64,000 bases of DNA from NCBI RefSeq assembly GCF_004365915.1, contig NZ_SODI01000001.1:2232001-2296000 (forward strand), in the 5' to 3' direction. Below the pieces are notes generated by a model. It was not told the DNA's origin. It made no database searches and saw only the letters and a program-made list of their open reading frames with translations. Position numbers and translations under genes: made by a program. Shown in pieces: positions 1 to 64,000 of the stretch; position 1 is the first letter of the stretch, and each line of letters opens with the position of its first letter. This stretch comes from Cryobacterium psychrophilum (GTDB taxonomy: Bacteria > Actinomycetota > Actinomycetes > Actinomycetales > Microbacteriaceae).

Positions 1-1280
1 TCGGGGAGGTCAATAACCTCTGGCAGGCCAAGTTCCTCCCCCTGATAGATGTAGCTCGAACCCGGCAGGGCGAGCATGAGCGCAGACGCCGCGCGAGCGC
101 GTCGCAGGCCAACGGCCGTGTCCGGCAGGCCAGCCGTCTTGGGCCCGATGCCGTGGCCCTGCAGGTTCTCGGCGCCCAGGGCAAGACGAGACGCGTGGCG
201 AACGACATCGTGGTTGGAAAGAACCCACGTGCTCGGGGCGCCGACGGCGCTGAAGGCGGCGAGGGAATCATCGATAACGCGACGCAACCGGGGCGCGTTC
301 CAGGGGGTCTCGAGGTACGCGAAGTTGAAGGCCTGGTGCATCTCGTCTGGTCGCACCCATTTGGCCACCTCGGTGAGCGGGTCGACCCATGCTTCCGCGG
401 CGAGCACACGGTCGCCCGGATACTCGGCGAGCACCGTGTGCCAGTCGCGGTAGATCTCGTGCACGCCGTCCTGTGCCCAGAATGGCGGCGTCGCGGGCGG
501 TTCGACGCTGATGCCGGGCTCGAGCGTGGCGGAGCCGCCGCCCATGCTGCCGCCCTCGGCGGGTGGCGTGTAGTCGGGAAGCCCGGCGGCCTTAATCATT
601 CCGTGGGCAACGTCCACCCGAAAGCCGTCGACGCCCCGGTCGAGCCAGAATCGCAGCACCGACCGGAACTGCTCGCGCACCCACGGGTTGTCCCAGTGCA
701 GATCCGGCTGGGTGCTGTCGAACAGGTGAAGATACCACTGGCCGGAGGTGCCGTCGGCTTCAACAATACGGGTCCATGCGCGTCCGCCGAAGACGGATTC
801 CCAGTTGTTCGGGGGTAGCTCGCCGCTGTCACCCTGTCCGTCGCGGAAAATGTACCGACCACGTGCGGGGCTGTCAGGCGCCGAGGCGAGCGCGGCCTGA
901 AACCAGGCATGATCGCTCGACGAGTGATTGGGGACAATGTCGATGATCACGCGGATGCCGAGCTCATGCGCCGCGTTCTGCATGGCGTCGAAGTCGTCGA
1001 GCGTGCCGAAGAGGGGGTCGACGTCACAGTAGTCGGCAACGTCGTAGCCGGCATCGCGTTGCGGAGACGTGTAGAAAGGCGAGAGCCAGACGGCGTCGAT
1101 GCCGAGGTCGCGCAGTTGGGGGAGGCGCCGCTGGATGCCAGCGAGGTCACCCATGCCGTCGCCATTACCGTCGGCGAAGGACCGCGGGTAGATCTGGTAG
1201 ATCACCGCGGTGCGCCACCATTCGCTGCCCACCGTCGTGGAGCCGATCACGGCGGGGTCTGAAACTACTGTGCCTGTCAT
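1..1280 (-). CDS. GH13 alpha-glucosidase, 3' end cut by window edge
   Basis: Hydrolyses terminal alpha-1,4-glucosidic bonds of maltose or maltodextrin in the cytoplasm. About 426 residues are visible from the ATG at 1280; the C-terminus lies outside the window. The GH13 barrel starts at once (WWRTAVIYQIYPRSFADG, residues 21-38). All four conserved regions are present: DIVPNH at 114-119, GFRVDVAHG with nucleophile Asp223, AAEAW with acid/base Glu296, and SNHD with Asp358. The start and order match the oligo-1,6-/alpha-glucosidase subfamily. A perfect LacI-type palindrome lies 30 bp upstream, so repression by a sugar-responsive LacI protein is likely. Beyond it, on the opposite strand, is a decayed maltose-binding-protein gene. 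Substrate preference (maltose, isomaltose, sucrose) cannot be settled. Confidence 0.93.
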   Translation of the reverse strand, partial: MTGTVVSDPAVIGSTTVGSEWWRTAVIYQIYPRSFADGNGDGMGDLAGIQRRLPQLRDLGIDAVWLSPFYTSPQRDAGYDVADYCDVDPLFGTLDDFDAMQNAAHELGIRVIIDIVPNHSSSDHAWFQAALASAPDSPARGRYIFRDGQGDSGELPPNNWESVFGGRAWTRIVEADGTSGQWYLHLFDSTQPDLHWDNPWVREQFRSVLRFWLDRGVDGFRVDVAHGMIKAAGLPDYTPPAEGGSMGGGSATLEPGISVEPPATPPFWAQDGVHEIYRDWHTVLAEYPGDRVLAAEAWVDPLTEVAKWVRPDEMHQAFNFAYLETPWNAPRLRRVIDDSLAAFSAVGAPSTWVLSNHDVVRHASRLALGAENLQGHGIGPKTAGLPDTAVGLRRARAASALMLALPGSSYIYQGEELGLPEVIDLP

Positions 1281-1309
1281 TGCTTAATGCTATGTCATCG
1301 AACCGCACG

Positions 1310-1323
1310 TGTAAGCGCTTACA
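1310..1323. promoter_or_regulatory. LacI-family operator, perfect 14-bp palindrome
   Basis: TGTAAGCGCTTACA is a perfect dyad with the central CG typical of LacI/GalR-family operators. It lies between the alpha-glucosidase start (minus strand) and the binding-protein remnant (plus strand), where a divergent maltodextrin promoter would be expected. The regulator is not in the window. Confidence 0.7.
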
Positions 1324-1329
1324 TCGACT

Positions 1330-1677
1330 CGGAAAGGCCTGCTGACGTTCGGAGCCGTGGCCGTGGCGGCATCACTCGCCCTCATCGGCTGCTCGACCGG
1401 AGGAGCTGAGGAGAGGACGGACACCGGCTGAAGTGCACTCACGGTCTGGGGGCGACGCCGACCGCGTGGCCGGCTCGAGGATGCGGCCGCAGAATTCACG
1501 AAGGAATCCGGGGTAAAAGTCACGCTCGTGCAGAAAGACGTCGCCAAACGCCAGGAGTGGTTGATCGCCGAGGTTACCCGGCACAGGCCCGACATGACGA
1601 TTGTGGCGCGCGACTGGTTCGGCAACTTCGTCAGCAACGGTTCCGCGGCCTTGAGCGGTGGGGCTCCATGTCCGTAG
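1330..1677 (+). pseudogene. Remnant of a maltose/maltodextrin-binding lipoprotein gene
   Basis: One reading frame of 115 codons carries a lipoprotein signal (hydrophobic run ending LALIGC, then STGG), an in-frame TGA at 1429-1431, and then ALTVWG, DAAAEFTKESGVKVTLVQKD and PDMTIVARDWFGNFVSNG. These match the N-terminal lobe of MalE-type binding proteins. There is no usable start codon, because an in-frame TAA lies in the operator just upstream. The frame ends after about a quarter of a normal MalE, where the convergent glycosyltransferase begins. Lost start, internal stop and truncation together mean real decay rather than a read error. With the neighbouring alpha-glucosidase it marks a former maltodextrin operon. 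Confidence 0.8.
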
Positions 1678-1685
1678 AAGCCTGG

Positions 1686-2987
1686 CTATTTGCCGTCGGT
1701 GACGGCGGAGACGATGGCGTCAACGGCGAGTTTCGTGCCGGGGAGGCGGGCGTAGGCGTTCTGGAGTTCGCGCGCCCGGTACCAATACTGTGGGTTGGTC
1801 AGAACGGACTCCACCGCGCGGCCGATCTGGTCGGCGCTCGGGTCTCGACGGCCGAGGGAAATACCGGCTCCGCTCCACGCCACGCGGGCGTTGACCTCCA
1901 TCTTGTCTTCGCTGTTTCCGGCAACGACGAGGGGAATCCCGAGGGAGAGCGCATGCTGCACTCCGCCGTAGCCCCCGTTGGTCACCAGGAGGTCGGCAGA
2001 GGGCAGGAGGCGTTCGAAAGGCAGGAAACGTGCCAGTCGGAAGTTATCCGGGCGTTGGGAGGCGGGGAACACGCGCTCGGGATCGGGGCCGCCGGTCGTG
2101 CCGATCACGAGCACGTTTTGCGTGGCCAGCGCCGCTACGGCCGGCAGTAGGAGTCTGCGTGGTTCGCGAGCGGTCGCGCCCTGGGTCACGACAACGACCG
2201 GGCGACCATCGTCGCGGGCGGCAGCGATGTCTCCCCACCAGGCCGGGGGGTGCCAGTCGACCGGTTCCGGCGGAATCAGAGCACCGGTGAACTCAACGCG
2301 CGACGAGAGATCTGACCGTGGGTATTCAAAATCCGGAATGGTCGCGGCAAGAAAGCGCGTCGACAGCTCCACGCCCCAATTCATGAAAGAGCTTGAGAGC
2401 TCCGGCAGGCTCAGCGTTCGACGCACGGCGTTCGCTGCCGCCTGCGGCTCACCCAAGACCCACCGGGTAACGGATGCGTTCAAAATACGATTGCGAGCCC
2501 GCCCGACCGTGGAACGGCCAGGGGGCAGACCGGCGCCGAAGGGTGCGGTGTCGGTGCTGGGCATGTTGAGCGGAGTCGAGGAGAAGGCCACGCTCGGAAG
2601 CCCCCGCTTCTCGGCCAGGAAGAGTCCGGCCATGAAGGTGTGCTCCACGACGATGATGTGTGGTTGAAAGTTCTTCGCGATCTCATCCATCTCGGCGAAC
2701 CATTCCGGAATCGGAGCAATGAAGAGGTTCAGAAGAGCCCATTTCATCGAGGCGAACCCAGGCTTTCTGGCCGACGTGATGTGCATCTGCTGAACGACAT
2801 CGTCGTCCAGGTCGATCGCGGTCGACATGGAATGAAAGGTGGCGCCGGAATCGCGAACGAGGTCGACGAAGGCCGATCCGGTGTACCACGCCACCTCGTG
2901 CCCGGCTGCGCTGAGGGCGCGCGCAAGAGCCGAGGCCTGTCTCACATGACCGGTTGTGGGCAGCGTGCCAATAAGAATTCGAGCCAC
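1686..2987 (-). CDS. GT1-family glycosyltransferase (UGT/MGT-like)
   Basis: Transfers a sugar from an NDP-sugar to a small lipophilic acceptor, as in macrolide and sterol glycosyltransferases. The N-terminus ARILIGTLPTTGHVRQASAL is the usual GT-B opening (beta strand plus glycine/histidine loop). The C-terminal half has the donor-site region, including ADLLVTNGGYGGVQHALSLG followed by PLVVAG, equivalent to the H-x-G-x-G-T/S block. The conserved His is replaced by Asn (TNGG), as in some bacterial members. I chose the GTG at 2987 (433 aa) because GGGGGG precedes it at a suitable distance; an ATG at 3023 would add 12 residues. It stands alone, so the acceptor is unknown. Confidence 0.8.
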   Translation of the reverse strand: MARILIGTLPTTGHVRQASALARALSAAGHEVAWYTGSAFVDLVRDSGATFHSMSTAIDLDDDVVQQMHITSARKPGFASMKWALLNLFIAPIPEWFAEMDEIAKNFQPHIIVVEHTFMAGLFLAEKRGLPSVAFSSTPLNMPSTDTAPFGAGLPPGRSTVGRARNRILNASVTRWVLGEPQAAANAVRRTLSLPELSSSFMNWGVELSTRFLAATIPDFEYPRSDLSSRVEFTGALIPPEPVDWHPPAWWGDIAAARDDGRPVVVVTQGATAREPRRLLLPAVAALATQNVLVIGTTGGPDPERVFPASQRPDNFRLARFLPFERLLPSADLLVTNGGYGGVQHALSLGIPLVVAGNSEDKMEVNARVAWSGAGISLGRRDPSADQIGRAVESVLTNPQYWYRARELQNAYARLPGTKLAVDAIVSAVTDGK

Positions 2988-3111
2988 GCGGTTCCCCCCT
3001 GATTCCGTGCCAATGCTGTTCATCGTATCCCGGGTGTCACCGCGAGGCCCAAACAGGTGATAATCTGATCAGGTTGCCAAAATGCGGCGCTGCTTCGAAG
3101 TTGGAAGCTCC

Positions 3112-3183
<72 letters not shown>

Positions 3184-3217
3184 CAGGCTTGTAAGCGCTA
3201 GCCGCAGACAAGCCCGT

Positions 3218-3291
3218 GGCGGGGTAGCTCAGTTGGTTAGAGCACACGGCTCATAATCGTGGTGTCGCGGGTTCAATTCCCGCTCCCGCTA
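3218..3291 (+). tRNA. tRNA-Met (CAT), elongator type
   Basis: Cloverleaf of 74 nt: acceptor GGCGGGG/TCCCGCT with two G-U pairs, anticodon stem CACGG/TCGTG around loop CTCATAA (anticodon CAT), T-arm GCGGG TTCAATT CCCGC. The first acceptor position is paired, so this is the elongator rather than the initiator. No encoded CCA. Confidence 0.95.
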
Positions 3292-3296
3292 CAAAC

Positions 3297-3328
3297 GGCC
3301 CGGAACGTCTCAGACTTCCGGGCCTTTT
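3297..3328 (+). terminator. Rho-independent terminator of the tRNA pair
   Basis: GGCCCGGAA and TTCCGGGCC form a 9-bp stem with an 11-nt loop, followed by TTTT. It starts 5 nt after tRNA-Met. Confidence 0.85.
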
Positions 3329-3467
3329 CCTTGCCCGCAGACGCCGCCCGCGCGCTTGGGCAGCGGAGCGTAACCTCGGAACTTTTCGCGACACGCCGTC
3401 ACTTCAGTCGGGATACGGGGCGTGTCTCGATTTTTTCCGAGTTTACTGGCGCTCCTGCTTTAAGCCA

Positions 3468-6161
3468 TCAGGTTTCGTCCGTGTCGGGGTGGTGCCGGCG
3501 CGACCAGCGGCGAACCGCCTTCTCTGCCTCGACGATGATCAGCACGGTTGAACCGACCCCGATGCACAGCAGCCACTCCCACGCGGTTAGGGGAGTGAGC
3601 CCGAGCAGCTGGGCAGAGACGGGCCAGGTCATCACTGCCCAGTGGGCCAGGAGAGCACCCAGGGACGTGTAGAGCAACGGTTTGTTGGCGAGAAGCCGGA
3701 GCTGGAAGAGTGACTTGTGCTCCGCGCGGGCACTGAACACCTGAAAGAAGCTGAGCATCACGAAAATGGTCAGCGCTACGGTGCGCGCGTGCACCTCCGA
3801 GCTGCCTGCGTGCAGCTCCACGATGAAGCTCAGGAGCACGGCCAGCGCCATCCACGCTCCCGTGATCCCCGCCCGGAACCAGAGCGTGCGGGAGAGGAGT
3901 CCCTCGGAACGAGGCCGAGGAGGGCGGGTGAGTTCGTCTCCTTCCGCCGGTTCGAAAGCCAGAGCGATGTCCTGGACGCCGTTGGTCACCACGTTCATCC
4001 ACAGCATCTGCACCGGAAGGAACAACAGTGGAGTTCCGGCGAACACGCTGAGGGTGACGGCCACGAGGGCGGCAGCGCCGGTGGAGAGCAGGAAGAAGGT
4101 GGTTTTTCGGATGGCGGCGAAGGTGACCCTGCCTTCTTCGACGGCATGCACGATGGTGACGAAGTTGTCGTCGGTCAGCACCAGGTCCGCGGCCTCGCGG
4201 GCGACGTCGGTCCCCGACCGGCCCATGGCCACTCCGATCGCCGCTGCCTTCAGCGCCGGGGCATCGTTGACACCGTCACCCGTGACGGCCACGATCTGAC
4301 CGGTGCTTTGCAGGACCCTGACGATCCGGAGCTTGTCCTCGGGGGACACCCGGGCCGCCACGTTGGTTTCCGCCAGACGCGCAGACAGCATATGGTCGTC
4401 CAGGCCCGTCATTTCGGCCCCGGTCAGTGCCTGTTTTCCAGACGCCAGACCCAACCGCTCGGCGATGGCCGTCGCGGTCACCGGGTGATCACCGGTGATC
4501 ATCTTGACCGTGATTCCGGCCTGCTGGCATCGCCGGATGGCCTCGGCCACGCCGTCCCGCGGCGGGTCGGTCATGCCCTCCAGCCCCAGGAAGGTGAGTC
4601 CGGACGGCGGCGGCAACGGTAGGACCAATCGCTCGTCATCTCCAACGACGCGCGAGCCGGTGGCAATGACCCGCAGGCCCTCCGCCCCCATCTCCACATT
4701 GGCCGCGTGGATCAGGGATTCGTCGAGGGGTCCGTCGCCCCCCTCCTGGGCCACGGCCGCGGAAGCGGCCAGGATGGCCTCCGGGGAGCCTTTGACGTAG
4801 AGGATCCGGCGTCCGTGTTCGTCTGCGTGGATTGTCTGTGAGTACCGTAGCTGCGGTTCATAGGGTTGGTGTGCCACCGCCGGGGCGGTGCGTTCGCGAA
4901 CAGTGATGGAGCCCCGGTCCACGGCGACCTTGGCCATGGCGGCGTCGACGGCGTCGCCGGAGTACTCGTCGTTTCCTTCCTCCGCCGAGAGGGTGGCTTC
5001 GTTGGTCAGGGCACCTGCTCGGAGGACCGCGCGGACCAGCGTCGGGTCTTTCGTTCCGCCGTCGTCATCATCGGAGACGATATTGAGCAGGCCGGCCGTG
5101 GTCCAGACCCTCTCCACGGTTAGTTGGTTCTCCGTCAGGGTCCCGGTCTTGTCCGAGCCGATCACATTGGTTGATCCGAGGGTTTCAACGGCGGGCAGGA
5201 TGCGGATGATCGCGTTACGTTTCGCCATGCGGGAGACGCCGACGCTGAGGGCCACGGTCAGAACGATGGGCAGGGACTCGGGGATCGTGGCGACGGCCAA
5301 CGCAACGGCCGTGCGGAACAGTGTTGCCGCGTCATGGCCGAGACCGATGCCCGCGATGAAGATGAACACCAGGGCGCCGAGTACAGCCGCACCAATGCGC
5401 CGCTCCAGGGAGCGGGTCAGAAGCTGGAGCGGTGTTTGTGTGGACGGGACCTGGATGAGTGTGTTGATTTCACCCAGAGCGGTGTCGGCACCCGTGGCGA
5501 TAACGACCCCTCGTCCTCGACCGCTGCCCACGAACGTGCCGCTGAACGCAACATTGGTTTTGTCCGCGTCGACGACATTCTCGGCAAGCGGATCGGTGTG
5601 CTTGGTCGCCGCGAAAGATTCGCCGGTGAGCATCGATTCGTCCACCTGAAGTGCGTTGCTGGCGAAGAGGCGAAGATCGGCGGGAACTCGTTCACCGCTC
5701 TCCAACAGGACGACGTCACCGGGGACGAGGTCGCGTCCGGGAAGCACCCGTTCCGTGCCGTCGCGCACGACCCGACAGTAGGGCGCGGAGAACGACTGCA
5801 GGGCGCGCACATCCCGCTCCGCTTTGCTTTCCTGCACGAAGCCCAGGGCGGCATTGATTGCGAGGATCAGCATGATGGCCACTGAGTCGACGTAGTGCTC
5901 CTGGAGGAGACTGACAATCGCGGCGACCAACAGGATGGCAATCAGTGGGCTGATGAACTGGCGCAGCAACACCCGCCACCAGGGTGTGACCGGGGTGACG
6001 GCAAACTCATTTGCGCCGACATCCGCCAGCCGGCGTGCGGCCTCGGTGTCGCTTAACCCGGCCGGGGAAGAGGACAGCGTCGCGAAGACCGCGTCCGAGG
6101 CGAGACTGTGCCACAACGGGGGCGTCGCCGCCGGGCCGGATGGTGCGGTTCGAGATTTCAC
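3468..6161 (-). CDS. Cation-transporting P-type ATPase (P2 / PacL-like)
   Basis: ATP-driven cation pump of the inner membrane, 897 aa, full length. Order: cation-ATPase N-terminal domain (about 16-85), TM1-2 (about 67-110), actuator domain with LTGES at 178-182, TM3-4 with PESLP at 294-298, phosphorylation motif DKTGT with Asp337, hinge motif GDGVNDAP, then six C-terminal helices (cation-ATPase C). This architecture is that of Ca2+/Na+/Mg2+ P2 pumps and lacks heavy-metal-binding domains. The TM4 ligand motif is PESLP rather than the PEGLP of classical Ca2+ pumps, so the ion is uncertain. It is transcribed alone, convergent with the tRNA pair. Confidence 0.92.
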   Translation of the reverse strand: MKSRTAPSGPAATPPLWHSLASDAVFATLSSSPAGLSDTEAARRLADVGANEFAVTPVTPWWRVLLRQFISPLIAILLVAAIVSLLQEHYVDSVAIMLILAINAALGFVQESKAERDVRALQSFSAPYCRVVRDGTERVLPGRDLVPGDVVLLESGERVPADLRLFASNALQVDESMLTGESFAATKHTDPLAENVVDADKTNVAFSGTFVGSGRGRGVVIATGADTALGEINTLIQVPSTQTPLQLLTRSLERRIGAAVLGALVFIFIAGIGLGHDAATLFRTAVALAVATIPESLPIVLTVALSVGVSRMAKRNAIIRILPAVETLGSTNVIGSDKTGTLTENQLTVERVWTTAGLLNIVSDDDDGGTKDPTLVRAVLRAGALTNEATLSAEEGNDEYSGDAVDAAMAKVAVDRGSITVRERTAPAVAHQPYEPQLRYSQTIHADEHGRRILYVKGSPEAILAASAAVAQEGGDGPLDESLIHAANVEMGAEGLRVIATGSRVVGDDERLVLPLPPPSGLTFLGLEGMTDPPRDGVAEAIRRCQQAGITVKMITGDHPVTATAIAERLGLASGKQALTGAEMTGLDDHMLSARLAETNVAARVSPEDKLRIVRVLQSTGQIVAVTGDGVNDAPALKAAAIGVAMGRSGTDVAREAADLVLTDDNFVTIVHAVEEGRVTFAAIRKTTFFLLSTGAAALVAVTLSVFAGTPLLFLPVQMLWMNVVTNGVQDIALAFEPAEGDELTRPPRPRSEGLLSRTLWFRAGITGAWMALAVLLSFIVELHAGSSEVHARTVALTIFVMLSFFQVFSARAEHKSLFQLRLLANKPLLYTSLGALLAHWAVMTWPVSAQLLGLTPLTAWEWLLCIGVGSTVLIIVEAEKAVRRWSRRHHPDTDET

Positions 6162-6304
6162 AATCCCAGTCTCGATTCTTCTCCGTTGTATCTCAAGGTC
6201 ATTCTTCCCGGTTTGGGCCTGATCGACCGGATGAGCTGCTGATCACGATCACGATAAGGCTGAGGTTAGTACGGATCTCCTGCACTGATGGAGCGCCCCA
6301 GGCG

Positions 6305-6332
6305 GCGGATGCCGTGGCTTCGTGGCATCCGC
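6305..6332. repeat. Inverted repeat GCGGATGCC / GGCATCCGC
   Basis: Nine-bp arms at 6305-6313 and 6324-6332 with a 10-nt spacer, in the 293-bp gap upstream of the P-type ATPase. It is built from the CGGATGC/GCATCCG word that recurs across the window. No T-tract follows, so terminator function is not supported. Nothing else is recognisable in this gap. Confidence 0.5.
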
Positions 6333-6454
6333 TGCCCGCCGTCGCCGCGTGAGCGCCGAGACAAATAGGCTTGCGCGCCGTACCGCCCAGACCCCGCCCG
6401 GAGCGTTATGCTCATTCAACGCGGAATCCCCCATGCTAAGGAAAGGTCTTTTTC

Positions 6455-6616
6455 GTGAATCTCCTGTTGATCATCGTCATCATCGTGGCTGTCCTCCTGC
6501 TCATTACGGGAGGCTTCGTGCAATCCCTGCAGTTCCTGCTCTACGTGGGACTCTTCCTCGTGGCTGTCGCTGTTATCGCCTTCCTGTTCCGGGCTATTTC
6601 GGGGCGCCGCAAATAG
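6455..6616 (+). CDS. Small two-helix membrane protein, 53 aa
   Basis: GTG start at 6455, preceded by AAGGAAAGG about 8 nt upstream; stop TAG at 6614. The product opens MNLLLIIVIIVAVLLLITGG, continues with a second hydrophobic stretch (about 29-45) and ends in a basic tail, RAISGRRK. Two helices, a short glycine turn and a positive C-terminus fit a cytoplasmic-membrane miniprotein of the kind common in actinobacteria. No function can be assigned. It stands alone between the ATPase promoter region and the sugar kinase. The strong ribosome binding site and the clean alternation of hydrophobic and basic segments support a real gene. Confidence 0.7.
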   Translation: MNLLLIIVIIVAVLLLITGGFVQSLQFLLYVGLFLVAVAVIAFLFRAISGRRK

Positions 6617-6720
6617 CCGTGATCGCGGTGGGGCGGCCGGGAAGCCGAGCCGCCCCACCGCGTCCGAGCGTGCGAAGATGGGTCGACGTGGGGCCGTCTC
6701 CGCGTTTATTCTGCAAGCCA

Positions 6721-6732
6721 TGAGCGCTTACA
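6721..6732. promoter_or_regulatory. Possible LacI-type half operator before the sugar kinase
   Basis: TGAGCGCTTACATCG shares AGCGCTTACATCG with the perfect operator at 1310-1323, but its left arm is degraded. It lies 48 bp before the chosen kinase start. It may be chance. Confidence 0.25.
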
Positions 6733-6779
6733 TCGTGTCGACCGGGTCCCGGCTCTCGGCACGGGAGAGAACAGACACC

Positions 6780-7694
6780 ATGCTTGACCAGACCCACACC
6801 GCGTCAACAAGTGCCCCCGCCCGGGTTGTTGTTGTCGGCGACGCACTCATCGATGAACTCCGCGGCTCAGAGACGACGCGGCAGTTCCCCGGCGGTGCCG
6901 CACTCAACGTGGCGGTGGGCCTCGCGGTGCTCGGGGTTCCCACCACCCTGATCGCGATGCTCGGTGACGATGCGGATGGCGCGGTCATTCGCTCCTTCCT
7001 CGCGGACCACAACGTGGAGCTTCTGGCGACGCCGGCTCCGCGGGGCTCGTCGCGAGCGGTGTCCGACCGCGCCGACGGTGAGCCCCGTTACTACTTCAAC
7101 GACGCGGCGAAAGCGCGCCGCATCGAGTTCGGGCTGGCGGAACGCGCGGCACTCGCCGCCGCGGCACTCATTGTGGTCAGCTGTTTTCCGTTCGACGACA
7201 CCGTGCAGACCGAAGCGCTCGCGGCGAGCGTCGCCGACCCGGAGCATCGGCTCGTGATCGACCCGAATCCTCGCGCCGGCATGCTCCACGACGGCCCCCG
7301 CTTCGTGCGCAACTTTGAAGCGCTTGCCGCGCGCAGCCTGCTCACGAAGGTGGGGGACGAAGACGCCGAGATGCTCTACGACACGTCGCTCGCCGACCTC
7401 ACCGTGCGCCTCCTTGACGGTGGAACCAGTACGGTCCTCGCGACGGCGGGGCGCAACGGCGCCCTGATCGCCCAGCGGGACGGCAGGAAGGTGAGCGAGC
7501 CCATTGCCGAGCTTCCGGGCGCCGTGATCGACACGATGGGCGCGGGCGACGCAACGCTCGCGGCATCCGTTGCCACCATCGTCACCCGTGGAGTTCCCGA
7601 GGATGCTGGTGCCTGGCAGGAGCTGCTGGCCGATGCCATGCGCACGGCGGCTGCAACCTGCCGCCATGAGGGCGCGCTGCTCCGCCGCCCGTAG
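6780..7694 (+). CDS. PfkB-family carbohydrate kinase
   Basis: ATP-dependent phosphorylation of a sugar, probably fructose or a related ketose or nucleoside; 304 aa, the family's usual size. The first PfkB signature is FPGGAALNVAVGLAVLG (about 38-54). The second, DTMGAGDATLAA, carries the catalytic Asp of GAGD. The Walker-like strand VVVVGDALIDEL opens the fold. ATG at 6780 is preceded by GGGAGA about 12 nt upstream; an in-frame ATG at 6720 would add 20 unconserved residues. The gene is single, followed by a convergent SGNH hydrolase. A degraded LacI-type operator upstream hints at sugar control. Substrate is not resolvable. Confidence 0.85.
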   Translation: MLDQTHTASTSAPARVVVVGDALIDELRGSETTRQFPGGAALNVAVGLAVLGVPTTLIAMLGDDADGAVIRSFLADHNVELLATPAPRGSSRAVSDRADGEPRYYFNDAAKARRIEFGLAERAALAAAALIVVSCFPFDDTVQTEALAASVADPEHRLVIDPNPRAGMLHDGPRFVRNFEALAARSLLTKVGDEDAEMLYDTSLADLTVRLLDGGTSTVLATAGRNGALIAQRDGRKVSEPIAELPGAVIDTMGAGDATLAASVATIVTRGVPEDAGAWQELLADAMRTAAATCRHEGALLRRP

Positions 7695-7751
7695 CCCGCT
7701 CGGTGTGCCTCGACGCGCGCCGTTCACGCTCTCCCGCTCGGGTTGCGGTGT

Positions 7752-8516
7752 TTACCGGCCGGCGTCGGGCCGTGGCGGAGAGGTGGGGGGCTGCGCGGGA
7801 ACGAGGGCGGGGCGCTTGGCGCTGCGACCGTCTCCGGAGGAGCGTCCGGTGAGGCGGCGGCCGATCCACGGCAGCACGTGTTCCCGGTAGTAGGCGGGCG
7901 TGCGCACCCGGGTCGCCGCAGTGGGCCCAGACGCGCCCTCCACGAACTCACCGGGGACAGGCAAGCCGAGGGCAGTGAGCGCGTTGGAGGCGACCCGCGC
8001 GTGCCCGCGCGCATTGAGGTGCAGATGATCGGACGACCAGTACCGCAGCAGCGCGAGCTCGGGATCGACCCAGTTGTCCACGTACGTGACACCCGGGCGG
8101 GTGAACCGCTCCCGGGCCGCATCGGCGAGCCTGTCGCCGCGGCGCTGAATGAGGGAGCCGAGCGGCAGGTGCCGCGTGGGGTTGCCGCCGGTGAGCATCA
8201 GAACGTGCGCGCCGCGCTCCAGCGCCTGGTCGACTACACTCTCGAGAAGGTCGACCACGGCCGGGATCTCCACCCGGGGGCGCATCACGTCGTTGCCGCC
8301 ACCGCAGATGCTCAACAGGTCGGGGCCGAGCGCGAGCGCCGGATCCAGCTGGCCGTCGACGATCGGGCGCAGCAGCTTGCCGCGAATGGCGAGGTTCGCG
8401 TACTCGACGGGCGCAGCGGATGCCACGGCGAGCCCGAGCGCGACCAGGTCGGCCCACCCGCGCAGCTCTCCAGAGGGGAGCTCGTCGCCAACGCCCTCTG
8501 TGAAGCTGTCTCCCAT
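7752..8516 (-). CDS. SGNH/GDSL-family hydrolase
   Basis: Serine esterase or lipase of the SGNH fold, cytoplasmic as there is no signal peptide. Block I MGDSFTEGVGDEL carries the catalytic Ser, block II is the Gly of RGKLLRPI, block III is GGGNDVM, and block V SSDHLHLNARGH holds the Asp-His pair. The C-terminal tail (about 60 residues) is proline/arginine rich and probably disordered. The start is awkward: the only ATG near block I (8516) leaves no room for the first beta strand, although ARYVAMGDS is encoded just upstream. No ATG, GTG or TTG lies in frame there until 8699, deep inside the HEAT-repeat gene. The true start may be non-canonical or an indel may hide it. Confidence 0.8.
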   Translation of the reverse strand: MGDSFTEGVGDELPSGELRGWADLVALGLAVASAAPVEYANLAIRGKLLRPIVDGQLDPALALGPDLLSICGGGNDVMRPRVEIPAVVDLLESVVDQALERGAHVLMLTGGNPTRHLPLGSLIQRRGDRLADAARERFTRPGVTYVDNWVDPELALLRYWSSDHLHLNARGHARVASNALTALGLPVPGEFVEGASGPTAATRVRTPAYYREHVLPWIGRRLTGRSSGDGRSAKRPALVPAQPPTSPPRPDAGR

Positions 8517-8553
8517 GGCGACGTAGCGTGCGAAGGGCGCACGCTGCGCCGCG

Positions 8554-9216
8554 TTAGGTGGCGTCGGGTTCCTCGGCGGCGTCGGCGATGTTGGCCTCGA
8601 CGTCAGCAGCGTCCACTGCGGCCTCGACGCTCTCTGCCTCGGCGGCAGGCGTGTGCGAGTCGGGTGCGGTCGGCAGGCCGAGACGCGCGGTGAGCGCATC
8701 GCGGGACTGCTGGGCCGCGCGGCGCACCTCCTTGTCGGGGTCGCGCAGACGCGCCACGATCCACGAGTGGTGCTCCACGGTGCCGAGCGCGGCCAGGGCC
8801 TGCACGGCGGCGGCGCGTACGCGGGGGGTCTCGTCGGTGGTGAGGCGAGTGAGTCGCTTGAGGGCGTGCAGCTTGCGCAGCAGAATCACCTTGGCGCACA
8901 TTTCGCGGACGCGCCAGGACTGGTTGTCAAGACCGCCAATGACGGTTTCGTTGGCCGACTCGCTCCACACATACATGAGAGCGCGAGCGCCCCACAGCTC
9001 CGGCCAGTACAGTGAGGGAGCGCCATCCAGGATGCCCTGGGCATGCTCGCCGCCCACGTACAGCAAGAAGTCTTCACCCGCGTTGTCGCCCTTGAGCAGG
9101 GCAATGGAACGGTCGATGACCGCAGGCTCTCCGTACCGCTTGACCGCCGCAGCGATGCGGTCGGCAATGGGGAGATCGATGGGAACGACGGGTTCTGAAG
9201 ACGAATTCTTGCGCAT
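8554..9216 (-). CDS. HEAT-repeat domain protein
   Basis: 220 aa. The N-terminal half (about 20-100) resembles adaptor proteins that present paired helices. Residues about 100-180 form HEAT-type helical pairs, with NQSWRVREMCAKVILLRKLH, TPRVRAAAVQALAALG and DPDKEVRRAAQQSRDAL as successive repeats. The last 40 residues are acidic Ala/Glu/Asp-rich and likely disordered. Such proteins are scaffolds rather than enzymes. ATG at 9216 fits the domain start; a start at 9303 would add 29 low-complexity residues. It lies 37 bp upstream of the SGNH hydrolase on the same strand, so the two are probably co-transcribed. Confidence 0.75.
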   Translation of the reverse strand: MRKNSSSEPVVPIDLPIADRIAAAVKRYGEPAVIDRSIALLKGDNAGEDFLLYVGGEHAQGILDGAPSLYWPELWGARALMYVWSESANETVIGGLDNQSWRVREMCAKVILLRKLHALKRLTRLTTDETPRVRAAAVQALAALGTVEHHSWIVARLRDPDKEVRRAAQQSRDALTARLGLPTAPDSHTPAAEAESVEAAVDAADVEANIADAAEEPDAT

Positions 9217-9277
9217 TTGTATTAACGGTACCAACTGAGGGCGCCAACAACGAATATTGGCGGGGTTCAGGGAAGAT

Positions 9278-9778
9278 TCAGGCGGTAACGGATGCCGCGG
9301 CATCCGTTACAACTGCCGCCTCCGGTTCCGACAAGGTGCGTTCGAACCCCGAGGCGTTCTCAAAGATGCCGTAATTCCCGATGTCCCGGTAGCCGAGGCT
9401 GCGATACAGGGCGAGGGCCTCGGGCTGGGCGTATCCCGTCTCGAGGCGCACGCGGGCAAAACCGAGGCGCCCGGCGAGGGCTTCGAGGGCACGGAGAATG
9501 CTCCTTGCGTGGCCCTGGCGGCGGTAGTCGGGGTTGGTCCACATGCGCTTGATCTCGGCGGTCTCGGCGTCAAAACGGTGGATGCCGCCGCCGGCGACGG
9601 TGTGCTCGCCGTCGAGCAGCACGAGAAACCCACCGTTCGGCGCCTCGAATTCTTCGGCCGGAACATCTTCGGTCGAGTCACCGGCGCCCGCACCGTAACG
9701 CGAGTTGTATTCGAGGCGGAGACCCGCCAGGAGAGGGGCTACTTCGGGGGATGAGAAACGAACCAAGCTAAATTGCAC
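9278..9778 (-). CDS. GNAT-family N-acetyltransferase
   Basis: Acetyl-CoA-dependent acetyltransferase, 166 aa. The acetyl-CoA-binding motif A is MWTNPDYRRQGHARSILRAL (R/Q-x-x-G-x-A type), followed by the motif B region ALALYRSLGYRDIGNYG. The protein is of normal length. The substrate is unknown; neighbours give no clue. Its last codons coincide with a 26-bp perfect DNA palindrome (9285-9310), which encodes TDAAASV just before the stop. Confidence 0.85.
   Translation of the reverse strand: MQFSLVRFSSPEVAPLLAGLRLEYNSRYGAGAGDSTEDVPAEEFEAPNGGFLVLLDGEHTVAGGGIHRFDAETAEIKRMWTNPDYRRQGHARSILRALEALAGRLGFARVRLETGYAQPEALALYRSLGYRDIGNYGIFENASGFERTLSEPEAAVVTDAAASVTA
9285..9310. repeat. 26-bp perfect palindrome at the end of the GNAT gene
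   Basis: GTAACGGATGCCG is followed immediately by its exact reverse complement CGGCATCCGTTAC, with no loop. It lies inside the coding end of the acetyltransferase gene and contains the word CGGATGCC on both strands. It could act as a transcription-pausing structure or a protein-binding dyad; no T-run follows. Confidence 0.6.
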
Positions 9779-9847
9779 GTATACCAGTGTGCACGATCAG
9801 CCCGGGAATCAGCTGGTCGTGGTCCGGGCGCACCTAAACTCGTAGGC

Positions 9848-10294
9848 GTGTCAGTAAACCCAGACCTGCAGGGGCGTGTCTTTCCGCCCGTCGCGCCGTA
9901 TCTCGTTGGCCGTGAAAAGGTGCGCGAGTTCTCCCGCGCCGTGTTCGCGACCCATCCCATCAACCACGACCCGCTGGCGGCCCGCGCGGCCGGCCACGCC
10001 GATGTCGTGGCGCCGCCCACGTTCGCCGTGGTCGTGCAGGAGGCAACTCTCGCCCAGCTGCTCGCCGAACCCGACGCGGGCATTGACTTCAGTCGTGTCG
10101 TGCACGGCGACCAGCGATTCAGCTACACGCGACCCATCGTGGCCGGCGACGAGCTCACCGCCACGCTGTCTATCACGAGCATCAAGTCCCTCGGCGGTCA
10201 CGCCATGGTGACGGCCGTGTCCACCATCGTCGATGCGGCGGGCGACCACGTGGTCACCGCAACCTCGACCCTCGTCGTCAGGGGAGACGAATGA
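9848..10294 (+). CDS. HadA-like (3R)-hydroxyacyl-ACP dehydratase subunit
   Basis: Hot-dog-fold half of a heterodimeric dehydratase of type II fatty-acid elongation (MaoC N-terminal-domain type), 148 aa. Conserved features are YLVGREKVREFSRAVF at the N-terminus, VAPPTFAVVV, and VHGDQRFSYTRPIVAGDEL. GTG at 9848 gives the family's normal N-terminus (VNPDLQGRVFPPV); an upstream ATG at 9773 would add 25 unrelated residues. Its stop overlaps the next gene by 4 nt (ATGA), the usual arrangement for the A/B subunits. The pair followed by murB is a conserved actinobacterial block. The catalytic residues lie in the partner subunit. Confidence 0.88.
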   Translation: MSVNPDLQGRVFPPVAPYLVGREKVREFSRAVFATHPINHDPLAARAAGHADVVAPPTFAVVVQEATLAQLLAEPDAGIDFSRVVHGDQRFSYTRPIVAGDELTATLSITSIKSLGGHAMVTAVSTIVDAAGDHVVTATSTLVVRGDE

Positions 10295-10713
10295 ACCCCG
10301 ATTTCGCTTCACTGAGCGTCGGCGACGTCGTGGCCACCGCGAGTTTCTCGTTGACGCGCGATTCCCTCGTTCGGTACGCCGGGGCATCCGGTGACTTCAA
10401 TCCCATTCACTACCGTGACGATGTCGCCGTGTCGGTGGGGCTCTCCGGCGTTCTCGCGCACGGGATGCTCACCATGGGCTTCGCAGTGCAGCCCGTCGTC
10501 GACTGGGCTGGCGACCCGGCCCGGGTGGTCGACTACCAGGTGCGCTTCACGCGCCCGGTGTTCGTCGACCCGCTGACGGGCGCCGAAGTGACGGTGGCGG
10601 CCAAGGTTGGTGCCCTCGACGCGGATGCCCGCATCGCGCGCATCGACCTCACCGTGACGTTCAACGACCAGACCGTGCTTGGTAAGGCACAGGCCCGCGT
10701 CAGTTTCGCCTAG
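10291..10713 (+). CDS. HadB-like (3R)-hydroxyacyl-ACP dehydratase, MaoC type
   Basis: Catalytic hot-dog subunit (140 aa) dehydrating 3-hydroxyacyl-ACP. The hydratase-2 signature is plain: YAGASGDFNPIHYRDDVA with Asp and His, then LAHGMLTMGF. Translation is coupled to the HadA-like gene by ATGA overlap. The two chains should form a heterodimer in which this subunit supplies the active site. murB follows 43 bp later in the same direction. Confidence 0.9.
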   Translation: MNPDFASLSVGDVVATASFSLTRDSLVRYAGASGDFNPIHYRDDVAVSVGLSGVLAHGMLTMGFAVQPVVDWAGDPARVVDYQVRFTRPVFVDPLTGAEVTVAAKVGALDADARIARIDLTVTFNDQTVLGKAQARVSFA

Positions 10714-10756
10714 CGTCTACCTGCCCGAACCCGTGTCACAACGTCTGGAATCTTCG

Positions 10757-11893
10757 ATGATCGAGCCCCTTGCCTTCTCCGAGCTCACCACCATGCGCGT
10801 GGGCGGCCCGCCGAGCGCCATGGTGGCGCCCGCGACCGAGCAGGCGCTCATCAACGAGGCACTGGTCGTGTGGGGAATCGATGAAGAGTGGATGCTGCTC
10901 GGAGGCGGCTCGAACACGGTGGTGAGCGACGAGGGCTTTGACGGGATCGTCATTCGCGTGCTCACCCGCGGCATCGAGGTTCTCGCGGATGCGGGCGACG
11001 GGCTCGTGCGGCTGCGCGTGCAGGCCGGGGAGCCGTGGGACGACCTCGTCGCCCACACCGTGGAGCAGGGTTGGGCCGGCATCGAGGCGCTCTCCGGAAT
11101 CCCCGGATCGAGCGGCGCGGCCCCGGTGCAGAACATTGGCGCCTACGGGCAGGAGCTCTCCGACAGCCTCCTGGCCGTGGATTTTCTCGACTACGAGACG
11201 GGAGAGGTGCGCCGCATGGATGCCGCGGAGCTGGAACTCGGCTACCGCACGTCCGCGCTCAAGCAGGGACTGCGCGGAATCGTGGTGGCAATCGAGCTGG
11301 GGCTGCGGGATACCCGCGCCGAGGCCTACGTTCTGGGGTCGGCGCTCAGCCAGCCGGTGGCGTACGCGCAGCTGGCCGTTGCCCTCGGCGTGCAACCGGG
11401 CGACCGTGTGCCGCTTGCGACCGTGCGGGACACGGTGCTCGGGCTGCGCGCGGCCAAGGGCATGGTGCTTGACCCGAACGACCCAGACACCGCGAGCGCC
11501 GGCTCGTTCTTCACGAACCCGATCGTGACCGAGCAGTTCGCTCGCACGCTGCCGGCGACGGCTCCCCGGTGGGTGCTGGAACCTGAGCTGCCCGACCGGA
11601 TCATTCCGCTTGACGAGTACGCCGGTGTCGGGCCGATGCCGGGGGTCAGAGACCCGCGTCCCGTCAAGCTCAGCGCCGCGTGGCTGATCGAGAATTCGGG
11701 GGTGCGCAAGGGCTTTCACCTGCCCGGCTCCCGGGCCGCCGTGTCGAGCAAACACACGCTCGCGCTCACCAACACGGGCGGGGCATCCGCCGCGGACATC
11801 GCCGAGCTGGCGCGCTACGTGCTCGGCCGGGTGCAGGCCGAATTCGGCGTGAACCTGCAGCCTGAGCCCGTTCTGGTGGGACTCGAACTGTAG
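10757..11893 (+). CDS. murB: UDP-N-acetylenolpyruvoylglucosamine reductase MurB
   Basis: FAD/NADPH enzyme making UDP-MurNAc, the second committed step of peptidoglycan precursor synthesis, in the cytosol. 378 aa. The FAD-binding part has MLLGGGSNTVVSDEGFDG and IPGSSGAAPVQNIGAYGQEL; the C-terminal MurB domain has ASAGSFFTNPIV with the proton-donor Ser, and AAWLIENSGVRKGF. The C-terminal region QPEPVLVG closes the protein normally. ATG at 10757 is preferred; an in-frame GTG at 10733 would add eight residues and has no better ribosome site. Confidence 0.96.
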   Translation: MIEPLAFSELTTMRVGGPPSAMVAPATEQALINEALVVWGIDEEWMLLGGGSNTVVSDEGFDGIVIRVLTRGIEVLADAGDGLVRLRVQAGEPWDDLVAHTVEQGWAGIEALSGIPGSSGAAPVQNIGAYGQELSDSLLAVDFLDYETGEVRRMDAAELELGYRTSALKQGLRGIVVAIELGLRDTRAEAYVLGSALSQPVAYAQLAVALGVQPGDRVPLATVRDTVLGLRAAKGMVLDPNDPDTASAGSFFTNPIVTEQFARTLPATAPRWVLEPELPDRIIPLDEYAGVGPMPGVRDPRPVKLSAAWLIENSGVRKGFHLPGSRAAVSSKHTLALTNTGGASAADIAELARYVLGRVQAEFGVNLQPEPVLVGLEL

Positions 11894-11931
11894 GTCACCG
11901 TGGCGCAGGGACGCGTCACCCGGCGGCCCGG

Positions 11932-12223
11932 TTAGCCTGCGCGACGGGCGGGGGCCGCGATCCCGGCGGCAATGAGGCCGAGGCCGAGACCGAGGACGAT
12001 CACCCCGCCGAGCAGGGGCGTTCGTTTCAGGTGTGCCGACACAGGAAGCCGCGGGAGAAGAAGCAGGTGCCGAACCCGCCCCTCTACCGATTCCCGCGGA
12101 GCCGGAGCCGAAGCCGGAGCCGAAACGGGACGGAGGGATGGCGAGGTCGGCCTCGCGATCGCGGCGCACCAGAGAGACGATGAGCCAGGCGATGCCGCCA
12201 ACGAGGAGCAGGCCCAAATTCAA
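11932..12223 (-). pseudogene. Small two-TM protein, frameshifted
   Basis: A TTG start at 12223, 25 nt after the ABC-2 permease stop, opens MNLGLLLVGGIAWLIVSLVR, a clear first helix with a basic stop-transfer. A second helix, LLGGVIVLGLGLGLIAAGIA, ends properly at 11932 but in another frame. One indel in the Pro/Gly/Ser-rich linker (about 12040-12130; a G4 run lies there) would join them into a roughly 96-residue two-helix protein at the end of the ABC operon. It could be a real mutation or a read error. Function unknown. Confidence 0.5.
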
Positions 12224-12248
12224 CCTGTGGCCTCTCAGCCGGCGGTAA

Positions 12249-13061
12249 CTACGTGTCCTTGCGGATCCAGCGGAACGTCACGCGGCTGAGCACGAGACCC
12301 ACCACGAGCCAGAGACCGAGGGCCAGGGCCACGCCCACCAGGTTCCACGTGCCGGTCTGCTCGGCGGCCGCGAAGTCCTCGGGGAGAAAGACGGCGCGCA
12401 TACCCTGGGCCATCCACTTGAGCGGGAACACGCTCGCGAGGTGCTGCATCCACTCCGGCAGGTTGGTGAATTGCAGATAGACGCCCGAGATGAACTGCAG
12501 CACGAGCACAATCGGAATGACGACGGCCGTGGCGCTCTTGCCGGAACGGGGAACGGCTGAGAGCGCTATGCCGAGAAACGCCGAGGTGATCATGCCGACA
12601 ATGAACACCCACGCGAAGGTGAGCCATTTCTCGGACTCGGTCGGCAGTGAGATCGCGAGTACGAACCGCGCCACGAGCAGCAGCAGTCCTGCCTGCAGGA
12701 CGCCGGTCACGAAAACCTGTCCGATCTTCCCGACGAAGTAGCTTATCGGCGAGAGCGGTGTGCCGCCGAGCCGCTTGAGGGTTCCATCGCTCTTTTCGCC
12801 CGCAATGTCCACGGCGAGGTTTTGCACGCCGGAGAGCAGCATCCCGGCCGCGAGCATGCCGGGCAGAAAATACGCGCCAGCGCTCACGCCGCCGGTCCCG
12901 TCAGGGTTTGTCCCGAAGTTACCCGCCGCGCTGAACGCCGCGGTCAAGATGCCCAGCATGATGAACGGGAACAAGAACGTGAAGAACAGGGTGTCGGGCG
13001 AACGAAAATACACCCGCGTCTCGTAGCCGATTCGCGACAGGCCGAGAGCGAGAACGTTCAT
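12249..13061 (-). CDS. ABC-2 type transporter permease
   Basis: Membrane subunit of an ABC-2 exporter (270 aa, six helices predicted): an N-terminal amphipathic segment GYETRVYFRSPDTLFFTFLF, helices near 30-50, 100-125, 140-160, 180-200, 205-225 and 240-265, and the family's re-entrant Gly/Pro-rich segment. It belongs with the ATPase gene encoded just upstream on the same strand; start and stop overlap by 4 nt. Exported substrate (lipid, drug or polysaccharide) is unknown. Confidence 0.88.
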   Translation of the reverse strand: MNVLALGLSRIGYETRVYFRSPDTLFFTFLFPFIMLGILTAAFSAAGNFGTNPDGTGGVSAGAYFLPGMLAAGMLLSGVQNLAVDIAGEKSDGTLKRLGGTPLSPISYFVGKIGQVFVTGVLQAGLLLLVARFVLAISLPTESEKWLTFAWVFIVGMITSAFLGIALSAVPRSGKSATAVVIPIVLVLQFISGVYLQFTNLPEWMQHLASVFPLKWMAQGMRAVFLPEDFAAAEQTGTWNLVGVALALGLWLVVGLVLSRVTFRWIRKDT

Positions 13062-13887
13062 GCGGTCTCCTCCTTCGCCGGTGGGGTGGATGCCGCGTCG
13101 CCGTCGCCGAGCGCCGCCCTGCTGCGCGCCGTGTCGGTCTGGGCGTCGTGATCGCGCACGAGCGCGAGGTAGACGTCCTCGAGGCTTGGGCGGATGACCT
13201 CAAGATCCTGGGGTTCCGCGCCGCCCAGGCTTTCCACGAGGCGTGGCCACCACGCGCGCGGGTTCGGCGGTGCGCTCCTGCCGCGTCGCTCCGGAGGCGT
13301 CTCGCCAGCGCACGAGGGGAATTCTGGCCTGCGCCCCGCCAATCTGGTCGATGGTGCCGATGTCGATGAGCTCGCCGCCGGCAATGATTCCGGCCCGATC
13401 GCCGAGCTGCGCGGCCTCGTCGAGGTAGTGCGTGGTCAGCAGGATCGTGGTGCCCTCAGACTTGAGCCCACGGATGAGGGCCCAGAACTGGTGCCTGGCC
13501 TCGGGATCGAACCCCGGGGTCGGTTCGTCAAGAAAGAGAAGTTCGGGGCGTCCGATGATGCCCAGCGCCACATCCACTCGCCGACGCTGGCCGCCGGAGA
13601 GTTTGCTGATGCGAGTTCTCGCCTTCTCGCGCAGGCCGGCCGCGTCGATCACCTCGTCGACGTTTCTGGGGTGCGGGTCGACGCCGAGCACGCTCACCTC
13701 GCCCCCCGCTGCGGTCGCGGTAGCCCTCGAGGATCTCGATGGTGGTGCTCTTGCCGGCACCGTTCGGCCCCAGCAGGGCGAAGGTCTCCCCGGCGGCGAT
13801 GTCGAAGCTGACCCCGTCGACGGCCGCAACCGTGCCGTACGACTTACGCAGGTTCCGAACACCAACCACCGGATACGTGGATGCCAT
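13058..13887 (-). pseudogene. ABC-2 exporter ATPase gene with two frameshifts
   Basis: The complete ATPase is readable only across three frames. From ATG 13887: Walker A LLGPNGAGKST and EILEGYRDRSGG. After the C-run at 13702-13707 the frame changes to GEVSVLGVDPHPRN, signature SKLSGGQRRRVDVALG, Walker B LLFLDEPT and H-loop LTTHYLDEA. Near 13241-13256 it changes again to RLVESLGGAEPQDLEV and the family C-terminus PSLEDVYLALV, ending over the permease start. Removing one base at each site restores a normal protein of about 275 aa. All catalytic motifs are intact and the permease is undamaged, so I favour sequence error over decay, though a recent pseudogene is possible. Confidence 0.8.
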
Positions 13888-13938
13888 GTCTACAGAATGC
13901 CCCCATTCGGCGACGCTCGCCAGTGGTTCACTCGGGGG

Positions 13939-15141
13939 TTAGGCGAAGAGGCGCTGCAGGCGCTGTACGCCCTCGAGCAGGGCGGCGTCGCCGAGCGCAT
14001 AGGACAGGCGCAGGAAGCCGCTCGGGCCGAAGGCCTCCCCTGGCACGACGGCCACCTCCGCCTTATCGAGGATGAGGTCAGCGAGCTCGAGCGACGAGGT
14101 GGGCGTGACGCCGGCCCACTCGCGGCCGAGCAGGCCGGTCACATCGGGGTAGACATAGAACGCGCCCTGCGGAGTGGGCGTCAGGATGCCCTCGATCTTG
14201 TTGAGTTCGGCGACGACGAGCTGGCGGCGCCGGTCGAATGCGCTGTGCATCTCACGGGCGGCGTCCTGCGGACCGTTGAGGGCCGCAATGGCGGCGCGCT
14301 GCGAGATGTTCGACACGTTGGATGACAGGTGGGACTGCAGGTTGCCGGCCGCCTTCATGGCGTCGGCGGGGCCGACCATCCAGCCCACGCGCCACCCGGT
14401 CATGGCGTAGGTCTTGGCCACGCCGTTCACGAGGATGGTTCGGTCGGCGAGGGCGGGAACGGCCTCGACAATGGAGACCGCGCGCATACCGTCGTAGACG
14501 AGGTTCTGGTAGATCTCATCGGAGATGACCCAGAGGCCGTTCTCCTCGGCCCAGTCACCGATGGCCTTGGTCTGCTCCGGCGAATACACGGCACCGGTGG
14601 GATTGGAGGGCGAGACGAACAGCAGCACCTTGGTGCGTGGGGTTCGTGCGGCCTCAAGCTGTTCCACGGTGACGAGGTAGCCCTGGTCGCTGCCAGCGAA
14701 GACGTTGACGGGGACACCGCCGGCGAGCCGGATCGCCTCGGGATAGGTGGTCCAGTACGGCGTGGGAACGATCACTTCGTCGCCCGGATCGAGCAGTGTG
14801 GCGAAGGCCTGGTACACGGCCTGCTTGCCGCCGTTGGTGACGACCACCTGGCTCGGTGAAACGGAGAGCCCGCTGTCACGCAGGGTCTTTGCCGCAACGG
14901 CTTCGCGCAGGTCCGGCAGTCCGGCCGCCGGGGTGTAGCGGTAGTTCTTGGGATCGTGCACGGCCGCGAGGGCCGCTTCCACGATGTGTGCGGGGGTGAC
15001 AAAGTCCGGCTCCCCGGCTGCGAAGCTGATCACCGGTCGCCCGGCGGCCTGCAATGCCTTCGCCCTCCCGTCAACCTTGAGGGTCGCCGACTCCGCAATG
15101 GAGCCGATCCGGGTGGAAATCCGCTGGAGTTCGTGTTTCAC
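13939..15141 (-). CDS. Class I PLP aminotransferase (aspartate aminotransferase-like)
   Basis: Cytosolic fold-type I aminotransferase, 400 aa. PLP lysine lies in [19 protein letters not shown]. The cofactor-binding motifs [11 protein letters not shown] and [13 protein letters not shown] and the substrate arginine region GFLRLSYAL are present. The closest known group is the Ib aspartate aminotransferases (AspB/AspC), which also serve other amino acids. It lies directly upstream of tRNA-Trp/secE on the opposite strand, a conserved actinobacterial neighbourhood. It may be co-transcribed with the ABC exporter 51 bp downstream. Confidence 0.9.
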
Positions 15142-15328
15142 GCTTCGAGCATACGGGGCACCGCGCAGGCACGCCAGAGCGGTGCCCCGAATTGGCGGCG
15201 AACCCGTCGTCGACGGCTCCCGACTTTACACTCGGCCCCGAGTCACCTAGACTTGGTGGAGGTAGTTGAATTCTGCCATGCTTTTTTGCGCCTTTTTGGT
15301 GTGGTGGGGCATGCGAAATTTACTCCAT

Positions 15329-15401
15329 AGGGTGGTGGCTCAATTGGTAGAGCAGCGGTCTCCAAAACCGCAGGTTGCAGGTTCGAGTCCTGTCCGCCCT
15401 G
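15329..15401 (+). tRNA. tRNA-Trp (CCA)
   Basis: Cloverleaf of 73 nt: acceptor AGGGTGG/CCGCCCT with one G-U pair, anticodon stem GCGGT/ACCGC with loop CTCCAAA (anticodon CCA), T-arm GCAGG TTCGAGT CCTGT. CCA is not encoded. It is immediately followed by secE, as is usual in bacteria. Confidence 0.96.
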
Positions 15402-15443
15402 CAAGTCGGTGGTAAATCCATCGGCCCATGAAAGGTGTAACAG

Positions 15444-15713
15444 GTGGCCCGAAAAGTTGTCGACGAACCCGGTGAGGAAGTTGTCGCGAACGCAAGAATG
15501 GCCCGCGAATCCAAACGCGGTCCCTTCGCTCGGTTGTCCCTGTTCTTCCGACAGGTCATCGCCGAACTCCGCAAGGTCGTCACGCCGACCCGTAAGGAGC
15601 TGCTCAGCTACACCGGTGTCGTACTCGTTTTCGTCGTGATCATGATGGTTATCGTTTCCGCGTTCGACTGGGTGTTCGCCTTCGTGGTCACCTACATGTT
15701 CGGCACGCCGTAA
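15444..15713 (+). CDS. secE: Preprotein translocase subunit SecE
   Basis: Single-span subunit that clamps the SecY channel, 89 aa, GTG start at 15444 with GAAAGG upstream. The conserved cytoplasmic amphipathic helix is FRQVIAELRKVVTPTRKELL, followed by one transmembrane helix (about 58-80). The first 25 residues are a variable, charged actinobacterial extension. Followed by nusG in the standard order. Confidence 0.95.
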   Translation: MARKVVDEPGEEVVANARMARESKRGPFARLSLFFRQVIAELRKVVTPTRKELLSYTGVVLVFVVIMMVIVSAFDWVFAFVVTYMFGTP

Positions 15714-15801
15714 CCGTTCGAGCTGCCGCACCCCATCATGGCAACGCCGTAGCGGCGGGTTTCCTGACGAAGCAAGCGAAATAGAGAAGGATTGAGATTT
15801 A

Positions 15802-16761
15802 GTGACTGAGACGAAGCATGACGATGTCGACTGGGCCACTGCCGCCGAGCAGTCCGGCGACGACGATGAGGCACAAGAGGGCAACACCCTCGCCGCCGAA
15901 GAGAATTCGGTAGAGGCCGCCGAGCACGCTGCCCTGCACGTCATCGACGAGAACGACGACGTCGAGGTCAACCTCGATGCAGCCCTCGACGCGCTTGCCG
16001 ATTCGTCCGATCCCGAAGCCGACGTAATCGTCGACGACGCGCTCGACATCGATTCTGTTGGTGAAGCGGATGCCTCGGTTGCGGCCGTCGAGGGCGAAGG
16101 AGAGATTGTCACCGAGGAGGCTTCCGAGGAAGCCCCCGCAGAGGTCGACCCGTACGATGCGTTCCGCAAGGAGCTGCGCTTCCTGCCCGGCAAGTGGTAC
16201 GTCATCCACTCCTACGCCGGCTTCGAGCGTCGCGTGAAGTCGAACATCGAGAACCGCAAGCAGTCCATGGCCATGGAAGATTTCATCTACCAGGTCGAGG
16301 TTCCGATGGAAGATGTCGTCGAGATTAAGAATGGCCAGCGCAAGATGGTCACTCGAGTCCGCATCCCGGGCTACGTGCTCGTGCGCATGGACCTCGACGA
16401 GGACAGCTGGTCGGTTGTTCGCCACACGCCCGGTGTCACGGGCTTCGTGGGTAACGCCCACAACCCCACCCCCCTGCGTTTCGAGGAGGCTTTCGGCATG
16501 CTCAAGGGTCTCGTCGAGATTCAGGAAGCACCTGCTGCAAAGGGCAAGGCGCACAGCGGCAAGTCCCCGCAGCGCGTCGTCGCTGCCGAGGTCGACTACG
16601 AAATCGGCGAGACGATCACCATCAAGGAAGGTTCGTTCGCGGGCCTGCCCGGTTCCATCAGCGAGATCAAGCCAGAGAGCGGCAAGCTCATTGTGCTCGT
16701 GTCCCTCTTCGAGCGCGAGACCCCGGTCGAGCTCAGCTTCGATCAGGTCACCAAGCTCTAG
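15802..16761 (+). CDS. nusG: Transcription termination/antitermination factor NusG
   Basis: Binds RNA polymerase and modulates pausing and Rho termination. 319 aa, versus about 180 in E. coli, because residues 1-115 form a very acidic Asp/Glu-rich arm typical of actinobacterial NusG. The NGN domain starts at [20 protein letters not shown] and includes [13 protein letters not shown]; the KOW domain is [23 protein letters not shown] start at 15802 follows AGAAGG. An insertion rich in Ala/Lys ([13 protein letters not shown]) separates the two domains. Upstream of rplK and rplA. Confidence 0.96.
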
Positions 16762-16857
16762 GCTCCAGTAGCTCAGTCCCCAAACCACCGGGGCCCGTCC
16801 GGGCCACCGGGAGAGCAGCCCTTCGGGGCCGCTCGAAACGAAAGAGAAGGAAGAACA

Positions 16858-17289
16858 ATGGCACCGAAGAAGAAGGTTACAGGTCTGATCAAACTTCAGA
16901 TCAAGGCCGGCGCCGCTAACCCCGCACCGCCCATCGGGCCGGCACTGGGTCAGCACGGCGTCAACATCATGGAATTCTGCAAGGCCTACAACGCTGCAAC
17001 AGAAGCCCAGCGCGGAAACGTCATCCCGGTTGAGATCACCGTGTACGACGACCGTTCATTCACGTTCATTTTGAAGACCCCGCCCGCAGCGGAGCTCATC
17101 AAGAAGGCGGCCGGAGTTGCCAAGGGCAGCGGAACCCCGCACACCGTCAAGGTCGCCAAGCTCACGCAGGCACAGATCCGCGAAATCGCCGAGACGAAGA
17201 TGGCTGACCTCAACGCCAATGACATGGAAGCCGCCGCGAAGATCATTGCCGGCACGGCTCGCTCCATGGGCGTCACGGTCGAGGCCTAA
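16858..17289 (+). CDS. rplK: 50S ribosomal protein L11
   Basis: 143 aa, full length. The N-terminal domain has [20 protein letters not shown] with the Pro-rich switch, and the C-terminal RNA-binding domain has [12 protein letters not shown] at the end. L11 organises the GTPase-associated centre with 23S rRNA. A strong GAGAAGGAAG site precedes the ATG. The 96-bp gap after nusG is G/C rich with potential stem-loops that could serve L1-type autoregulation, but I cannot resolve a defined structure. Confidence 0.97.
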
Positions 17290-17392
17290 GCCTCATCCCC
17301 TGGCGCACTTGCGCCTTCAGTAAGTAGCACGTCGTGGAAGAGCCAGCCAGGCTCACGAAAACCACATCCTCAGTACACACAGGAGATTTCAC

Positions 17393-18082
17393 ATGGCAAC
17401 TAAGTCAAAGGCATACCGCGCCTCTGCCGAGAAAATCGGCGCAGACACGTTTTACACGCCGGCCGCAGCCGTCGCTCTCGCCAAGGAGACCGGCTCGTCC
17501 AAGTTCAACTCCACCGTTGAGGTCGCCCTCCGCCTCGGAGTAGACCCCCGCAAGGCCGACCAGATGGTTCGCGGTACCGTGATTCTTCCTCACGGCACCG
17601 GACGCACCGCTCGCGTCATCGTCTTCGCAACGGGCCCCGCGGCCGAGGCGGCTATCGCTGCCGGCGCCGACGAGGTTGGTGGCGACGAGCTCATCGAGAA
17701 GGTAGCGGCCGGTTACACCTCGTTCGACTCCGCTGTATCCACCCCGGAGCTCATGGGTAAGGTCGGACGCCTCGGAAAGGTACTCGGCCCGCGTGGCCTC
17801 ATGCCGAACCCGAAGACCGGCACCGTGACGCCCGACGTCGCGAAGGCTGTTTCCGATATTAAGGGTGGAAAGATCGCCTTCCGCGTTGATAAGCACGCCA
17901 ACGTACACTTCGTTGTCGGCAAGGCGAGCTTCTCTGTTGAGGAGCTCAACGAGAACATCGAAGCCGCCCTCGAAGAGGTCGTTCGTCTCAAGCCCAGCTC
18001 TGCCAAAGGCCGCTACATCACGAAGGGCGTCGTTTCGACCACTTTCGGCCCCGCCATCCAGCTCGATGTGAACGCGTTCTAA
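17393..18082 (+). CDS. rplA: 50S ribosomal protein L1
   Basis: 229 aa, L1-stalk protein that contacts exiting tRNA and, in many bacteria, represses its own operon by binding leader RNA. The L1 signature [19 protein letters not shown] is intact, as is the C-terminal [20 protein letters not shown]. It ends the secE-nusG-rplK-rplA cluster and is followed by a very strong terminator. Confidence 0.97.
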
Positions 18083-18106
18083 GCTCCCTCACGCCGTAGC
18101 TCGCTG

Positions 18107-18152
18107 CACAACAAAGCAGGGCCCGTCTTCGGACGGGCCCTGCTTTGTTGTG
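18107..18152. terminator. Bidirectional terminator, 21-bp perfect stem with TTCG loop
   Basis: CACAACAAAGCAGGGCCCGTC pairs exactly with its complement 4 nt later; the loop is TTCG. A-rich and T-rich outer parts allow termination of rplA on one strand and of the convergent dehydrogenase gene on the other. Confidence 0.92.
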
Positions 18153-18162
18153 TGCGGCGGCG

Positions 18163-19596
18163 CTAGCCGATGTAGCTCATGACGTGCTTGATGCGGGTGT
18201 AGTCCTCGAGGCCATACATCGACAGGTCTTTGCCGTAGCCGGAGTGTTTGAAGCCGCCGTGCGGCATCTCGGCGACGAGCGGGATGTGGGTATTGATCCA
18301 CACGCAACCGAAGTCGAGGTTCTTGGACATGCGCATGGCCGTGCCGTGGTTGGAGGTCCACACGGATGACGCGAGGCCGTACTGCACATCGTTCGCCCAG
18401 GTGAGAGCCTGCGCCTCGTCGGTGAACTTCTGCGCGGTGATCACCGGGCCGAAGATCTCGTTCTGCACGGCCTCGTCGGTCTGGAGCAGGTTGGATACAA
18501 TCGTGGCTTCGTGAAAGTAGCCGCGCGTGCCCTGACGCCGGCCGCCGAGCTCAAGTGTGGCGTGGTCGGGGAGGCGATCGATCACGCCCTGTACCCGGCC
18601 GAGCTGGTCAGCGCTGGAGAGGGCCCCGTAGAGAATGCCCTCGTCCCGCGGTGCGCCCGTGCGTGCGTTGTCTTTCGCGTGGGCGGCGAGAGCGGCCATG
18701 AACTCGTCATGGATGCCCTCTTGGACGAGAACGCGGGTGGCAGCGGTGCAGTCCTGACCGCCGTTGTAGAAGGCGGCGCCCACGATGCCTTCCACGGCGC
18801 TGGCAATGTCCGCGTCGTTGAACACGATGGCAGGAGCCTTGCCTCCGAGCTCAAGGTGTACGCGCTTGAGGTCGAGGGCGGCTGCACCGGCCACTTCCAT
18901 CCCGGCCCGCACCGAGCCGGTGATGGACACCAGCTGGGGGGTGCGGTTTGTCACGAGCGAGCGCCCGGTATCGCGGTTGCCCGTGACGACGTTGAACGTG
19001 CCCGCCGGCAGAAACTCGGAGGCGATCTCGGCGAGGAGGAGCGTCGAGACCGGTGTGGTGTCCGAGGGCTTGAGCACGATGGTGTTGCCGGCGGCGAGGG
19101 CGGGGGCGATCTTCCACATCGCCATCATCATCGGGTAATTCCACGGGGTCACCTGGCCGACGACACCAATCGGCTCGCGGCGCACGAACGAGGTGTGATC
19201 CTTCATATACTCCCCGGCCGATTTGCCTTCAAGCAGCCTGGCGGCGCCGGCAAAGAAGCGCAACTGATCGATCATCATGTCGACCTCTTCGCCTACGAGG
19301 CCGGGGCGCGGTTTGCCGGTGTTTTCGCTCTCCACGTCGGCCAGTTCCTCGGAACGTCCCTCAAGGGCATTGGCGAACTTAAGCAGCGCGTGCTGGCGTT
19401 CCCCTGGGGTGGTGTCTCCCCAGGTCTCAAAGGCGGTGGCCGCCGCACGATACGCCGTCGCGACATCCGCTTCGGTGGAAACTGGTGTCGTCGCGTAGAT
19501 GTCTTCGGTGGCCGGGTTGATGATGTCGAGTTGATCGGTCGCGGTCGACTCCGCGTAGTCGCCGTTTACGAAGTTGTGGAGTTCACGAGTGGCCAT
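18163..19596 (-). CDS. Aldehyde dehydrogenase, gamma-aminobutyraldehyde type
   Basis: NAD-dependent oxidation of 4-aminobutyraldehyde (putrescine degradation) or a similar aldehyde; 477 aa. Catalytic Glu lies in ELGGKAPAIV and catalytic Cys in FYNGGQDCTAATRVLV; the GQDCTA context is characteristic of PatD/aminobutyraldehyde dehydrogenases rather than succinate-semialdehyde enzymes. The N-terminus opens ELHNFVNGDYAESTATDQ. ATG at 19596 follows AAAGGA. A GntR-type regulator is divergent from it, 259 bp away, and is a candidate controller. No aminotransferase for putrescine is nearby, so the substrate remains inferred. Confidence 0.85.
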   Translation of the reverse strand: MATRELHNFVNGDYAESTATDQLDIINPATEDIYATTPVSTEADVATAYRAAATAFETWGDTTPGERQHALLKFANALEGRSEELADVESENTGKPRPGLVGEEVDMMIDQLRFFAGAARLLEGKSAGEYMKDHTSFVRREPIGVVGQVTPWNYPMMMAMWKIAPALAAGNTIVLKPSDTTPVSTLLLAEIASEFLPAGTFNVVTGNRDTGRSLVTNRTPQLVSITGSVRAGMEVAGAAALDLKRVHLELGGKAPAIVFNDADIASAVEGIVGAAFYNGGQDCTAATRVLVQEGIHDEFMAALAAHAKDNARTGAPRDEGILYGALSSADQLGRVQGVIDRLPDHATLELGGRRQGTRGYFHEATIVSNLLQTDEAVQNEIFGPVITAQKFTDEAQALTWANDVQYGLASSVWTSNHGTAMRMSKNLDFGCVWINTHIPLVAEMPHGGFKHSGYGKDLSMYGLEDYTRIKHVMSYIG

Positions 19597-19855
19597 GGCG
19601 GTCCTTTCATAGAAGAGAGGCGACGCCGGTGGGCTCGGTTCGGTGACAGCCCTGTCGCCTCTGGGCACGAAGCCCTACGGCGACGATACCCCACGGCGCG
19701 TCGAACGGCAGGGGCTGGGACGAGGACCGTACAGATAGACTAGGAAATGTCTACCCCTCATGCAGTATTTTTCGAATGTGGCAGAGTGGAATTCGTGTGC
19801 AGTACGTATGGGCAATTGGGGTGCCAGCACGCAAGGGGGCACGGGGTGGCGAAAG

Positions 19856-20578
19856 ATGAACGAGGGTGAATTGGTACAAACCGGTGGTCAGGTCGCATAC
19901 GAGATCCTGCGGGCGCGGATTCTCTCTGGCGAACTTGCCGCACACGCGACGCTGCGCGAACAGGCGCTGGCCCAAGAACTCGGCGTGAGCCGCACTCCCG
20001 TGCGGGAGGCGCTTCGGCGGCTCGACACGGCGGGACTGGTGGAGTTCGTGCCCAACCGGGGGGCCACCGTGCTTGCCTGGTCGCGCGAGCAGATACGGGA
20101 GACGTACTTCGTGCGGGCCTCGCTGGAGAGCCGCGCCGCGGGCCTCGCTGCCGCACGCATCGAGCCGGTCGACCTGAAGCTCCTGTCCCTGCTCATTGAG
20201 CGGATGGAACAGTTCGTACTCTCGACTGACGACGTGGGCATAGCGACGCTGGCCCGCCTCAACGCCCAGTTCCATCACACGATCGTCGTCGCCGCCGACA
20301 GCGCACAGCTGCTGGCCCTCACCCAATCGGTGGTTCGCGTGCCCCTGATGGCGAGCACGTTTCGCGCCGCTGGTGCCCAGTACCGGGCGCGGAGCAACCA
20401 CCATCACCGCGATATCCTGACGGCGCTAGAGTCAGGGGACTGCGTGTGGGCCGAAGTTGCCATGCGCGCGCACATTTTGGCCGCGCGCAACATGGTGACG
20501 AACGACACCGAGTCGAGCCAGGCCGTCGCGACCAGGCCCGAACCCGAGTTGGCCGAAGCGGCGCGATTCACGACGTGA
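19856..20578 (+). CDS. GntR-family transcriptional regulator, FadR/FCD subfamily
   Basis: 240 aa. The N-terminal winged helix has ILSGELAAHATLREQALA and the recognition helix LGVSRTPVREALRRLDTAG. The C-terminal all-helical FCD effector domain contains the metal/ligand histidines in NAQFHHTIV and NHHHRDILTALE. Members sense organic acids or amino-acid breakdown products. It is divergent from the aldehyde dehydrogenase and probably regulates it. ATG at 19856 matches the domain start; an ATG at 19760 would add 32 unconserved residues. Its 3' end overlaps the convergent ABC gene by 11 bp. Confidence 0.85.
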   Translation: MNEGELVQTGGQVAYEILRARILSGELAAHATLREQALAQELGVSRTPVREALRRLDTAGLVEFVPNRGATVLAWSREQIRETYFVRASLESRAAGLAAARIEPVDLKLLSLLIERMEQFVLSTDDVGIATLARLNAQFHHTIVVAADSAQLLALTQSVVRVPLMASTFRAAGAQYRARSNHHHRDILTALESGDCVWAEVAMRAHILAARNMVTNDTESSQAVATRPEPELAEAARFTT

Positions 20579-22253
20579 CCGGGAACCAGGCAGGGCCGGC
20601 ACTCCCGGCTGTGGCTACCAGGCGTCGAGTGTAGTCGTGCTGCGGTGACGCGAGCAGATCCGGCACGGATGCATGCTCCACGATCGTTCCCGCCTGCACG
20701 ACGGCCACGTGCCGGCAGCTTGCCGCGAGCACCGTGACGCTCTCGGTCACGATCATCAGGGTGAACGCGAGTTCATCCTGAAGCTTGTGCAGGAGGTCGA
20801 TGACCGCGATGACGTCGACCGGGTCCAGTGCCAGTGTGGGGTTGTCGGCGACCAGGAGTGCCGGATCGCACGAAATGGCGCCGGCGATCAACACCCGTTG
20901 TGCCATGAGCGGGGTGAGGTCATCCGGGAAGAGCCTGAAGGTGGCTCTCGGATCGGTGAAGCCCACCTTGTCAAGCAGTTCCAACGACCGTCGCTTGGAT
21001 GCGGCTCGGGAGAGGCCAAGCGTCTTTCGGAGCGGGGCCTGCAGGTGGTCACCAATGCTGAATGCCCCGTCGAGGCTTTCGGCGGGCGCGCGTGGAATGT
21101 AGGAGATGTTCGTGCCCCGCAGCCGCGTTGCGTCGCGCTCGGACAGGCCAACGAGCTCGACACCATTGAACAGGATCGACCCGCCGGTAATGCGCGTCGC
21201 CGGGGCCAGGAGGCCGCTCGCGGCGAGGGCGATCTCAAGGGCGCCGGAGTCGGATCCCCCGAGGAGTCCCACGATCTGTCCCGCGGCGATGGTCAGGGAC
21301 ACCCCCGACACGATTTCAGGAGTGTCAGGCGCCACCGCGATGCGAAGTCCCCGAACGTCGAGAAGAGCAGATGACCGAAACCATGTCGACGGAAGAGGTT
21401 CTTCGGATGTCCCCGGACCGGACGGAGCCGGCACGCGGCAGTCCTCGGAGGATCCTGCAGGGAGCGTCAGCGCCGGATCGTTAGTCGGTGTCGGAAGCAT
21501 GGAAAATCCCAGCCCGGCGGCGGCCCCCGCCGTCAGGAGCAGGAGCGCGAGGGGCGACCAGTCGGACATGGTTCCGGTGGATGAGTGCTGCAGGGAGTTG
21601 CGCAGCATCGCGCCCCACGTGGGGCTGACCGGATCGACCGGCCCCAGAAAACCGAGATAGGTGCGGAACGTCACCATGACGGCCAGAACAAGTAACGACA
21701 GTCCGATGAGCCGAGAGCGAAGCGCCGGAAGCACAGACCGCACGAGGAGCCCCACGGTGGTCAGGCCCCATCGGCCACGCGTTTGTTCACCCGGCGAAGA
21801 GGCTCGCACGGCGCGTACCGCGCTGCGGACAAGCAGGAATAACGGGATCGTCGCGAGCACTCCGACCATGAGCATTGCGCCGTTGAGGCCATCGCTCGAG
21901 TCCGACACCACGACCACGACCACGAGAAAAATAAAGGCAGGCACGGAGGCTGTCAGATACGCCATCCAGCCGGCGATGGCATCGAACCGTCCCGAGTGCG
22001 TCCCGGCAAGCAGGCCGCACACGGTGCCAATGAAGAGGGTAACGAGGGTGGCGGTGACACCGCCGACGACGGCCTCGCGGGTGCCCTGGGCCAATCGTAG
22101 GAATTGGTCGTCAGGCGCCCGCCCTGCGGCGAGCAGTGGCCCAGCCGCGGCCACGATGACCATGGTCGCCAGCACAACCAGTGCCACGGTGGCAACCGGA
22201 TGCGCCGCAGCATGACGCAGAGTGCCCCGAGATGACGGCATCGCGCCTCTCAT
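20568..22253 (-). CDS. Dipeptide-type ABC permease fused to a degenerate (pseudo)ATPase domain
   Basis: 561 aa, intact frame. Residues 20-252 are a DppC/OppC-like permease with about six helices. After a Pro/Ser-rich linker, residues 298-550 follow the whole length of an OppD/DppD ATPase, but every catalytic motif is altered. Walker A is GGSDSGAL (332-339, Lys replaced by Ala338). The Q-loop is PRAP (Gln to Arg388). The signature is LTPLM (446-450) in place of LSGGM. Walker B is VADNPT (Glu to Asn471). The switch is VTES (His to Glu504). Framework residues such as ALDP and QRVLIA remain. ATG 22253 overlaps the upstream permease stop (ATGA). Related permease-ATPase fusions exist in actinobacteria; an inactive ATPase half implies a partner ATPase or a non-transport role. 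No binding protein is adjacent. Confidence 0.85.
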   Translation of the reverse strand: MRGAMPSSRGTLRHAAAHPVATVALVVLATMVIVAAAGPLLAAGRAPDDQFLRLAQGTREAVVGGVTATLVTLFIGTVCGLLAGTHSGRFDAIAGWMAYLTASVPAFIFLVVVVVVSDSSDGLNGAMLMVGVLATIPLFLLVRSAVRAVRASSPGEQTRGRWGLTTVGLLVRSVLPALRSRLIGLSLLVLAVMVTFRTYLGFLGPVDPVSPTWGAMLRNSLQHSSTGTMSDWSPLALLLLTAGAAAGLGFSMLPTPTNDPALTLPAGSSEDCRVPAPSGPGTSEEPLPSTWFRSSALLDVRGLRIAVAPDTPEIVSGVSLTIAAGQIVGLLGGSDSGALEIALAASGLLAPATRITGGSILFNGVELVGLSERDATRLRGTNISYIPRAPAESLDGAFSIGDHLQAPLRKTLGLSRAASKRRSLELLDKVGFTDPRATFRLFPDDLTPLMAQRVLIAGAISCDPALLVADNPTLALDPVDVIAVIDLLHKLQDELAFTLMIVTESVTVLAASCRHVAVVQAGTIVEHASVPDLLASPQHDYTRRLVATAGSAGPAWFPVTS

Positions 22254-23071
22254 GCGGCACGCTCCCGCGCGCGCACGATTGCCATCCAAGCGCCCCGCAG
22301 CGGGCCGACCGCCACAACGGCAATGGCGGCTGCGACAAACACGGCGAGGGTGATCACGACGGAGGAGGAGCTGAGAGTGGTCGAAGCGAACGATCCGCCC
22401 CGTTGCACAACGACGGCATCCATCACGAGCGTGGCGCCGACCAGCCCCAGGAAGTGCAGGCCGAGCAGTTGGGCAGGGGCCAGAACGCAGCGGCGCAAGA
22501 CGTGCACGCGGAGAATATACGCGCGCGGCAAACCCCGGCTGCGCAGAGTGCGCACGAGGTCAGACTGAAGCAGATCGCGCGAGGTGGCGGCGATCTGCCT
22601 GGCGATAGCGGCCGCTGACCCCAGGGCCAGTGCGATGAGTGGCACGCTGATCGACGCCAACCAGCCGGGGAGGGACTCGCCGATGGCAACGTACTCGACG
22701 GAGGGAAGGGGGGAGGCAAGCCCTACGAGCCGGGGAGAGACAGCCATGGCAACCCACACTGCGGGGACGATGTGCCCGGCGAGAAGGACAACCGACAGAG
22801 CTCTGTCCACCTTTCGGCCGTGGTGCGCAGCGAGTGCACCGGCCGTTATCCCGAGCAGGGCCGCAAAGGCCGTCGACACGAGTGCAATGGCCATGACGAC
22901 AGGCATCCTTGGCACAAGCCAATCCCCGCCGGCACCGAGCGGAGCCGCCTCGCGTGCCACGACCACGATCGTGCCGATCACCATCACGCTGAGGGCGGGA
23001 AGCCACACTCGACGGGGGAGGGGGCCAGCGCTGTAAATCTGGCGACCCTGTTGCGTCTCGGCGGCTGTCAT
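22250..23071 (-). CDS. Dipeptide/oligopeptide-type ABC permease, DppB-like
   Basis: Inner-membrane permease, 273 aa, about six helices. The cytoplasmic coupling loop LRSRGLPRAYILRVHVLRRC corresponds to the EAA motif of DppB/OppB proteins, which touches the ATPase. The large periplasmic loop normal for DppB between helices 1 and 2 is shortened, so the protein is smaller than typical (about 310 aa). ATG at 23071 follows AAGGGG; an upstream start at 23131 would add 20 Ser/Gly-rich residues. It is translationally coupled to the permease-pseudoATPase fusion. With no binding protein and no competent ATPase beside it, the substrate cannot be guessed. Confidence 0.75.
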   Translation of the reverse strand: MTAAETQQGRQIYSAGPLPRRVWLPALSVMVIGTIVVVAREAAPLGAGGDWLVPRMPVVMAIALVSTAFAALLGITAGALAAHHGRKVDRALSVVLLAGHIVPAVWVAMAVSPRLVGLASPLPSVEYVAIGESLPGWLASISVPLIALALGSAAAIARQIAATSRDLLQSDLVRTLRSRGLPRAYILRVHVLRRCVLAPAQLLGLHFLGLVGATLVMDAVVVQRGGSFASTTLSSSSVVITLAVFVAAAIAVVAVGPLRGAWMAIVRARERAA

Positions 23072-23295
23072 GGTCGTCGCATCCCCTTGTTTGAGTGAAA
23101 GGCTTGAACCGGAACCAGTGGTTGCATGCAAGAGACCCCAGGTTTCACCCTACGTGTACCTAAGAGTGCCTTGACTACCGTGCACGGTGCAAGAAGAACG
23201 CCGGTGCCGGTTAGGCCCGCACGTCAACTGTACGCTCGCACCATGGTGGATCTGTTCGCTGGAACCGGTCACATGCGAGCGCTGAGGCGCGGCCG

Positions 23296-24789
23296 TCAGG
23301 CGGTCGCATGTTCCTTCGGGGAGTGGGTCTCGAGAAACTGGTAGACCTCGGTCTGGTCGACGCCGGGGAACGTTCCGGAGGGCAGCGCTGCCAGAAGGCT
23401 TGTCGGCGTGCGTGCGGCCGGCCAGGAATTCGCCGCCCACCGGTCGGCGAGGTTGCGGGGAGGCATCCGGCAGCAGGACTCATCGGGGCACTTCGATACG
23501 GAACGGTTGGGGGTCTCGCGGCCCCTGAACCACTTCACCTCGCTGAACGGCACCCCAACGCTCACCGAATACTCACCCTCCTTCGCCTTCTCGATGCGCG
23601 AGGTGCACCAGAAGGTTCCGGCAGGCATGTCGGTGTACTGGTAGAACGCACTGAAGCGGTCTGCCACGTCGAACACGGTTCGCGCCGTCCATGTGCGGCA
23701 CACCGTCGCGCCCTCCACCGCGCCGAGGGCGTCGCTCGGGAAGCGTACGGAGTCGTTCTCATAGGCCTTGATGATCGTGCCGGACTCGTGCACCTTCATG
23801 AAGTGCACGGGGATGTCGAGGCGTGCCGTGGCGAGGTTCGTGAATCGGTGCGCGGCGGTTTCATACGACACCGAGAAGGCATCGCGCAGGTCTTCCATGG
23901 AGATGCGGCGCAGCGACTTGGCCTCGGTCAGCATGCGCACCGCGTCGCGTTCCGGCAGCAGGATGGCCGCGGTCAGGTAATTCGTTTCGACGCGCTGGCG
24001 CAGAAAATCCGCATAATTTTCTGGTTCCTCATGGCCGCACAGGTGACTCGCAAAGGCCTGCAGGATGGGCGGGCGGGAGTCGCCGGATGCGGATCGTTCG
24101 GTGGGCAGATAGATGCGCCCGTTGAGCTTGTCGGTCACCGACCGGGTTGAATGCGGGAGATCGTGCACGTAATGCAGGGAGTAACCGAGGTGCGTGGCCA
24201 TGTCGGCGACCAGCTGCTGCGAGACTGGTCCGCCGGAATGGCCAACCGCGCCGAGCAATTCGAGGGCGAGGGCCTCGAGCTCCGGAAAGTAATTGTCTTG
24301 CTGGCGCATGATCGCCCGCAGCTCCGCGTTGGCTCGCCTAGCCTGCTCGGGCGTCGCCGCGCGTTCCCGGTGCAGGCGGCCGATCTCATTGTGCAGGCTG
24401 AGGATCGTTTGCAGGGTTTCATCGCTCTGACCCTTTGACACCCGGATGCGGGGCAGCCCGAGGGCTTCGAACACGGGCCCCCGCTGGGCGCGCTCGACCG
24501 AAATTTCGAGTGCGGCGCGCTCGGACGGCGCATCCGTTTTCATGAGGTCATCAACGGTCGTGCCGAGGGCGGTGGCGATCGTGCGCAGCATGGAGAGGCG
24601 CGGCTCGCGTTTGCCGTTCTCGATCATTGACACCTGGGAGGGCGCCCGGTCGATCGCCGCGGCCAACGCGTCGAGGGTCATTCTTCGCTCAGCGCGCAGT
24701 TCACGGATGCGGCGTCCCAAAATGAGGGCGTCGAACTCGGATTCCTCCTCGATGAGCGGGGGAAGGGTGACGGGACCGGAAATGACCAT
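23296..24789 (-). CDS. ramB: RamB-like regulator of acetate metabolism (XRE + IrrE-like domain)
   Basis: 497 aa. An N-terminal Cro/CI helix-turn-helix has IRELRAERRMTLDALAAAID and PSQVSMIENGKREPRLSML. The central ImmA/IrrE-like domain has SHLCGHEEPENYADFLRQRV and ETNYLTAAILLPE. The C-terminal short-chain-fatty-acyl-regulator domain is Cys-rich (SKCPDESCCRMPP). This layout is that of RamB, which controls glyoxylate-cycle and acetate-activation genes in corynebacteria. It is divergent from malate synthase across 170 bp, supporting direct control of aceB. That gap holds an A/T-rich stretch, CGAAAAATTGCGTAG, as a possible site. Confidence 0.9.
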   Translation of the reverse strand: MVISGPVTLPPLIEEESEFDALILGRRIRELRAERRMTLDALAAAIDRAPSQVSMIENGKREPRLSMLRTIATALGTTVDDLMKTDAPSERAALEISVERAQRGPVFEALGLPRIRVSKGQSDETLQTILSLHNEIGRLHRERAATPEQARRANAELRAIMRQQDNYFPELEALALELLGAVGHSGGPVSQQLVADMATHLGYSLHYVHDLPHSTRSVTDKLNGRIYLPTERSASGDSRPPILQAFASHLCGHEEPENYADFLRQRVETNYLTAAILLPERDAVRMLTEAKSLRRISMEDLRDAFSVSYETAAHRFTNLATARLDIPVHFMKVHESGTIIKAYENDSVRFPSDALGAVEGATVCRTWTARTVFDVADRFSAFYQYTDMPAGTFWCTSRIEKAKEGEYSVSVGVPFSEVKWFRGRETPNRSVSKCPDESCCRMPPRNLADRWAANSWPAARTPTSLLAALPSGTFPGVDQTEVYQFLETHSPKEHATA

Positions 24790-24959
24790 GGCTCAGTGTG
24801 GCACGAAAAATTGCGTAGAACAGAAGAACACCGAATATTCTCCCGAATCATTCTGGTTGGGGTGCTTGCTTCCGAGAGAGAGTTATGTCGTACCAAGCAC
24901 TCGCCATCGAATAACCGGATCGCCCAGGGTGGCACCCACACACACGAAGGAGAAAGACC

Positions 24960-26624
<1,665 letters not shown>

Positions 26625-26636
26625 GCTCCGCTGCAC

Positions 26637-26681
26637 AGCGGGCAAAGGCCGGTGGATCTCCACCGGCCTTTGCCCGCTTTT
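26637..26681 (+). terminator. Rho-independent terminator of aceB
   Basis: Nearly uninterrupted dyad, AGCGGGCAAAGGCCGGTGGA and its complement with a 2-nt centre, followed by TTTT. It starts 13 bp after the aceB stop. Confidence 0.9.
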
Positions 26682-26725
26682 GTGCATGTCGCAACCGTGG
26701 TGGGTGCGCGGCCTAGGGTGGATAC

Positions 26726-27253
26726 GTGAGCACAATTCGAGTCGCGACCATCGCGGATGCCCCGGCGTTGGCCGAGCTGGCCGCCGCAACTTTTGAGCTG
26801 GCCTGCCCGCCGAACACCACGGCGGCTGCAGTGGCTGAGTTCTTGAGAGACGTGCTGTCGGAGAGCAACTTTCGCACGTACCTCGAAGACCCCAATCGAC
26901 TCGTGTTCGTTGCGGAGTTCGAGGGTCGGCTTCTCGGTTACACCGTCCTGGTCTTCGGGGACCCCGGCGACTCTGACGTTCAGGCGGTGATTCGGATTCG
27001 CCCGACCGTCGAGGTGAGCAAGTGCTACGTGCGAGCCGGCAGCCACGGCGGGGGTCTCGCGTCCTCGCTCATGGCGGCCACCCTGCACGCCGCGGGGGAG
27101 CGCGGTGCCGTCGGTGCCTGGCTCGGCGTCAACGAACTCAACGCGCGCGCCATCCGCTTCTATGAGAAGCAGGGGTTCGCCGAGGTGGGTCGCAAAACGT
27201 TCCCGCTCGGCGGGGTGCTCGAAAACGACTTCGTGCTCGAGCGCGCCCTCTAG
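26726..27253 (+). CDS. GNAT-family N-acetyltransferase
   Basis: 175 aa, GTG start at 26726 with AGGGTGG upstream. Motif A is an altered acetyl-CoA loop, YVRAGSHGGGLASSLMAATL, and motif B is ARAIRFYEKQGFAEVGRKTF with the usual Tyr. Members acetylate small amines, antibiotics or ribosomal proteins; nothing indicates which. Its TAG stop shares the CTAG tetranucleotide with the stop of the convergent photolyase. Confidence 0.85.
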   Translation: MSTIRVATIADAPALAELAAATFELACPPNTTAAAVAEFLRDVLSESNFRTYLEDPNRLVFVAEFEGRLLGYTVLVFGDPGDSDVQAVIRIRPTVEVSKCYVRAGSHGGGLASSLMAATLHAAGERGAVGAWLGVNELNARAIRFYEKQGFAEVGRKTFPLGGVLENDFVLERAL

Positions 27254-28704
27254 ACGGTGCCCGACGAGTCGGGCGGGGTTTTGGCGCCCTTGACCTGCTC
27301 GTAGGCCGCGAGGGCCGCGCGGCGGCTGTCGGCGAGGTCCACGATGGGCGCGGGGTAGGCATCCGTTCCCCACTCGTCGATATTGGCGCGAACGTAGGTC
27401 TCGTTCGGGTCGAATTTGGCGAACTGCAGTTGCGGGTTGAAGACGCGAAAGTAGGGTGCGGCGTCGGCCCCCGACCCGGCGACCCACTGCCAGCTGGCCG
27501 GGTTGCTCGCCGGGTCGGCGTCGACGAGGGTGTCCCAGAACCAACGCTCGCCCTCGCGCCAATCGATGAGCAGGTTCTTGGTGAGGAACGATGCCGTGAC
27601 CATGCGCACCCGGTTGTGCATCGTGCCGGTGCGCCAGAGCTCGCGCATGCCGGCGTCGACCAGGGGAAAGCCGGTGCGCCCCCGCTGCCAGGCCTCGAGC
27701 GCCGTCTCATCAAGCGGATGCCACGGGAACGCATCAAAGCCGGGTCGCCAATTCTCGGTGGCGAGATGGGGCGCGTGAAACAGCACGTGGTAGCTGAACT
27801 CCCGCCAGCCGAGCTCGGTGAGAAAGCGCACGGGGCCCTTGCCGGGCGAGCCGGCGGTGGCTTCCCGGGTGGCGTGCCACACCTGGTACGGGCTGATTTC
27901 GCCCCAGCGCAGGTGCGGTGACAGGCGAGAGGTGACGTTCTCTGCGGGCAGGTCGCGTTGTTCGGCGTAGCTGCCGAGGCTGTCGCTGAGAAAATCGTGG
28001 AGGCGCTTGTGGGCGGGTGCCTCGCCGGGCTGCCAGGCGGCGCGCAGGCCGTCGGCCCAGTCGGGCGAGTGGGGTTCGAGGCCCCAATCGTCGAGGTCAT
28101 CGGTAGCGACCTGGCCGGGCCAGGGGACGATCGCGGTGGGCGCGGGGTACGGATTGCGCGGCAGCGGCGCCGCGTTGCAGGCGCGCCAGAACGGGGTGAA
28201 GACCGAATACGGGTTGCCTTGGCCGGTGGTGATCGTCCAGGGTTCGAAGAGGAGCGAACCGGCGAAACTCTGGGCGTCACAGTCGCTGCCCGGCAGGGTC
28301 GCTTTGATGCGCGTGTCCACGTCGCGTTCCGCCTGGCCGTAGCGCCGATTCCAGTAGACGGCGCCGGCCCTCGTGCTCGCGGCGATTTCGGTGATGATCG
28401 ATTCGGCGGGGCCGCGTCGCAGTACGAGTGGCACGCCGAGGTCACCGAGGGAAGCGGTGAGTGATCTCAGGCTGTTGTGCAGCCACCAGAGGGAGGCTCC
28501 GCCGAGCGGCCGGATTCCGGGGGATTCCTCGTCGAGCACGAACACGGCCACGACGGGCGCACCGCGCGTGATCGCATGGTGCAGCGCGGGGTGGTCAGCG
28601 AGGCGCAGGTCGTCGCGAAACCACACGATCGACGGGGCCGGAGTTCCGGGGATCTGCGTTGCTGTGCCCGGTTCGCCGGGGACAGCAGTGTGGCGCTCGG
28701 ACAT
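27250..28704 (-). CDS. phrB: Deoxyribodipyrimidine photolyase (CPD class I type)
   Basis: Light-driven repair of cyclobutane pyrimidine dimers with FAD and an antenna pigment. 484 aa. The N-terminal alpha/beta antenna domain opens IVWFRDDLRLADHPAL. The C-terminal FAD domain has LSPHLRWGEISPYQVW, WREFSYHVLF, TGFPLVDAGMRELW, MHNRVRMVTASFL and the DNA/flavin-contact region ASWQWVAGSGADAAPYFR. These residues fit DNA photolyases better than cryptochromes. ATG at 28704; a start at 28782 would add 26 unconserved residues. Photolyase suits a sun-exposed habitat. Confidence 0.93.
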   Translation of the reverse strand: MSERHTAVPGEPGTATQIPGTPAPSIVWFRDDLRLADHPALHHAITRGAPVVAVFVLDEESPGIRPLGGASLWWLHNSLRSLTASLGDLGVPLVLRRGPAESIITEIAASTRAGAVYWNRRYGQAERDVDTRIKATLPGSDCDAQSFAGSLLFEPWTITTGQGNPYSVFTPFWRACNAAPLPRNPYPAPTAIVPWPGQVATDDLDDWGLEPHSPDWADGLRAAWQPGEAPAHKRLHDFLSDSLGSYAEQRDLPAENVTSRLSPHLRWGEISPYQVWHATREATAGSPGKGPVRFLTELGWREFSYHVLFHAPHLATENWRPGFDAFPWHPLDETALEAWQRGRTGFPLVDAGMRELWRTGTMHNRVRMVTASFLTKNLLIDWREGERWFWDTLVDADPASNPASWQWVAGSGADAAPYFRVFNPQLQFAKFDPNETYVRANIDEWGTDAYPAPIVDLADSRRAALAAYEQVKGAKTPPDSSGTV

Positions 28705-28771
28705 ATGTGTGGCCTCCGTTGTGTCATGCCAGTCTTGCACCACGAACGTGGGGAGGGCTGACGGGTCTGAC

Positions 28772-28844
28772 CCTCGCGGCACTCGTTAGAGGGTGGCGGC
28801 ACGCGGCGGAACACGTGCCGTGGGGCGCAACGAGTGCCGCGAGG
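28772..28844. repeat. Nested inverted repeat, copy A of an intergenic family
   Basis: Outer arms CCTCGCGGCACTCGTT (28772-28787) and AACGAGTGCCGCGAGG (28829-28844) are a perfect 16-bp pair. Inside them CGGCACG (28797-28803) pairs with CGTGCCG (28814-28820). It lies between the photolyase start and the MDR-oxidoreductase stop. Copies B (33164) and C (36796) have the same order of two CGGCAC-type arms and two GTGCCG arms. Confidence 0.8.
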
Positions 28845-28863
28845 CGCGAAACGTTCGTGACGG

Positions 28864-29838
28864 TTAGTCGGTGACGCGCAGCACGATCTTGCCGCGGGTG
28901 TGGCCGGCCTCCACCAGGTGGTGCGCGGCCGCTCCTTCTGCGAGGGCGAAGACCCGGTCGATGTGCACGCGCGCCGCCCCGGAGTCCATGAGGGCGCTGA
29001 TGCCCTCGAGCGTGCGGGCGTCGCTCGACACCTTGTAGCCGGTGGCCCGAATGCCCGCCGCCGCGGCCTCCTCTGCCATGGTGGGCCAGCTTCCCGTCGG
29101 CGCATTCACCAGGATGCCGCCTTGACGGATCACACTCAGGGAACGTGATCCGGTGTTGTCGTACACGTTGCCGATGAGGTCGATGACGGCGTCGAGGTCG
29201 TGCACCTGTTCCTCGAACCGTGTGGTCGTGTAGTCGATCACCTCGTCCGCGCCGAGTTCCCGCAAGAAGTCGAGGCTCCCGGTGGAGCCCGTTGCCGTGA
29301 CGTGCACCCCGAAGGACTTGGCGAACTGTACCGCGAGGTGACCGACGCCTCCGCTGCCGGCGTGGACGAGCATCCGCTGCCCCGGTTTGGCCTCGGCCAT
29401 GTCGACGACCATGCCCCACGCCGTGAGCGCGGCGACGGGCAGCGCGGCGGCCTCTACGTGGCTGAGTCGGGCCGGTTTGCGGGCCACGCTGAGCGCGGTG
29501 ACGGCCACGTATTCGGCGTAGGTGCCGGCCGTGCGCGGTACCCGGGCCATGCCGTACACCTCGTCGCCGGGCTGCAGGGAGAAGCCCTCGTAGGGCGAGC
29601 GCACGACCACGCCACTGAAATCGTTGCCGAGCACCACCGGGTAGCCGGTGATCGCGGCCGAGACGCCCTTGCCCGAACGGGTCTTGGCGTCGATGGGGTT
29701 CACGCCGGCGGCGATCACCCGCACGAGCAGCTCGTCGAGAACCGGAACGGGCAGCGGCAGGTCAACGAGGTGCAGTTCCTCGGGGGTGCCGGGTCGGTCA
29801 ATGACGAGGGCGCGCATGGTCTTCGGAAGGTCGGTCAT
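28864..29838 (-). CDS. Zinc-independent MDR oxidoreductase (quinone reductase-like)
   Basis: NADPH-dependent medium-chain dehydrogenase/reductase, 324 aa. The N-terminal GroES-like domain contains AAGVNPIDAKTRSG and VLGNDFSGVV. The Rossmann domain has LVHAGSGGVGHLAVQFAKSFG with the AxxGxGG nucleotide loop, and GADEVIDYTT. The cysteines and glutamate of the zinc alcohol dehydrogenases are absent, so a quinone or enone reductase role is likely. Single gene bordered upstream by YqaJ and downstream by repeat copy A. Confidence 0.88.
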   Translation of the reverse strand: MTDLPKTMRALVIDRPGTPEELHLVDLPLPVPVLDELLVRVIAAGVNPIDAKTRSGKGVSAAITGYPVVLGNDFSGVVVRSPYEGFSLQPGDEVYGMARVPRTAGTYAEYVAVTALSVARKPARLSHVEAAALPVAALTAWGMVVDMAEAKPGQRMLVHAGSGGVGHLAVQFAKSFGVHVTATGSTGSLDFLRELGADEVIDYTTTRFEEQVHDLDAVIDLIGNVYDNTGSRSLSVIRQGGILVNAPTGSWPTMAEEAAAAGIRATGYKVSSDARTLEGISALMDSGAARVHIDRVFALAEGAAAHHLVEAGHTRGKIVLRVTD

Positions 29839-29874
29839 GACACCAGTCTGCCGCGTACCGCGTCACAGAACGGG

Positions 29875-30537
29875 CTAACGCGCGGTGCGGGCCTGTCGAT
29901 CCACGTACTCCTGCTCGAGCAGCCCGATCAGGTCGTTCGCGAAACCAATGAGAATGGCGATCTGGTCCTCATCGCGCTCGATCCAGCGACACTCGGGCAC
30001 GGGGTTCACCGGCACGAAGTCGAGGTGCTGCTCCCACACGAGCAGGGTGCGGTCGGCGCCCAGCACGTACTGCTGCCACCACACCTGCCGCAGGTACGAG
30101 CGCGGAATGCTGCGCCACGGCTTGCTGGTGGTCTTGATCTCGGCGAGTTCGAGCACGCCGTTCTCGCCCGGGCCCACACCATCGGGTGTCGCCAGGTGTC
30201 GGGGCTGGTCGGCCGCGTGAAAGAGATTGTTGCTGGGCTCGATGCCGTAGTTTTCGAGCACCCACGCGGCGATCTCCGGTTCGCGCGCCCGACCGTGGTC
30301 GGTGAACGTGTTTCCGGTGAAGCTGCTGCCGTTGAGCTTGTCGAACGCCGCGTTCTGTACGGACTTGGGGGTGGCGAGCTTGGCGACATCCGTTGCCGTG
30401 ATGCCACGGGCACGTGCTCGCAACCACGCCACGCGATCTTCGGAATTGGCGACGATGCGGCGGGTGTGCGGCAGCGGCTCTGAAGCGATGGTGACGGGCG
30501 GTGCCAGCTCAAAGAGGGAGAGCAGGGAATCGGTCAC
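29875..30537 (-). CDS. YqaJ-type phage recombination nuclease homologue
   Basis: PD-(D/E)XK exonuclease of the YqaJ/lambda-Exo group, 220 aa. Motifs are GITATDVAKLATPKS, the HGRAREPEIAAWV glutamate, TPDGV aspartate, LAEIKTT (E-x-K), and RQVWWQQYVLGAD with the Gln of motif IV. In phages this enzyme works with a RecT-type annealing protein; no such partner or any other phage gene lies nearby, so it appears to be a chromosomally fixed orphan. GTG start at 30537 overlaps (GTGA) the open frame of an ABC-ATPase remnant. Possible roles are DNA repair or a relic of a lost element. Confidence 0.85.
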   Translation of the reverse strand: MTDSLLSLFELAPPVTIASEPLPHTRRIVANSEDRVAWLRARARGITATDVAKLATPKSVQNAAFDKLNGSSFTGNTFTDHGRAREPEIAAWVLENYGIEPSNNLFHAADQPRHLATPDGVGPGENGVLELAEIKTTSKPWRSIPRSYLRQVWWQQYVLGADRTLLVWEQHLDFVPVNPVPECRWIERDEDQIAILIGFANDLIGLLEQEYVDRQARTAR

Positions 30538-30701
30538 TGTTCAACTATGTCACTCCGGCCAGTGGGGCGATCACGAACCCCCGCCGCGGCTGCGTCGTGG
30601 GTCACCACGATGAGAGTGAGCTCGCGATCGCACCAGAGGCCCTCGAGCAGGTCCATGATCTCGTTGCGCGTGCTCTCGTTGAGGCCGCCGAACAAGAAAT
30701 T
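30534..30701 (-). pseudogene. C-terminal remnant of an ABC-transporter ATPase
   Basis: One short open frame reads FGGLNESTRNEIMDLLEGLW followed by CDRELTLIVVTHDAAAAG. This matches the D-loop-to-H-loop portion of LolD/MacB-type ATPases (LDxxTRxEI ... LTLVVVTHD). Walker A, signature and Walker B are missing. The residual frame ends in a TGA overlapping the YqaJ start. It is a truncated gene, a hint of deletion or insertion at this spot. The rest of the 293-bp gap up to the response regulator shows no further gene. Confidence 0.65.
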
Positions 30702-30830
30702 GGAAACCACACCTATCCCTGCGCCGGGGCGAAGCTATGAACCATATATGAATGGGGACCGTGCCCGTTTCTCAGTCGGCTGCAGGGTGTCACATGGCTG
30801 GTTCATAGGAAACTCTGGATACTTGGGACC

Positions 30831-31580
30831 ATGAGCACACGCACGAGTAGTCCCGGCACCCACGGGCCGCGCCTCCGCAAAGCCGACGGAAGCGCCATCC
30901 GCGTGCTCGTGGTCGATGACGAACCCACGCTCAGGGATCTGCTCTCGATGGCTCTGCGCTACGAGGGTTGGGAGGTTCGCACGGCCGCCGAGGGGCGGCA
31001 GGCGCTCACCGTGGCCCGCGAGTTCCGGCCCGACGCCATCGTTCTCGACATCATGCTCCCTGACATCGACGGCTTGCAGGTGCTTCAACGTGTGCGCGCC
31101 GGCGGCCACGAAACGCCCGTGCTCTTTCTCACCGCCAAGGACTCACTTGACGACCGCATCGCGGGCCTCACCGCGGGCGGCGATGACTACGTCACGAAGC
31201 CGTTCAGCCTCGAAGAGGTCGTGGCCAGGCTCCGTGGACTGATCCGGCGTTCGACCCTCGCGGTCTCTGACTCGAGCGACCCCCAAATCACCGTCGGTGA
31301 TCTCATGCTCGACGAAGACAGCTACGAGGTCTTTCGTGCGGGGGAGACGATCGAGCTGACCGCCACGGAATTTGAGCTACTGCGTTTTCTGATGCGCAAT
31401 CCTCGTCGGGTGTTAAGCAAGGCCCAAATTCTCGATCGAGTGTGGAGCTACGATTTCGGAGGAAAGTCATCCGTCGTCGAGATCTACATCTCCTACCTGC
31501 GCAAGAAGATCGATGCGGGTCGTGACCCGATGATTCACACCGTTCGCGGGGCCGGCTACATGCTGAAGACCGCGGAATGA
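30831..31580 (+). CDS. OmpR-family response regulator
   Basis: 249 aa. Receiver domain (about 23-135) with acidic pair VDDEPTLRD, phospho-acceptor Asp73 in VLDIMLPDIDG, and the conserved Lys in TKPFSLEEV. The C-terminal winged-helix domain has ELTATEFELLRFLMRNPRRV and the recognition helix VVEIYISYLRKKID. It is coupled to the sensor kinase by ATGA overlap. Similar pairs in actinobacteria (TcrA, PrrA and CutR-like) act in envelope or redox responses. The next genes downstream, a wall-anchored protein and a ligase, are possible targets. Confidence 0.94.
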   Translation: MSTRTSSPGTHGPRLRKADGSAIRVLVVDDEPTLRDLLSMALRYEGWEVRTAAEGRQALTVAREFRPDAIVLDIMLPDIDGLQVLQRVRAGGHETPVLFLTAKDSLDDRIAGLTAGGDDYVTKPFSLEEVVARLRGLIRRSTLAVSDSSDPQITVGDLMLDEDSYEVFRAGETIELTATEFELLRFLMRNPRRVLSKAQILDRVWSYDFGGKSSVVEIYISYLRKKIDAGRDPMIHTVRGAGYMLKTAE

Positions 31581-33118
31581 GCGCCCAGGAACCCGGTTCA
31601 GAGGTACCTGCTCCCGAGGAGCCTCCGGCCGCGGTTCCCCGACGGCGCAAACGCGCGCGCTGGACCCTGCGGCGTCGACTGGTGCTCACCGTCGTGGGAC
31701 TGCTCGCCCTCGTGAGCCTCGTGATCGGCGTGGTCAGCGTGGCGATTCTGCGCGCCTCACTGTTGGACCGGCTCGACGTGCAGCTGGCCTCCGCAGCGGA
31801 CCGTTCCGGCGCGATGATCGGCGGGGAAGACGGCGACCGTGATCGCGCACGCGACTTCTTCCCCACGCCCACAGCGGATGCCATCCTGAGCGGCCCAGCT
31901 CAGCCTCCCGGTTTGCTCGCCCTGGTCTTCGATGGAACCACGGTCACGACCGGGTACACCGACGACGTGAGTGGTGCGATCAAGGCGCTCGAGGCGAGCC
32001 AGGTGCAGGTGCTTGCCGACCATATCAAGCAGTCGACACCGGTGACCGTTGATCTTGAGGGGGCCCTCGGGCACTACCGCGTTGTCGCTGAAACCAGCCG
32101 TACCGGCACGCTGTATCTCGTGGGGCTGCCGCTGTCGGCGGTCGACGGCACGGCCGCGCAGCTGGCGGTCATCATCGCCTCTGTTTCCCTGGCCGGAATC
32201 CTGCTGGTGGCCGTGCTCGCCGGCTGGATCGTGCGCCTCGCCCTGCGCCCCCTGCAGCGCGTGACGGCCACCGCCACGCGGGTGGCGTCGTTGCCCCTCG
32301 ACCGCGGTGAGGTTTCGCTCGTGGACCGCGTTCCGGCCGAGGACACCGACGAGCGCACCGAAGTGGGGCAGGTGGGGCTCGCCCTCAACCGCATGCTCGA
32401 CCACGTGGATGTGGCGCTGGAGACGCGGGAGGCGAGCGAACGCAAGGTGCGCCAGTTTGTGTCCGACGCGAGCCATGAGCTTCGTACCCCCCTGGCTTCG
32501 ATCCGTGGCTACTCGGAGCTCACCCGGCGCAGCGGCCAGGAGCTGCCGCCCGACGCCATGCACGCGCTCGGTCGCATCGAATCCGAATCCATTCGCATGA
32601 CCGGACTGGTGGAGGACCTGCTCTTGCTCGCTCGGCTCGACGAAGGCCGCGAACTCGATCTGGGACCGGTCGACCTCACTCGGCTGCTCGTGGATGCGGT
32701 GAGCGACGCACACGCCGCCGGCCGAGACCACGTGTGGGACCTTGATCTGCCCCAGGAACCGGTTGAGGCGCTCGGTGACACGGCCAGGTTGCACCAGGTG
32801 CTCGCCAACCTGCTCACGAACGCCCGGGTGCACACACCGCAGGGGACCACGGTGACGGTGGCACTGTCGTCAGAGGGCGACCGGGCCATTGTCACGGTCA
32901 CCGACGACGGCCCCGGCATTCCCGAAGACCTGCGGTCCACCCTGTTCGAGCGGTTTGCTCGCGGTGACAGCTCGCGGTTCCGTGGCGCCGGCGGCAGCAC
33001 GGGCCTCGGCCTCGCGATCGTGGCGGCCGTTGTGGCCGCACACCACGGTGAGGTCGCGGTCGAGAGCGCCCCCGGCCACACCGAGTTTCGTCTCTCACTG
33101 CCCCTCGCCCTCGGCTGA
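31577..33118 (+). CDS. Sensor histidine kinase (HAMP, HisKA, HATPase)
   Basis: 513 aa membrane sensor partnering the preceding regulator. TM1 at about 33-58, an extracytoplasmic domain of about 135 residues, TM2 at about 194-218, HAMP about 219-285, phospho-accepting His300 in SDASHELRTPLASIRGYSEL, then HATPase with NLLTNARVHTP (N box), VTDDGPGIPE (G1), FERFARGDSSR (F box) and STGLGLAIV (G2). All boxes are intact. The sensory domain has no recognisable ligand motif. Confidence 0.95.
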   Translation: MSAQEPGSEVPAPEEPPAAVPRRRKRARWTLRRRLVLTVVGLLALVSLVIGVVSVAILRASLLDRLDVQLASAADRSGAMIGGEDGDRDRARDFFPTPTADAILSGPAQPPGLLALVFDGTTVTTGYTDDVSGAIKALEASQVQVLADHIKQSTPVTVDLEGALGHYRVVAETSRTGTLYLVGLPLSAVDGTAAQLAVIIASVSLAGILLVAVLAGWIVRLALRPLQRVTATATRVASLPLDRGEVSLVDRVPAEDTDERTEVGQVGLALNRMLDHVDVALETREASERKVRQFVSDASHELRTPLASIRGYSELTRRSGQELPPDAMHALGRIESESIRMTGLVEDLLLLARLDEGRELDLGPVDLTRLLVDAVSDAHAAGRDHVWDLDLPQEPVEALGDTARLHQVLANLLTNARVHTPQGTTVTVALSSEGDRAIVTVTDDGPGIPEDLRSTLFERFARGDSSRFRGAGGSTGLGLAIVAAVVAAHHGEVAVESAPGHTEFRLSLPLALG

Positions 33119-33163
33119 CGCCCTCGTTAGCCAGCCGGTGCCACCAGCTGGCGCCCTCGCCCC

Positions 33164-33232
33164 TTGCCGCACTCCTTAGAACCCGCGGCACTCGTTGCAC
33201 CGAGTGCCGCGGGTCGCAAGAAGTGCCGCGAG
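33164..33232. repeat. Nested inverted repeat, copy B of an intergenic family
   Basis: The central dyad ACCCGCGGCACTCG / CGAGTGCCGCGGGT (33181-33194 and 33201-33214) is perfect with a 6-nt loop. It is flanked by TTGCCGCACTCCTT on the left and GCAAGAAGTGCCGCGAG on the right, a weaker outer pair. It lies in the 239-bp gap after the histidine kinase. Its right arm matches copies A and C (consensus CGCAANNAGTGCCGCG). Confidence 0.8.
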
Positions 33233-33357
33233 TCGTTCTGAGCCTGAGCGACGGTTTCGTACTGCTGCAGTCAGCGTGGGGGGCGCGTGCGAACGCGTTA
33301 AAAATGCCGTGAATTTCCGGGCACACCGCTTATGTAGTGTCGAAACAAGGGGATCTC

Positions 33358-34903
33358 GTGCACAATATTTTCGGTCGGCTCAGGCGTCACAGCTTGAAAG
33401 CCGCATTGGTCATGGCCAGCGCCGTTGCGCTCAGCGGCCTCGTCGTTGCCGTGCCCGCGCAGGCGGCCACATGCGTTCGGGTCGCGGAGTCGGTGTCAAC
33501 CGAGGTCGCGGCCGCTGAAATGGAATCCACGACGACCGTTTCCGGGATAATTACCGGTCAGGCGTCGCCTGGCGGAGTGTCGACTGCGATTGACGGTGCT
33601 CAGGTGGTGTTTCAGGGCTTCGTTTCTACAACTGGGATGGACGGGGTACCGCTAGTCGGCCTCGGCGCCCTTGGTCCGGTGCTCAGTGATTCGGCCGGAA
33701 AATACACCGCTGAGCTTCCTCCGGGCACGTGGAAGATCGGCGTCTCAGCGGATGGTTTTTTTCCGAGACATTACTGGGATACTGATGCCCAACAGATCGA
33801 GGTCAAAGCCGGTGACGCTGCTCGTGCCGACAATAATATTGGCCTTGCAGCTGGAGTAAAGGTATCTGGAATCCTCACTCAGAAGGCCACAAACGGAGCT
33901 GTCACCCCGCTTGCAGATGTTGACGTCACTCCGCTCAGGTTGGAGGGAATCGTCGATTACTCCTCAATGGGGCGTACTAGTTCCGATGGAAGCTACACCA
34001 GGCTGGTGCATCCCGGTCGCTACAAAATCGGGTTTGGCACCTATTCGAGTATTGGGTCGTTCATTCCCGAATACTTTGACAACACTCTCGATATCGATGA
34101 AGCAACGATCATCACCCCCGTCATTGGTACGCCCATGGTCATTAACGCTGAACTCGGGTCGCGACCGGCCACCGCATCTGCCACTGTCGGCTTTCACACC
34201 GATTCAACCACTAATGGTTGCGCCGACCTCCTGAACTTCACAGACACCGAGAAGTCGTTTACGGTGACAGTCAGAGGAGCGCCGACTGTGGTTACCATCC
34301 CCGCCGGAAAAGCCGTCTATCACTGGTTCGGAGAGCTCAAGCCCGGTGAATCAGCCACGGTCACCCTTGATGGCGCTGTTTTGGCAACGTACACCGTTCC
34401 GACTCCGACTCCGACTCCGACTCCGACGCCGACGCCGACGAACACCGTGGCGACTTCGACGCCGACGAACACGGTCGCGAAGATCACCATCGCCCAGGAC
34501 GGAACAGTCCTGATCACCGGTACCGGGTTCAATCCCTTCGAAGAAGTTGAGGTCTGGCTGCATTCCGACCCGATTCTTCTCGGGGTGCTCACGGCCGACG
34601 GCAACGGAAACATCAGTGGCAACCTCGCGCTGCCTGCCGGCGTTCCGGCCGGAAACCACAACGTTGTTGTCGGCGAGGGTCTCACCGGATTCAGGCTCAA
34701 CGGCCGTAACCGTTGCAGTCGACGGAACGGTCACTCTGACGCCGGTGGCCACCTCCACGGCCTCCGCACTCGCCGAGACCGGCGCTCCGCTGAACCCGAT
34801 GCACTTCGGTGGCCTTGCCGTACTGTTCGCCCTCATCGGAGCTGCCCTCGTGGCCGTTCGCAACCGACGCGCGGTTCGCGCCAGAACCGCGACGGTGTTC
34901 TAA
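33358..34903 (+). pseudogene. Secreted wall-anchored protein (LAETG motif), one frameshift
   Basis: GTG at 33358 follows AAGGGG at ideal spacing. A Sec signal peptide ends at VPAQAATC, followed by two carboxypeptidase-regulatory-like beta domains (VSGIITGQASPGG and VSGILTQKATNGA), a globular beta domain, a Pro-Thr repeat linker and an IPT-like domain (ITIAQDGTVLITGTGFNPFE). Near the GGG at 34677-34679 the frame changes. In the new frame the protein ends normally: ALAETGAPLNPMHFGG, a hydrophobic helix and a basic tail, as in substrates of class E sortases. Deleting one base restores about 514 residues. An intact anchoring module suggests a sequencing error. It is probably an adhesive or structural surface protein. 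Confidence 0.75.
34397..34440 (+). repeat. Hexanucleotide tandem repeat encoding a Pro-Thr linker
   Basis: About seven units of CCGACT/CCGACG in tandem encode TPTPTP inside the wall-protein gene. A six-base unit keeps the frame, so slippage would alter linker length without disrupting the gene. Confidence 0.85.
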
Positions 34904-34922
34904 CGGCACGTTCAGCTGTCAA

Positions 34923-34959
34923 AACGCGGCCCCGAACGCCGAGCGTTCGGGGCCGCGTT
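34923..34959 (+). terminator. 16-bp hairpin after the wall-protein gene
   Basis: AACGCGGCCCCGAACG (34923-34938) and CGTTCGGGGCCGCGTT (34944-34959) form a perfect stem with loop CCGAG, 20 bp after the stop. No U-tract follows, so it may terminate weakly or only stabilise the transcript; the ligase gene follows in the same direction. Confidence 0.7.
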
Positions 34960-35031
34960 GCTCTACCTAAAGCAGCATTCGTCAAGCCGTCGAAGGCCGG
35001 AACGATCGCCCTGTGGCTCACGGTTCTGACC

Positions 35032-36793
35032 ATGGTTTTCTTCGTTCCAGATGCGATGATGCGCTGGGTCTTGCCCAAGGACGCACTGCTCGCCCTCGCG
35101 GTGGTCAGCGGCTCCCTGGCTGTGGCCCGTGGCCGCCTACCCCGGTGGTTTGTGATTCTCATCGCCGCAGCGGGAGGGCTCCTCCTTGTGGCTGTCCTGG
35201 TCTCGGCAAACCCGGCCGCGCAGCTATGGGGGAGCTGGCCCCGCTACGAGGGTCTCGTCGCGATGCCGGTCTATGTCGCCGCGGTGTGGCTGGGAGCTCG
35301 CCTGATCGGACCCAGTATTGAGCCGGGAGGACTACGCACCCTGCACCGTGCCGTCGTCGTGGCCGCGGCGCTCATGGGCGCCGTTTCGTTGATGGAATCG
35401 GTCGGGCTCAGCCCCATTCCCTCGGACCTCGCCCGGCCGGGCGCGCTCACCGGCAACGCCACGGATCAGGGAATCGCGGGCGCCTTGTGCGCAGCGGTTC
35501 TGCTCCTGCCGCTGATTCGAGCGTGGTCTGGCGGTGCCACGCGCGCACCGCTGGCCACTCGGCTGGCCCTCACGGGGGCCTCGTCGGTGGCCTCACAGCC
35601 GTCATCGTCTCGGCCTTCCTGGCGGGGTTCTCGCCATCGCGGTGGTGGCCGTCGTGATCGGCGTGAGTGAAATCATCCGCTTGGCCCGGGGTGGAAAGCG
35701 GTGCGAGCTGCTGCGCTTTCTGGGGATCGCCGGTGGTGCACTCGTGCTGCTGGGGGGTGCGATGCTGGCTGTGCCCCTCACCCGCAGCAGACTGCTCGGT
35801 TCCAGCCCGCTGTCGGCGAGCAGCGTGGAGGACCGGTTCGGCATGTGGTCGGAGAGCCTCAAGCTCCTCGCCAGTCGCCCGTTCAGCGGAGTAGGCCCCG
35901 GTGGATTCGCGGTCGCCATCGTTGCCGAACACGACCGCAGCTGGCACGCCCGAGTCGGCAGCGACATGACCCTTGACTCTCCACACAACTGGCTGATTCA
36001 GGTCGCCCTTGACGGTGGGGTGTTCTATCTCGCCGTGATTCTCGCGATCGCCGTGGGCATCGTCGTGGTGGCACTGCGCCGATGGCGTGGTCTGAGCGCA
36101 GCCGGCAACCTCGGCGGGGCAGACTTCGTGATCGGTGCGCTTGCGGCGGTTGCCGCTTACGCGGTGGCGCTGCTCACGCACTTCACCGCTCCGGCCACGG
36201 CTATTTTCACGGCTCTGCTTTGCGGCGTCCTTATTTCAGCGGATGCTGCCACCGGCTTTCGCGCCCGCCCGCTGTTCGCGTCACACCGCTCAGCATGGCG
36301 CCGCGCGCGAACCGTACTGCTCGCGGTGTGGCTGGCGTGGTTGGTACTCGTTGCGGGGGCGGAGGTGTCGCTGCAGGACGGCCTCGCTGCCACGCGCACG
36401 GGTGACGTCGTCGCCGCGCAGACGGCGTTCACGCGCGCACAATCGTTCCGCCGCTGGGACGCGGACGTGACCAGCATCGCCGCACAATCGTTCACCGCGG
36501 CCGCCGCGGGCGGTCTGCCCGGTGCCGCACCAGAGGCACTGAGCTGGGGCGAACGGGCCCGGGCGAGCCTGCCGGACAACGTCTCGGCGGCGAAGGCGCT
36601 TGCTGCGGCCCGGCAGATCAGCGGCGATCTGCCGGGTGCGGAAGCGACGCTGCGTGAGCTGGCGAAACTGGCGCCGTTCGACGCATCTGTTGCGCGGCAG
36701 CTTGGCGAGGTTCTCATGATGCAGGGCAAAGGTGCGGCCGCCGATCGGGAGTACACTCGCGCGGCAGGCCTGCCCGATGCATCCGCTCGCTAA
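35032..36793 (+). pseudogene. O-antigen ligase/polymerase-like membrane protein with two frameshifts
   Basis: A polytopic protein of the Wzy/WaaL type with a C-terminal tetratricopeptide region. Membrane segments begin MVFFVPDAMMRWVLPKDALL. The Wzy_C signature is SVEDRFGMWSESLKLLASRP followed by FSGVGPGGF and SPHNWLIQVALDGG. The TPR-like helices follow, as in GERARASLPDNVSAAKALAA and GAEATLRELAKLAPFDA. The frame breaks at a G5 run (35574-35578) and again at a G4 run (35624-35627). Adding one G at each gives the smooth helix GLVGGLTAVIVSAFLAGVLA. The 5' end is also uncertain: no in-frame start precedes the ATG at 35032, though similar hydrophobic sequence begins about 60 nt earlier. It joins glycan units or attaches them to lipid or protein; acceptor unknown. 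Confidence 0.7.
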
Positions 36794-36795
36794 TG

Positions 36796-36863
36796 GCTCG
36801 CGGCACGTGTTGGCAGCCACGGCACGAGTCGCAACCAGTGCCGCGGGCCGCGAGGAGTGCCGG
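36796..36863. repeat. Nested inverted repeat, copy C of an intergenic family
   Basis: In the gap between convergent genes: CTCGCGGCACGTGTT, CCACGGCACGAGTCG, then GCAACCAGTGCCGCGGG and GAGGAGTGCCGG. The order (two CGGCAC arms, two GTGCCG arms) and right arm match copies A and B; the arms are less exact here. Confidence 0.7.
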
Positions 36864-36899
36864 AGGGGTCGCAGCGAGGGCCGCAACCGCCGCCGCGCG

Positions 36900-37361
36900 C
36901 TACGGGGTGTTGAGCTGGGCGAGCAGTCGGGCGAACTCGTGCAGGTCGTCGGCGGACCAGGTGGCCAGGCGGCGGTGCACGATGGCCGTGTCCCCGGCGC
37001 GCAATTCGGCGAGTTTGGTCTCGGCGAGGGGCGTCGCGGCCAGGAAGTGCGCACGCCCGTCGTTCGGGTCGGGTTCGGTGCGGAGGAGCCCGAGCTCGCA
37101 GAGTGGCTTGATATGGCGGCTGATCACGCTCTTGTCCACGGCAAGGGCGGCACCGAGGGCACTGGCATGCGTGGGGCCAATGCGGGCGATGTGCCGCAGC
37201 ATTTTGAGCCCGAAGGCCTGCATGCCGGGATCGATGCTTGCCGCAGCCACGCGCTGGGCCGCACGAATGTGTCCGGCGAGTACGCTCATCTGTTCGATGA
37301 CCTCGCCGATCATGGCCGCGGTGGCGGGGTCGGTGGGTTGCTCAGTCGTCACTCTTACCAT
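36900..37361 (-). CDS. MarR-family transcriptional regulator
   Basis: 153 aa winged-helix repressor. The DNA-binding core is GPTHASALGAALAVDKSVIS followed by RHIKPLCELGLLRTEPDPND, with wing Asp/Arg residues GRAHFLAATPLAETKL. ATG at 37361 overlaps the upstream efflux gene stop (TGATG), or GTG at 37364 may be used. Such MarR proteins usually repress the linked pump and are released by the pump's substrate. An inverted repeat around the pump promoter is the likely operator. Confidence 0.9.
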   Translation of the reverse strand: MVRVTTEQPTDPATAAMIGEVIEQMSVLAGHIRAAQRVAAASIDPGMQAFGLKMLRHIARIGPTHASALGAALAVDKSVISRHIKPLCELGLLRTEPDPNDGRAHFLAATPLAETKLAELRAGDTAIVHRRLATWSADDLHEFARLLAQLNTP

Positions 37362-39112
37362 CACAGGTCGGGGCGGTGCGCTGGGGGTACCACCCGAATT
37401 GATCCCGTCGGGGTGTTCAGCCCGACGGGCGTGAGGCCGGCGGATCCCGAACTCACGTCGATCAGGATATCTTCCATATCCGCAAGTTCGTGTTCAGCAG
37501 GGGCCCGGGCGTCCGCTTCACGATCGAGCTTTTCGGAGTGCGCCCGGGCGATGGCCGTCTTGCCGCCGAGCGGGATATTGGGCAGCAGCGTCACCATGAT
37601 GAGCGTGATCACGGCGAGTGGGGTGCCGAGCAGGAAGACGGTGCCCGCGCCGGAGCCGTACGCGGACTCCACGATGACGCGAAGTGATCCCGGCAGCGCC
37701 GAGATGCTCGGGATCGTGCCGGTGCCGATGCTGCCGGCCGCAAGTATCTGCTGCTCGGGGGTGAGCGTTCCGATGCCCGATCGGATGTGATCGGCCACGA
37801 CGGTGCCGAGCACGGAGCCGAGCACCGACACGCCGACCGTGCCGCCGAGGCTGCGGAAGAAGGTGATGCCGCTGGTGGCAACGCCGAGGGTTTTCACATC
37901 GATGGCGTTCTGCACGACGAGCACGAGGTTCTGCATGAGCGAGCCGAGGCCAGCGCCGAGAATGAACATGAATACGCCCACGAGCACAAGGTTGGTCGTG
38001 GACGTGAGGGTTCCGAGCAGCAGCTGGCCCATGATCACGAGCGTGGCGCCCGTGATCATGATGGCCTTCCACTTGCCGGTGCGGCTGATCAGCGTTCCGA
38101 ACGCCGTCGACGACACGAGGAACCCGCCCATCATGGGAATGGTGAGAAGCCCCGACTGCGTGGGCGTGGCGCCGCGCGCGAGCTGCATGTACTGGCTGAG
38201 AAAAAGGGACGTGCCGAATAGGGAGACGCCGACCGCGATGCTGGCAACCGTCGCGATGCTGAACGTGCGGTTCTTGAACATGGCGAGCGGAATGATGGGG
38301 TCCTTGACCGTCGCCTCCACGATGACCGCAGCAACGAGCAGTAGCACCGCAGCGCCGACCATGACGACGGAGACAACGGATGCCCACTCGAACTGCGATC
38401 CCGCCAGCGTCACCCAGATCATGAGGAGCGACACGCCCCCGGCGATGAGAACGGCGCCCAGGTAGTCGATGCGCACCACGCGCTTGACCCGCTCGGGCAG
38501 GTGCAGCGTGCGCTGCAGCAACACGATGGCCACGATGGCGACCGGAAGCGCGATGAAGAAGTTCCAGCGCCAACCGAAGGCATCCGTTATCACCCCACCG
38601 AGGAGCGGGCCACCCACGGTGCCGAGTGCCATGACGGCGCCGAAGAGGCCGGCGTACTTGCCGCGGTCGCGGGGGCTGATGATGTCCGCCATGATGATCT
38701 GGCTGAGCGCCGCGAGGCCGCCGGCACCGAGGCCCTGCAGCACGCGGAAGCCGATGAGAGTTCCGGTGTCCTGCGAGAAGCCGGCCAGTGCCGAGCCGAG
38801 AACGAAGATGACGAGGGAAAGCTGAATGAGCAATTTGCGGTTGAACAGGTCGGCGAATTTGCCCCAGATGGGTGTGCTCACGGTGGTGGCAAGCAGTGTG
38901 GCGGTGATGACCCACGTATAAGAGGACTGCCCGCCGTGCAGGTCGGCGATGATCACGGGTAGCGAGGTGCTCACGACCGTGCCCGCGAGGATCGAGACGA
39001 ACATGCCCAGGAGGAGGCCCGACAGCGCCTCAAGCACCTGACGGTGGGTCATGCTGCCGTCGGCCGCGATGGTCGGGCGGGGTGGAGCGATGGTGCGGCG
39101 TGCGCGTGGCAT
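37361..39112 (-). CDS. MFS drug efflux transporter, DHA2 family (14 TM, EmrB/QacA-like)
   Basis: 583 aa proton-coupled multidrug exporter of the cytoplasmic membrane. Helices start at QVLEALSGLLLGMFVSILAG; motif C/D1 is ILAGTVVSTSLPVI, the loop 2-3 motif A is GKFADLFNRKLLIQ, and the TM5 antiporter motif is LGTVGGPLLGGVITD. Fourteen helices can be counted, with a hydrophilic C-terminal tail of about 60 residues. ATG at 39112 has GGGAG upstream. It is co-transcribed with the MarR gene, whose start overlaps its stop. Confidence 0.93.
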   Translation of the reverse strand: MPRARRTIAPPRPTIAADGSMTHRQVLEALSGLLLGMFVSILAGTVVSTSLPVIIADLHGGQSSYTWVITATLLATTVSTPIWGKFADLFNRKLLIQLSLVIFVLGSALAGFSQDTGTLIGFRVLQGLGAGGLAALSQIIMADIISPRDRGKYAGLFGAVMALGTVGGPLLGGVITDAFGWRWNFFIALPVAIVAIVLLQRTLHLPERVKRVVRIDYLGAVLIAGGVSLLMIWVTLAGSQFEWASVVSVVMVGAAVLLLVAAVIVEATVKDPIIPLAMFKNRTFSIATVASIAVGVSLFGTSLFLSQYMQLARGATPTQSGLLTIPMMGGFLVSSTAFGTLISRTGKWKAIMITGATLVIMGQLLLGTLTSTTNLVLVGVFMFILGAGLGSLMQNLVLVVQNAIDVKTLGVATSGITFFRSLGGTVGVSVLGSVLGTVVADHIRSGIGTLTPEQQILAAGSIGTGTIPSISALPGSLRVIVESAYGSGAGTVFLLGTPLAVITLIMVTLLPNIPLGGKTAIARAHSEKLDREADARAPAEHELADMEDILIDVSSGSAGLTPVGLNTPTGSIRVVPPAHRPDL

Positions 39113-39129
39113 GAAAAGGCTCCCGAATC

Positions 39130-39177
39130 TAGTTGACAACAATCAACCATATAGACATAGTGGATAAGTGTCAACTA
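39130..39177 (-). promoter_or_regulatory. Promoter and probable MarR operator of the efflux operon
   Basis: On the minus strand TTGACA (39174-39169) is followed after 17 nt by TATGGT (39151-39146), close to a consensus sigma-70 promoter. The arms TAGTTGACA (39130-39138) and TGTCAACTA (39169-39177) form a perfect 9-bp inverted repeat spanning the promoter, suited to occlusion by the linked MarR protein. Confidence 0.7.
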
Positions 39178-39360
39178 CTTTCGGTGAGCGGATGCCGCCC
39201 TCGAGTTGCACCGGACCCGCGCGTGGCATAGAGTAAACCTCAGCCACAGACCGCCGGTCGTTGCTCTGCGCAGAAATGCACGGGGTGACCGAAAGTTCAT
39301 TCACGTGAACGGCCCGCGCAGGTGTTCGAAGTAAATTTTCAGTCTTATGGATTGTGACCC

Positions 39361-39390
39361 AGCTCCGGCGCCCTGCGTTGGAGCTTTTTT
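39361..39390 (+). promoter_or_regulatory. Attenuator-like hairpin in the rplJ leader (L10 leader region)
   Basis: AGCTCC (39361-39366) pairs with GGAGCT (39380-39385), and a run of six T follows. It sits 50 bp before the rplJ ribosome site. In many bacteria the rplJL leader binds L10/L12 for autogenous control, and this hairpin could be the regulated stop. No other feature is visible in 39178-39360 beyond possible promoter sequence. Confidence 0.55.
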
Positions 39391-39439
39391 CATGTCTGCA
39401 CTCGGGGCTACCCGGCACATGACTATTAAGAGGAGCACC

Positions 39440-39955
39440 ATGGCGAACAAGGAAGCAACGGTCGCCGAGCTCACGGAGAAATTCCAGAGCTCGACCGCCG
39501 TACTGCTCACCGAGTACCGCGGTCTCACTGTTGCGCAGCTGAAGAGCCTGCGCAAGTCCATCAGTGAGGACGCCACGTACGCCGTGGTAAAGAACACGCT
39601 CACCAAGATTGCGGCCAACAAGGCCGGCATTACCTCGTTTGACGAGGAACTTGTCGGACCGTCCGCCATCGCCTTCGTGCACGGAGACCCCGTCGCCGTC
39701 GCGAAGACCCTGCGTTCCTTTACCAAGGCACACCCTCTCCTGGTGGTTAAGAGCGGTTACTATGACGGTAGCCCGCTCACCGCAGAAGAGGTCGGCAAGC
39801 TTGCCGACCTCGAGTCCCGCGAAGTGCTGCTGGCCAAGCTTGCCGGCGCCTTCAAGGCCTCTCTCTTCGGAGCCGCTTATCTCTTCCAGGCACCGCTGTC
39901 GAAGGCTGTTCGCACCATCGACGCGCTGCGTGAGAAGCAGGAGTCCGCGAACTAG
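39440..39955 (+). CDS. rplJ: 50S ribosomal protein L10
   Basis: 171 aa, base of the L7/L12 stalk. The conserved N-terminal segment includes [20 protein letters not shown] and [17 protein letters not shown]; the C-terminal helix that binds L12 dimers ends [11 protein letters not shown] at 39440 follows AGGAG by 4 nt; earlier in-frame ATGs (39347 and others) lie in the leader. It forms the rplJ-rplL operon, here 21 kb away from rplK-rplA. Confidence 0.97.
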
Positions 39956-40009
39956 GCATCTGCCTCGTCTCGCGGTATTGAATTTTTAAGAAACTAGAAG
40001 GAGTACATC

Positions 40010-40393
40010 ATGGCAAAGCTTTCCACTGAAGACCTGCTTGAGCAGTTCAAGGGCCTCACCCTCATCGAGCTCTCCGAGTTCGTCAAGGCATTCGAGGAGA
40101 CCTTCGAGGTCACCGCAGCAGCTCCCGTCGTAGCAGCCGGAGCCGCTGGCCCCGCCGCCGAGGTTGAAGAGGTTGAAGAGCAGACCGCATTCGACGTCAT
40201 CCTTGACGCCGTTGGCGACAAGAAGATCCAGGTCATCAAGGTTGTGCGCGAGCTCACCAGCCTGGGCCTCGGCGAGGCCAAGGCCGTTGTCGATGGCGCG
40301 CCCAAGGCCGTCCTCGAGGGCGTTGCCAAGGATGCAGCCGACAAGGCAAAGGCAGACCTCGAAGCTGCAGGAGCAACCGTAACCCTCAAGTAG
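40010..40393 (+). CDS. rplL: 50S ribosomal protein L7/L12
   Basis: 127 aa. The N-terminal dimerisation helix is [20 protein letters not shown], the flexible Ala/Glu hinge [15 protein letters not shown] follows, and the C-terminal factor-binding domain contains [20 protein letters not shown] with the helix contacting translation factors. GAAGGAG precedes the ATG. Present in multiple copies on the ribosome. Confidence 0.98.
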
Positions 40394-40457
40394 TCGGTGC
40401 CCCTTCAGGGGCTCTACTGATCGAGATTTACGGCCTGTCTTTCCACAAGCCAGTATG

Positions 40458-40494
40458 AACGGGCGCCATCTCCGAAAGGAGATGGCGCCCGTTT
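40458..40494. terminator. Terminator of rplJL, 16-bp stem with GAAA loop
   Basis: AACGGGCGCCATCTCC and GGAGATGGCGCCCGTT form a perfect stem closed by the GNRA tetraloop GAAA; TTT lies at the 3' base and AA at the 5' base. It separates rplL from the convergent LacI gene and may serve both. Confidence 0.9.
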
Positions 40495-40519
40495 GTCGTC
40501 CCGCCCGGGCGGGACTGAC

Positions 40520-41548
40520 TCAGCCCTGGCTCAGTCCCGCCGGGGGTGCGCTCGTGCTCGAGCGGATCACGAGATTGGTCTCGAGAATCGTTGACGCGCT
40601 CTCGTCTTCGGGGCTCGGGGCCTCGAGGTTGGCCAGCAGGGAGTTGACCGCGAGTCGACCCTGGTTGCGTGGGTGCTGTTCAAGGGTCGTGAGCCGGAAC
40701 ATCTCGGCGTGGGGATGCCCGTCGATGCCGATGACGGAGAGTTCGGACGGAACGAGGATGCCCAGCTCCCTGGCTGCCACGATGAGCCCAATGGCGATCT
40801 CGTCGCTTGCGGCAAAGATGGCGGTGGGGCGACGACGTGGGTCTCCGAGCACGCTGCGCCCCAGGTAGTAGCCGCCGGGCACGGTGAGTTCGCACGCGTA
40901 GAAGCAGTTGCTGGTGGGGACCTCGGCGGCGCGCATGCCTGCGAGAAAACCGATGAGGCGTTTGCTGTGCACGGCGAAGTCCATCTGTTCGTCCTGGCTG
41001 CCGCCAATGTGCACGATCTCCTTGTGTCCGAGACTCAGTAGATGCTCGGTGGCGAGCCGGGCGGTGGCGACATCGTCTATCGCGATCGTGGGCACGCCGC
41101 GGATGGGGCCGCCGATGCCCACGAGCGGCCGACGCAGCTGATGCAGGTGTTCCACCTCGGCTTCGCTGAGCTCCACGCCCACCGAGATGACGCCATCGAA
41201 GCGCTTGCGCGCCAGAAAGTATTCAAAGACCCGGTCGCGTTCCGGCGAAGCCTGTGGCAGGTTGTACAGCGTCATGTCGTAGCCCTGCTCAAGCAGGGCC
41301 TGCTCAACGCTTTCCAGCACCTCGGCGAAGAACCACCGGCTGATGTACGGGATGATCACGCCCACATTCTTGGTGCGACCCGTCACGAGGCTCGCGGCAT
41401 TGGGGGAGACGACGTAGCCGATCGTGCGCGCGGCACTGACCACCCTGGCGCGGGTCTCCTCGGAGACGTATCCCTTGCCGCTGAGGGCCCGGCTGGCAGT
41501 GGCCTTGGCGACATTGGCAAGACGTGCAACCTCCGCTATGGTGCTCAT
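40520..41548 (-). CDS. LacI-family repressor of the adjacent sugar ABC operon
   Basis: 342 aa. N-terminal HTH and hinge helix: STIAEVARLANVAKATASRA and RVVSAARTIGYVVSPNAASL. The periplasmic-binding-protein-like effector domain begins VGVIIPYISRWFFAEVLESV. ATG at 41548 is preceded by GGAGG at ideal distance; the ATG at 41581 is weaker. It is divergent from a sugar-binding protein gene, with palindromes (TGGAACCGGTTCCA and a second nested dyad) in the 289-bp gap, one near each start, fitting autorepression plus operon repression. The inducer is probably an alpha-glucoside. Confidence 0.9.
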   Translation of the reverse strand: MSTIAEVARLANVAKATASRALSGKGYVSEETRARVVSAARTIGYVVSPNAASLVTGRTKNVGVIIPYISRWFFAEVLESVEQALLEQGYDMTLYNLPQASPERDRVFEYFLARKRFDGVISVGVELSEAEVEHLHQLRRPLVGIGGPIRGVPTIAIDDVATARLATEHLLSLGHKEIVHIGGSQDEQMDFAVHSKRLIGFLAGMRAAEVPTSNCFYACELTVPGGYYLGRSVLGDPRRRPTAIFAASDEIAIGLIVAARELGILVPSELSVIGIDGHPHAEMFRLTTLEQHPRNQGRLAVNSLLANLEAPSPEDESASTILETNLVIRSSTSAPPAGLSQG

Positions 41549-41603
41549 ATCAACCTCCGCCCGTGGACCCGTCAAGCACACAATACCGACTGGCGAGCGC
41601 GAC

Positions 41604-41617
41604 TGGAACCGGTTCCA
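41604..41617. promoter_or_regulatory. LacI operator 1, TGGAACCGGTTCCA
   Basis: Perfect 14-bp palindrome with the central CG expected for LacI-family sites, 56 bp upstream of the LacI start. The same core GGAACCGGTTCC recurs at 41748, 130 bp away, close to the start of the transporter operon. Confidence 0.75.
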
Positions 41618-41741
41618 CGAAATTGAACGTCTTGCGGGGCTGGTTTGCGCCTCCGGCGGGGAAGAGCCGGGCGCTGTCCCCGATCTTTGCCATTTTGTAA
41701 CATAAACGGGCTTGCGTACGGCCCGACGGTAACGTAATTTA

Positions 41742-41773
41742 TCGTGTGGAACCGGTTCCCGAGTTCCACACGA
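41742..41773. promoter_or_regulatory. LacI operator 2 with nested dyads
   Basis: The core GGAACCGGTTCC (41748-41759) is a perfect 12-bp palindrome. It overlaps a wider dyad, TCGTGTGGAAC (41742-41752) and GTTCCACACGA (41763-41773). It lies 65 bp before the binding-protein gene and would block its promoter. Confidence 0.75.
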
Positions 41774-41837
41774 GCGTCATGTATGTACGGCAGAACTGTC
41801 CATCTGCAGAGCACAAATACTCAATGAGGAGAAAAAT

Positions 41838-43157
41838 ATGCGGTCTTCCCTGCGCCGTCGAATCATCACTCCGATCGCCATCGCGGCGGTCGCAGGCCTG
41901 ACGCTCGCCGGTTGTTCCGGAGGTCCCGGGTCCACCACGTCCGACGCTGGTGCCGAAGGAGATGGCGTCGTCACGGTCTACAGCACAATCGCTGATTTTG
42001 AAGCGGAGCAGCTTGAGAAGTCGTGGGCCGACTGGGAAAAAGAAAACAACATCGACATTCAGTACGAATTCTCGAAGGAATTCGAATCCCAAATCGCTAT
42101 TCGCGCCCAGGGCGGAAATCCCCCCGACATAGGAATCTTTCCGCAGCCAGGTCTCCTGGCCGATTTGGCCAGCCGCGGGTTCATCAAACCGGCCCCGGCC
42201 GCAGTTGAAGCCAACGTCGACGAGTATTGGTCTGCCGACTGGAAGGGCTACGGCACAGTCGACGATGTCTTCTACGGTGCACCCTTCAAGGCGAACCTCA
42301 AGGGCTTCATCTGGTTCTCCCCGGCCAAGTTCACGGAGTGGGGCGTTGAGGTTCCCGAGACGTGGGACGATCTCCTGGCCGTGACGAAGACAATTCAGGA
42401 GAAGACCGGGGCCGCTCCGTGGTGCGCCGGATTCGGTTCGGGTGATGCAACTGGCTGGCCGGGAACAGACTGGGTCGAAGACCTCGTGTTGCGTCAGTCT
42501 GGAAAGGATGTCTACGATCAGTGGGTGGCCAACGAGGTCCCGTTCACGGACCCAGCCATCAAAGATGCATTTGATGCCGTTGGCGATATTCTGCTCAACC
42601 CCGCCTATGTGAACGCCGGATTTGGCGACGTGAAGTCGATCAATAGCGTCCCGTTCGGTGACGTTGCAACGCCCATCGTTGACGGCACCTGTGCTCTGAC
42701 CCACCAGGCGTCCTTCTTCGATGGCTTCCTCGCTGACGCGGGCGGCAACGTCGGTCCGGATGCTGACATCTGGGCGTTTATGACGCCGTCCATCGAAGCT
42801 GGTGGCAAGGCGGTCGTCGGTGGTGGCGAGATCGTCGGAGCATTCACCGATGACGCGGACACCCAGGCCGTTCAGGAGTACCTGTCGACACCGGAATGGG
42901 CGAACAGCCTCGTGTCGATCGGCGGAGGCATCAGCGCCAACAATGGCGTTGACCCCGACCTCGTCGACAGCCCGATCCTGGCGGAATCGATCAGGATCCT
43001 CCAGGACCCCGACACGACCTTCCGCTTCGATGCCTCCGACCTGATGCCCGGTGCCGTTGGCGCGGGAACGTTCTTCAAGGGCATCGTGAGCTGGATCAAC
43101 GGCACGCCCGTCGAGGAAGTGCTCACGAGCATCGAGGCCGGTTGGCCGTCGTCGTAG
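41838..43157 (+). CDS. Sugar ABC transporter substrate-binding lipoprotein (AglE-like)
   Basis: 439 aa extracytoplasmic binding protein. A lipoprotein signal ends in GLTLAGCSGG, with the modified Cys followed by a Gly/Ser linker. The mature part is an extracellular solute-binding family 1 fold: VVTVYSTIADFEAEQLEKSW, NPPDIGIFPQPGLLADLASR, WCAGFGSGDATGWPGTDWVE. The last motif is characteristic of the alpha-glucoside (AglE) group. GAGGAGA precedes ATG 41838. It is the first gene of a three-gene import operon lacking its own ATPase, so a shared MsiK-type ATPase is expected. Confidence 0.9.
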   Translation: MRSSLRRRIITPIAIAAVAGLTLAGCSGGPGSTTSDAGAEGDGVVTVYSTIADFEAEQLEKSWADWEKENNIDIQYEFSKEFESQIAIRAQGGNPPDIGIFPQPGLLADLASRGFIKPAPAAVEANVDEYWSADWKGYGTVDDVFYGAPFKANLKGFIWFSPAKFTEWGVEVPETWDDLLAVTKTIQEKTGAAPWCAGFGSGDATGWPGTDWVEDLVLRQSGKDVYDQWVANEVPFTDPAIKDAFDAVGDILLNPAYVNAGFGDVKSINSVPFGDVATPIVDGTCALTHQASFFDGFLADAGGNVGPDADIWAFMTPSIEAGGKAVVGGGEIVGAFTDDADTQAVQEYLSTPEWANSLVSIGGGISANNGVDPDLVDSPILAESIRILQDPDTTFRFDASDLMPGAVGAGTFFKGIVSWINGTPVEEVLTSIEAGWPSS

Positions 43158-43194
43158 CCGACGCGTAACACCGTCAGCAAGCCTGCCTCGAAAA

Positions 43195-43230
43195 AGTGTG
43201 GGCCACCCGAGAGATCGGGTGGCCCACACT
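43195..43230 (+). terminator. Intra-operon stem-loop after the binding-protein gene
   Basis: AGTGTGGGCCACCCGA and TCGGGTGGCCCACACT form a perfect 16-bp stem with GNRA loop GAGA, 37 bp after the stop. No T-run follows. In ABC operons such structures attenuate transcription or protect the upstream mRNA so that binding protein exceeds permease. Confidence 0.8.
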
Positions 43231-43315
43231 CAGAGGCGGGTGTAGCGTAACGGTAAGTTTTTGGCCTTGCCCCAGGCGATTGCTCAGAGTTCGCCGTCGT
43301 ACTCGAAAGGTTCAC

Positions 43316-44449
43316 ATGTCCGCTTTCTTCGCCTGGCTGGCACAATTGCCACCTCTGGCCCAGGTGCCTATCGTGATTGCCGCCTTCGCCGTCGTCGTCG
43401 GTGCGATCCTGTTCTTCGTCGAGATCGCGCCTCGTCCCGGCAAGGTCTATACGATCATTCGCCTCGCGGTGTGTGTGCTTCTGCCGTTGCTGCTCCTTGC
43501 GCTTGCCGGTTCATACCCGATCGCCATCGGCGCCGCCGCGGTGCTGGGCGGAGTGTTCTTCCTGATCGACTACCGCGGGCGCAAGGGTGCTGGTTACCTC
43601 TTTCAGCTCATCGGGTTTCTCGCCCCCGCGGTCCTCCTCCTCGCCATCGGACTCATCATCCCGACCGTCCAGACCACCGTGCAGGCGTTCCAGAACTCTC
43701 GCGGAACCGAGTTCGTGGGCCTGGAGAACTTCGTCTGGGTCTTCACCCAGCCCAACAACGTGCGCATCATTCTCAACACGATCGTCTGGGTGCTGTTCGT
43801 CCCGACGGTATCCACTGTGGCCGGCCTCGCTTACGCCGTGTTCATTGACAAGAGCCGCGGCGAGAAATACTTCAAGATCCTCGTCTTCATGCCGATGGCT
43901 ATCTCCCTCGTCGGTGCCTCCATCATCTGGCGCTTCATCTATACGGCACGACCGGCCGACCAGGAACAGATCGGGTTGCTGAACGCCATCGTCGTGGGGC
44001 TCGGTGGACAAGCGGTCAATTTCCTCGCGGTGTCTCCGTGGAACACCCTGTTCCTCATCGTCATCCTCATTTGGGTACAGACCGGTTTCGCCATGGTCGT
44101 TCTGTCCGCGGCCATTAAGGGCGTACCGATCGAGCAGCTGGAGGCCGCCGAACTCGACGGTACCAACGCGTGGCAGAAATTCACCAACGTGACGGTGCCC
44201 GGCATCCGCAGTGCCCTGATTGTCGTGCTGACGACCATCTCCATCGTGTCCCTCAAGGTCTTCGACATCGTGCGCACCACAACCGCCGGAACGAATGACA
44301 CGAGCGTCATTGCCAATGAGATGTACACCCAGTTCAAGAACTTCGAGCAGGGGCGTTCTGCCGCCTTTGCGCTGATCCTGTTCCTGCTCACCGTACCGAT
44401 CATTGTCTTCAACGCTCGCCAGATCAAGAAGCAGAGGGAGATCCGATGA
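43316..44449 (+). CDS. Sugar ABC permease (AglF/MalF-like)
   Basis: Inner-membrane subunit, 377 aa, about eight helices: two short N-terminal hydrophobic hairpins precede the six-helix core. The EAA loop is [23 protein letters not shown] at 43316 follows GAAAGG by 6 nt; an upstream in-frame start (43196) would run through the stem-loop and is not credible. The next permease overlaps by ATGA. It pairs with that MalG-type permease. Confidence 0.92.
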
Positions 44450-45420
44450 GTACGGTTATTCCGGCAGAAATGCCCACCGATGATGCCACGAAACGACAGC
44501 TGCGCCGGGGTGTGCGCCGCGCCGAATCGGTGGCGTTGCGCGGGGCCAAGAAGCGGCTCACGAGCCGCGGAGCGACCATCGCGGCGCTCGTCATCGCCGT
44601 GTTGTGGTCCATTCCCACGTTCGGACTCCTCGTCTCCTCGTTCCGTCCCGCTCAGGAGGTGCGCACCACGGGCTGGTGGACCATCTTCCAGAACCCGGGC
44701 CTCACCCTCGACAATTACACGGCGGCCCTCGCTGCCGGCAACAGCCAGCTCGACCTGGCCGGCGCGTTCATCAACTCGATTGCCATCACGCTCCCGGCTA
44801 CGCTCATCCCCCTGATGATCGCGAGCCTCGCGGCCTATGCCTTCGCGTGGATTGACTTTCGCGGCAGGAACCTGCTCTTCATCGGCGTATTCGCCCTGCA
44901 AATCGTTCCCATTCAGATGGCCCTCGTGCCCTTGCTGCAGTTCTTCTCTGGTGGAACGCTCTTCGGATTCCCGGTCGTTGAATCGCTCGCGGCAGGGAGC
45001 GGATACACCCAGGTGTGGATCGCCCACAGCATGTTCGCGCTGCCACTGGCCATCTACCTGCTGCACAACTTCATCTCCGAGATCCCCGTCGAGGTCATCG
45101 AGGCGGCTCGGGTGGACGGCGCCGGACATGGACAGGTTTTCCTCCGCATCGTGCTTCCGCTCACCATGCCCGCCATTGCGTCGATCGCGATCTTCCAGTT
45201 CCTGTGGGTGTGGAACGACCTGCTCGTGGCGCTGATCTTCGCCGATGGCGCCGTCGCACCCATGACCAAGCTGCTCGCCGAACTCTCGGGCGCGCGGGGA
45301 CAAGACTGGCATCTGCTCACCGCCGGTGCGTTCCTATCGATCCTGGTTCCGCTCATCGTGTTCTTCGCGCTGCAGCGCTTCTTCGTCCGTGGCCTCCTGG
45401 CCGGCTCGACGAAGGGGTAG
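44446..45420 (+). CDS. Sugar ABC permease (AglG/MalG-like)
   Basis: 324 aa. After a basic cytoplasmic N-terminus of about 45 residues come six helices and the EAA loop [20 protein letters not shown]. The segment [20 protein letters not shown] is the usual third helix of MalG proteins. Start overlaps the previous stop (ATGA). Completes the permease pair of the LacI-controlled operon; no ATPase gene follows. Confidence 0.92.
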
Positions 45421-45439
45421 ACCCGACGGCACGACATGG

Positions 45440-45478
45440 CAGGCGGCGTGGGCACCTTCGGGTGCAGGCGCCGCCGGC
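45440..45478 (+). terminator. Putative terminator of the sugar ABC operon
   Basis: GGCGGCG (45442-45448) pairs with CGCCGCC (45469-45475), and inside it GCACC pairs with GGTGC around a TTCG loop, with small internal mismatches. It starts about 20 bp after the permease stop. No T-tract is seen, so its strength is uncertain. Confidence 0.55.
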
Positions 45479-45563
45479 CATTGCTGTGTGCTGCGCCACC
45501 GGCATCCGCTGACGGTCTCCGACCCGGTGCGAGCGCGTCGGCGGCTGAGCCTAGAGTGAGCGT

Positions 45564-47504
45564 ATGAGTTCAATGCACGGTTCGGGAGGCTCGGGGCCGG
45601 CCCCACAGGGTCAGCGCTCGCGCATCATGCGCGGCGACGTGGCGGGCCAGCGTGCCCGAAACGCGGAGGCCCCGAAGGTTCCCAACCTGCTGCCGCGCAT
45701 ACTCTCGCTGTTTCACGCGCACCGGCTCGCGCTCAGCGTGACCGTCGTGCTCGTGCTGGTGGCCGCCGCGCTGTCGGTTGTGCCGCCGCTGCTCACCCAG
45801 CGCGCCTTCGACGAAGGGCTGTTCCCGCCGGGTGGCGAGCCGAACGTACCCCGATTGGCGGCGCTCGTTGGCCTCATGATGGCCATCTACGTGCTGTCGG
45901 CGCTGCTCGGCGTGTGGCAGACCTGGCTCACCGCGAACGTGGGCAACAAGGTGATGGGCGACATGCGGGTGCGCCTGTTCACGCACCTGCAATCGATGGA
46001 ACTCAACTTCTTCACCAAGACGAAGACCGGCGTGATTCAGTCGCGCCTGCAGAACGACGTGGGTGGCGTGGCCAACGTGCTCACCAACACCGTCTCGAGC
46101 GTGCTCGGTAACGTCGTCACGGTGCTCGCCGCGTTCGTCGCGATGGTGTTGCTCAACTGGCAGCTCACAATCGTGGCCGTCATCCTCATGCCCGTGCTCG
46201 TGATCGCGCAGCGTCGGGTGGGCCAGGTGCGTGCCCGAATCGCCGCGAAGACGCAGGAATCGCTGTCCGACATGACGGCGATCACGCAGGAGTCGCTGAG
46301 TGTGTCGGGGATCCTGCTGTCGAAGAGTTTCACGCAGCAGCCCACCGAGATCGCGCGCTACGCCAGGGAGAACGGCAACCAGATACGACTGCAGGTGAGC
46401 CAGACGATGAGTGGCCAGTGGTTCTTCGTGATGGTGAACATTTTTCTCTCCAGCATCCCGGCCATCGTGTACCTCGTGGCGGGCGCGCTCATGTCCAGCG
46501 GAACAACCGATGTGACCCCTGGCACGATCGTGGCCTTCACGACCGTGCAGGCGCGCCTGCTGTTTCCGCTCATGGGCCTGCTCCGTGTTGTTCTCGACCT
46601 GCAGACCTCGAGCGCCCTCTTCGCGCGCATCTTTGAGTACCTCGACTTCACGCCCGCCATCGCCGACAAGCCCACCGCGCGCTCGGTTCCCACGAGCGGT
46701 GATGCGGCCGGGCGCGTGGAGTTCGATGGTGTGACCTTCGCCTACCCCGACGCGACCGATGAGTCCCCTCCCACGCTCAACAACGTGTCATTCAGAATCG
46801 AACCGGGCCAGTTCGCGGCGTTCGTGGGGCCGTCCGGCGCCGGCAAGACCACCGTGTCGTATCTCATCCCACGTTTCTACGAGGCCTCCTCCGGCAGTGT
46901 GCGCTTCTCCGGCATTGACGTGCGCGACCTCACCCAGCAGTCCCTCGTCTCCCGGATCGGGATCGTGAGCCAGGAGACCTACCTCTTTCACGCCACCATC
47001 GCCGAAAACCTGCGCTACGCGCGGCCCGAAGCGACCGACGACGAACTTGAAGTCGCCGCACGCGCCGCGAACATCCACGACACGATCGCTTCCTTCCCCG
47101 CCCGGTACGACACGGTGGTGGGGGAGCGCGGTTATCGCCTCTCCGGCGGAGAAAAGCAGCGCATCGCCATTGCCAGGGTGCTGTTGAAAGACCCACCGGT
47201 GCTCATTCTCGACGAGGCCACGAGCGCCCTCGACTCCATCTCGGAGCACGTCGTGCAGCAGGCTCTCGATGCGGCCAGCCACGGGCGAACGACCATCGCG
47301 ATCGCCCACCGGCTCTCCACCGTCGTGAGCGCGGACGTGATCTTCGTCGTGGACGGGGGGCGCATCGTGGAACACGGCACTCACGAGCAGCTTCTCGCCA
47401 GGGGAGCCACGTACGCAAAGCTGTACTCGCGCCAGATCACGGCGTCGCCGGCACCCTCCCTGGCGGGCGGTGCGGGCACCGAGTCCCAGCCGGGCGAAGA
47501 CTGA
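45564..47504 (+). CDS. ABC exporter, fused membrane and ATPase domains (MsbA/LmrA-like)
   Basis: 646 aa half-transporter acting as a dimer. A disordered N-terminus (1-45) is followed by six helices (about 55-345; coupling region NKVMGDMRVRLFTHLQSMEL) and an ATPase with Walker A VGPSGAGKTTVS, signature LSGGEKQRIAIA, Walker B VLILDEATSALD and H-loop IAIAHRLSTV. All motifs are catalytically competent. Families include multidrug and lipid exporters; no neighbour indicates the cargo. It ends convergent with the DUF305 gene. Confidence 0.92.
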   Translation: MSSMHGSGGSGPAPQGQRSRIMRGDVAGQRARNAEAPKVPNLLPRILSLFHAHRLALSVTVVLVLVAAALSVVPPLLTQRAFDEGLFPPGGEPNVPRLAALVGLMMAIYVLSALLGVWQTWLTANVGNKVMGDMRVRLFTHLQSMELNFFTKTKTGVIQSRLQNDVGGVANVLTNTVSSVLGNVVTVLAAFVAMVLLNWQLTIVAVILMPVLVIAQRRVGQVRARIAAKTQESLSDMTAITQESLSVSGILLSKSFTQQPTEIARYARENGNQIRLQVSQTMSGQWFFVMVNIFLSSIPAIVYLVAGALMSSGTTDVTPGTIVAFTTVQARLLFPLMGLLRVVLDLQTSSALFARIFEYLDFTPAIADKPTARSVPTSGDAAGRVEFDGVTFAYPDATDESPPTLNNVSFRIEPGQFAAFVGPSGAGKTTVSYLIPRFYEASSGSVRFSGIDVRDLTQQSLVSRIGIVSQETYLFHATIAENLRYARPEATDDELEVAARAANIHDTIASFPARYDTVVGERGYRLSGGEKQRIAIARVLLKDPPVLILDEATSALDSISEHVVQQALDAASHGRTTIAIAHRLSTVVSADVIFVVDGGRIVEHGTHEQLLARGATYAKLYSRQITASPAPSLAGGAGTESQPGED

Positions 47505-47573
47505 CTGCGCGGTTCTGCAAACCTGGCGCGCGGGCCGGATTTGAAAGGCGCGTGGCCGTCGAGCAGTTCTCGC

Positions 47574-48233
47574 CTAGGCTCGCGCGGCCAGCATCTCGGT
47601 CATGAGCTTGATTTCACTCTGCTGGCTCGCCACCACGGCCGTCGCGAAGGACCGAACGACGGAGTTGCCTGTGCGGTCCAGCACCGCCTCGGCCATGTCG
47701 ATCGCGCCTTCATGGTGCGCGATCATCAGGGTGAGAAAGATGCGGTCGGCCTCCACACCCGATGCCGCGGTGAGCGAGGCCATCTGGGCGTCCGTTGCGA
47801 GACCCGGCATCGGATCGCCGGGCTGATGCGCCCCGGCATTATCGTGTGTGCCGTCCGTGCTGCCCGGCAGGGTCATCCAGGTCATGGACGCCTCCGGTGG
47901 CGCCTGGCTCAGCCCCCAGACGCTTAGCCAGCCGAACATCTGACCGGACTGTTGGCCCTGCGTCGTGACGATGTCGTAACCGAGCAGGCGCACGGCCTCG
48001 TCGATGGAACGATCACGAATAAGCAGTCCCAGCTGCACACCCTGGTCGTGGTGCACCTGCATGTCGCGGGCGAATCCGGCCTCGGCGCTCGTGGAGACGG
48101 GCATCGGATCGGCGAGGGTGCTCAGTCGCCCCACGGAGAATGCCGACACGCCCACGATCACGGCGGTGAGGATCACCGCCACGAGAACAGCCGTGCGGCC
48201 ACGGCGCCGCGGCGACTCCGCCTCGCCCTCCAC
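47574..48233 (-). CDS. DUF305-domain membrane-anchored protein
   Basis: 219 aa. One N-terminal helix (about 18-38) anchors a ferritin-like four-helix domain outside. The two family motifs are present: MQVHHDQGVQLG and LMIAHHEGAIDMAE, whose histidines can bind metal (copper in some relatives). A hydrophilic insertion (about 105-140, GSTDGTHDNAGAHQPGDPM) adds further His. GTG at 48233 lies 3 nt after the upstream DUF3105 stop, a pairing often seen in actinobacteria, so the two proteins probably function together. Confidence 0.85.
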   Translation of the reverse strand: MEGEAESPRRRGRTAVLVAVILTAVIVGVSAFSVGRLSTLADPMPVSTSAEAGFARDMQVHHDQGVQLGLLIRDRSIDEAVRLLGYDIVTTQGQQSGQMFGWLSVWGLSQAPPEASMTWMTLPGSTDGTHDNAGAHQPGDPMPGLATDAQMASLTAASGVEADRIFLTLMIAHHEGAIDMAEAVLDRTGNSVVRSFATAVVASQQSEIKLMTEMLAARA

Positions 48234-48235
48234 GC

Positions 48236-48907
48236 CTAGGAAACCTTGCCGGGGGCGTCGACCCCGCCGGAGCATGGCGCGCCGATTTCTGGCGCAGTGC
48301 CGCTCTTCCAATACTCTGAGAAGAACTGCGGGAGCCGGGGGTCTTCAGCGGAGTCGAGCTGAAGCTGCACGTTCCAGCCGCTCAGCACGATCGGCGCCGG
48401 CGAGTCCTCGAAGGGCGACAGTACGACGTACGTTGAGGGCAGCAGGGCCTTGACGGCGTCGAGCTCGTCGGCACTTATCGCGGGGTCGTAGGTGACCCAA
48501 ATCGCACCGTGCTCAAGGGAGTGCACCGCATTCTCGCTGGGAATCGGCTGCTCATACACGCCGCAGTTGAGCCACGCGGGGTTGTGCTCGCCGCCCACGG
48601 GCGGCTTCTGGTCGTAGGAGACCGGCGTTTCCACGTGGCCGTTGCCGTTCTCAAAAGCGAGGGCGCCCTCGATCTTCTCGCCTGTGCCGCCGCCGGCATA
48701 GTTAGGGGCTTGCGGGGTGAGCACGACCATGGTGACGACGAGGCCGACCACGGCCACGCCACCCACAACGGCAGAGATGATGCCGATGCGACGGTTGCGC
48801 TTGCTGCGTTTCTGCTGGGCGTGAAAAACCTCGAGCTTCTTCGCGCGCTGGGCAGCGCGCTTCTCCTTCAAACTGGCTTGGTTCACGGGCGAGCCGGGCT
48901 GGGGCAT
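48236..48907 (-). CDS. DUF3105-domain membrane-anchored protein
   Basis: 223 aa. Lys/Arg-rich cytoplasmic N-terminus (SLKEKRAAQRAKKLEVFHAQ), one helix (about 42-62), then the extracellular DUF3105 domain with VGGEHNPAWLNCGVYEQPIP and HSLEHGAIWVTYDP, which hold the family's conserved His/Cys residues. ATG at 48907 follows GAGAGG at good spacing; a start five codons upstream (48922) is possible. First gene of a two-gene unit with DUF305; biochemical role unknown. Confidence 0.85.
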   Translation of the reverse strand: MPQPGSPVNQASLKEKRAAQRAKKLEVFHAQQKRSKRNRRIGIISAVVGGVAVVGLVVTMVVLTPQAPNYAGGGTGEKIEGALAFENGNGHVETPVSYDQKPPVGGEHNPAWLNCGVYEQPIPSENAVHSLEHGAIWVTYDPAISADELDAVKALLPSTYVVLSPFEDSPAPIVLSGWNVQLQLDSAEDPRLPQFFSEYWKSGTAPEIGAPCSGGVDAPGKVS

Positions 48908-48994
48908 GCGAGGACCTCTCATAGCGGTGCAATATCCCTCCGAATCTATCAGCGCGACCCGGTGATCTTCTGTATAAGTCCCCAGAGGGGCCGA

Positions 48995-49000
48995 TAGAGT
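48995..49000 (+). promoter_or_regulatory. Putative -10 element for a leaderless transcript
   Basis: TAGAGT fits the actinobacterial TANNNT -10. A start 7 nt downstream coincides with the GTG at 49007, so the leader peptide could be translated from a leaderless mRNA. No convincing -35 element is visible. Confidence 0.45.
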
Positions 49001-49006
49001 GGAGAC

Positions 49007-49048
49007 GTGCCTGTGCTTACCGCGTCTTCGTGTCGTTGCTGTTTTTAG
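49007..49048 (+). CDS. Cys-rich leader peptide (13 codons) before the transsulfuration genes
   Basis: The short frame MPVLTASSCRCCF starts with GTG at 49007 and stops with TAG at 49046. Three of its last five codons are Cys. No ribosome site precedes it, but a TANNNT -10 lies exactly where a leaderless mRNA would begin at the GTG. Leaderless polycysteine short ORFs are known in mycobacteria as cysteine-sensing attenuators of sulfur genes: ribosomes stall at Cys codons when Cys-tRNA is scarce. The position here, 144 bp before cystathionine beta-synthase, matches that role. The downstream competing structure could not be resolved by eye. Confidence 0.6.
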   Translation: MPVLTASSCRCCF

Positions 49049-49192
49049 CCGACCTTTTGAGCCGTGCCCCGGCTGCCCCGGGAAGCGGCGAAGCGGATGC
49101 CCGACATCGCGCTCCCGAGACTTCCCTCCTGCGATCCACGACCGCACGCCGCCGCTTTTCACTTTTACGAGACATCCGATGAAGGACACTCC

Positions 49193-50557
49193 ATGAAGAT
49201 CGCAAACACCATCCTTGACCTCATCGGCGACACCCCGCTGGTCAAGCTCCACAAGGTCACCGGAGACACCAGGGCGACCGTGCTGGTGAAACTGGAGTAT
49301 CTCAACCCGGGCGGATCGGCGAAGGATCGCATCGCGGTGCGCATCATCGATGCCGCCGAGCGCGACGGTCTGCTGAAGCCCGGGGGAACGATTGTGGAAC
49401 CCACCAGCGGCAACACCGGGGTCGGTCTGGCCCTCGTCGCGCAGCAGCGCGGTTACAAGTGCGTTTTCGTGCTGCCCGACAAGGTGGGGGAAGACAAACG
49501 CAATGTGCTCACGGCCTACGGGGCAGAGATCGTCGTGACACCGACATCCGTTGCTCCCGATGACCCCGAGTCGTACTACAGCGTTTCTGACCGCCTGGCG
49601 CGGGAGATTCCCGGTGCGTTCAAGCCCAACCAGTACTTCAACCCGAACGGTCCGCTCAGCCACTACGAGACCACCGGCCCCGAAATTTGGCGGGACACCG
49701 ACGGAACCGTGACGCACTTCGTGGCCGGGGTCGGCACCGGCGGAACCATCACGGGAACCGGCCGCTACCTGCGCGAAGTGTCGAACGACGCCGTGCGCAT
49801 CGTGGGCGCTGACCCCGAGGGCTCGGTGTACTCCGGCGGAACCGGACGGCCGTACCTCGTGGAGGGGGTGGGCGAGGACTTCTGGCCCGGCGCCTACGAC
49901 CCGGCCGTCGTGCACGAGGTGATCGCGGTCAGCGACGCCGATTCCTTCGCCATGACCCGCCGGCTCGCCCTCGAGGAGGGAATACTGGTCGGCGGTTCGA
50001 GCGGCATGGCCGTCGTGGCCGCGCTGCGCCTCGCGGAAACGCTCACCGAGCGCGACACGGTTGTTGTGCTGTTGCCCGACGGCGGGCGCGGCTACCTCGG
50101 CAAGATCTTCAACGACGGGTGGATGCGCAGCTACGGTTTCACCAACGCGCCGGCCGGCCACACGGTCGCCAACGTGCTTGAGGCGAAGACCGGCACGCTT
50201 CCACCCTTCGTCTACGTTCACCCGAGTGACACCGTTCATGACGCGATCGCGACAATGACGAGCCAGGGCGTATCCCAACTGCTCGTGCTTTCCGCCAAGC
50301 CTCCGGTGGTGATGGGTGAAGTGCTCGGCGCCCTCGACGAGCGCACCCTGATGGAACTGGTCTTCTCCGGTGAGGCCCAGCTGACCGACCGGGTCGGCGG
50401 CATCGTCGGTGAATCGCTCCCGCTCATCGGCGTGAACGAGCCGGTGTCCACGGCTCGCACGGCCTTTGCCCACTACGACGCGATGCTCGTGACCGACGGC
50501 GGCAAGCCGCTCGGCGTGCTCACCCGTCACGACCTGCTCACCTACCTGAGCGTCTAA
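49193..50557 (+). CDS. Cystathionine beta-synthase
   Basis: PLP enzyme joining serine and homocysteine to cystathionine, the first step of reverse transsulfuration to cysteine. 454 aa. PLP lysine is in LNPGGSAKDRIAVRII, with the substrate loop PTSGNTGVGLAL and the phosphate-binding loop VGTGGTITGTG. Residues about 335-454 form two CBS domains (FVYVHPSDTVHDAIATM and GVLTRHDLLTYL), the regulatory part that separates this from cysteine synthase. ATG at 49193 follows GAAGGA. Forms an operon with the PLP lyase 27 bp downstream; the Cys-rich leader peptide upstream suggests control by cysteine. Confidence 0.93.
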   Translation: MKIANTILDLIGDTPLVKLHKVTGDTRATVLVKLEYLNPGGSAKDRIAVRIIDAAERDGLLKPGGTIVEPTSGNTGVGLALVAQQRGYKCVFVLPDKVGEDKRNVLTAYGAEIVVTPTSVAPDDPESYYSVSDRLAREIPGAFKPNQYFNPNGPLSHYETTGPEIWRDTDGTVTHFVAGVGTGGTITGTGRYLREVSNDAVRIVGADPEGSVYSGGTGRPYLVEGVGEDFWPGAYDPAVVHEVIAVSDADSFAMTRRLALEEGILVGGSSGMAVVAALRLAETLTERDTVVVLLPDGGRGYLGKIFNDGWMRSYGFTNAPAGHTVANVLEAKTGTLPPFVYVHPSDTVHDAIATMTSQGVSQLLVLSAKPPVVMGEVLGALDERTLMELVFSGEAQLTDRVGGIVGESLPLIGVNEPVSTARTAFAHYDAMLVTDGGKPLGVLTRHDLLTYLSV

Positions 50558-50584
50558 ACCATTCTTTCCAGTGAGGAGCCCACC

Positions 50585-51739
50585 ATGGCCAAGAAAAAGA
50601 ACTTCGACACCGTCGCCATCCACGCCGGACAGGCATTCGACCCGACGACCGGCGCCGTGATCCCGCCGATCTACCAGACGTCCACTTACGTGCAGGAGAG
50701 CATCGGCAACCTGCGCGGCGGGTACGAGTACAGCCGTGGCGGCAACCCCACCCGTAACTCGCTGGAGACCCTGCTCGCGGCCCTCGAAGGCGGAAAGCAC
50801 GGACTGTCGTTCGCGAGCGGACTCGCCGCGGAGGACACCCTCCTGCGTGCGATTCTCAAGCCGGGTGACCACATCGTGCTCGGCAACGACGTGTATGGCG
50901 GAACCCACCGGCTGATTGAACGCGTGCACGGCTCCTCCGGCGTGCGCAACACCACGGTCGATCTGTCCGACCTGCGCGCCGTCGAGAAGGCGATTATCGC
51001 CGGCGAGACGAAGATCCTCTGGATCGAGACGCCGAGCAACCCGCTCATGAAGATCAGTGATATCGCCGAGCTTGCCGACATCGGCCACCGCGCCGGCATC
51101 GTTGTCGTCGTCGACAACACGTTTGCGTCTCCCGCGCTGCAGAACCCGTTGTCGCTCGGCGCCGACGTCGTGGTGCACTCCACGACCAAGTACCTCGGCG
51201 GTCACTCCGACGTGCTCGGAGGCGCCCTCATCATCAACGATGACGAGCTTGCCGAGAAAGTCACCTTCCTGCAGTTCGCCGTCGGCCCGGTGTCGGCTCC
51301 GCTCGACGCCTGGCTCACCGTGCGTGGCATCAAGACCCTGTCGGTGCGCATGGACCGCCACTGCAGCAACGCGCAGGCCATCGCCGAGTTCCTCGACGCG
51401 CACGCCGCCGTGGAGACCGTCTACTACCCGGGCCTGCCCGCTCACCCGGGCCACGAACTCGCTAAGCAGCAGATGAGCGGCTTCGGCGGCATGATCGCCC
51501 TTTCCTTCAAGGGGGGCGCGAAGGCAGCGCGGAAGTTCTGCGAGTCGACCCACCTCTTCCAGCTGGCGGAGTCCCTTGGCGGCGTGGAATCACTCGTGAA
51601 CTACCCCGCGGAGATGACGCACGCCTCGGTGCGCGGCACCGAACTCGAGGTGGCCGACAACATTGTGCGTCTCTCGGTGGGCATCGAAGACGTGGCCGAC
51701 CTCATCGCCGACCTGGAGGCCGCCCTCCCGCGCAAGTAG
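50585..51739 (+). CDS. metB: Cystathionine gamma-synthase / gamma-lyase
   Basis: Cys/Met-metabolism PLP enzyme, 384 aa. PLP lysine lies in VVHSTTKYLGGHSDVLGG, with IPPIYQTSTYVQESIGNLRG, YEYSRGGNPTRNSLE and SLGGVESLVNYPAEMTH typical of the family. Sequence alone does not distinguish the synthase (making cystathionine) from the lyase (cleaving it to cysteine). Linkage to cystathionine beta-synthase favours a role in cysteine formation by reverse transsulfuration. A GAGGAG site precedes the ATG, and an inverted repeat follows the stop. Confidence 0.92.
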   Translation: MAKKKNFDTVAIHAGQAFDPTTGAVIPPIYQTSTYVQESIGNLRGGYEYSRGGNPTRNSLETLLAALEGGKHGLSFASGLAAEDTLLRAILKPGDHIVLGNDVYGGTHRLIERVHGSSGVRNTTVDLSDLRAVEKAIIAGETKILWIETPSNPLMKISDIAELADIGHRAGIVVVVDNTFASPALQNPLSLGADVVVHSTTKYLGGHSDVLGGALIINDDELAEKVTFLQFAVGPVSAPLDAWLTVRGIKTLSVRMDRHCSNAQAIAEFLDAHAAVETVYYPGLPAHPGHELAKQQMSGFGGMIALSFKGGAKAARKFCESTHLFQLAESLGGVESLVNYPAEMTHASVRGTELEVADNIVRLSVGIEDVADLIADLEAALPRK

Positions 51740-51755
51740 GCCCCCACGCCGCCAG

Positions 51756-51804
51756 TGGCGCCCTTCGCATCTTCCCGGGCACGCGGAGAGTGCAAAGGGC
51801 GCCA
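51756..51804 (+). terminator. Inverted repeat after the cystathionine operon
   Basis: TGGCGCCCTTCGCA (51756-51769) and TGCAAAGGGCGCCA (51791-51804) pair over 13 of 14 positions plus one G-U, with a 21-nt loop. It lies between convergent genes and probably terminates both; no clear T-tract. Confidence 0.6.
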
Positions 51805-51849
51805 GTCGACTGAGGCGGGCAAGCGGATGCCGCAGGCGCGGACGCCGGG

Positions 51850-52665
51850 TCAGGCGCGGGAGAACTCGGAGGCCCGACGCACCTGCTCGGCGGTGGGACG
51901 CACGCCCGTGTAGAGCACGAATTGCTCCTCGGCTTGAACGGCCGCGACCTCGGCCCCGGTGATGACCGGCTTGCCCGCGGCCCGCGCCGCCCGGATCAGC
52001 GGGGTCTCCGACGGGGAGGCAACCACGTCGAGCACCCAGGTTGCGGCGGCGACCGTGGCGGCCGGGAAGGACACCTCGTGCGCCTCCGCGCCACCGCTCA
52101 TGCCCACGGGCGTCACGTTCACGATCAGGCCGGCCTGCAGCTCGCCCACCTCCGGCGCCCACCCGAAGCCGTAGAGGTCGGCAAGAGCGCGGCCGGTGGT
52201 TTCGTTGCGGGCCACGATGGTGCCGTCGGTGAACCCGGCGTCATGCAGCGCCGCGGCCACGGCCTTGGCCATTCCACCGCTGCCGCGCAGGAGCACGGAC
52301 AGTCCGGCGGGGACGGCGTGCTGCGCAAGCAGCAGTTGCACCGCAGTGTAGTCGGTGTTGTACGCCGTGAGGTGCCCGTTGTCGTTCACGATCGTATTGA
52401 CCGAGTTGATGGCCGATGCCGAGGCATCCATGTCGTCGACGAGGGCGATCACCTCTTCCTTGAAGGGCATTGACACCGCGCAGCCGCGGATGCCCAGTCC
52501 GCGCACGCCCGCGACGGCCTGCGCCAGGGCTATGGGGGCGAAGGCCTTGTAGACGAAGTTCAGTGCGAGTTCGTCGTACAGAAAATTGTGGAACCGAGTA
52601 CCGAGATTGCTCGGACGGGCCGCGAGGGAGATGCACAGCGTCATGTCTTTGTTCAAAATGGGCAT
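51850..52665 (-). CDS. Shikimate 5-dehydrogenase-like protein
   Basis: 271 aa NADP-dependent oxidoreductase of the AroE/YdiB fold. The N-terminal substrate domain has SLAARPSNLGTRFHNFLYDE, VSMPFKEEVIALVD with the catalytic Lys, and AYNTDYTAV with the catalytic Asp. The Rossmann half has LRGSGGMAKAVAAALHDAGF and VNVTPVGM. The first substrate motif deviates from the SxS of bona fide AroE, so it may act on quinate or a related compound or be an AroE paralogue. Divergent from a LacI regulator across 84 bp, which may include its control region. Confidence 0.85.
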   Translation of the reverse strand: MPILNKDMTLCISLAARPSNLGTRFHNFLYDELALNFVYKAFAPIALAQAVAGVRGLGIRGCAVSMPFKEEVIALVDDMDASASAINSVNTIVNDNGHLTAYNTDYTAVQLLLAQHAVPAGLSVLLRGSGGMAKAVAAALHDAGFTDGTIVARNETTGRALADLYGFGWAPEVGELQAGLIVNVTPVGMSGGAEAHEVSFPAATVAAATWVLDVVASPSETPLIRAARAAGKPVITGAEVAAVQAEEQFVLYTGVRPTAEQVRRASEFSRA

Positions 52666-52749
52666 ACGCCATTCTGGTCGAAAAAATGACCCAGAGTGTC
52701 AGTCGCAGCCTGACCGAATGCTGTGCATAATAGGGAGGCGATCATAATT

Positions 52750-53829
52750 GTGACCGTGCACATACGATCGGGAACCGCCGTGCCGCCTGAGTCGCCCAAG
52801 GAACGCGCACCGAGCATTCGGGATGTCGCGAAGCTCGCCGACGTGTCCCACCAGACCGTCTCCCGGGTGCTCAACGATCACCCCAGTATCCGGGATTCCA
52901 CGAAAGAACGCGTGCTCGCCGCCATGGCCGAGCTCAGCTATCGACCCAATCGGGCGGCACGCGCACTCGTGGCCGGGCGCTCGCACACCATTGGCGTTCT
53001 CGCGGCGCGGAACGCCCAGCTTGGTCCGTCGAGCAGCATCGCCGCCATTGAAGATGCGGCGCGTGCCGCGGAGTACTACGTGATTACGGCCAATCTCAAC
53101 GCGCTCGACCCCGAGTCAATCCGCGATGCCATCGACCACCTCATGAGCCAGTCGATTGAGGGACTGGTCGTGGTTGCCCCGCAGGTTCGAGTGTTCGACG
53201 CCCTCGCCAGCATGTCGATCCAGGTTCCGTACGTGAGCCTGCAATCGATCACCGTTACCGGCCCGAGGGCGCTGTCGGTCGATCAGATCGAGGGCGCCCG
53301 ACTGGCGACCCGACACCTCATCGATCTGGGCCACCGGGAGATTCTGCACCTGGCCGGTCCCCAGGACTGGATCGAGGCAGAGGCACGGATGCGAGGCTTC
53401 CTGGACGAGATCGACCGGGCCGAGCTGCGCACCCATCCGCCGATTCTCGGTGATTGGACCGCGGACTTCGGCTACTTCGCCGGCCGGGAGCTCTCCCGTG
53501 GCCGGGATTTCACCGCCGTGTTCGCCGCGAACGACCAGATGGCTGCGGGACTACTGCATGCCTTTCGCGACGAGGGGGTGAATGTGCCCGGGGAGGTGAG
53601 TGTGGTCGGGTTCGACGACATCCCATTGGCGGCGCACTTCTGGCCGCCGCTCACCACGGTGCACGAGAACTTCACCGAGATCGGTCGACGGGCCGTGGCC
53701 CTTCTGCTGGAGGAGGTGCAGGGTACGGACGAAGCCGTCGAGACTCTGCAGACCCTGCCCCGCCTCGTGGTGCGGGAGTCCACCGGCCCGGCTCCCGGTC
53801 GGCCGGCTCCGTTACCTAAGCGTTACTAA
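52750..53829 (+). CDS. LacI-family repressor of the multiple-sugar importer
   Basis: 359 aa from GTG 52750, which follows GGGAGG; ATG 52723 would add nine residues. HTH and hinge: SIRDVAKLADVSHQTVSRVL and YRPNRAARALVAGRSHTIGV. The effector domain includes VFAANDQMAAGLLHAFRDEG and VVGFDDIPLAAHFWPPLTTV. The importer genes start 247 bp downstream in the same direction, with a promoter and a TGTGA/TCACA dyad in the gap, so local control by this protein is likely. It could also affect the divergent shikimate dehydrogenase-like gene. Confidence 0.88.
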   Translation: MTVHIRSGTAVPPESPKERAPSIRDVAKLADVSHQTVSRVLNDHPSIRDSTKERVLAAMAELSYRPNRAARALVAGRSHTIGVLAARNAQLGPSSSIAAIEDAARAAEYYVITANLNALDPESIRDAIDHLMSQSIEGLVVVAPQVRVFDALASMSIQVPYVSLQSITVTGPRALSVDQIEGARLATRHLIDLGHREILHLAGPQDWIEAEARMRGFLDEIDRAELRTHPPILGDWTADFGYFAGRELSRGRDFTAVFAANDQMAAGLLHAFRDEGVNVPGEVSVVGFDDIPLAAHFWPPLTTVHENFTEIGRRAVALLLEEVQGTDEAVETLQTLPRLVVRESTGPAPGRPAPLPKRY

Positions 53830-53836
53830 ACGCCGC

Positions 53837-53889
53837 TTGACAGAGATGCCCTTCACGCCGCAATATTATCAACGATGTGAACGGTCACA
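53837..53889 (+). promoter_or_regulatory. Promoter and LacI-type operator before the multiple-sugar importer
   Basis: TTGACA (53837-53842) is followed after 18 nt by CAATAT, or slightly later TATTAT. The dyad TGTGAACGGTCACA (53876-53889), similar to lac-type operators, lies just downstream where a repressor would block initiation. The remaining sequence to 54076 shows no other element. Confidence 0.55.
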
Positions 53890-54076
53890 CGACAAAGTTC
53901 ACACCACTCACCCATCCGTATTCGCATGACATTGAGGTCAGGCACGTGTTCAGGAAATGTCCTTTTGGCGGTACTATTCCCGCTGTGACGACCGGCGGAA
54001 TCACTCGATCGGCACTCGCTGAACGAGCGCCCCTGGCGCGTGACGACACATGAATGCCGGCGCAAGGAGTACAACG

Positions 54077-55627
54077 ATGTCGACCCGCCCCACCATCCTG
54101 GAGATGCGCTCCATCACCAAGGAGTTCCCCGGCGTCAAGGCCCTCTCCAACGTGTCCCTCACCGTCAAGGCGGCAGAGATCCACGCCATCTGCGGGGAGA
54201 ACGGCGCCGGAAAATCGACCCTCATGAAGGTGCTGTCCGGCGTGTACCCGGCCGGAACCTTCACCGGGGAGATCGTCTTCCAGGGCAAGCGCGTGCAATT
54301 CAAAGACATCCGCTCGAGTGAAGCGGCCGGCATCGCCATCATCCATCAGGAACTCGCGCTCATCCCGGAACTCTCCATTACGGAGAACATTTTCCTCGGC
54401 AACGAGATGGTGCGTCACGGGGCAATCGACTGGTCCGCGTCGAAAAGGCGGGCGCTTGAGCTCCTCGCGCGGGTGGGACTGCGCGACGATCCGGACACGC
54501 TCATCAAGCACATTGGTGTGGGCAAGCAGCAGCTGGTGGAGATCGCCAAGGCACTGAACAAGGACGTGAAGCTGCTCATTCTCGATGAGCCGACCGCGGC
54601 ATTGAACGAGGCAGATTCCCAGCACCTGCTCGACCTGATTCGCGGGCTCAAAGGCAAGGGAATCAGCTCGATCATGATCTCCCACAAGCTCAACGAGATT
54701 GAGCTGGTCGCCGACACGATCACCATCATCCGCGACGGAAAGACCATCGAGACCCTCGATATCCTGCACGACGGCGTCAACGAGGACCGAATCATTCGGG
54801 GCATGGTCGGCCGCAGCCTGGAGAGCCGATTCCCCGACCGCACGCCGCACATCGGCGAGGTGCTTTTCGAGGTGCGGGACTGGACGGTGCAGCATCCGCA
54901 GAACCCCGAGCGCATGGTCGTCAAGGGATCGAACCTCACTGTTCGCCGCGGCGAGATCGTCGGCATCGCCGGCCTCATGGGCGCCGGCCGCACGGAGCTC
55001 GCCATGAGCATCTTCGGCCGCTCGTATGGCAACTTCCTGTCCGGGCACATGTTCATGGACGGCAAGGAAATCGAGATCCGCAACGTCTCGGAGGCCATCG
55101 ACCACGGCCTGGCGTATGTCAGCGAGGATCGGAAGGCGCTCGGGCTCAATCTTCTTGACGACATCAAACGCAGCGTTGTCTCCGCCAAACTGTCCAAGAT
55201 CTCCCGCGGCCCGGTCGTCGACGACTCCCGCGAGTTCGCGATTGCGGAGGAATATCGAAAGAGTCTGCGCATCAAAACTCCCAGCGTTGACGCCGGCGTT
55301 GCAAAGCTCTCCGGGGGAAACCAGCAGAAGGTCGTGCTGGCCAAATGGATGTTCACCGATCCCGAGGTGCTCATCCTCGATGAGCCAACTCGCGGCATCG
55401 ACGTGGGTGCCAAGTACGAGATCTACGGCATCATCCAGGAGCTCGCGGCGCAGGGTAAGGGCGTCATCCTGATCTCCTCCGAGCTGCCGGAGCTGCTCGG
55501 CCTTGCCGACCGTATCTACACAATTTTTGAGGGCGCCATCACCGACTGCATCGACGGCAGTGCGGCGGATCCCGAATCACTGATGAAGAGCATGACCTCC
55601 GCGAAGAAGAAAGTGCAGAGCAGATGA
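54077..55627 (+). CDS. mmsA: Multiple-sugar ABC transporter ATPase (GguA/MmsA/XylG-like, tandem ATPases)
   Basis: 516 aa with two ATPase modules, as in monosaccharide importers. Module 1: Walker [14 protein letters not shown], Walker [13 protein letters not shown]-loop MISHKL. Its signature is [13 protein letters not shown], the usual degenerate form. Module 2: the Walker A equivalent [10 protein letters not shown] is degenerate (Lys to Arg), as normal for the family, with signature [12 protein letters not shown] and Walker [21 protein letters not shown] precedes ATG 54077. The permease overlaps by ATGA and the binding protein is third. Confidence 0.93.
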
Positions 55628-56955
55628 GTACAGACTCGAATACCAAAACGGGCGGCATCCGCGACCTGAAGAAGCTGTTCGGCGGGGGCGCATCGAACCT
55701 GCGCCAGTTCGGAATCCTCTTCAGCTTGATCGGGATCATCGTCTTCTTCCAGATCGCCACCGACGGGCTCACGCTCTCTCCCGGCAACCTGATCAACCTG
55801 GTGAGCCAGTACTCCTACATCCTGATCCTCGCCATCGGTATGGTTCTCGTGATCATCGCCGGCCACATTGACCTGTCCGTGGGTTCGGTGGCCGCGTTCG
55901 CCGGCATCATCGTGGCGACGTCGATGCAGAGCTGGAACTTCCCGTGGCCGCTCGCCATCGTCTTCGGCCTCTTCGTCGGTGCCCTGATCGGGGCGTGGCA
56001 GGGGTTCTGGGTGGCATACATCGGTGTGCCGGCCTTCATCGTGACGCTCGCCGGCATGCTCATCTTCCGCGGTGGAAACCAGCTGATCGGAAACGCGAAC
56101 ACCGTTCCGGTGCCCAAGGGCTTCACGTTCATCGGCGCCGGCTACCTGCCGGAGGTGGGACCGGACTTCGGCTACAACAACCTCACCCTGCTGCTCGGCC
56201 TGGTCCTGGCCCTTGCCGTCATCTGGGTCGAGTTCCGAGCTCGTCGCACCCAGAAGGCAATGGGCTCAGAGACCGCACCCCTCTGGGTCAGCATCCTCAA
56301 GATCGTGCTGCTCGACGGTGTGCTGATCTTCGCCACGCTGCAGTTCGCCAGCGGTCGCGTCGGAACCAGCTTCCCGGTATCGGGAATAATCCTCGGACTC
56401 CTGGTGCTGCTCTACGCCTTCATCTCCCGCAACACGATCGTAGGTCGACACATCTACGCCGTCGGTGGCAACAAGCTTGCCGCCGAGCTCTCCGGTGTGA
56501 AGTCGCGCCGGATCAACTTCCTGGTGATGATGAACATGTCGATCCTCGCCTCGCTCGCCGGCATGATCTTCGTCGCCCGTTCCCAGGCCTCCGGTCCGCA
56601 GGACGGCCTCAGCTGGGAGCTCGACGCGATCGCGGCCGTGTTCATCGGAGGCGCTGCGGTGTCCGGCGGTATCGGAACCGTGATCGGCTCGATCATCGGT
56701 GGCCTGGTGATGGCCGTGCTGAACAACGGTCTTCAGCTCCTGGGTGTCGGTTCCGACCTGGTTCAGATCATCAAGGGCCTCGTGCTTCTCGTGGCCGTGG
56801 GTGTCGATGTGTGGAACAAGAGCCAGGGGCGACCCTCGCTCATGGGCTTCCTCACCCGCAATCGCAACGTCACCGAGCCCGCACCCGAGCCGCCGAACGT
56901 CGCACCGGATGCCGGCACGCCGGACAGCGCCAGGCCGGCAGACCTTCCCCGCTAA
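55624..56955 (+). CDS. mmsB: Multiple-sugar ABC transporter permease (GguB/MmsB-like)
   Basis: 443 aa, about ten helices, of the RbsC/XylH branch (BPD_transp_2). Conserved segments are [59 protein letters not shown] and [19 protein letters not shown]. The length matches the GguB group, longer than RbsC, with an extra hydrophilic loop (about 200-225). A Pro/Ala-rich C-terminal tail is probably disordered. Start overlaps the ATPase stop. Confidence 0.93.
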
Positions 56956-57007
56956 CCGTTTTTCCGGCTTTATTCAACATGCCCTCAATGAATAGAAAGT
57001 GATTGAA

Positions 57008-58102
57008 ATGCGAAAAAGACTCATCCTCACCACGGCGATCGCCGCAGTGGCGCTTATGGCCCTGTCCGGTTGCTCCGGCGGTCGCGCCGATACCTCCGGC
57101 GCCGGCGACACCACCGGTTTCGCGGCCGACGCCACCATCGGTGTGGCGCTGCCGTCAAAGACATCCGAGAACTGGGTTCTCGCGGGTGGCCTGTTCGAGG
57201 ACGGCCTCAAGGAGGCCGGCTTCACGGGTGACGTGCAGTACGCCGGAGCCTCCACCACCGTGAAGGACCAGCAGGACCAGATCTCCGCCATGGTCACCAG
57301 CGGTGCCAAGGTCATCATCATCGGTGCTCAGGACGGCGGCCAGCTCGGCACGCAGGTCCAGGACGCCCACGATGCCGGCGCCGTCGTCATCGCCTACGAC
57401 CGTCTCATCCTGAACACCGACGCCGTGGACTATTACGTGGCGTACGACAACTTCAAGGTCGGTGAGCTGCAGGGTCAGGCGCTGCTCGATGGCCTCGCCG
57501 CAGTGAAGCCCGAGGGTCCGTACAACATCGAGCTGTTCTCGGGCAACTCTGCTGACGCCAATGCGCCGGTGTTCTTCAACGGCGCCATGAGCGTTTTGCA
57601 GCCGAAGATCGACGACGGAACCCTCGTTGTCGCCTCGGGACAGACCGACATCAAGCAGACCGCAACTGCCGACTGGAAGCCGGAGAACGCGCAGAGCCGG
57701 ATGGACTCGCTGCTCACCAGTACCTACGGAAGCCAGGAGTTGGACGGCGTGCTATCTCCGAACGACACCTTGGCGCGCGCGATCATCACGTCGGTGAAGG
57801 CCGCCGGTAAGCCGATCCCGATCGTGACCGGACAGGACTCCGAAGCCGAGTCGGTCAAGTCGATCATGGCCGGCGAGCAGTACTCCACGATCAACAAGGA
57901 CACCCGCGTTCTCGTGGCTCAGGCCATCGACATGGTGAAGACCCTTCAGAAGGGCGACAAGCCAGAGGTGAATGACACCGAATCCTACGACAACGGCGTC
58001 AAGGTTGTTCCCGCCTACCTGCTTCCCCCGGTGATCGTCACCAAGGACAACGCGGCCGAAGCCTACGCCAACGACCCGAAACTGGCTCCGTTGACCAAGT
58101 AG
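57008..58102 (+). CDS. chvE: Multiple-sugar binding lipoprotein (ChvE-like)
   Basis: 364 aa lipoprotein; the signal ends MALSGCSGG. The mature protein is a type I periplasmic-binding fold with IGVALPSKTSENWVLAGGLF, IIIGAQDGGQLGTQVQDAHD, VVIAYDRLILNTDAVDYYVA and PIVTGQDSEAESVKSIMAGE. ChvE-type proteins bind several aldoses such as arabinose, galactose, glucose and xylose. ATG at 57008 is favoured; a GTG three codons earlier (56999) is possible. Third gene of the importer operon, followed by a strong terminator. Confidence 0.92.
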   Translation: MRKRLILTTAIAAVALMALSGCSGGRADTSGAGDTTGFAADATIGVALPSKTSENWVLAGGLFEDGLKEAGFTGDVQYAGASTTVKDQQDQISAMVTSGAKVIIIGAQDGGQLGTQVQDAHDAGAVVIAYDRLILNTDAVDYYVAYDNFKVGELQGQALLDGLAAVKPEGPYNIELFSGNSADANAPVFFNGAMSVLQPKIDDGTLVVASGQTDIKQTATADWKPENAQSRMDSLLTSTYGSQELDGVLSPNDTLARAIITSVKAAGKPIPIVTGQDSEAESVKSIMAGEQYSTINKDTRVLVAQAIDMVKTLQKGDKPEVNDTESYDNGVKVVPAYLLPPVIVTKDNAAEAYANDPKLAPLTK

Positions 58103-58126
58103 CATCCGTTTCAGCAGCAAAACAGG

Positions 58127-58158
58127 CAAGGGGCCGACCCGGTGGGGTCGGCCCCTTG
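58127..58158 (+). terminator. Terminator of the multiple-sugar importer operon
   Basis: CAAGGGGCCGACCC (58127-58140) and GGGTCGGCCCCTTG (58145-58158) form a perfect 14-bp stem with a 4-nt loop, followed by TTG. It starts 25 bp after the stop. Confidence 0.88.
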
Positions 58159-58229
58159 TTGCGTAACGGGGTGGTGGTACGACACGCCGATCGGGCATTC
58201 ACCGGTAAATTCGTGCCCCGCCGTTGGCC

Positions 58230-58314
58230 TGTGGATAACTCGGGTTCAGCCCGCGGAATCAGGCGCTCTTTTCGCCCGGGCCTGTGGGTAACTCGGTGGA
58301 ATGTCGGTGGATAA
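58230..58314. promoter_or_regulatory. Three DnaA-box-like sites upstream of nrdH
   Basis: TGTGGATAA (58230-58238) is an exact reverse of the DnaA box TTATCCACA. TGTGGGTAA (58283-58291) and GGTGGATAA (58306-58314) each differ at one position. All have the same orientation, and the first two share the wider context GCCTGTGGRTAACTCGG. DnaA controls ribonucleotide-reductase genes in several bacteria. They lie 180-270 bp before nrdH in a 393-bp gene-free region. Confidence 0.65.
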
Positions 58315-58328
58315 CTACATAATTGTAA

Positions 58329-58376
58329 TTACCTCATCTAGTGGCCATTCCGTTTTCTCATCACTAGATGTAGTAT
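58329..58376. promoter_or_regulatory. Pair of NrdR boxes
   Basis: TCACTAGATGTAGTAT (58361-58376) fits the NrdR consensus (acaCwAtATaTwGtgt) at its invariant positions. A second, weaker site, TTACCTCATCTAGTGG (58329-58344), starts exactly 32 bp earlier, the three-turn spacing typical of NrdR pairs. NrdR is the ATP/dATP-sensing repressor of ribonucleotide reductases. Confidence 0.72.
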
Positions 58377-58495
58377 TGAGAGAGTAGTCAGGCACTAGTG
58401 CCGGGCGAAAAACTTCCTCAGTATCGCACCTGGTTGCACCAGTGAAAAGCAGTTCTGACACGCAGTTCTGCCACAACAAAGAAAGGCCATCTGCA

Positions 58496-58729
58496 ATGGC
58501 AATTACGGTCTACACCAAGCCCTCATGCGTCCAGTGCACCGCGACGTATCGCGCCTTGGACAACAAGGGCATCGAGTACGAAGTTCTCGACCTCTCGGTC
58601 GATGAGAACGCACTCGAAGCGGTCAAGGCCCTCGGTTACCTGCAGGCGCCCGTTGTCATCACCGACGAGGAGCACTGGTCGGGTTTTCGCCCGGACAAGA
58701 TCAACGCGCTCGCCGCGCGCCTTGCGTAA
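58496..58729 (+). CDS. nrdH: Glutaredoxin-like protein NrdH
   Basis: 77 aa electron donor of class Ib ribonucleotide reductase, reduced by thioredoxin reductase. The redox motif CVQC is in YTKPSCVQCTATYRALDNKG. The C-terminal part APVVITDEEHWSGFRPDKIN is the NrdH hallmark. ATG at 58496 follows GAAAGG; an in-frame ATG at 58442 is in the leader. First gene of nrdHIEF. Confidence 0.95.
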   Translation: MAITVYTKPSCVQCTATYRALDNKGIEYEVLDLSVDENALEAVKALGYLQAPVVITDEEHWSGFRPDKINALAARLA

Positions 58730-58750
58730 CACTGTCCCGGCAGGTGATGA

Positions 58751-59155
58751 ATGACTGAACTCGTCTACTTTTCCAGCGTTTCAGGCAATACCCACCGTTT
58801 CATTGAGAAGCTCGGTCGCCCGGCGAGTCGAATCCCGCTGTATGCGAGCGCTCCCGCTCTCACTGTCACCGAGCCCTACGTCTTGTGCCTGCCCACCTAT
58901 GGTGGCGGAGGTCAGGGAGGAGCCGTTCCCAAGCAGGTCATTCGATTTCTCAATGATCCGCACAATCGCTCCTTGATCCGCGGCGTCATCGGCGCCGGCA
59001 ACACGAATTTTGGTGAGGCTTTCTGCCTCGCCGGGGACATCATCGCGGCCAAGCTCGCGGTTCCCCACCTGTATCGCTTCGAAGTATTTGGAACACCGGA
59101 TGATGTGCGCATCGTTCACGACGGATTGGAAGAATTTTGGAAACTACGGCCGTGA
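58751..59155 (+). CDS. nrdI: Flavodoxin-like NrdI
   Basis: 134 aa FMN protein that supplies oxidant to assemble the dimanganese-tyrosyl cofactor of NrdF. The FMN phosphate loop is [15 protein letters not shown], and the Gly-rich loop [17 protein letters not shown] and [16 protein letters not shown] are conserved. It lies 21 bp after nrdH and overlaps nrdE (GTGA). Confidence 0.95.
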
Positions 59156-61287
59156 AAGTCACCTCGGTAGAAGCCCCGAGCATGGACTACCACTCGCTCA
59201 ATGCCATGCTCAACCTGTACGGACCGAACGGTGAGATCCAGTTCGAGAAGGATCAGGAAGCGGCGCGCGAGTTCTTCCTCCAGCACGTGAACCAGAACAC
59301 GGTCTTCTTCCACAGCCTGCGCGAGCGGCTTGATTACCTTGTGGAGAAGGAATACTACGAGCAGGCCGTGCTCGACCTGTACAACTTCGAGTTCATCGAG
59401 AGCCTCAACAACCTCGCCTACTCCAAGAAGTTCCGCTTCAAGAGCTTCCTCGGCGCGTTCAAGTACTACACGTCTTATACGCTCAAGACCTTTGACGGCA
59501 ACCGTTACCTCGAGCGCTTCGAAGACCGCGTCGTCATGACCGCCCTTGGGCTGGCCCAGGGCGACGAGAAGCTCGCCGTGGCCCTCGTCGAAGAGATCAT
59601 CGCCGGTCGTTTTCAGCCGGCCACCCCCACCTTCCTCAACTCGGGCAAGGCCCAGCGCGGTGAGCTCGTCTCCTGCTTCCTCCTGCGCATCGAAGACAAC
59701 ATGGAGTCGATTTCCCGAGGCATCAACTCCTCGCTTCAGCTGTCGAAGCGAGGCGGCGGCGTCGCGTTGCTGCTCAGCAACATCCGCGAATCGGGTGCGC
59801 CGATCAAGCACATCGAGAACCAGTCGAGCGGAATCATTCCCGTGATGAAGCTGCTCGAAGACTCCTTCAGCTACGCGAACCAGCTCGGCGCCCGCCAGGG
59901 TGCCGGTGCCGTGTACCTGCACGCCCACCACCCCGACATCATGCGTTTCCTCGACACCAAGCGTGAGAACGCCGACGAGAAGATCCGCATCAAGACGCTA
60001 TCCCTCGGCGTGGTCGTTCCCGACATCACCTTCGAGCTCGCCAAGAAGGGGGAAGACATGTACCTGTTCTCGCCCTACGACGTGGAGCGCGAGTACGGCG
60101 TGCCCTTCGCCGACATCTCGGTCACCGAGAAGTACCACGATATGGTCGACAACCCGCGCATCAAGAAGTCGAAGATGAAGGCGCGCGATTTCTTCCAGAC
60201 GCTCGCGGAGATCCAGTTCGAGTCCGGCTATCCGTACATCATGTTCGAGGACACCGTGAATGCGGCGAACCCGATCAAGGGCCGCGTTAACATGTCGAAC
60301 CTCTGCTCCGAGATCCTGCAGGTGAACACGCCAACGACGTACAACGAGGACCTCTCGTACAAGGAGATCGGCAAGGACATCTCCTGCAACCTCGGGTCGA
60401 TGAATATCGCCCTGGCCATGGATGCCCCGGACCTCGGTCGCACGGTCGACACCGCCATTCGCGGCCTCAGCGCGGTCTCTGACCAGAGCCACATCGCATC
60501 CGTTCGTTCGATCGAAGACGGAAACGACCGCTCGCACGCCATCGGCCTCGGCCAGATGAACCTGCACGGCTACCTCGCCCGCGAGCGCATCTACTACGGC
60601 AGTGAAGAGGGCATCGACTTCACGAACATCTACTTCTACACGGTGTTGTTCCACGCTCTGCGTGCCTCGAACGCCATCGCGATGGAACGCGGTCGCACCT
60701 TCGAGGGCTTCGAGGATTCCACCTACGCCTCCGGCGCGTTCTTCGACAAGTACACCGACCAGGTGTGGGAGCCTGCCACCGCGCGCTGCGCCGAGCTGTT
60801 CGCGAACTCCGCCGTTGAGATTCCCACGCAGGCCGACTGGGTCGAGCTGAAGGCATCCGTCATGAAGCACGGCATCTACAACCAGAACCTGCAGGCCGTG
60901 CCGCCCACCGGGTCGATCTCGTACATCAACAACTCGACCGCATCGATCCACCCGATCGCGGCGAAGATCGAGATTCGCAAGGAAGGCAAGCTGGGTCGCG
61001 TGTACTACCCGGCCCCGTTCATGACGAACGACAACCTGGACTTCTACCAGGATGCCTACGAGATCGGTGCTGAGAAGGTCATCGACACGTACGCGGCGGC
61101 AACGCAGCACGTGGACCAGGGCCTCTCGCTGACCCTGTTCTTCAAGGACACGGCCACCACGCGCGACATCAACAAGGCCCAGATCTACGCGTGGAAAAAG
61201 GGCATCAAGACGATCTACTACATTCGTCTGCGCCAGATGGCGCTTGAGGGCACCGAAGTTGAGGGTTGCGTCTCGTGCGCGCTGTAA
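59152..61287 (+). CDS. nrdE: Class Ib ribonucleotide reductase alpha subunit NrdE
   Basis: 711 aa catalytic subunit reducing NDPs to dNDPs. Active-site cysteines are in [15 protein letters not shown] and [13 protein letters not shown]; the Asn-Cys-Glu triad is in [12 protein letters not shown]; the C-terminal redox pair is EGCVSCAL. The N-terminal allosteric ATP cone of class Ia is absent, as expected for Ib. GTG at 59152 overlaps the nrdI stop; an ATG at 59182 is the alternative start. Works with NrdF, NrdH and NrdI. Confidence 0.96.
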
Positions 61288-61307
61288 TGTAATTCGCTGA
61301 ACCAGCG

Positions 61308-61386
61308 GTGGTCGTGTCTCGACAGGCTCGACAACCGGCCGAGACCACGGATCTCAACAGGCTTGATCACCGGGCGAGAAGCTCGA
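61308..61386. repeat. Tandem imperfect repeat between nrdE and nrdF
   Basis: Two adjacent units of about 35 bp align: GTCTCGACAGGCTCGACAAC with CGGCCGAGACCACGG, then ATCTCAACAGGCTTGATCAC with CGGGCGAGAAGCTCG. Each has short inverted ends (TCTCG/CGAGA). The word TCGACAGGCTCRACNACCGG resembles dispersed intergenic repeats of related actinobacteria. It makes the 119-bp gap unusually long for this operon. Confidence 0.6.
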
Positions 61387-61397
61387 CCAACGACTAA

Positions 61398-62381
<984 letters not shown>

Positions 62382-62498
62382 CCGACTCGAGAAGTACGGC
62401 ACTCGCAGAGTCTCCGCAAGCGGGACCGATATGGTTGGGCAACTCGGGTTCAAGCACAGGAGTCATATCTCGGAACGTAATTGATTGGAGTGTGCACC

Positions 62499-62633
62499 AT
62501 GGCCCAAAACGCCAAGCAGACCAACAACAAAGTTGGAAAAAGTGCAGGGATGAGAAACGCACGGTTCAGCGCCGCAGCCGAGACTGTCGCCGCAAAAGCC
62601 CGCGCCCAGCCGAAGAAGAAGCCCGGCAAGTAG
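62499..62633 (+). CDS. Small basic Ala/Lys/Asn-rich protein, 44 aa
   Basis: ATG at 62499 is preceded by TTGGAG at 8-nt spacing; stop TAG at 62631; a hairpin follows 18 bp later. The product begins MAQNAKQTNNKVGKSAGMRN, has an alanine-rich middle (FSAAAETVAAKARA) and ends QPKKKPGK. It is strongly basic, lacks cysteines and hydrophobic helices, and could bind nucleic acid. I do not recognise a family. Good ribosome site, own terminator and biased composition make it a credible gene. Confidence 0.65.
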   Translation: MAQNAKQTNNKVGKSAGMRNARFSAAAETVAAKARAQPKKKPGK

Positions 62634-62650
62634 ATTCGGGATCTGATGGG

Positions 62651-62690
62651 AAGCCCAAATTCTGACCCTCAAGGTCCGAGTTTGGGCTTC
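62651..62690 (+). terminator. Hairpin terminator after the small basic protein gene
   Basis: AAGCCCAAATTC (62651-62662) and GAGTTTGGGCTT (62678-62689) pair over 11 of 12 positions plus one G-U. The stem-loop directly follows the short gene; only a weak T/C-rich stretch follows. Confidence 0.65.
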
Positions 62691-62758
62691 TCGTCATTCT
62701 CCGGGGCCTCACACTGCGGTATCTCGTGGAGCTACTGCGGCATTACAACGCCTAGCAA

Positions 62759-63200
62759 TTAGCCCTTGGCGGTCGGCGGAGCCGGTTCGTCGCCGCGGGA
62801 CGCTGCGATCGTAATGAGCCGGCGCAGCACGTCGAGGTTGATGTCGTCGAGCTTCCTCACGTAGACGCACCCCATGCCCTCGGTATACGTACCGAGCTGA
62901 GGTAGCAGGGCGGCGCCCTCGGGGAGATCCTTGAGCCCGTAGATCGACAGTTGCGCCTTGCGCGGCGAGAATCCCGTCTTCGGCCAGTCGCCGCGCGCTC
63001 GGGGGTTCGCGGGCGACACATAGTGAAAGTTCCCGTAGCCCACAATCGACGGGCCCCACATGACGGGGTCGATCCCCGTCACGTCGCGGAAGATCGCGTC
63101 GAGGGTCTTGCCGTCGTCGCGGCGACGGGCGGGCGTCGCCGCGTCAAGGAAGTCCTCGACGGAGGCATCCGTCGGCTGCGTGAGTCTTGTTCTCGGTCAT
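62759..63200 (-). pseudogene. DUF1801-domain protein, frameshift near the N-terminus
   Basis: From ATG 63200 the first codons read MTENKT. The remaining family N-terminus (TQPTDASVEDFLDAATPARR) is encoded one frame away, the switch falling at about 63180-63186. Removing one base gives an intact protein of about 146 aa: GIDPVMWGPSIVGYGNFHYV, TGFSPRKAQLSIYGLKD and GMGCVYVRKLDDINLDVLRR are diagnostic of DUF1801. The domain is small and globular, function unknown. As the rest is undamaged, an assembly error or very recent mutation is likely; a GTG at 63082 could otherwise give a truncated 107-residue product. Confidence 0.75.
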
Positions 63201-63346
63201 AGCCCCAGTATGGCGCGCCCACTTGGCCAAGCCAGAGCACATGCGTAAAAGCCTGATTGGTGAACCGATCGAGGATCGTAATCACCCAGCTGCATCCAGT
63301 CAGCACGTTGGTGGCTCGACGGACTGGTGCGTGCGGCGCGCTGGCT

Positions 63347-64000
63347 TCAGGCCCGTCGTTGCAGCGGCGACCCCAACTTCAGTGGCGATTTGCTGACCAG
63401 CCGAATAGGGGTGCGGGTTGCGTCGGCCGCCGGTGGTGGGATCAACCAGTACTCGGTGCCAGTGCGGGTGATCTCCCACCGGTCATTGTGGAGGCGGAGG
63501 TGATCTCGAACGCAGAGCAGGATGCCGTCATCGAGATTGGTGAGGCCCCCGTCGGCGTTCCAGCGGTGCAGGTGGTGGGCTTCGGAAAAGCTGGGTGGTC
63601 GGTGGCAGTCCGGCCACCTGCAGCCGCCGTCACGGAGCGCGAGTGCCGCGCGTTGCGCCTGGGTGAAGAGCCGCTGTTCGCGTCCGACGTCGAGCACCGT
63701 GCCGTCTCGGCTGAACAGCACCGGTGTGAAACCGGAGTTGCACACCATTCGATCGATCGTGGCGGGCGGTACCGCATCGGTAGTGCCTTCGACGAACCCG
63801 TTCGCCAGGAGCAGTTGGCCCGAGGCGCTCTGCCCGGGTGCCGGTGTCGGTGCCGGGGCCTCAATGACGACGAGTTTGACTGAGGGGCGGATACGGCCGA
63901 ACAGTGTGCCGGGGTCGGCGGCCGCGGCGACCTTGATCACCTCGATCAGAGCCTCCGCGGCGATCTGCTCCGTTGACCGCGGGTCGGCGATGATGCGCTG
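63347..64000 (-). CDS. DUF222/HNH endonuclease-domain protein, 5' end cut by window edge
   Basis: The visible 217 residues are the C-terminal part of the large DUF222-HNH family, found in many copies in actinobacteria. The HNH nuclease motif has a zinc-type Cys pair, GGCRWPDCHRPPSFSEAHHL, then HRWNADGGLTNLDDGILLC and RDHLRLHND. The catalytic His-His and Asn are present. The frame stays open to base 64000 without a credible start, so the N-terminal DUF222 domain lies beyond the window. Members are often linked to mobile elements, but none is seen here. A gene-poor 146 bp separates it from DUF1801. Confidence 0.88.
   Translation of the reverse strand, partial: QRIIADPRSTEQIAAEALIEVIKVAAAADPGTLFGRIRPSVKLVVIEAPAPTPAPGQSASGQLLLANGFVEGTTDAVPPATIDRMVCNSGFTPVLFSRDGTVLDVGREQRLFTQAQRAALALRDGGCRWPDCHRPPSFSEAHHLHRWNADGGLTNLDDGILLCVRDHLRLHNDRWEITRTGTEYWLIPPPAADATRTPIRLVSKSPLKLGSPLQRRA

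Follow-up and report, generated by a model that had tools for sequence, protein, structure and literature searches.

A putative leaderless leader ORF with clustered cysteine codons upstream of the cbs-cgs gene pair in Cryobacterium and its relatives

In mycobacteria, leaderless polycysteine ORFs have been reported to act as cysteine-responsive attenuators (Canestrari 2020, as summarized in PMC13236596, PMC9094748 and PMC9031893), and excerpts from Shell 2015 (PMC4633059) place such ORFs ahead of cysA2, Rv0485 and nirA. Masking of the Shine-Dalgarno (SD) sequence by the RNA of the ORF, that is, translation attenuation, is described for this mycobacterial type in an excerpt from PMC13236596. Candidate leader peptides with runs of Cys are also presented, in the excerpted part of Seliverstov 2005 (PMC1262725), for B. 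longum cbs as well as for cys operons of Mycobacterium and P. acnes, with no obvious terminators. Among the matches listed in a literature search that covered subscription journals thinly, no Cys leader was found before cbs in Microbacteriaceae.

The locus analysed here resides within a 64-kb stretch of DNA, hereafter the window, where a sequence-only reading had proposed a Cys-rich leaderless attenuator upstream of two sulfur genes. Its features are as follows:

48995..49000, plus strand: TAGAGT, a -10-like promoter element (TANNNT) located 6 nt ahead of the mini-ORF GTG; read directly.
49007..49048, plus strand: putative leaderless leader-peptide ORF (mini-ORF) encoding MPVLTASSCRCCF, GTG to TAG, 13 codons; read directly.
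49031..49042, plus strand: Cys-Arg-Cys-Cys codons TGT CGT TGC TGT, the proposed stall site; read directly and supported by in-frame conservation across loci.
49049..49177, plus strand: spacer from the mini-ORF stop to the cbs ribosome site, C-rich (C 0.41, G 0.26), in which no intrinsic terminator was found.
49181..49186, plus strand: GAAGGA, an SD-like site of cbs, 6 nt before the ATG at 49193; read directly.
49193..50557, plus strand: cbs, cystathionine beta-synthase, the candidate controlled gene (TIGR01137, 589.8 bits against a cut-off of 510.25).
50585..51739, plus strand: cgs, a metB-like cystathionine gamma-synthase, second gene of a likely operon (NF005871, 644.7 bits against a cut-off of 513).

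The mini-ORF reads GTG CCT GTG CTT ACC GCG TCT TCG TGT CGT TGC TGT TTT TAG, such that its Cys codons occupy 49031-33, 49037-39 and 49040-42 and a single Phe codon separates the last of them from the stop. Direct reading thus confirms the 13-codon frame with Cys-Arg-Cys-Cys codons that had been placed at 49007. The accompanying statement that no ribosome site is present stands insofar as none lies at a usable distance, but a GGAG ends 3 nt 5' of the GTG, too close for a normal SD site. The downstream genes, which had been taken for the reverse transsulfuration pair, each score above the cut-off of their NCBIfam model and are separated by a gap of 27 nt; among named CBS proteins, the top match comes from Cryobacterium (91%). 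The mini-ORF therefore precedes genes of cysteine and sulfur metabolism, as do the mycobacterial-type attenuators. An Rfam scan of the whole window returned three tRNAs only and, in the leader, neither a riboswitch nor any other curated RNA family above gathering score. A structured leader as a whole was considered and rejected, the z score of the window leader being -1.09. Farther upstream, on the minus strand at 47574-48311, the window encodes a protein with a sub-cut-off match to the CopM metallochaperone domain (69.4 against 90 bits).

We propose, with a probability of roughly 0.8, that the mini-ORF is a Cys-sensing leaderless leader that attenuates cbs-cgs. The cbs-cgs transcript would begin at the GTG of the 13-codon ORF, which ribosomes would translate without a leader. 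When cysteine, and hence Cys-tRNA, is plentiful, the ORF would be cleared fast and the leader RNA would adopt a state that limits cbs expression, whereas scarce Cys-tRNA would stall the ribosome on the Cys codons near the stop and hold the RNA in a permissive state. CBS and CGS would then be made, and reverse transsulfuration would supply cysteine. The comparisons described below support the ORF as such, the frame in which it is read, a start without a leader and the association with cbs, and also favour the attenuator interpretation of the sequence-only reading, for which we infer the transcript start, the stalling and the response to cysteine.

The comparisons cover the genus and the family of the window. 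Within the genus, 57 genomes were searched, 56 of which contain a cbs match at E 1e-140, and the upstream DNA was examined in all 56 (the window, L086-L088, L195-L240 and L310-L315). The family search comprised 199 genomes with 143 matches; four of these belong to the genus, and 106 of the 139 others were examined (L089-L194), with 33 left out. The 156-genome set used for enrichment consists of the genus and family genomes examined minus L310-L315, and a set of 80 named loci (up to about 6.4 kb) overlaps these genus and family loci. Loci were assigned to class A when a Cys ORF of at most 26 codons carries TANNNT 6-8 nt 5' of its start, to class B when they are not A and TANNNT lies 4-10 nt before the cbs start, so that cbs itself is probably leaderless, and to class C when neither applies.

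By this scheme, the genus comprises 38 A and 18 C loci among 56 genomes, and the other genera of the family 29 A, 47 B and 30 C among the 106 examined. The conservation of Cys codons and stop across Microbacteriaceae, which had been suggested as a check, is thus widespread (38/56 and 29/106) but not universal, the leader being absent by class A criteria from 18/56 genus members and 77/106 other family members; likewise, the clustering of Cys codons near the 3' end of the ORF is conserved in part of the relatives, not in all. The peptides of the nearest relatives are MPVLTSCSCCCCLQPTL (L195), MPVLTSCSCCRCFQPTP (L196) and MPVLIACSCCCCIQPTR (L197). Read by eye, five of the 18 genus C loci (L087, L199, L200, L207 and L208) keep TAGAGT and a Cys-like run while GCG replaces GTG, and 12 of the 18 have no short Cys ORF by the class criteria. 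Both L087 and L199 contain an in-frame ATG 2 nt after the -10 element, and in L233, also of class C, the near stop is lost.

Beyond these loci, the leader occurs in two further family members (L245 and L246) and is missing in a third (L251). It is present in all three examined loci of family f13 (L248-L250) and in all four genomes with a cbs match in f4, a family of small genomes whose peptides end in CCCCR before the stop. The named loci with a leader include Promicromonospora, Occultella (two) and Georgenia. None was found in 57 loci of other families (L252-L289 and L291-L309, from 53 genomes), save for a chance-like far-upstream match in L309, nor was a Cys leader found in the sir-cysH surroundings of the same genome. 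On a CBS tree of 107 rows, which was built by a quick method and includes three identical pairs, trait A changes at least 12 times, with at least 7 changes forced by starred branches; since its root was not inferred, gain and loss of the trait are indistinguishable on it. The sequences compared here thus newly indicate a family-wide turnover between leaderless cbs and Cys-led cbs. An SD-like triplet precedes cbs in 57 of 60 Cys-led loci compared with 18 of 47 leaderless-cbs loci. Upstream of cbs in L008/L228, a Cys-free 7-codon frame starts 3 nt after TAGAAT, and its stop overlaps the cbs start as ATGA, a possible instance of translational coupling to cbs.

The TANNNT element had been described as lying at a leaderless distance, and this bears out across the loci. 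A promoter-independent search found a Cys-run mini-ORF in 74 of 166 loci, where 93 TANNNT-start pairs fall at distances of 0-20 nt (alternative starts of one ORF being counted separately). Of these, 67 lie at 6-7 nt (48 at 6 nt and 19 at 7 nt), with 26 elsewhere (including 8 at 12 nt and 5 at 19 nt). Where a leaderless start is followed by TGYTGY within the next 54 nt, the first such pair shares the frame of the start in 59 of 61 cases, whereas control starts that lack the -10 element distribute over frames 0, 1 and 2 as 66, 91 and 66. Similar peptides vary in length by whole codons, as in MLVRLKCPCCPGR, MLVRLKCPCCLSCPVR and MPVRLRCPRCPCCPGR. Of 60 leaders, 58 lack an SD-like core between -16 and -5; GGAG, AGGA or GAGG is present within 8 nt of the mini-ORF start in 18 of 60, the window included. 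Judged by promoter position alone, with TANNNT 6-7 nt before the start, the window ORF probably resides at the very 5' end of its mRNA.

Two motifs recur upstream of the mini-ORF. TCACAG is found in 20 of 60 leaders (L218 and 19 other Cys-led genus loci), at -55 from the mini-ORF start in 19 of them and at -56 in one, with a second copy 11 nt later in 10; it is absent in the window and represents a possible activator site. The second motif, CGAAC[GA][TC]AT, occurs in 28 of 156 loci, 20 of which are Cys-led (for example L195), and is positioned relative to the mini-ORF at -96 to -98 in 16 cases, at -66 in 2 and at -223 in 2. A degenerate form can be recognized by eye at about 48941-48953 of the window. 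Read on the minus strand, the motif contains TACGTT and so might serve as the -10 element of a divergent gene.

The output step may involve pairing of the mini-ORF RNA with the cbs start region, which would control cbs translation. In predicted folds of 36 representatives, the start region pairs with the mini-ORF with a probability of 0.34, as compared with 0.055 for the longer spacer; the value is 0.28 after reordering of the ORF codons and 0.25 after base shuffling. Shuffling of the spacer has a weak effect, shifting ORF pairing from 0.34 to 0.31 and spacer pairing from 0.055 to 0.12. Duplexes between the mini-ORF and the start region average -14.4 kcal/mol, compared with -12.8 for codon-order shuffles and -9.5 for spacer windows. 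No co-variation was seen between a mini-ORF and the cbs start region of the same locus, own and foreign pairings being about equal (-14.4, -14.0 and -13.8 kcal/mol). Over 60 leaders, modelling a ribosome halted at the first Cys codon lifts the mean accessibility of the SD from 0.40 to 0.55, no control position having been modelled. In the window, the SD region is largely free of pairing, with the spacer as its partner otherwise, a stall shifts its accessibility little (0.67 to 0.72), and ORF pairing (0.20) falls below the mean of its own codon shuffles (0.35). As mean pairing exceeds the controls only slightly and the effect in the window is small, translational masking is our first choice by only a little.

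A classical trp-type transcription attenuator was rejected, since an intrinsic terminator hairpin with a U-tract was found neither at 48900-49260 of the window nor, by a custom scan, in any of 60 leaders. This absence would suit the main alternative, in which the same sensor acts through Rho-dependent termination and the stalled ribosome hides a Rho-loading site immediately 3' of the stop. Such an arrangement is familiar from the tryptophanase (tna) leader of E. coli, where the stalled ribosome covers a Rho-loading site just past the stop codon. Consistent with Rho, C exceeds G in the spacer of every one of the 36 representatives, with the largest excess within 20 nt of the stop, whereas upstream of the promoter only 16 of 36 show this, and an excerpt from Seliverstov 2005 (PMC1262725) suggests Rho, as a weak prediction, for mycobacterial cys leaders. 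However, C also exceeds G in 29 of 36 Cys-ORF-free cbs leaders measured (of 40 given; mean C 0.39, G 0.30), and as these are C-rich too, the skew of the spacer is not specific; we therefore consider Rho-dependent termination a serious but somewhat unlikely alternative. Weak as the support for either is, control of cbs translation would be, by a small margin, the most likely output, with Rho termination next.

If translational masking does operate, codon choice in the leader may contribute to it. Cys is encoded by 86 TGT and 24 TGC codons in the 36 representative leaders, as opposed to 6 TGT and 52 TGC in cbs and cgs of 32 Cys-led loci (Fisher p 4e-18, with kinship not corrected for) and 8 TGT and 49 TGC in the 37 long ORFs of the window. 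This strong UGU bias of the leader is, on the sequences compared, new here. We venture, with considerable doubt, that UGU, rare in neighbouring genes, was chosen so that the Cys codons pair with the cbs ribosome site, and that lineages swap this arrangement with a plain leaderless cbs that is closed to this kind of control. Recoding the leader to UGC weakens the duplex from -14.4 to -12.9 kcal/mol, but lowers the folded probability merely from 0.34 to 0.31. If true, the sensor codons would double as the switch, and lineages would have alternated repeatedly between a Cys-sensing 5' end and the plain leaderless cbs.

The peptide itself could conceivably be the signal, such that a nascent Cys-Cys-Arg end arrests the ribosome depending on redox state or another ligand. 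In keeping with this, Arg is the last residue, directly before the stop, in 27 of 36 representatives, and Cys is typically found 2-5 residues from the stop. We judge this reading improbable, however, in view of the variable N-terminal sequence, length (8-26 residues) and Cys number, the Phe at the end of the window peptide, and the controlled genes, which suit the sensing of supply. In favour of the proposed attenuating leader, alignments of four groups show a largely preserved ORF next to a spacer with many indels. The distance from the mini-ORF stop to cbs ranges from 63 to 162 nt in the genus and family and from 81 to 315 nt in f4. A perfect 8-bp palindrome, GTCGTCGC-TGA-GCGACGAC, is present in L112, L129, L136 and L158 with the stop codon of the mini-ORF as its loop; a conserved hairpin across the stop is not general, the mean z over 36 leaders being -0.20 as compared with 0.05 for the spacer control.

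Returning to the proposed attenuating leader, its recurrence far exceeds chance expectation. An ORF no longer than 25 codons that contains 2 or more Cys codons, positioned 6-7 nt after TANNNT, starting with ATG or GTG and lying within 250 bp upstream of cbs, is present in 59 of 156 genomes, many of them close kin so that the cases are not independent events, and in none on the reverse strand; 60 dinucleotide-shuffled sets yield a mean of 0.15 and a maximum of 1. With at least 4 Cys, the count is 28 of 156, compared with 0 in the shuffles, and shuffling of the window's own 250 bp produces a leaderless ORF with at least 3 Cys in 3 of 20000 trials. When both strands were scanned (spacing 6-7, up to 30 codons, 2 or more Cys), the mini-ORF was the sole match in the window, and 21 of the 80 named loci matched, each once, upstream of cbs and on the cbs strand. 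These comparisons render a chance origin very unlikely. Although a Cys-codon-like run persists in L087, L199, L200, L207 and L208 despite GCG at the GTG position (read by eye), a chance frame or untranslated DNA or RNA motif (TGTTGTCG) is hardly credible given the in-frame first Cys pair (59/61), the low shuffle mean, the clustering of promoter spacing at 6-7 nt and the encoding of Cys by TGT as well as TGC.

If it acts as proposed, the leader would show that cysteine-responsive leaderless leaders are not confined to mycobacterial sulfur operons but also serve the reverse transsulfuration pair, in the family of the window and in others; its presence, its absence and the loss of its start codon among relatives offer many natural replicates for testing how it acts. 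SD masking aside, the window ORF displays the sequence-testable features of the mycobacterial type. Like the mycobacterial sORFs in the excerpts cited, it is short, leaderless by position, carries Cys codons clustered at its 3' end and precedes genes of cysteine or sulfur metabolism; unlike them, it is followed by cbs-cgs rather than cysA2, Rv0485 or nirA, and the cysteine response that is reported there is one we infer here. The leaders in the Seliverstov 2005 excerpt are likewise short ORFs with a run of Cys close to the stop, located before cbs in the case of B. longum, and lack an obvious terminator, all of which holds for the window ORF before cbs; this excerpt makes no mention of a leaderless start and deals with few taxa, as opposed to the family-wide pattern of presence and absence described here. 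The uORFC-8-2 of Rhodobacterales cysS (PMC8632094, in part) also has tandem Cys codons and is proposed to sense Cys-tRNA. In the excerpt, it differs in belonging to another phylum, in a U-run end consistent with an intrinsic terminator, and in the dominance of UGC, where the cbs leader uses UGU, and it is not described there as leaderless.
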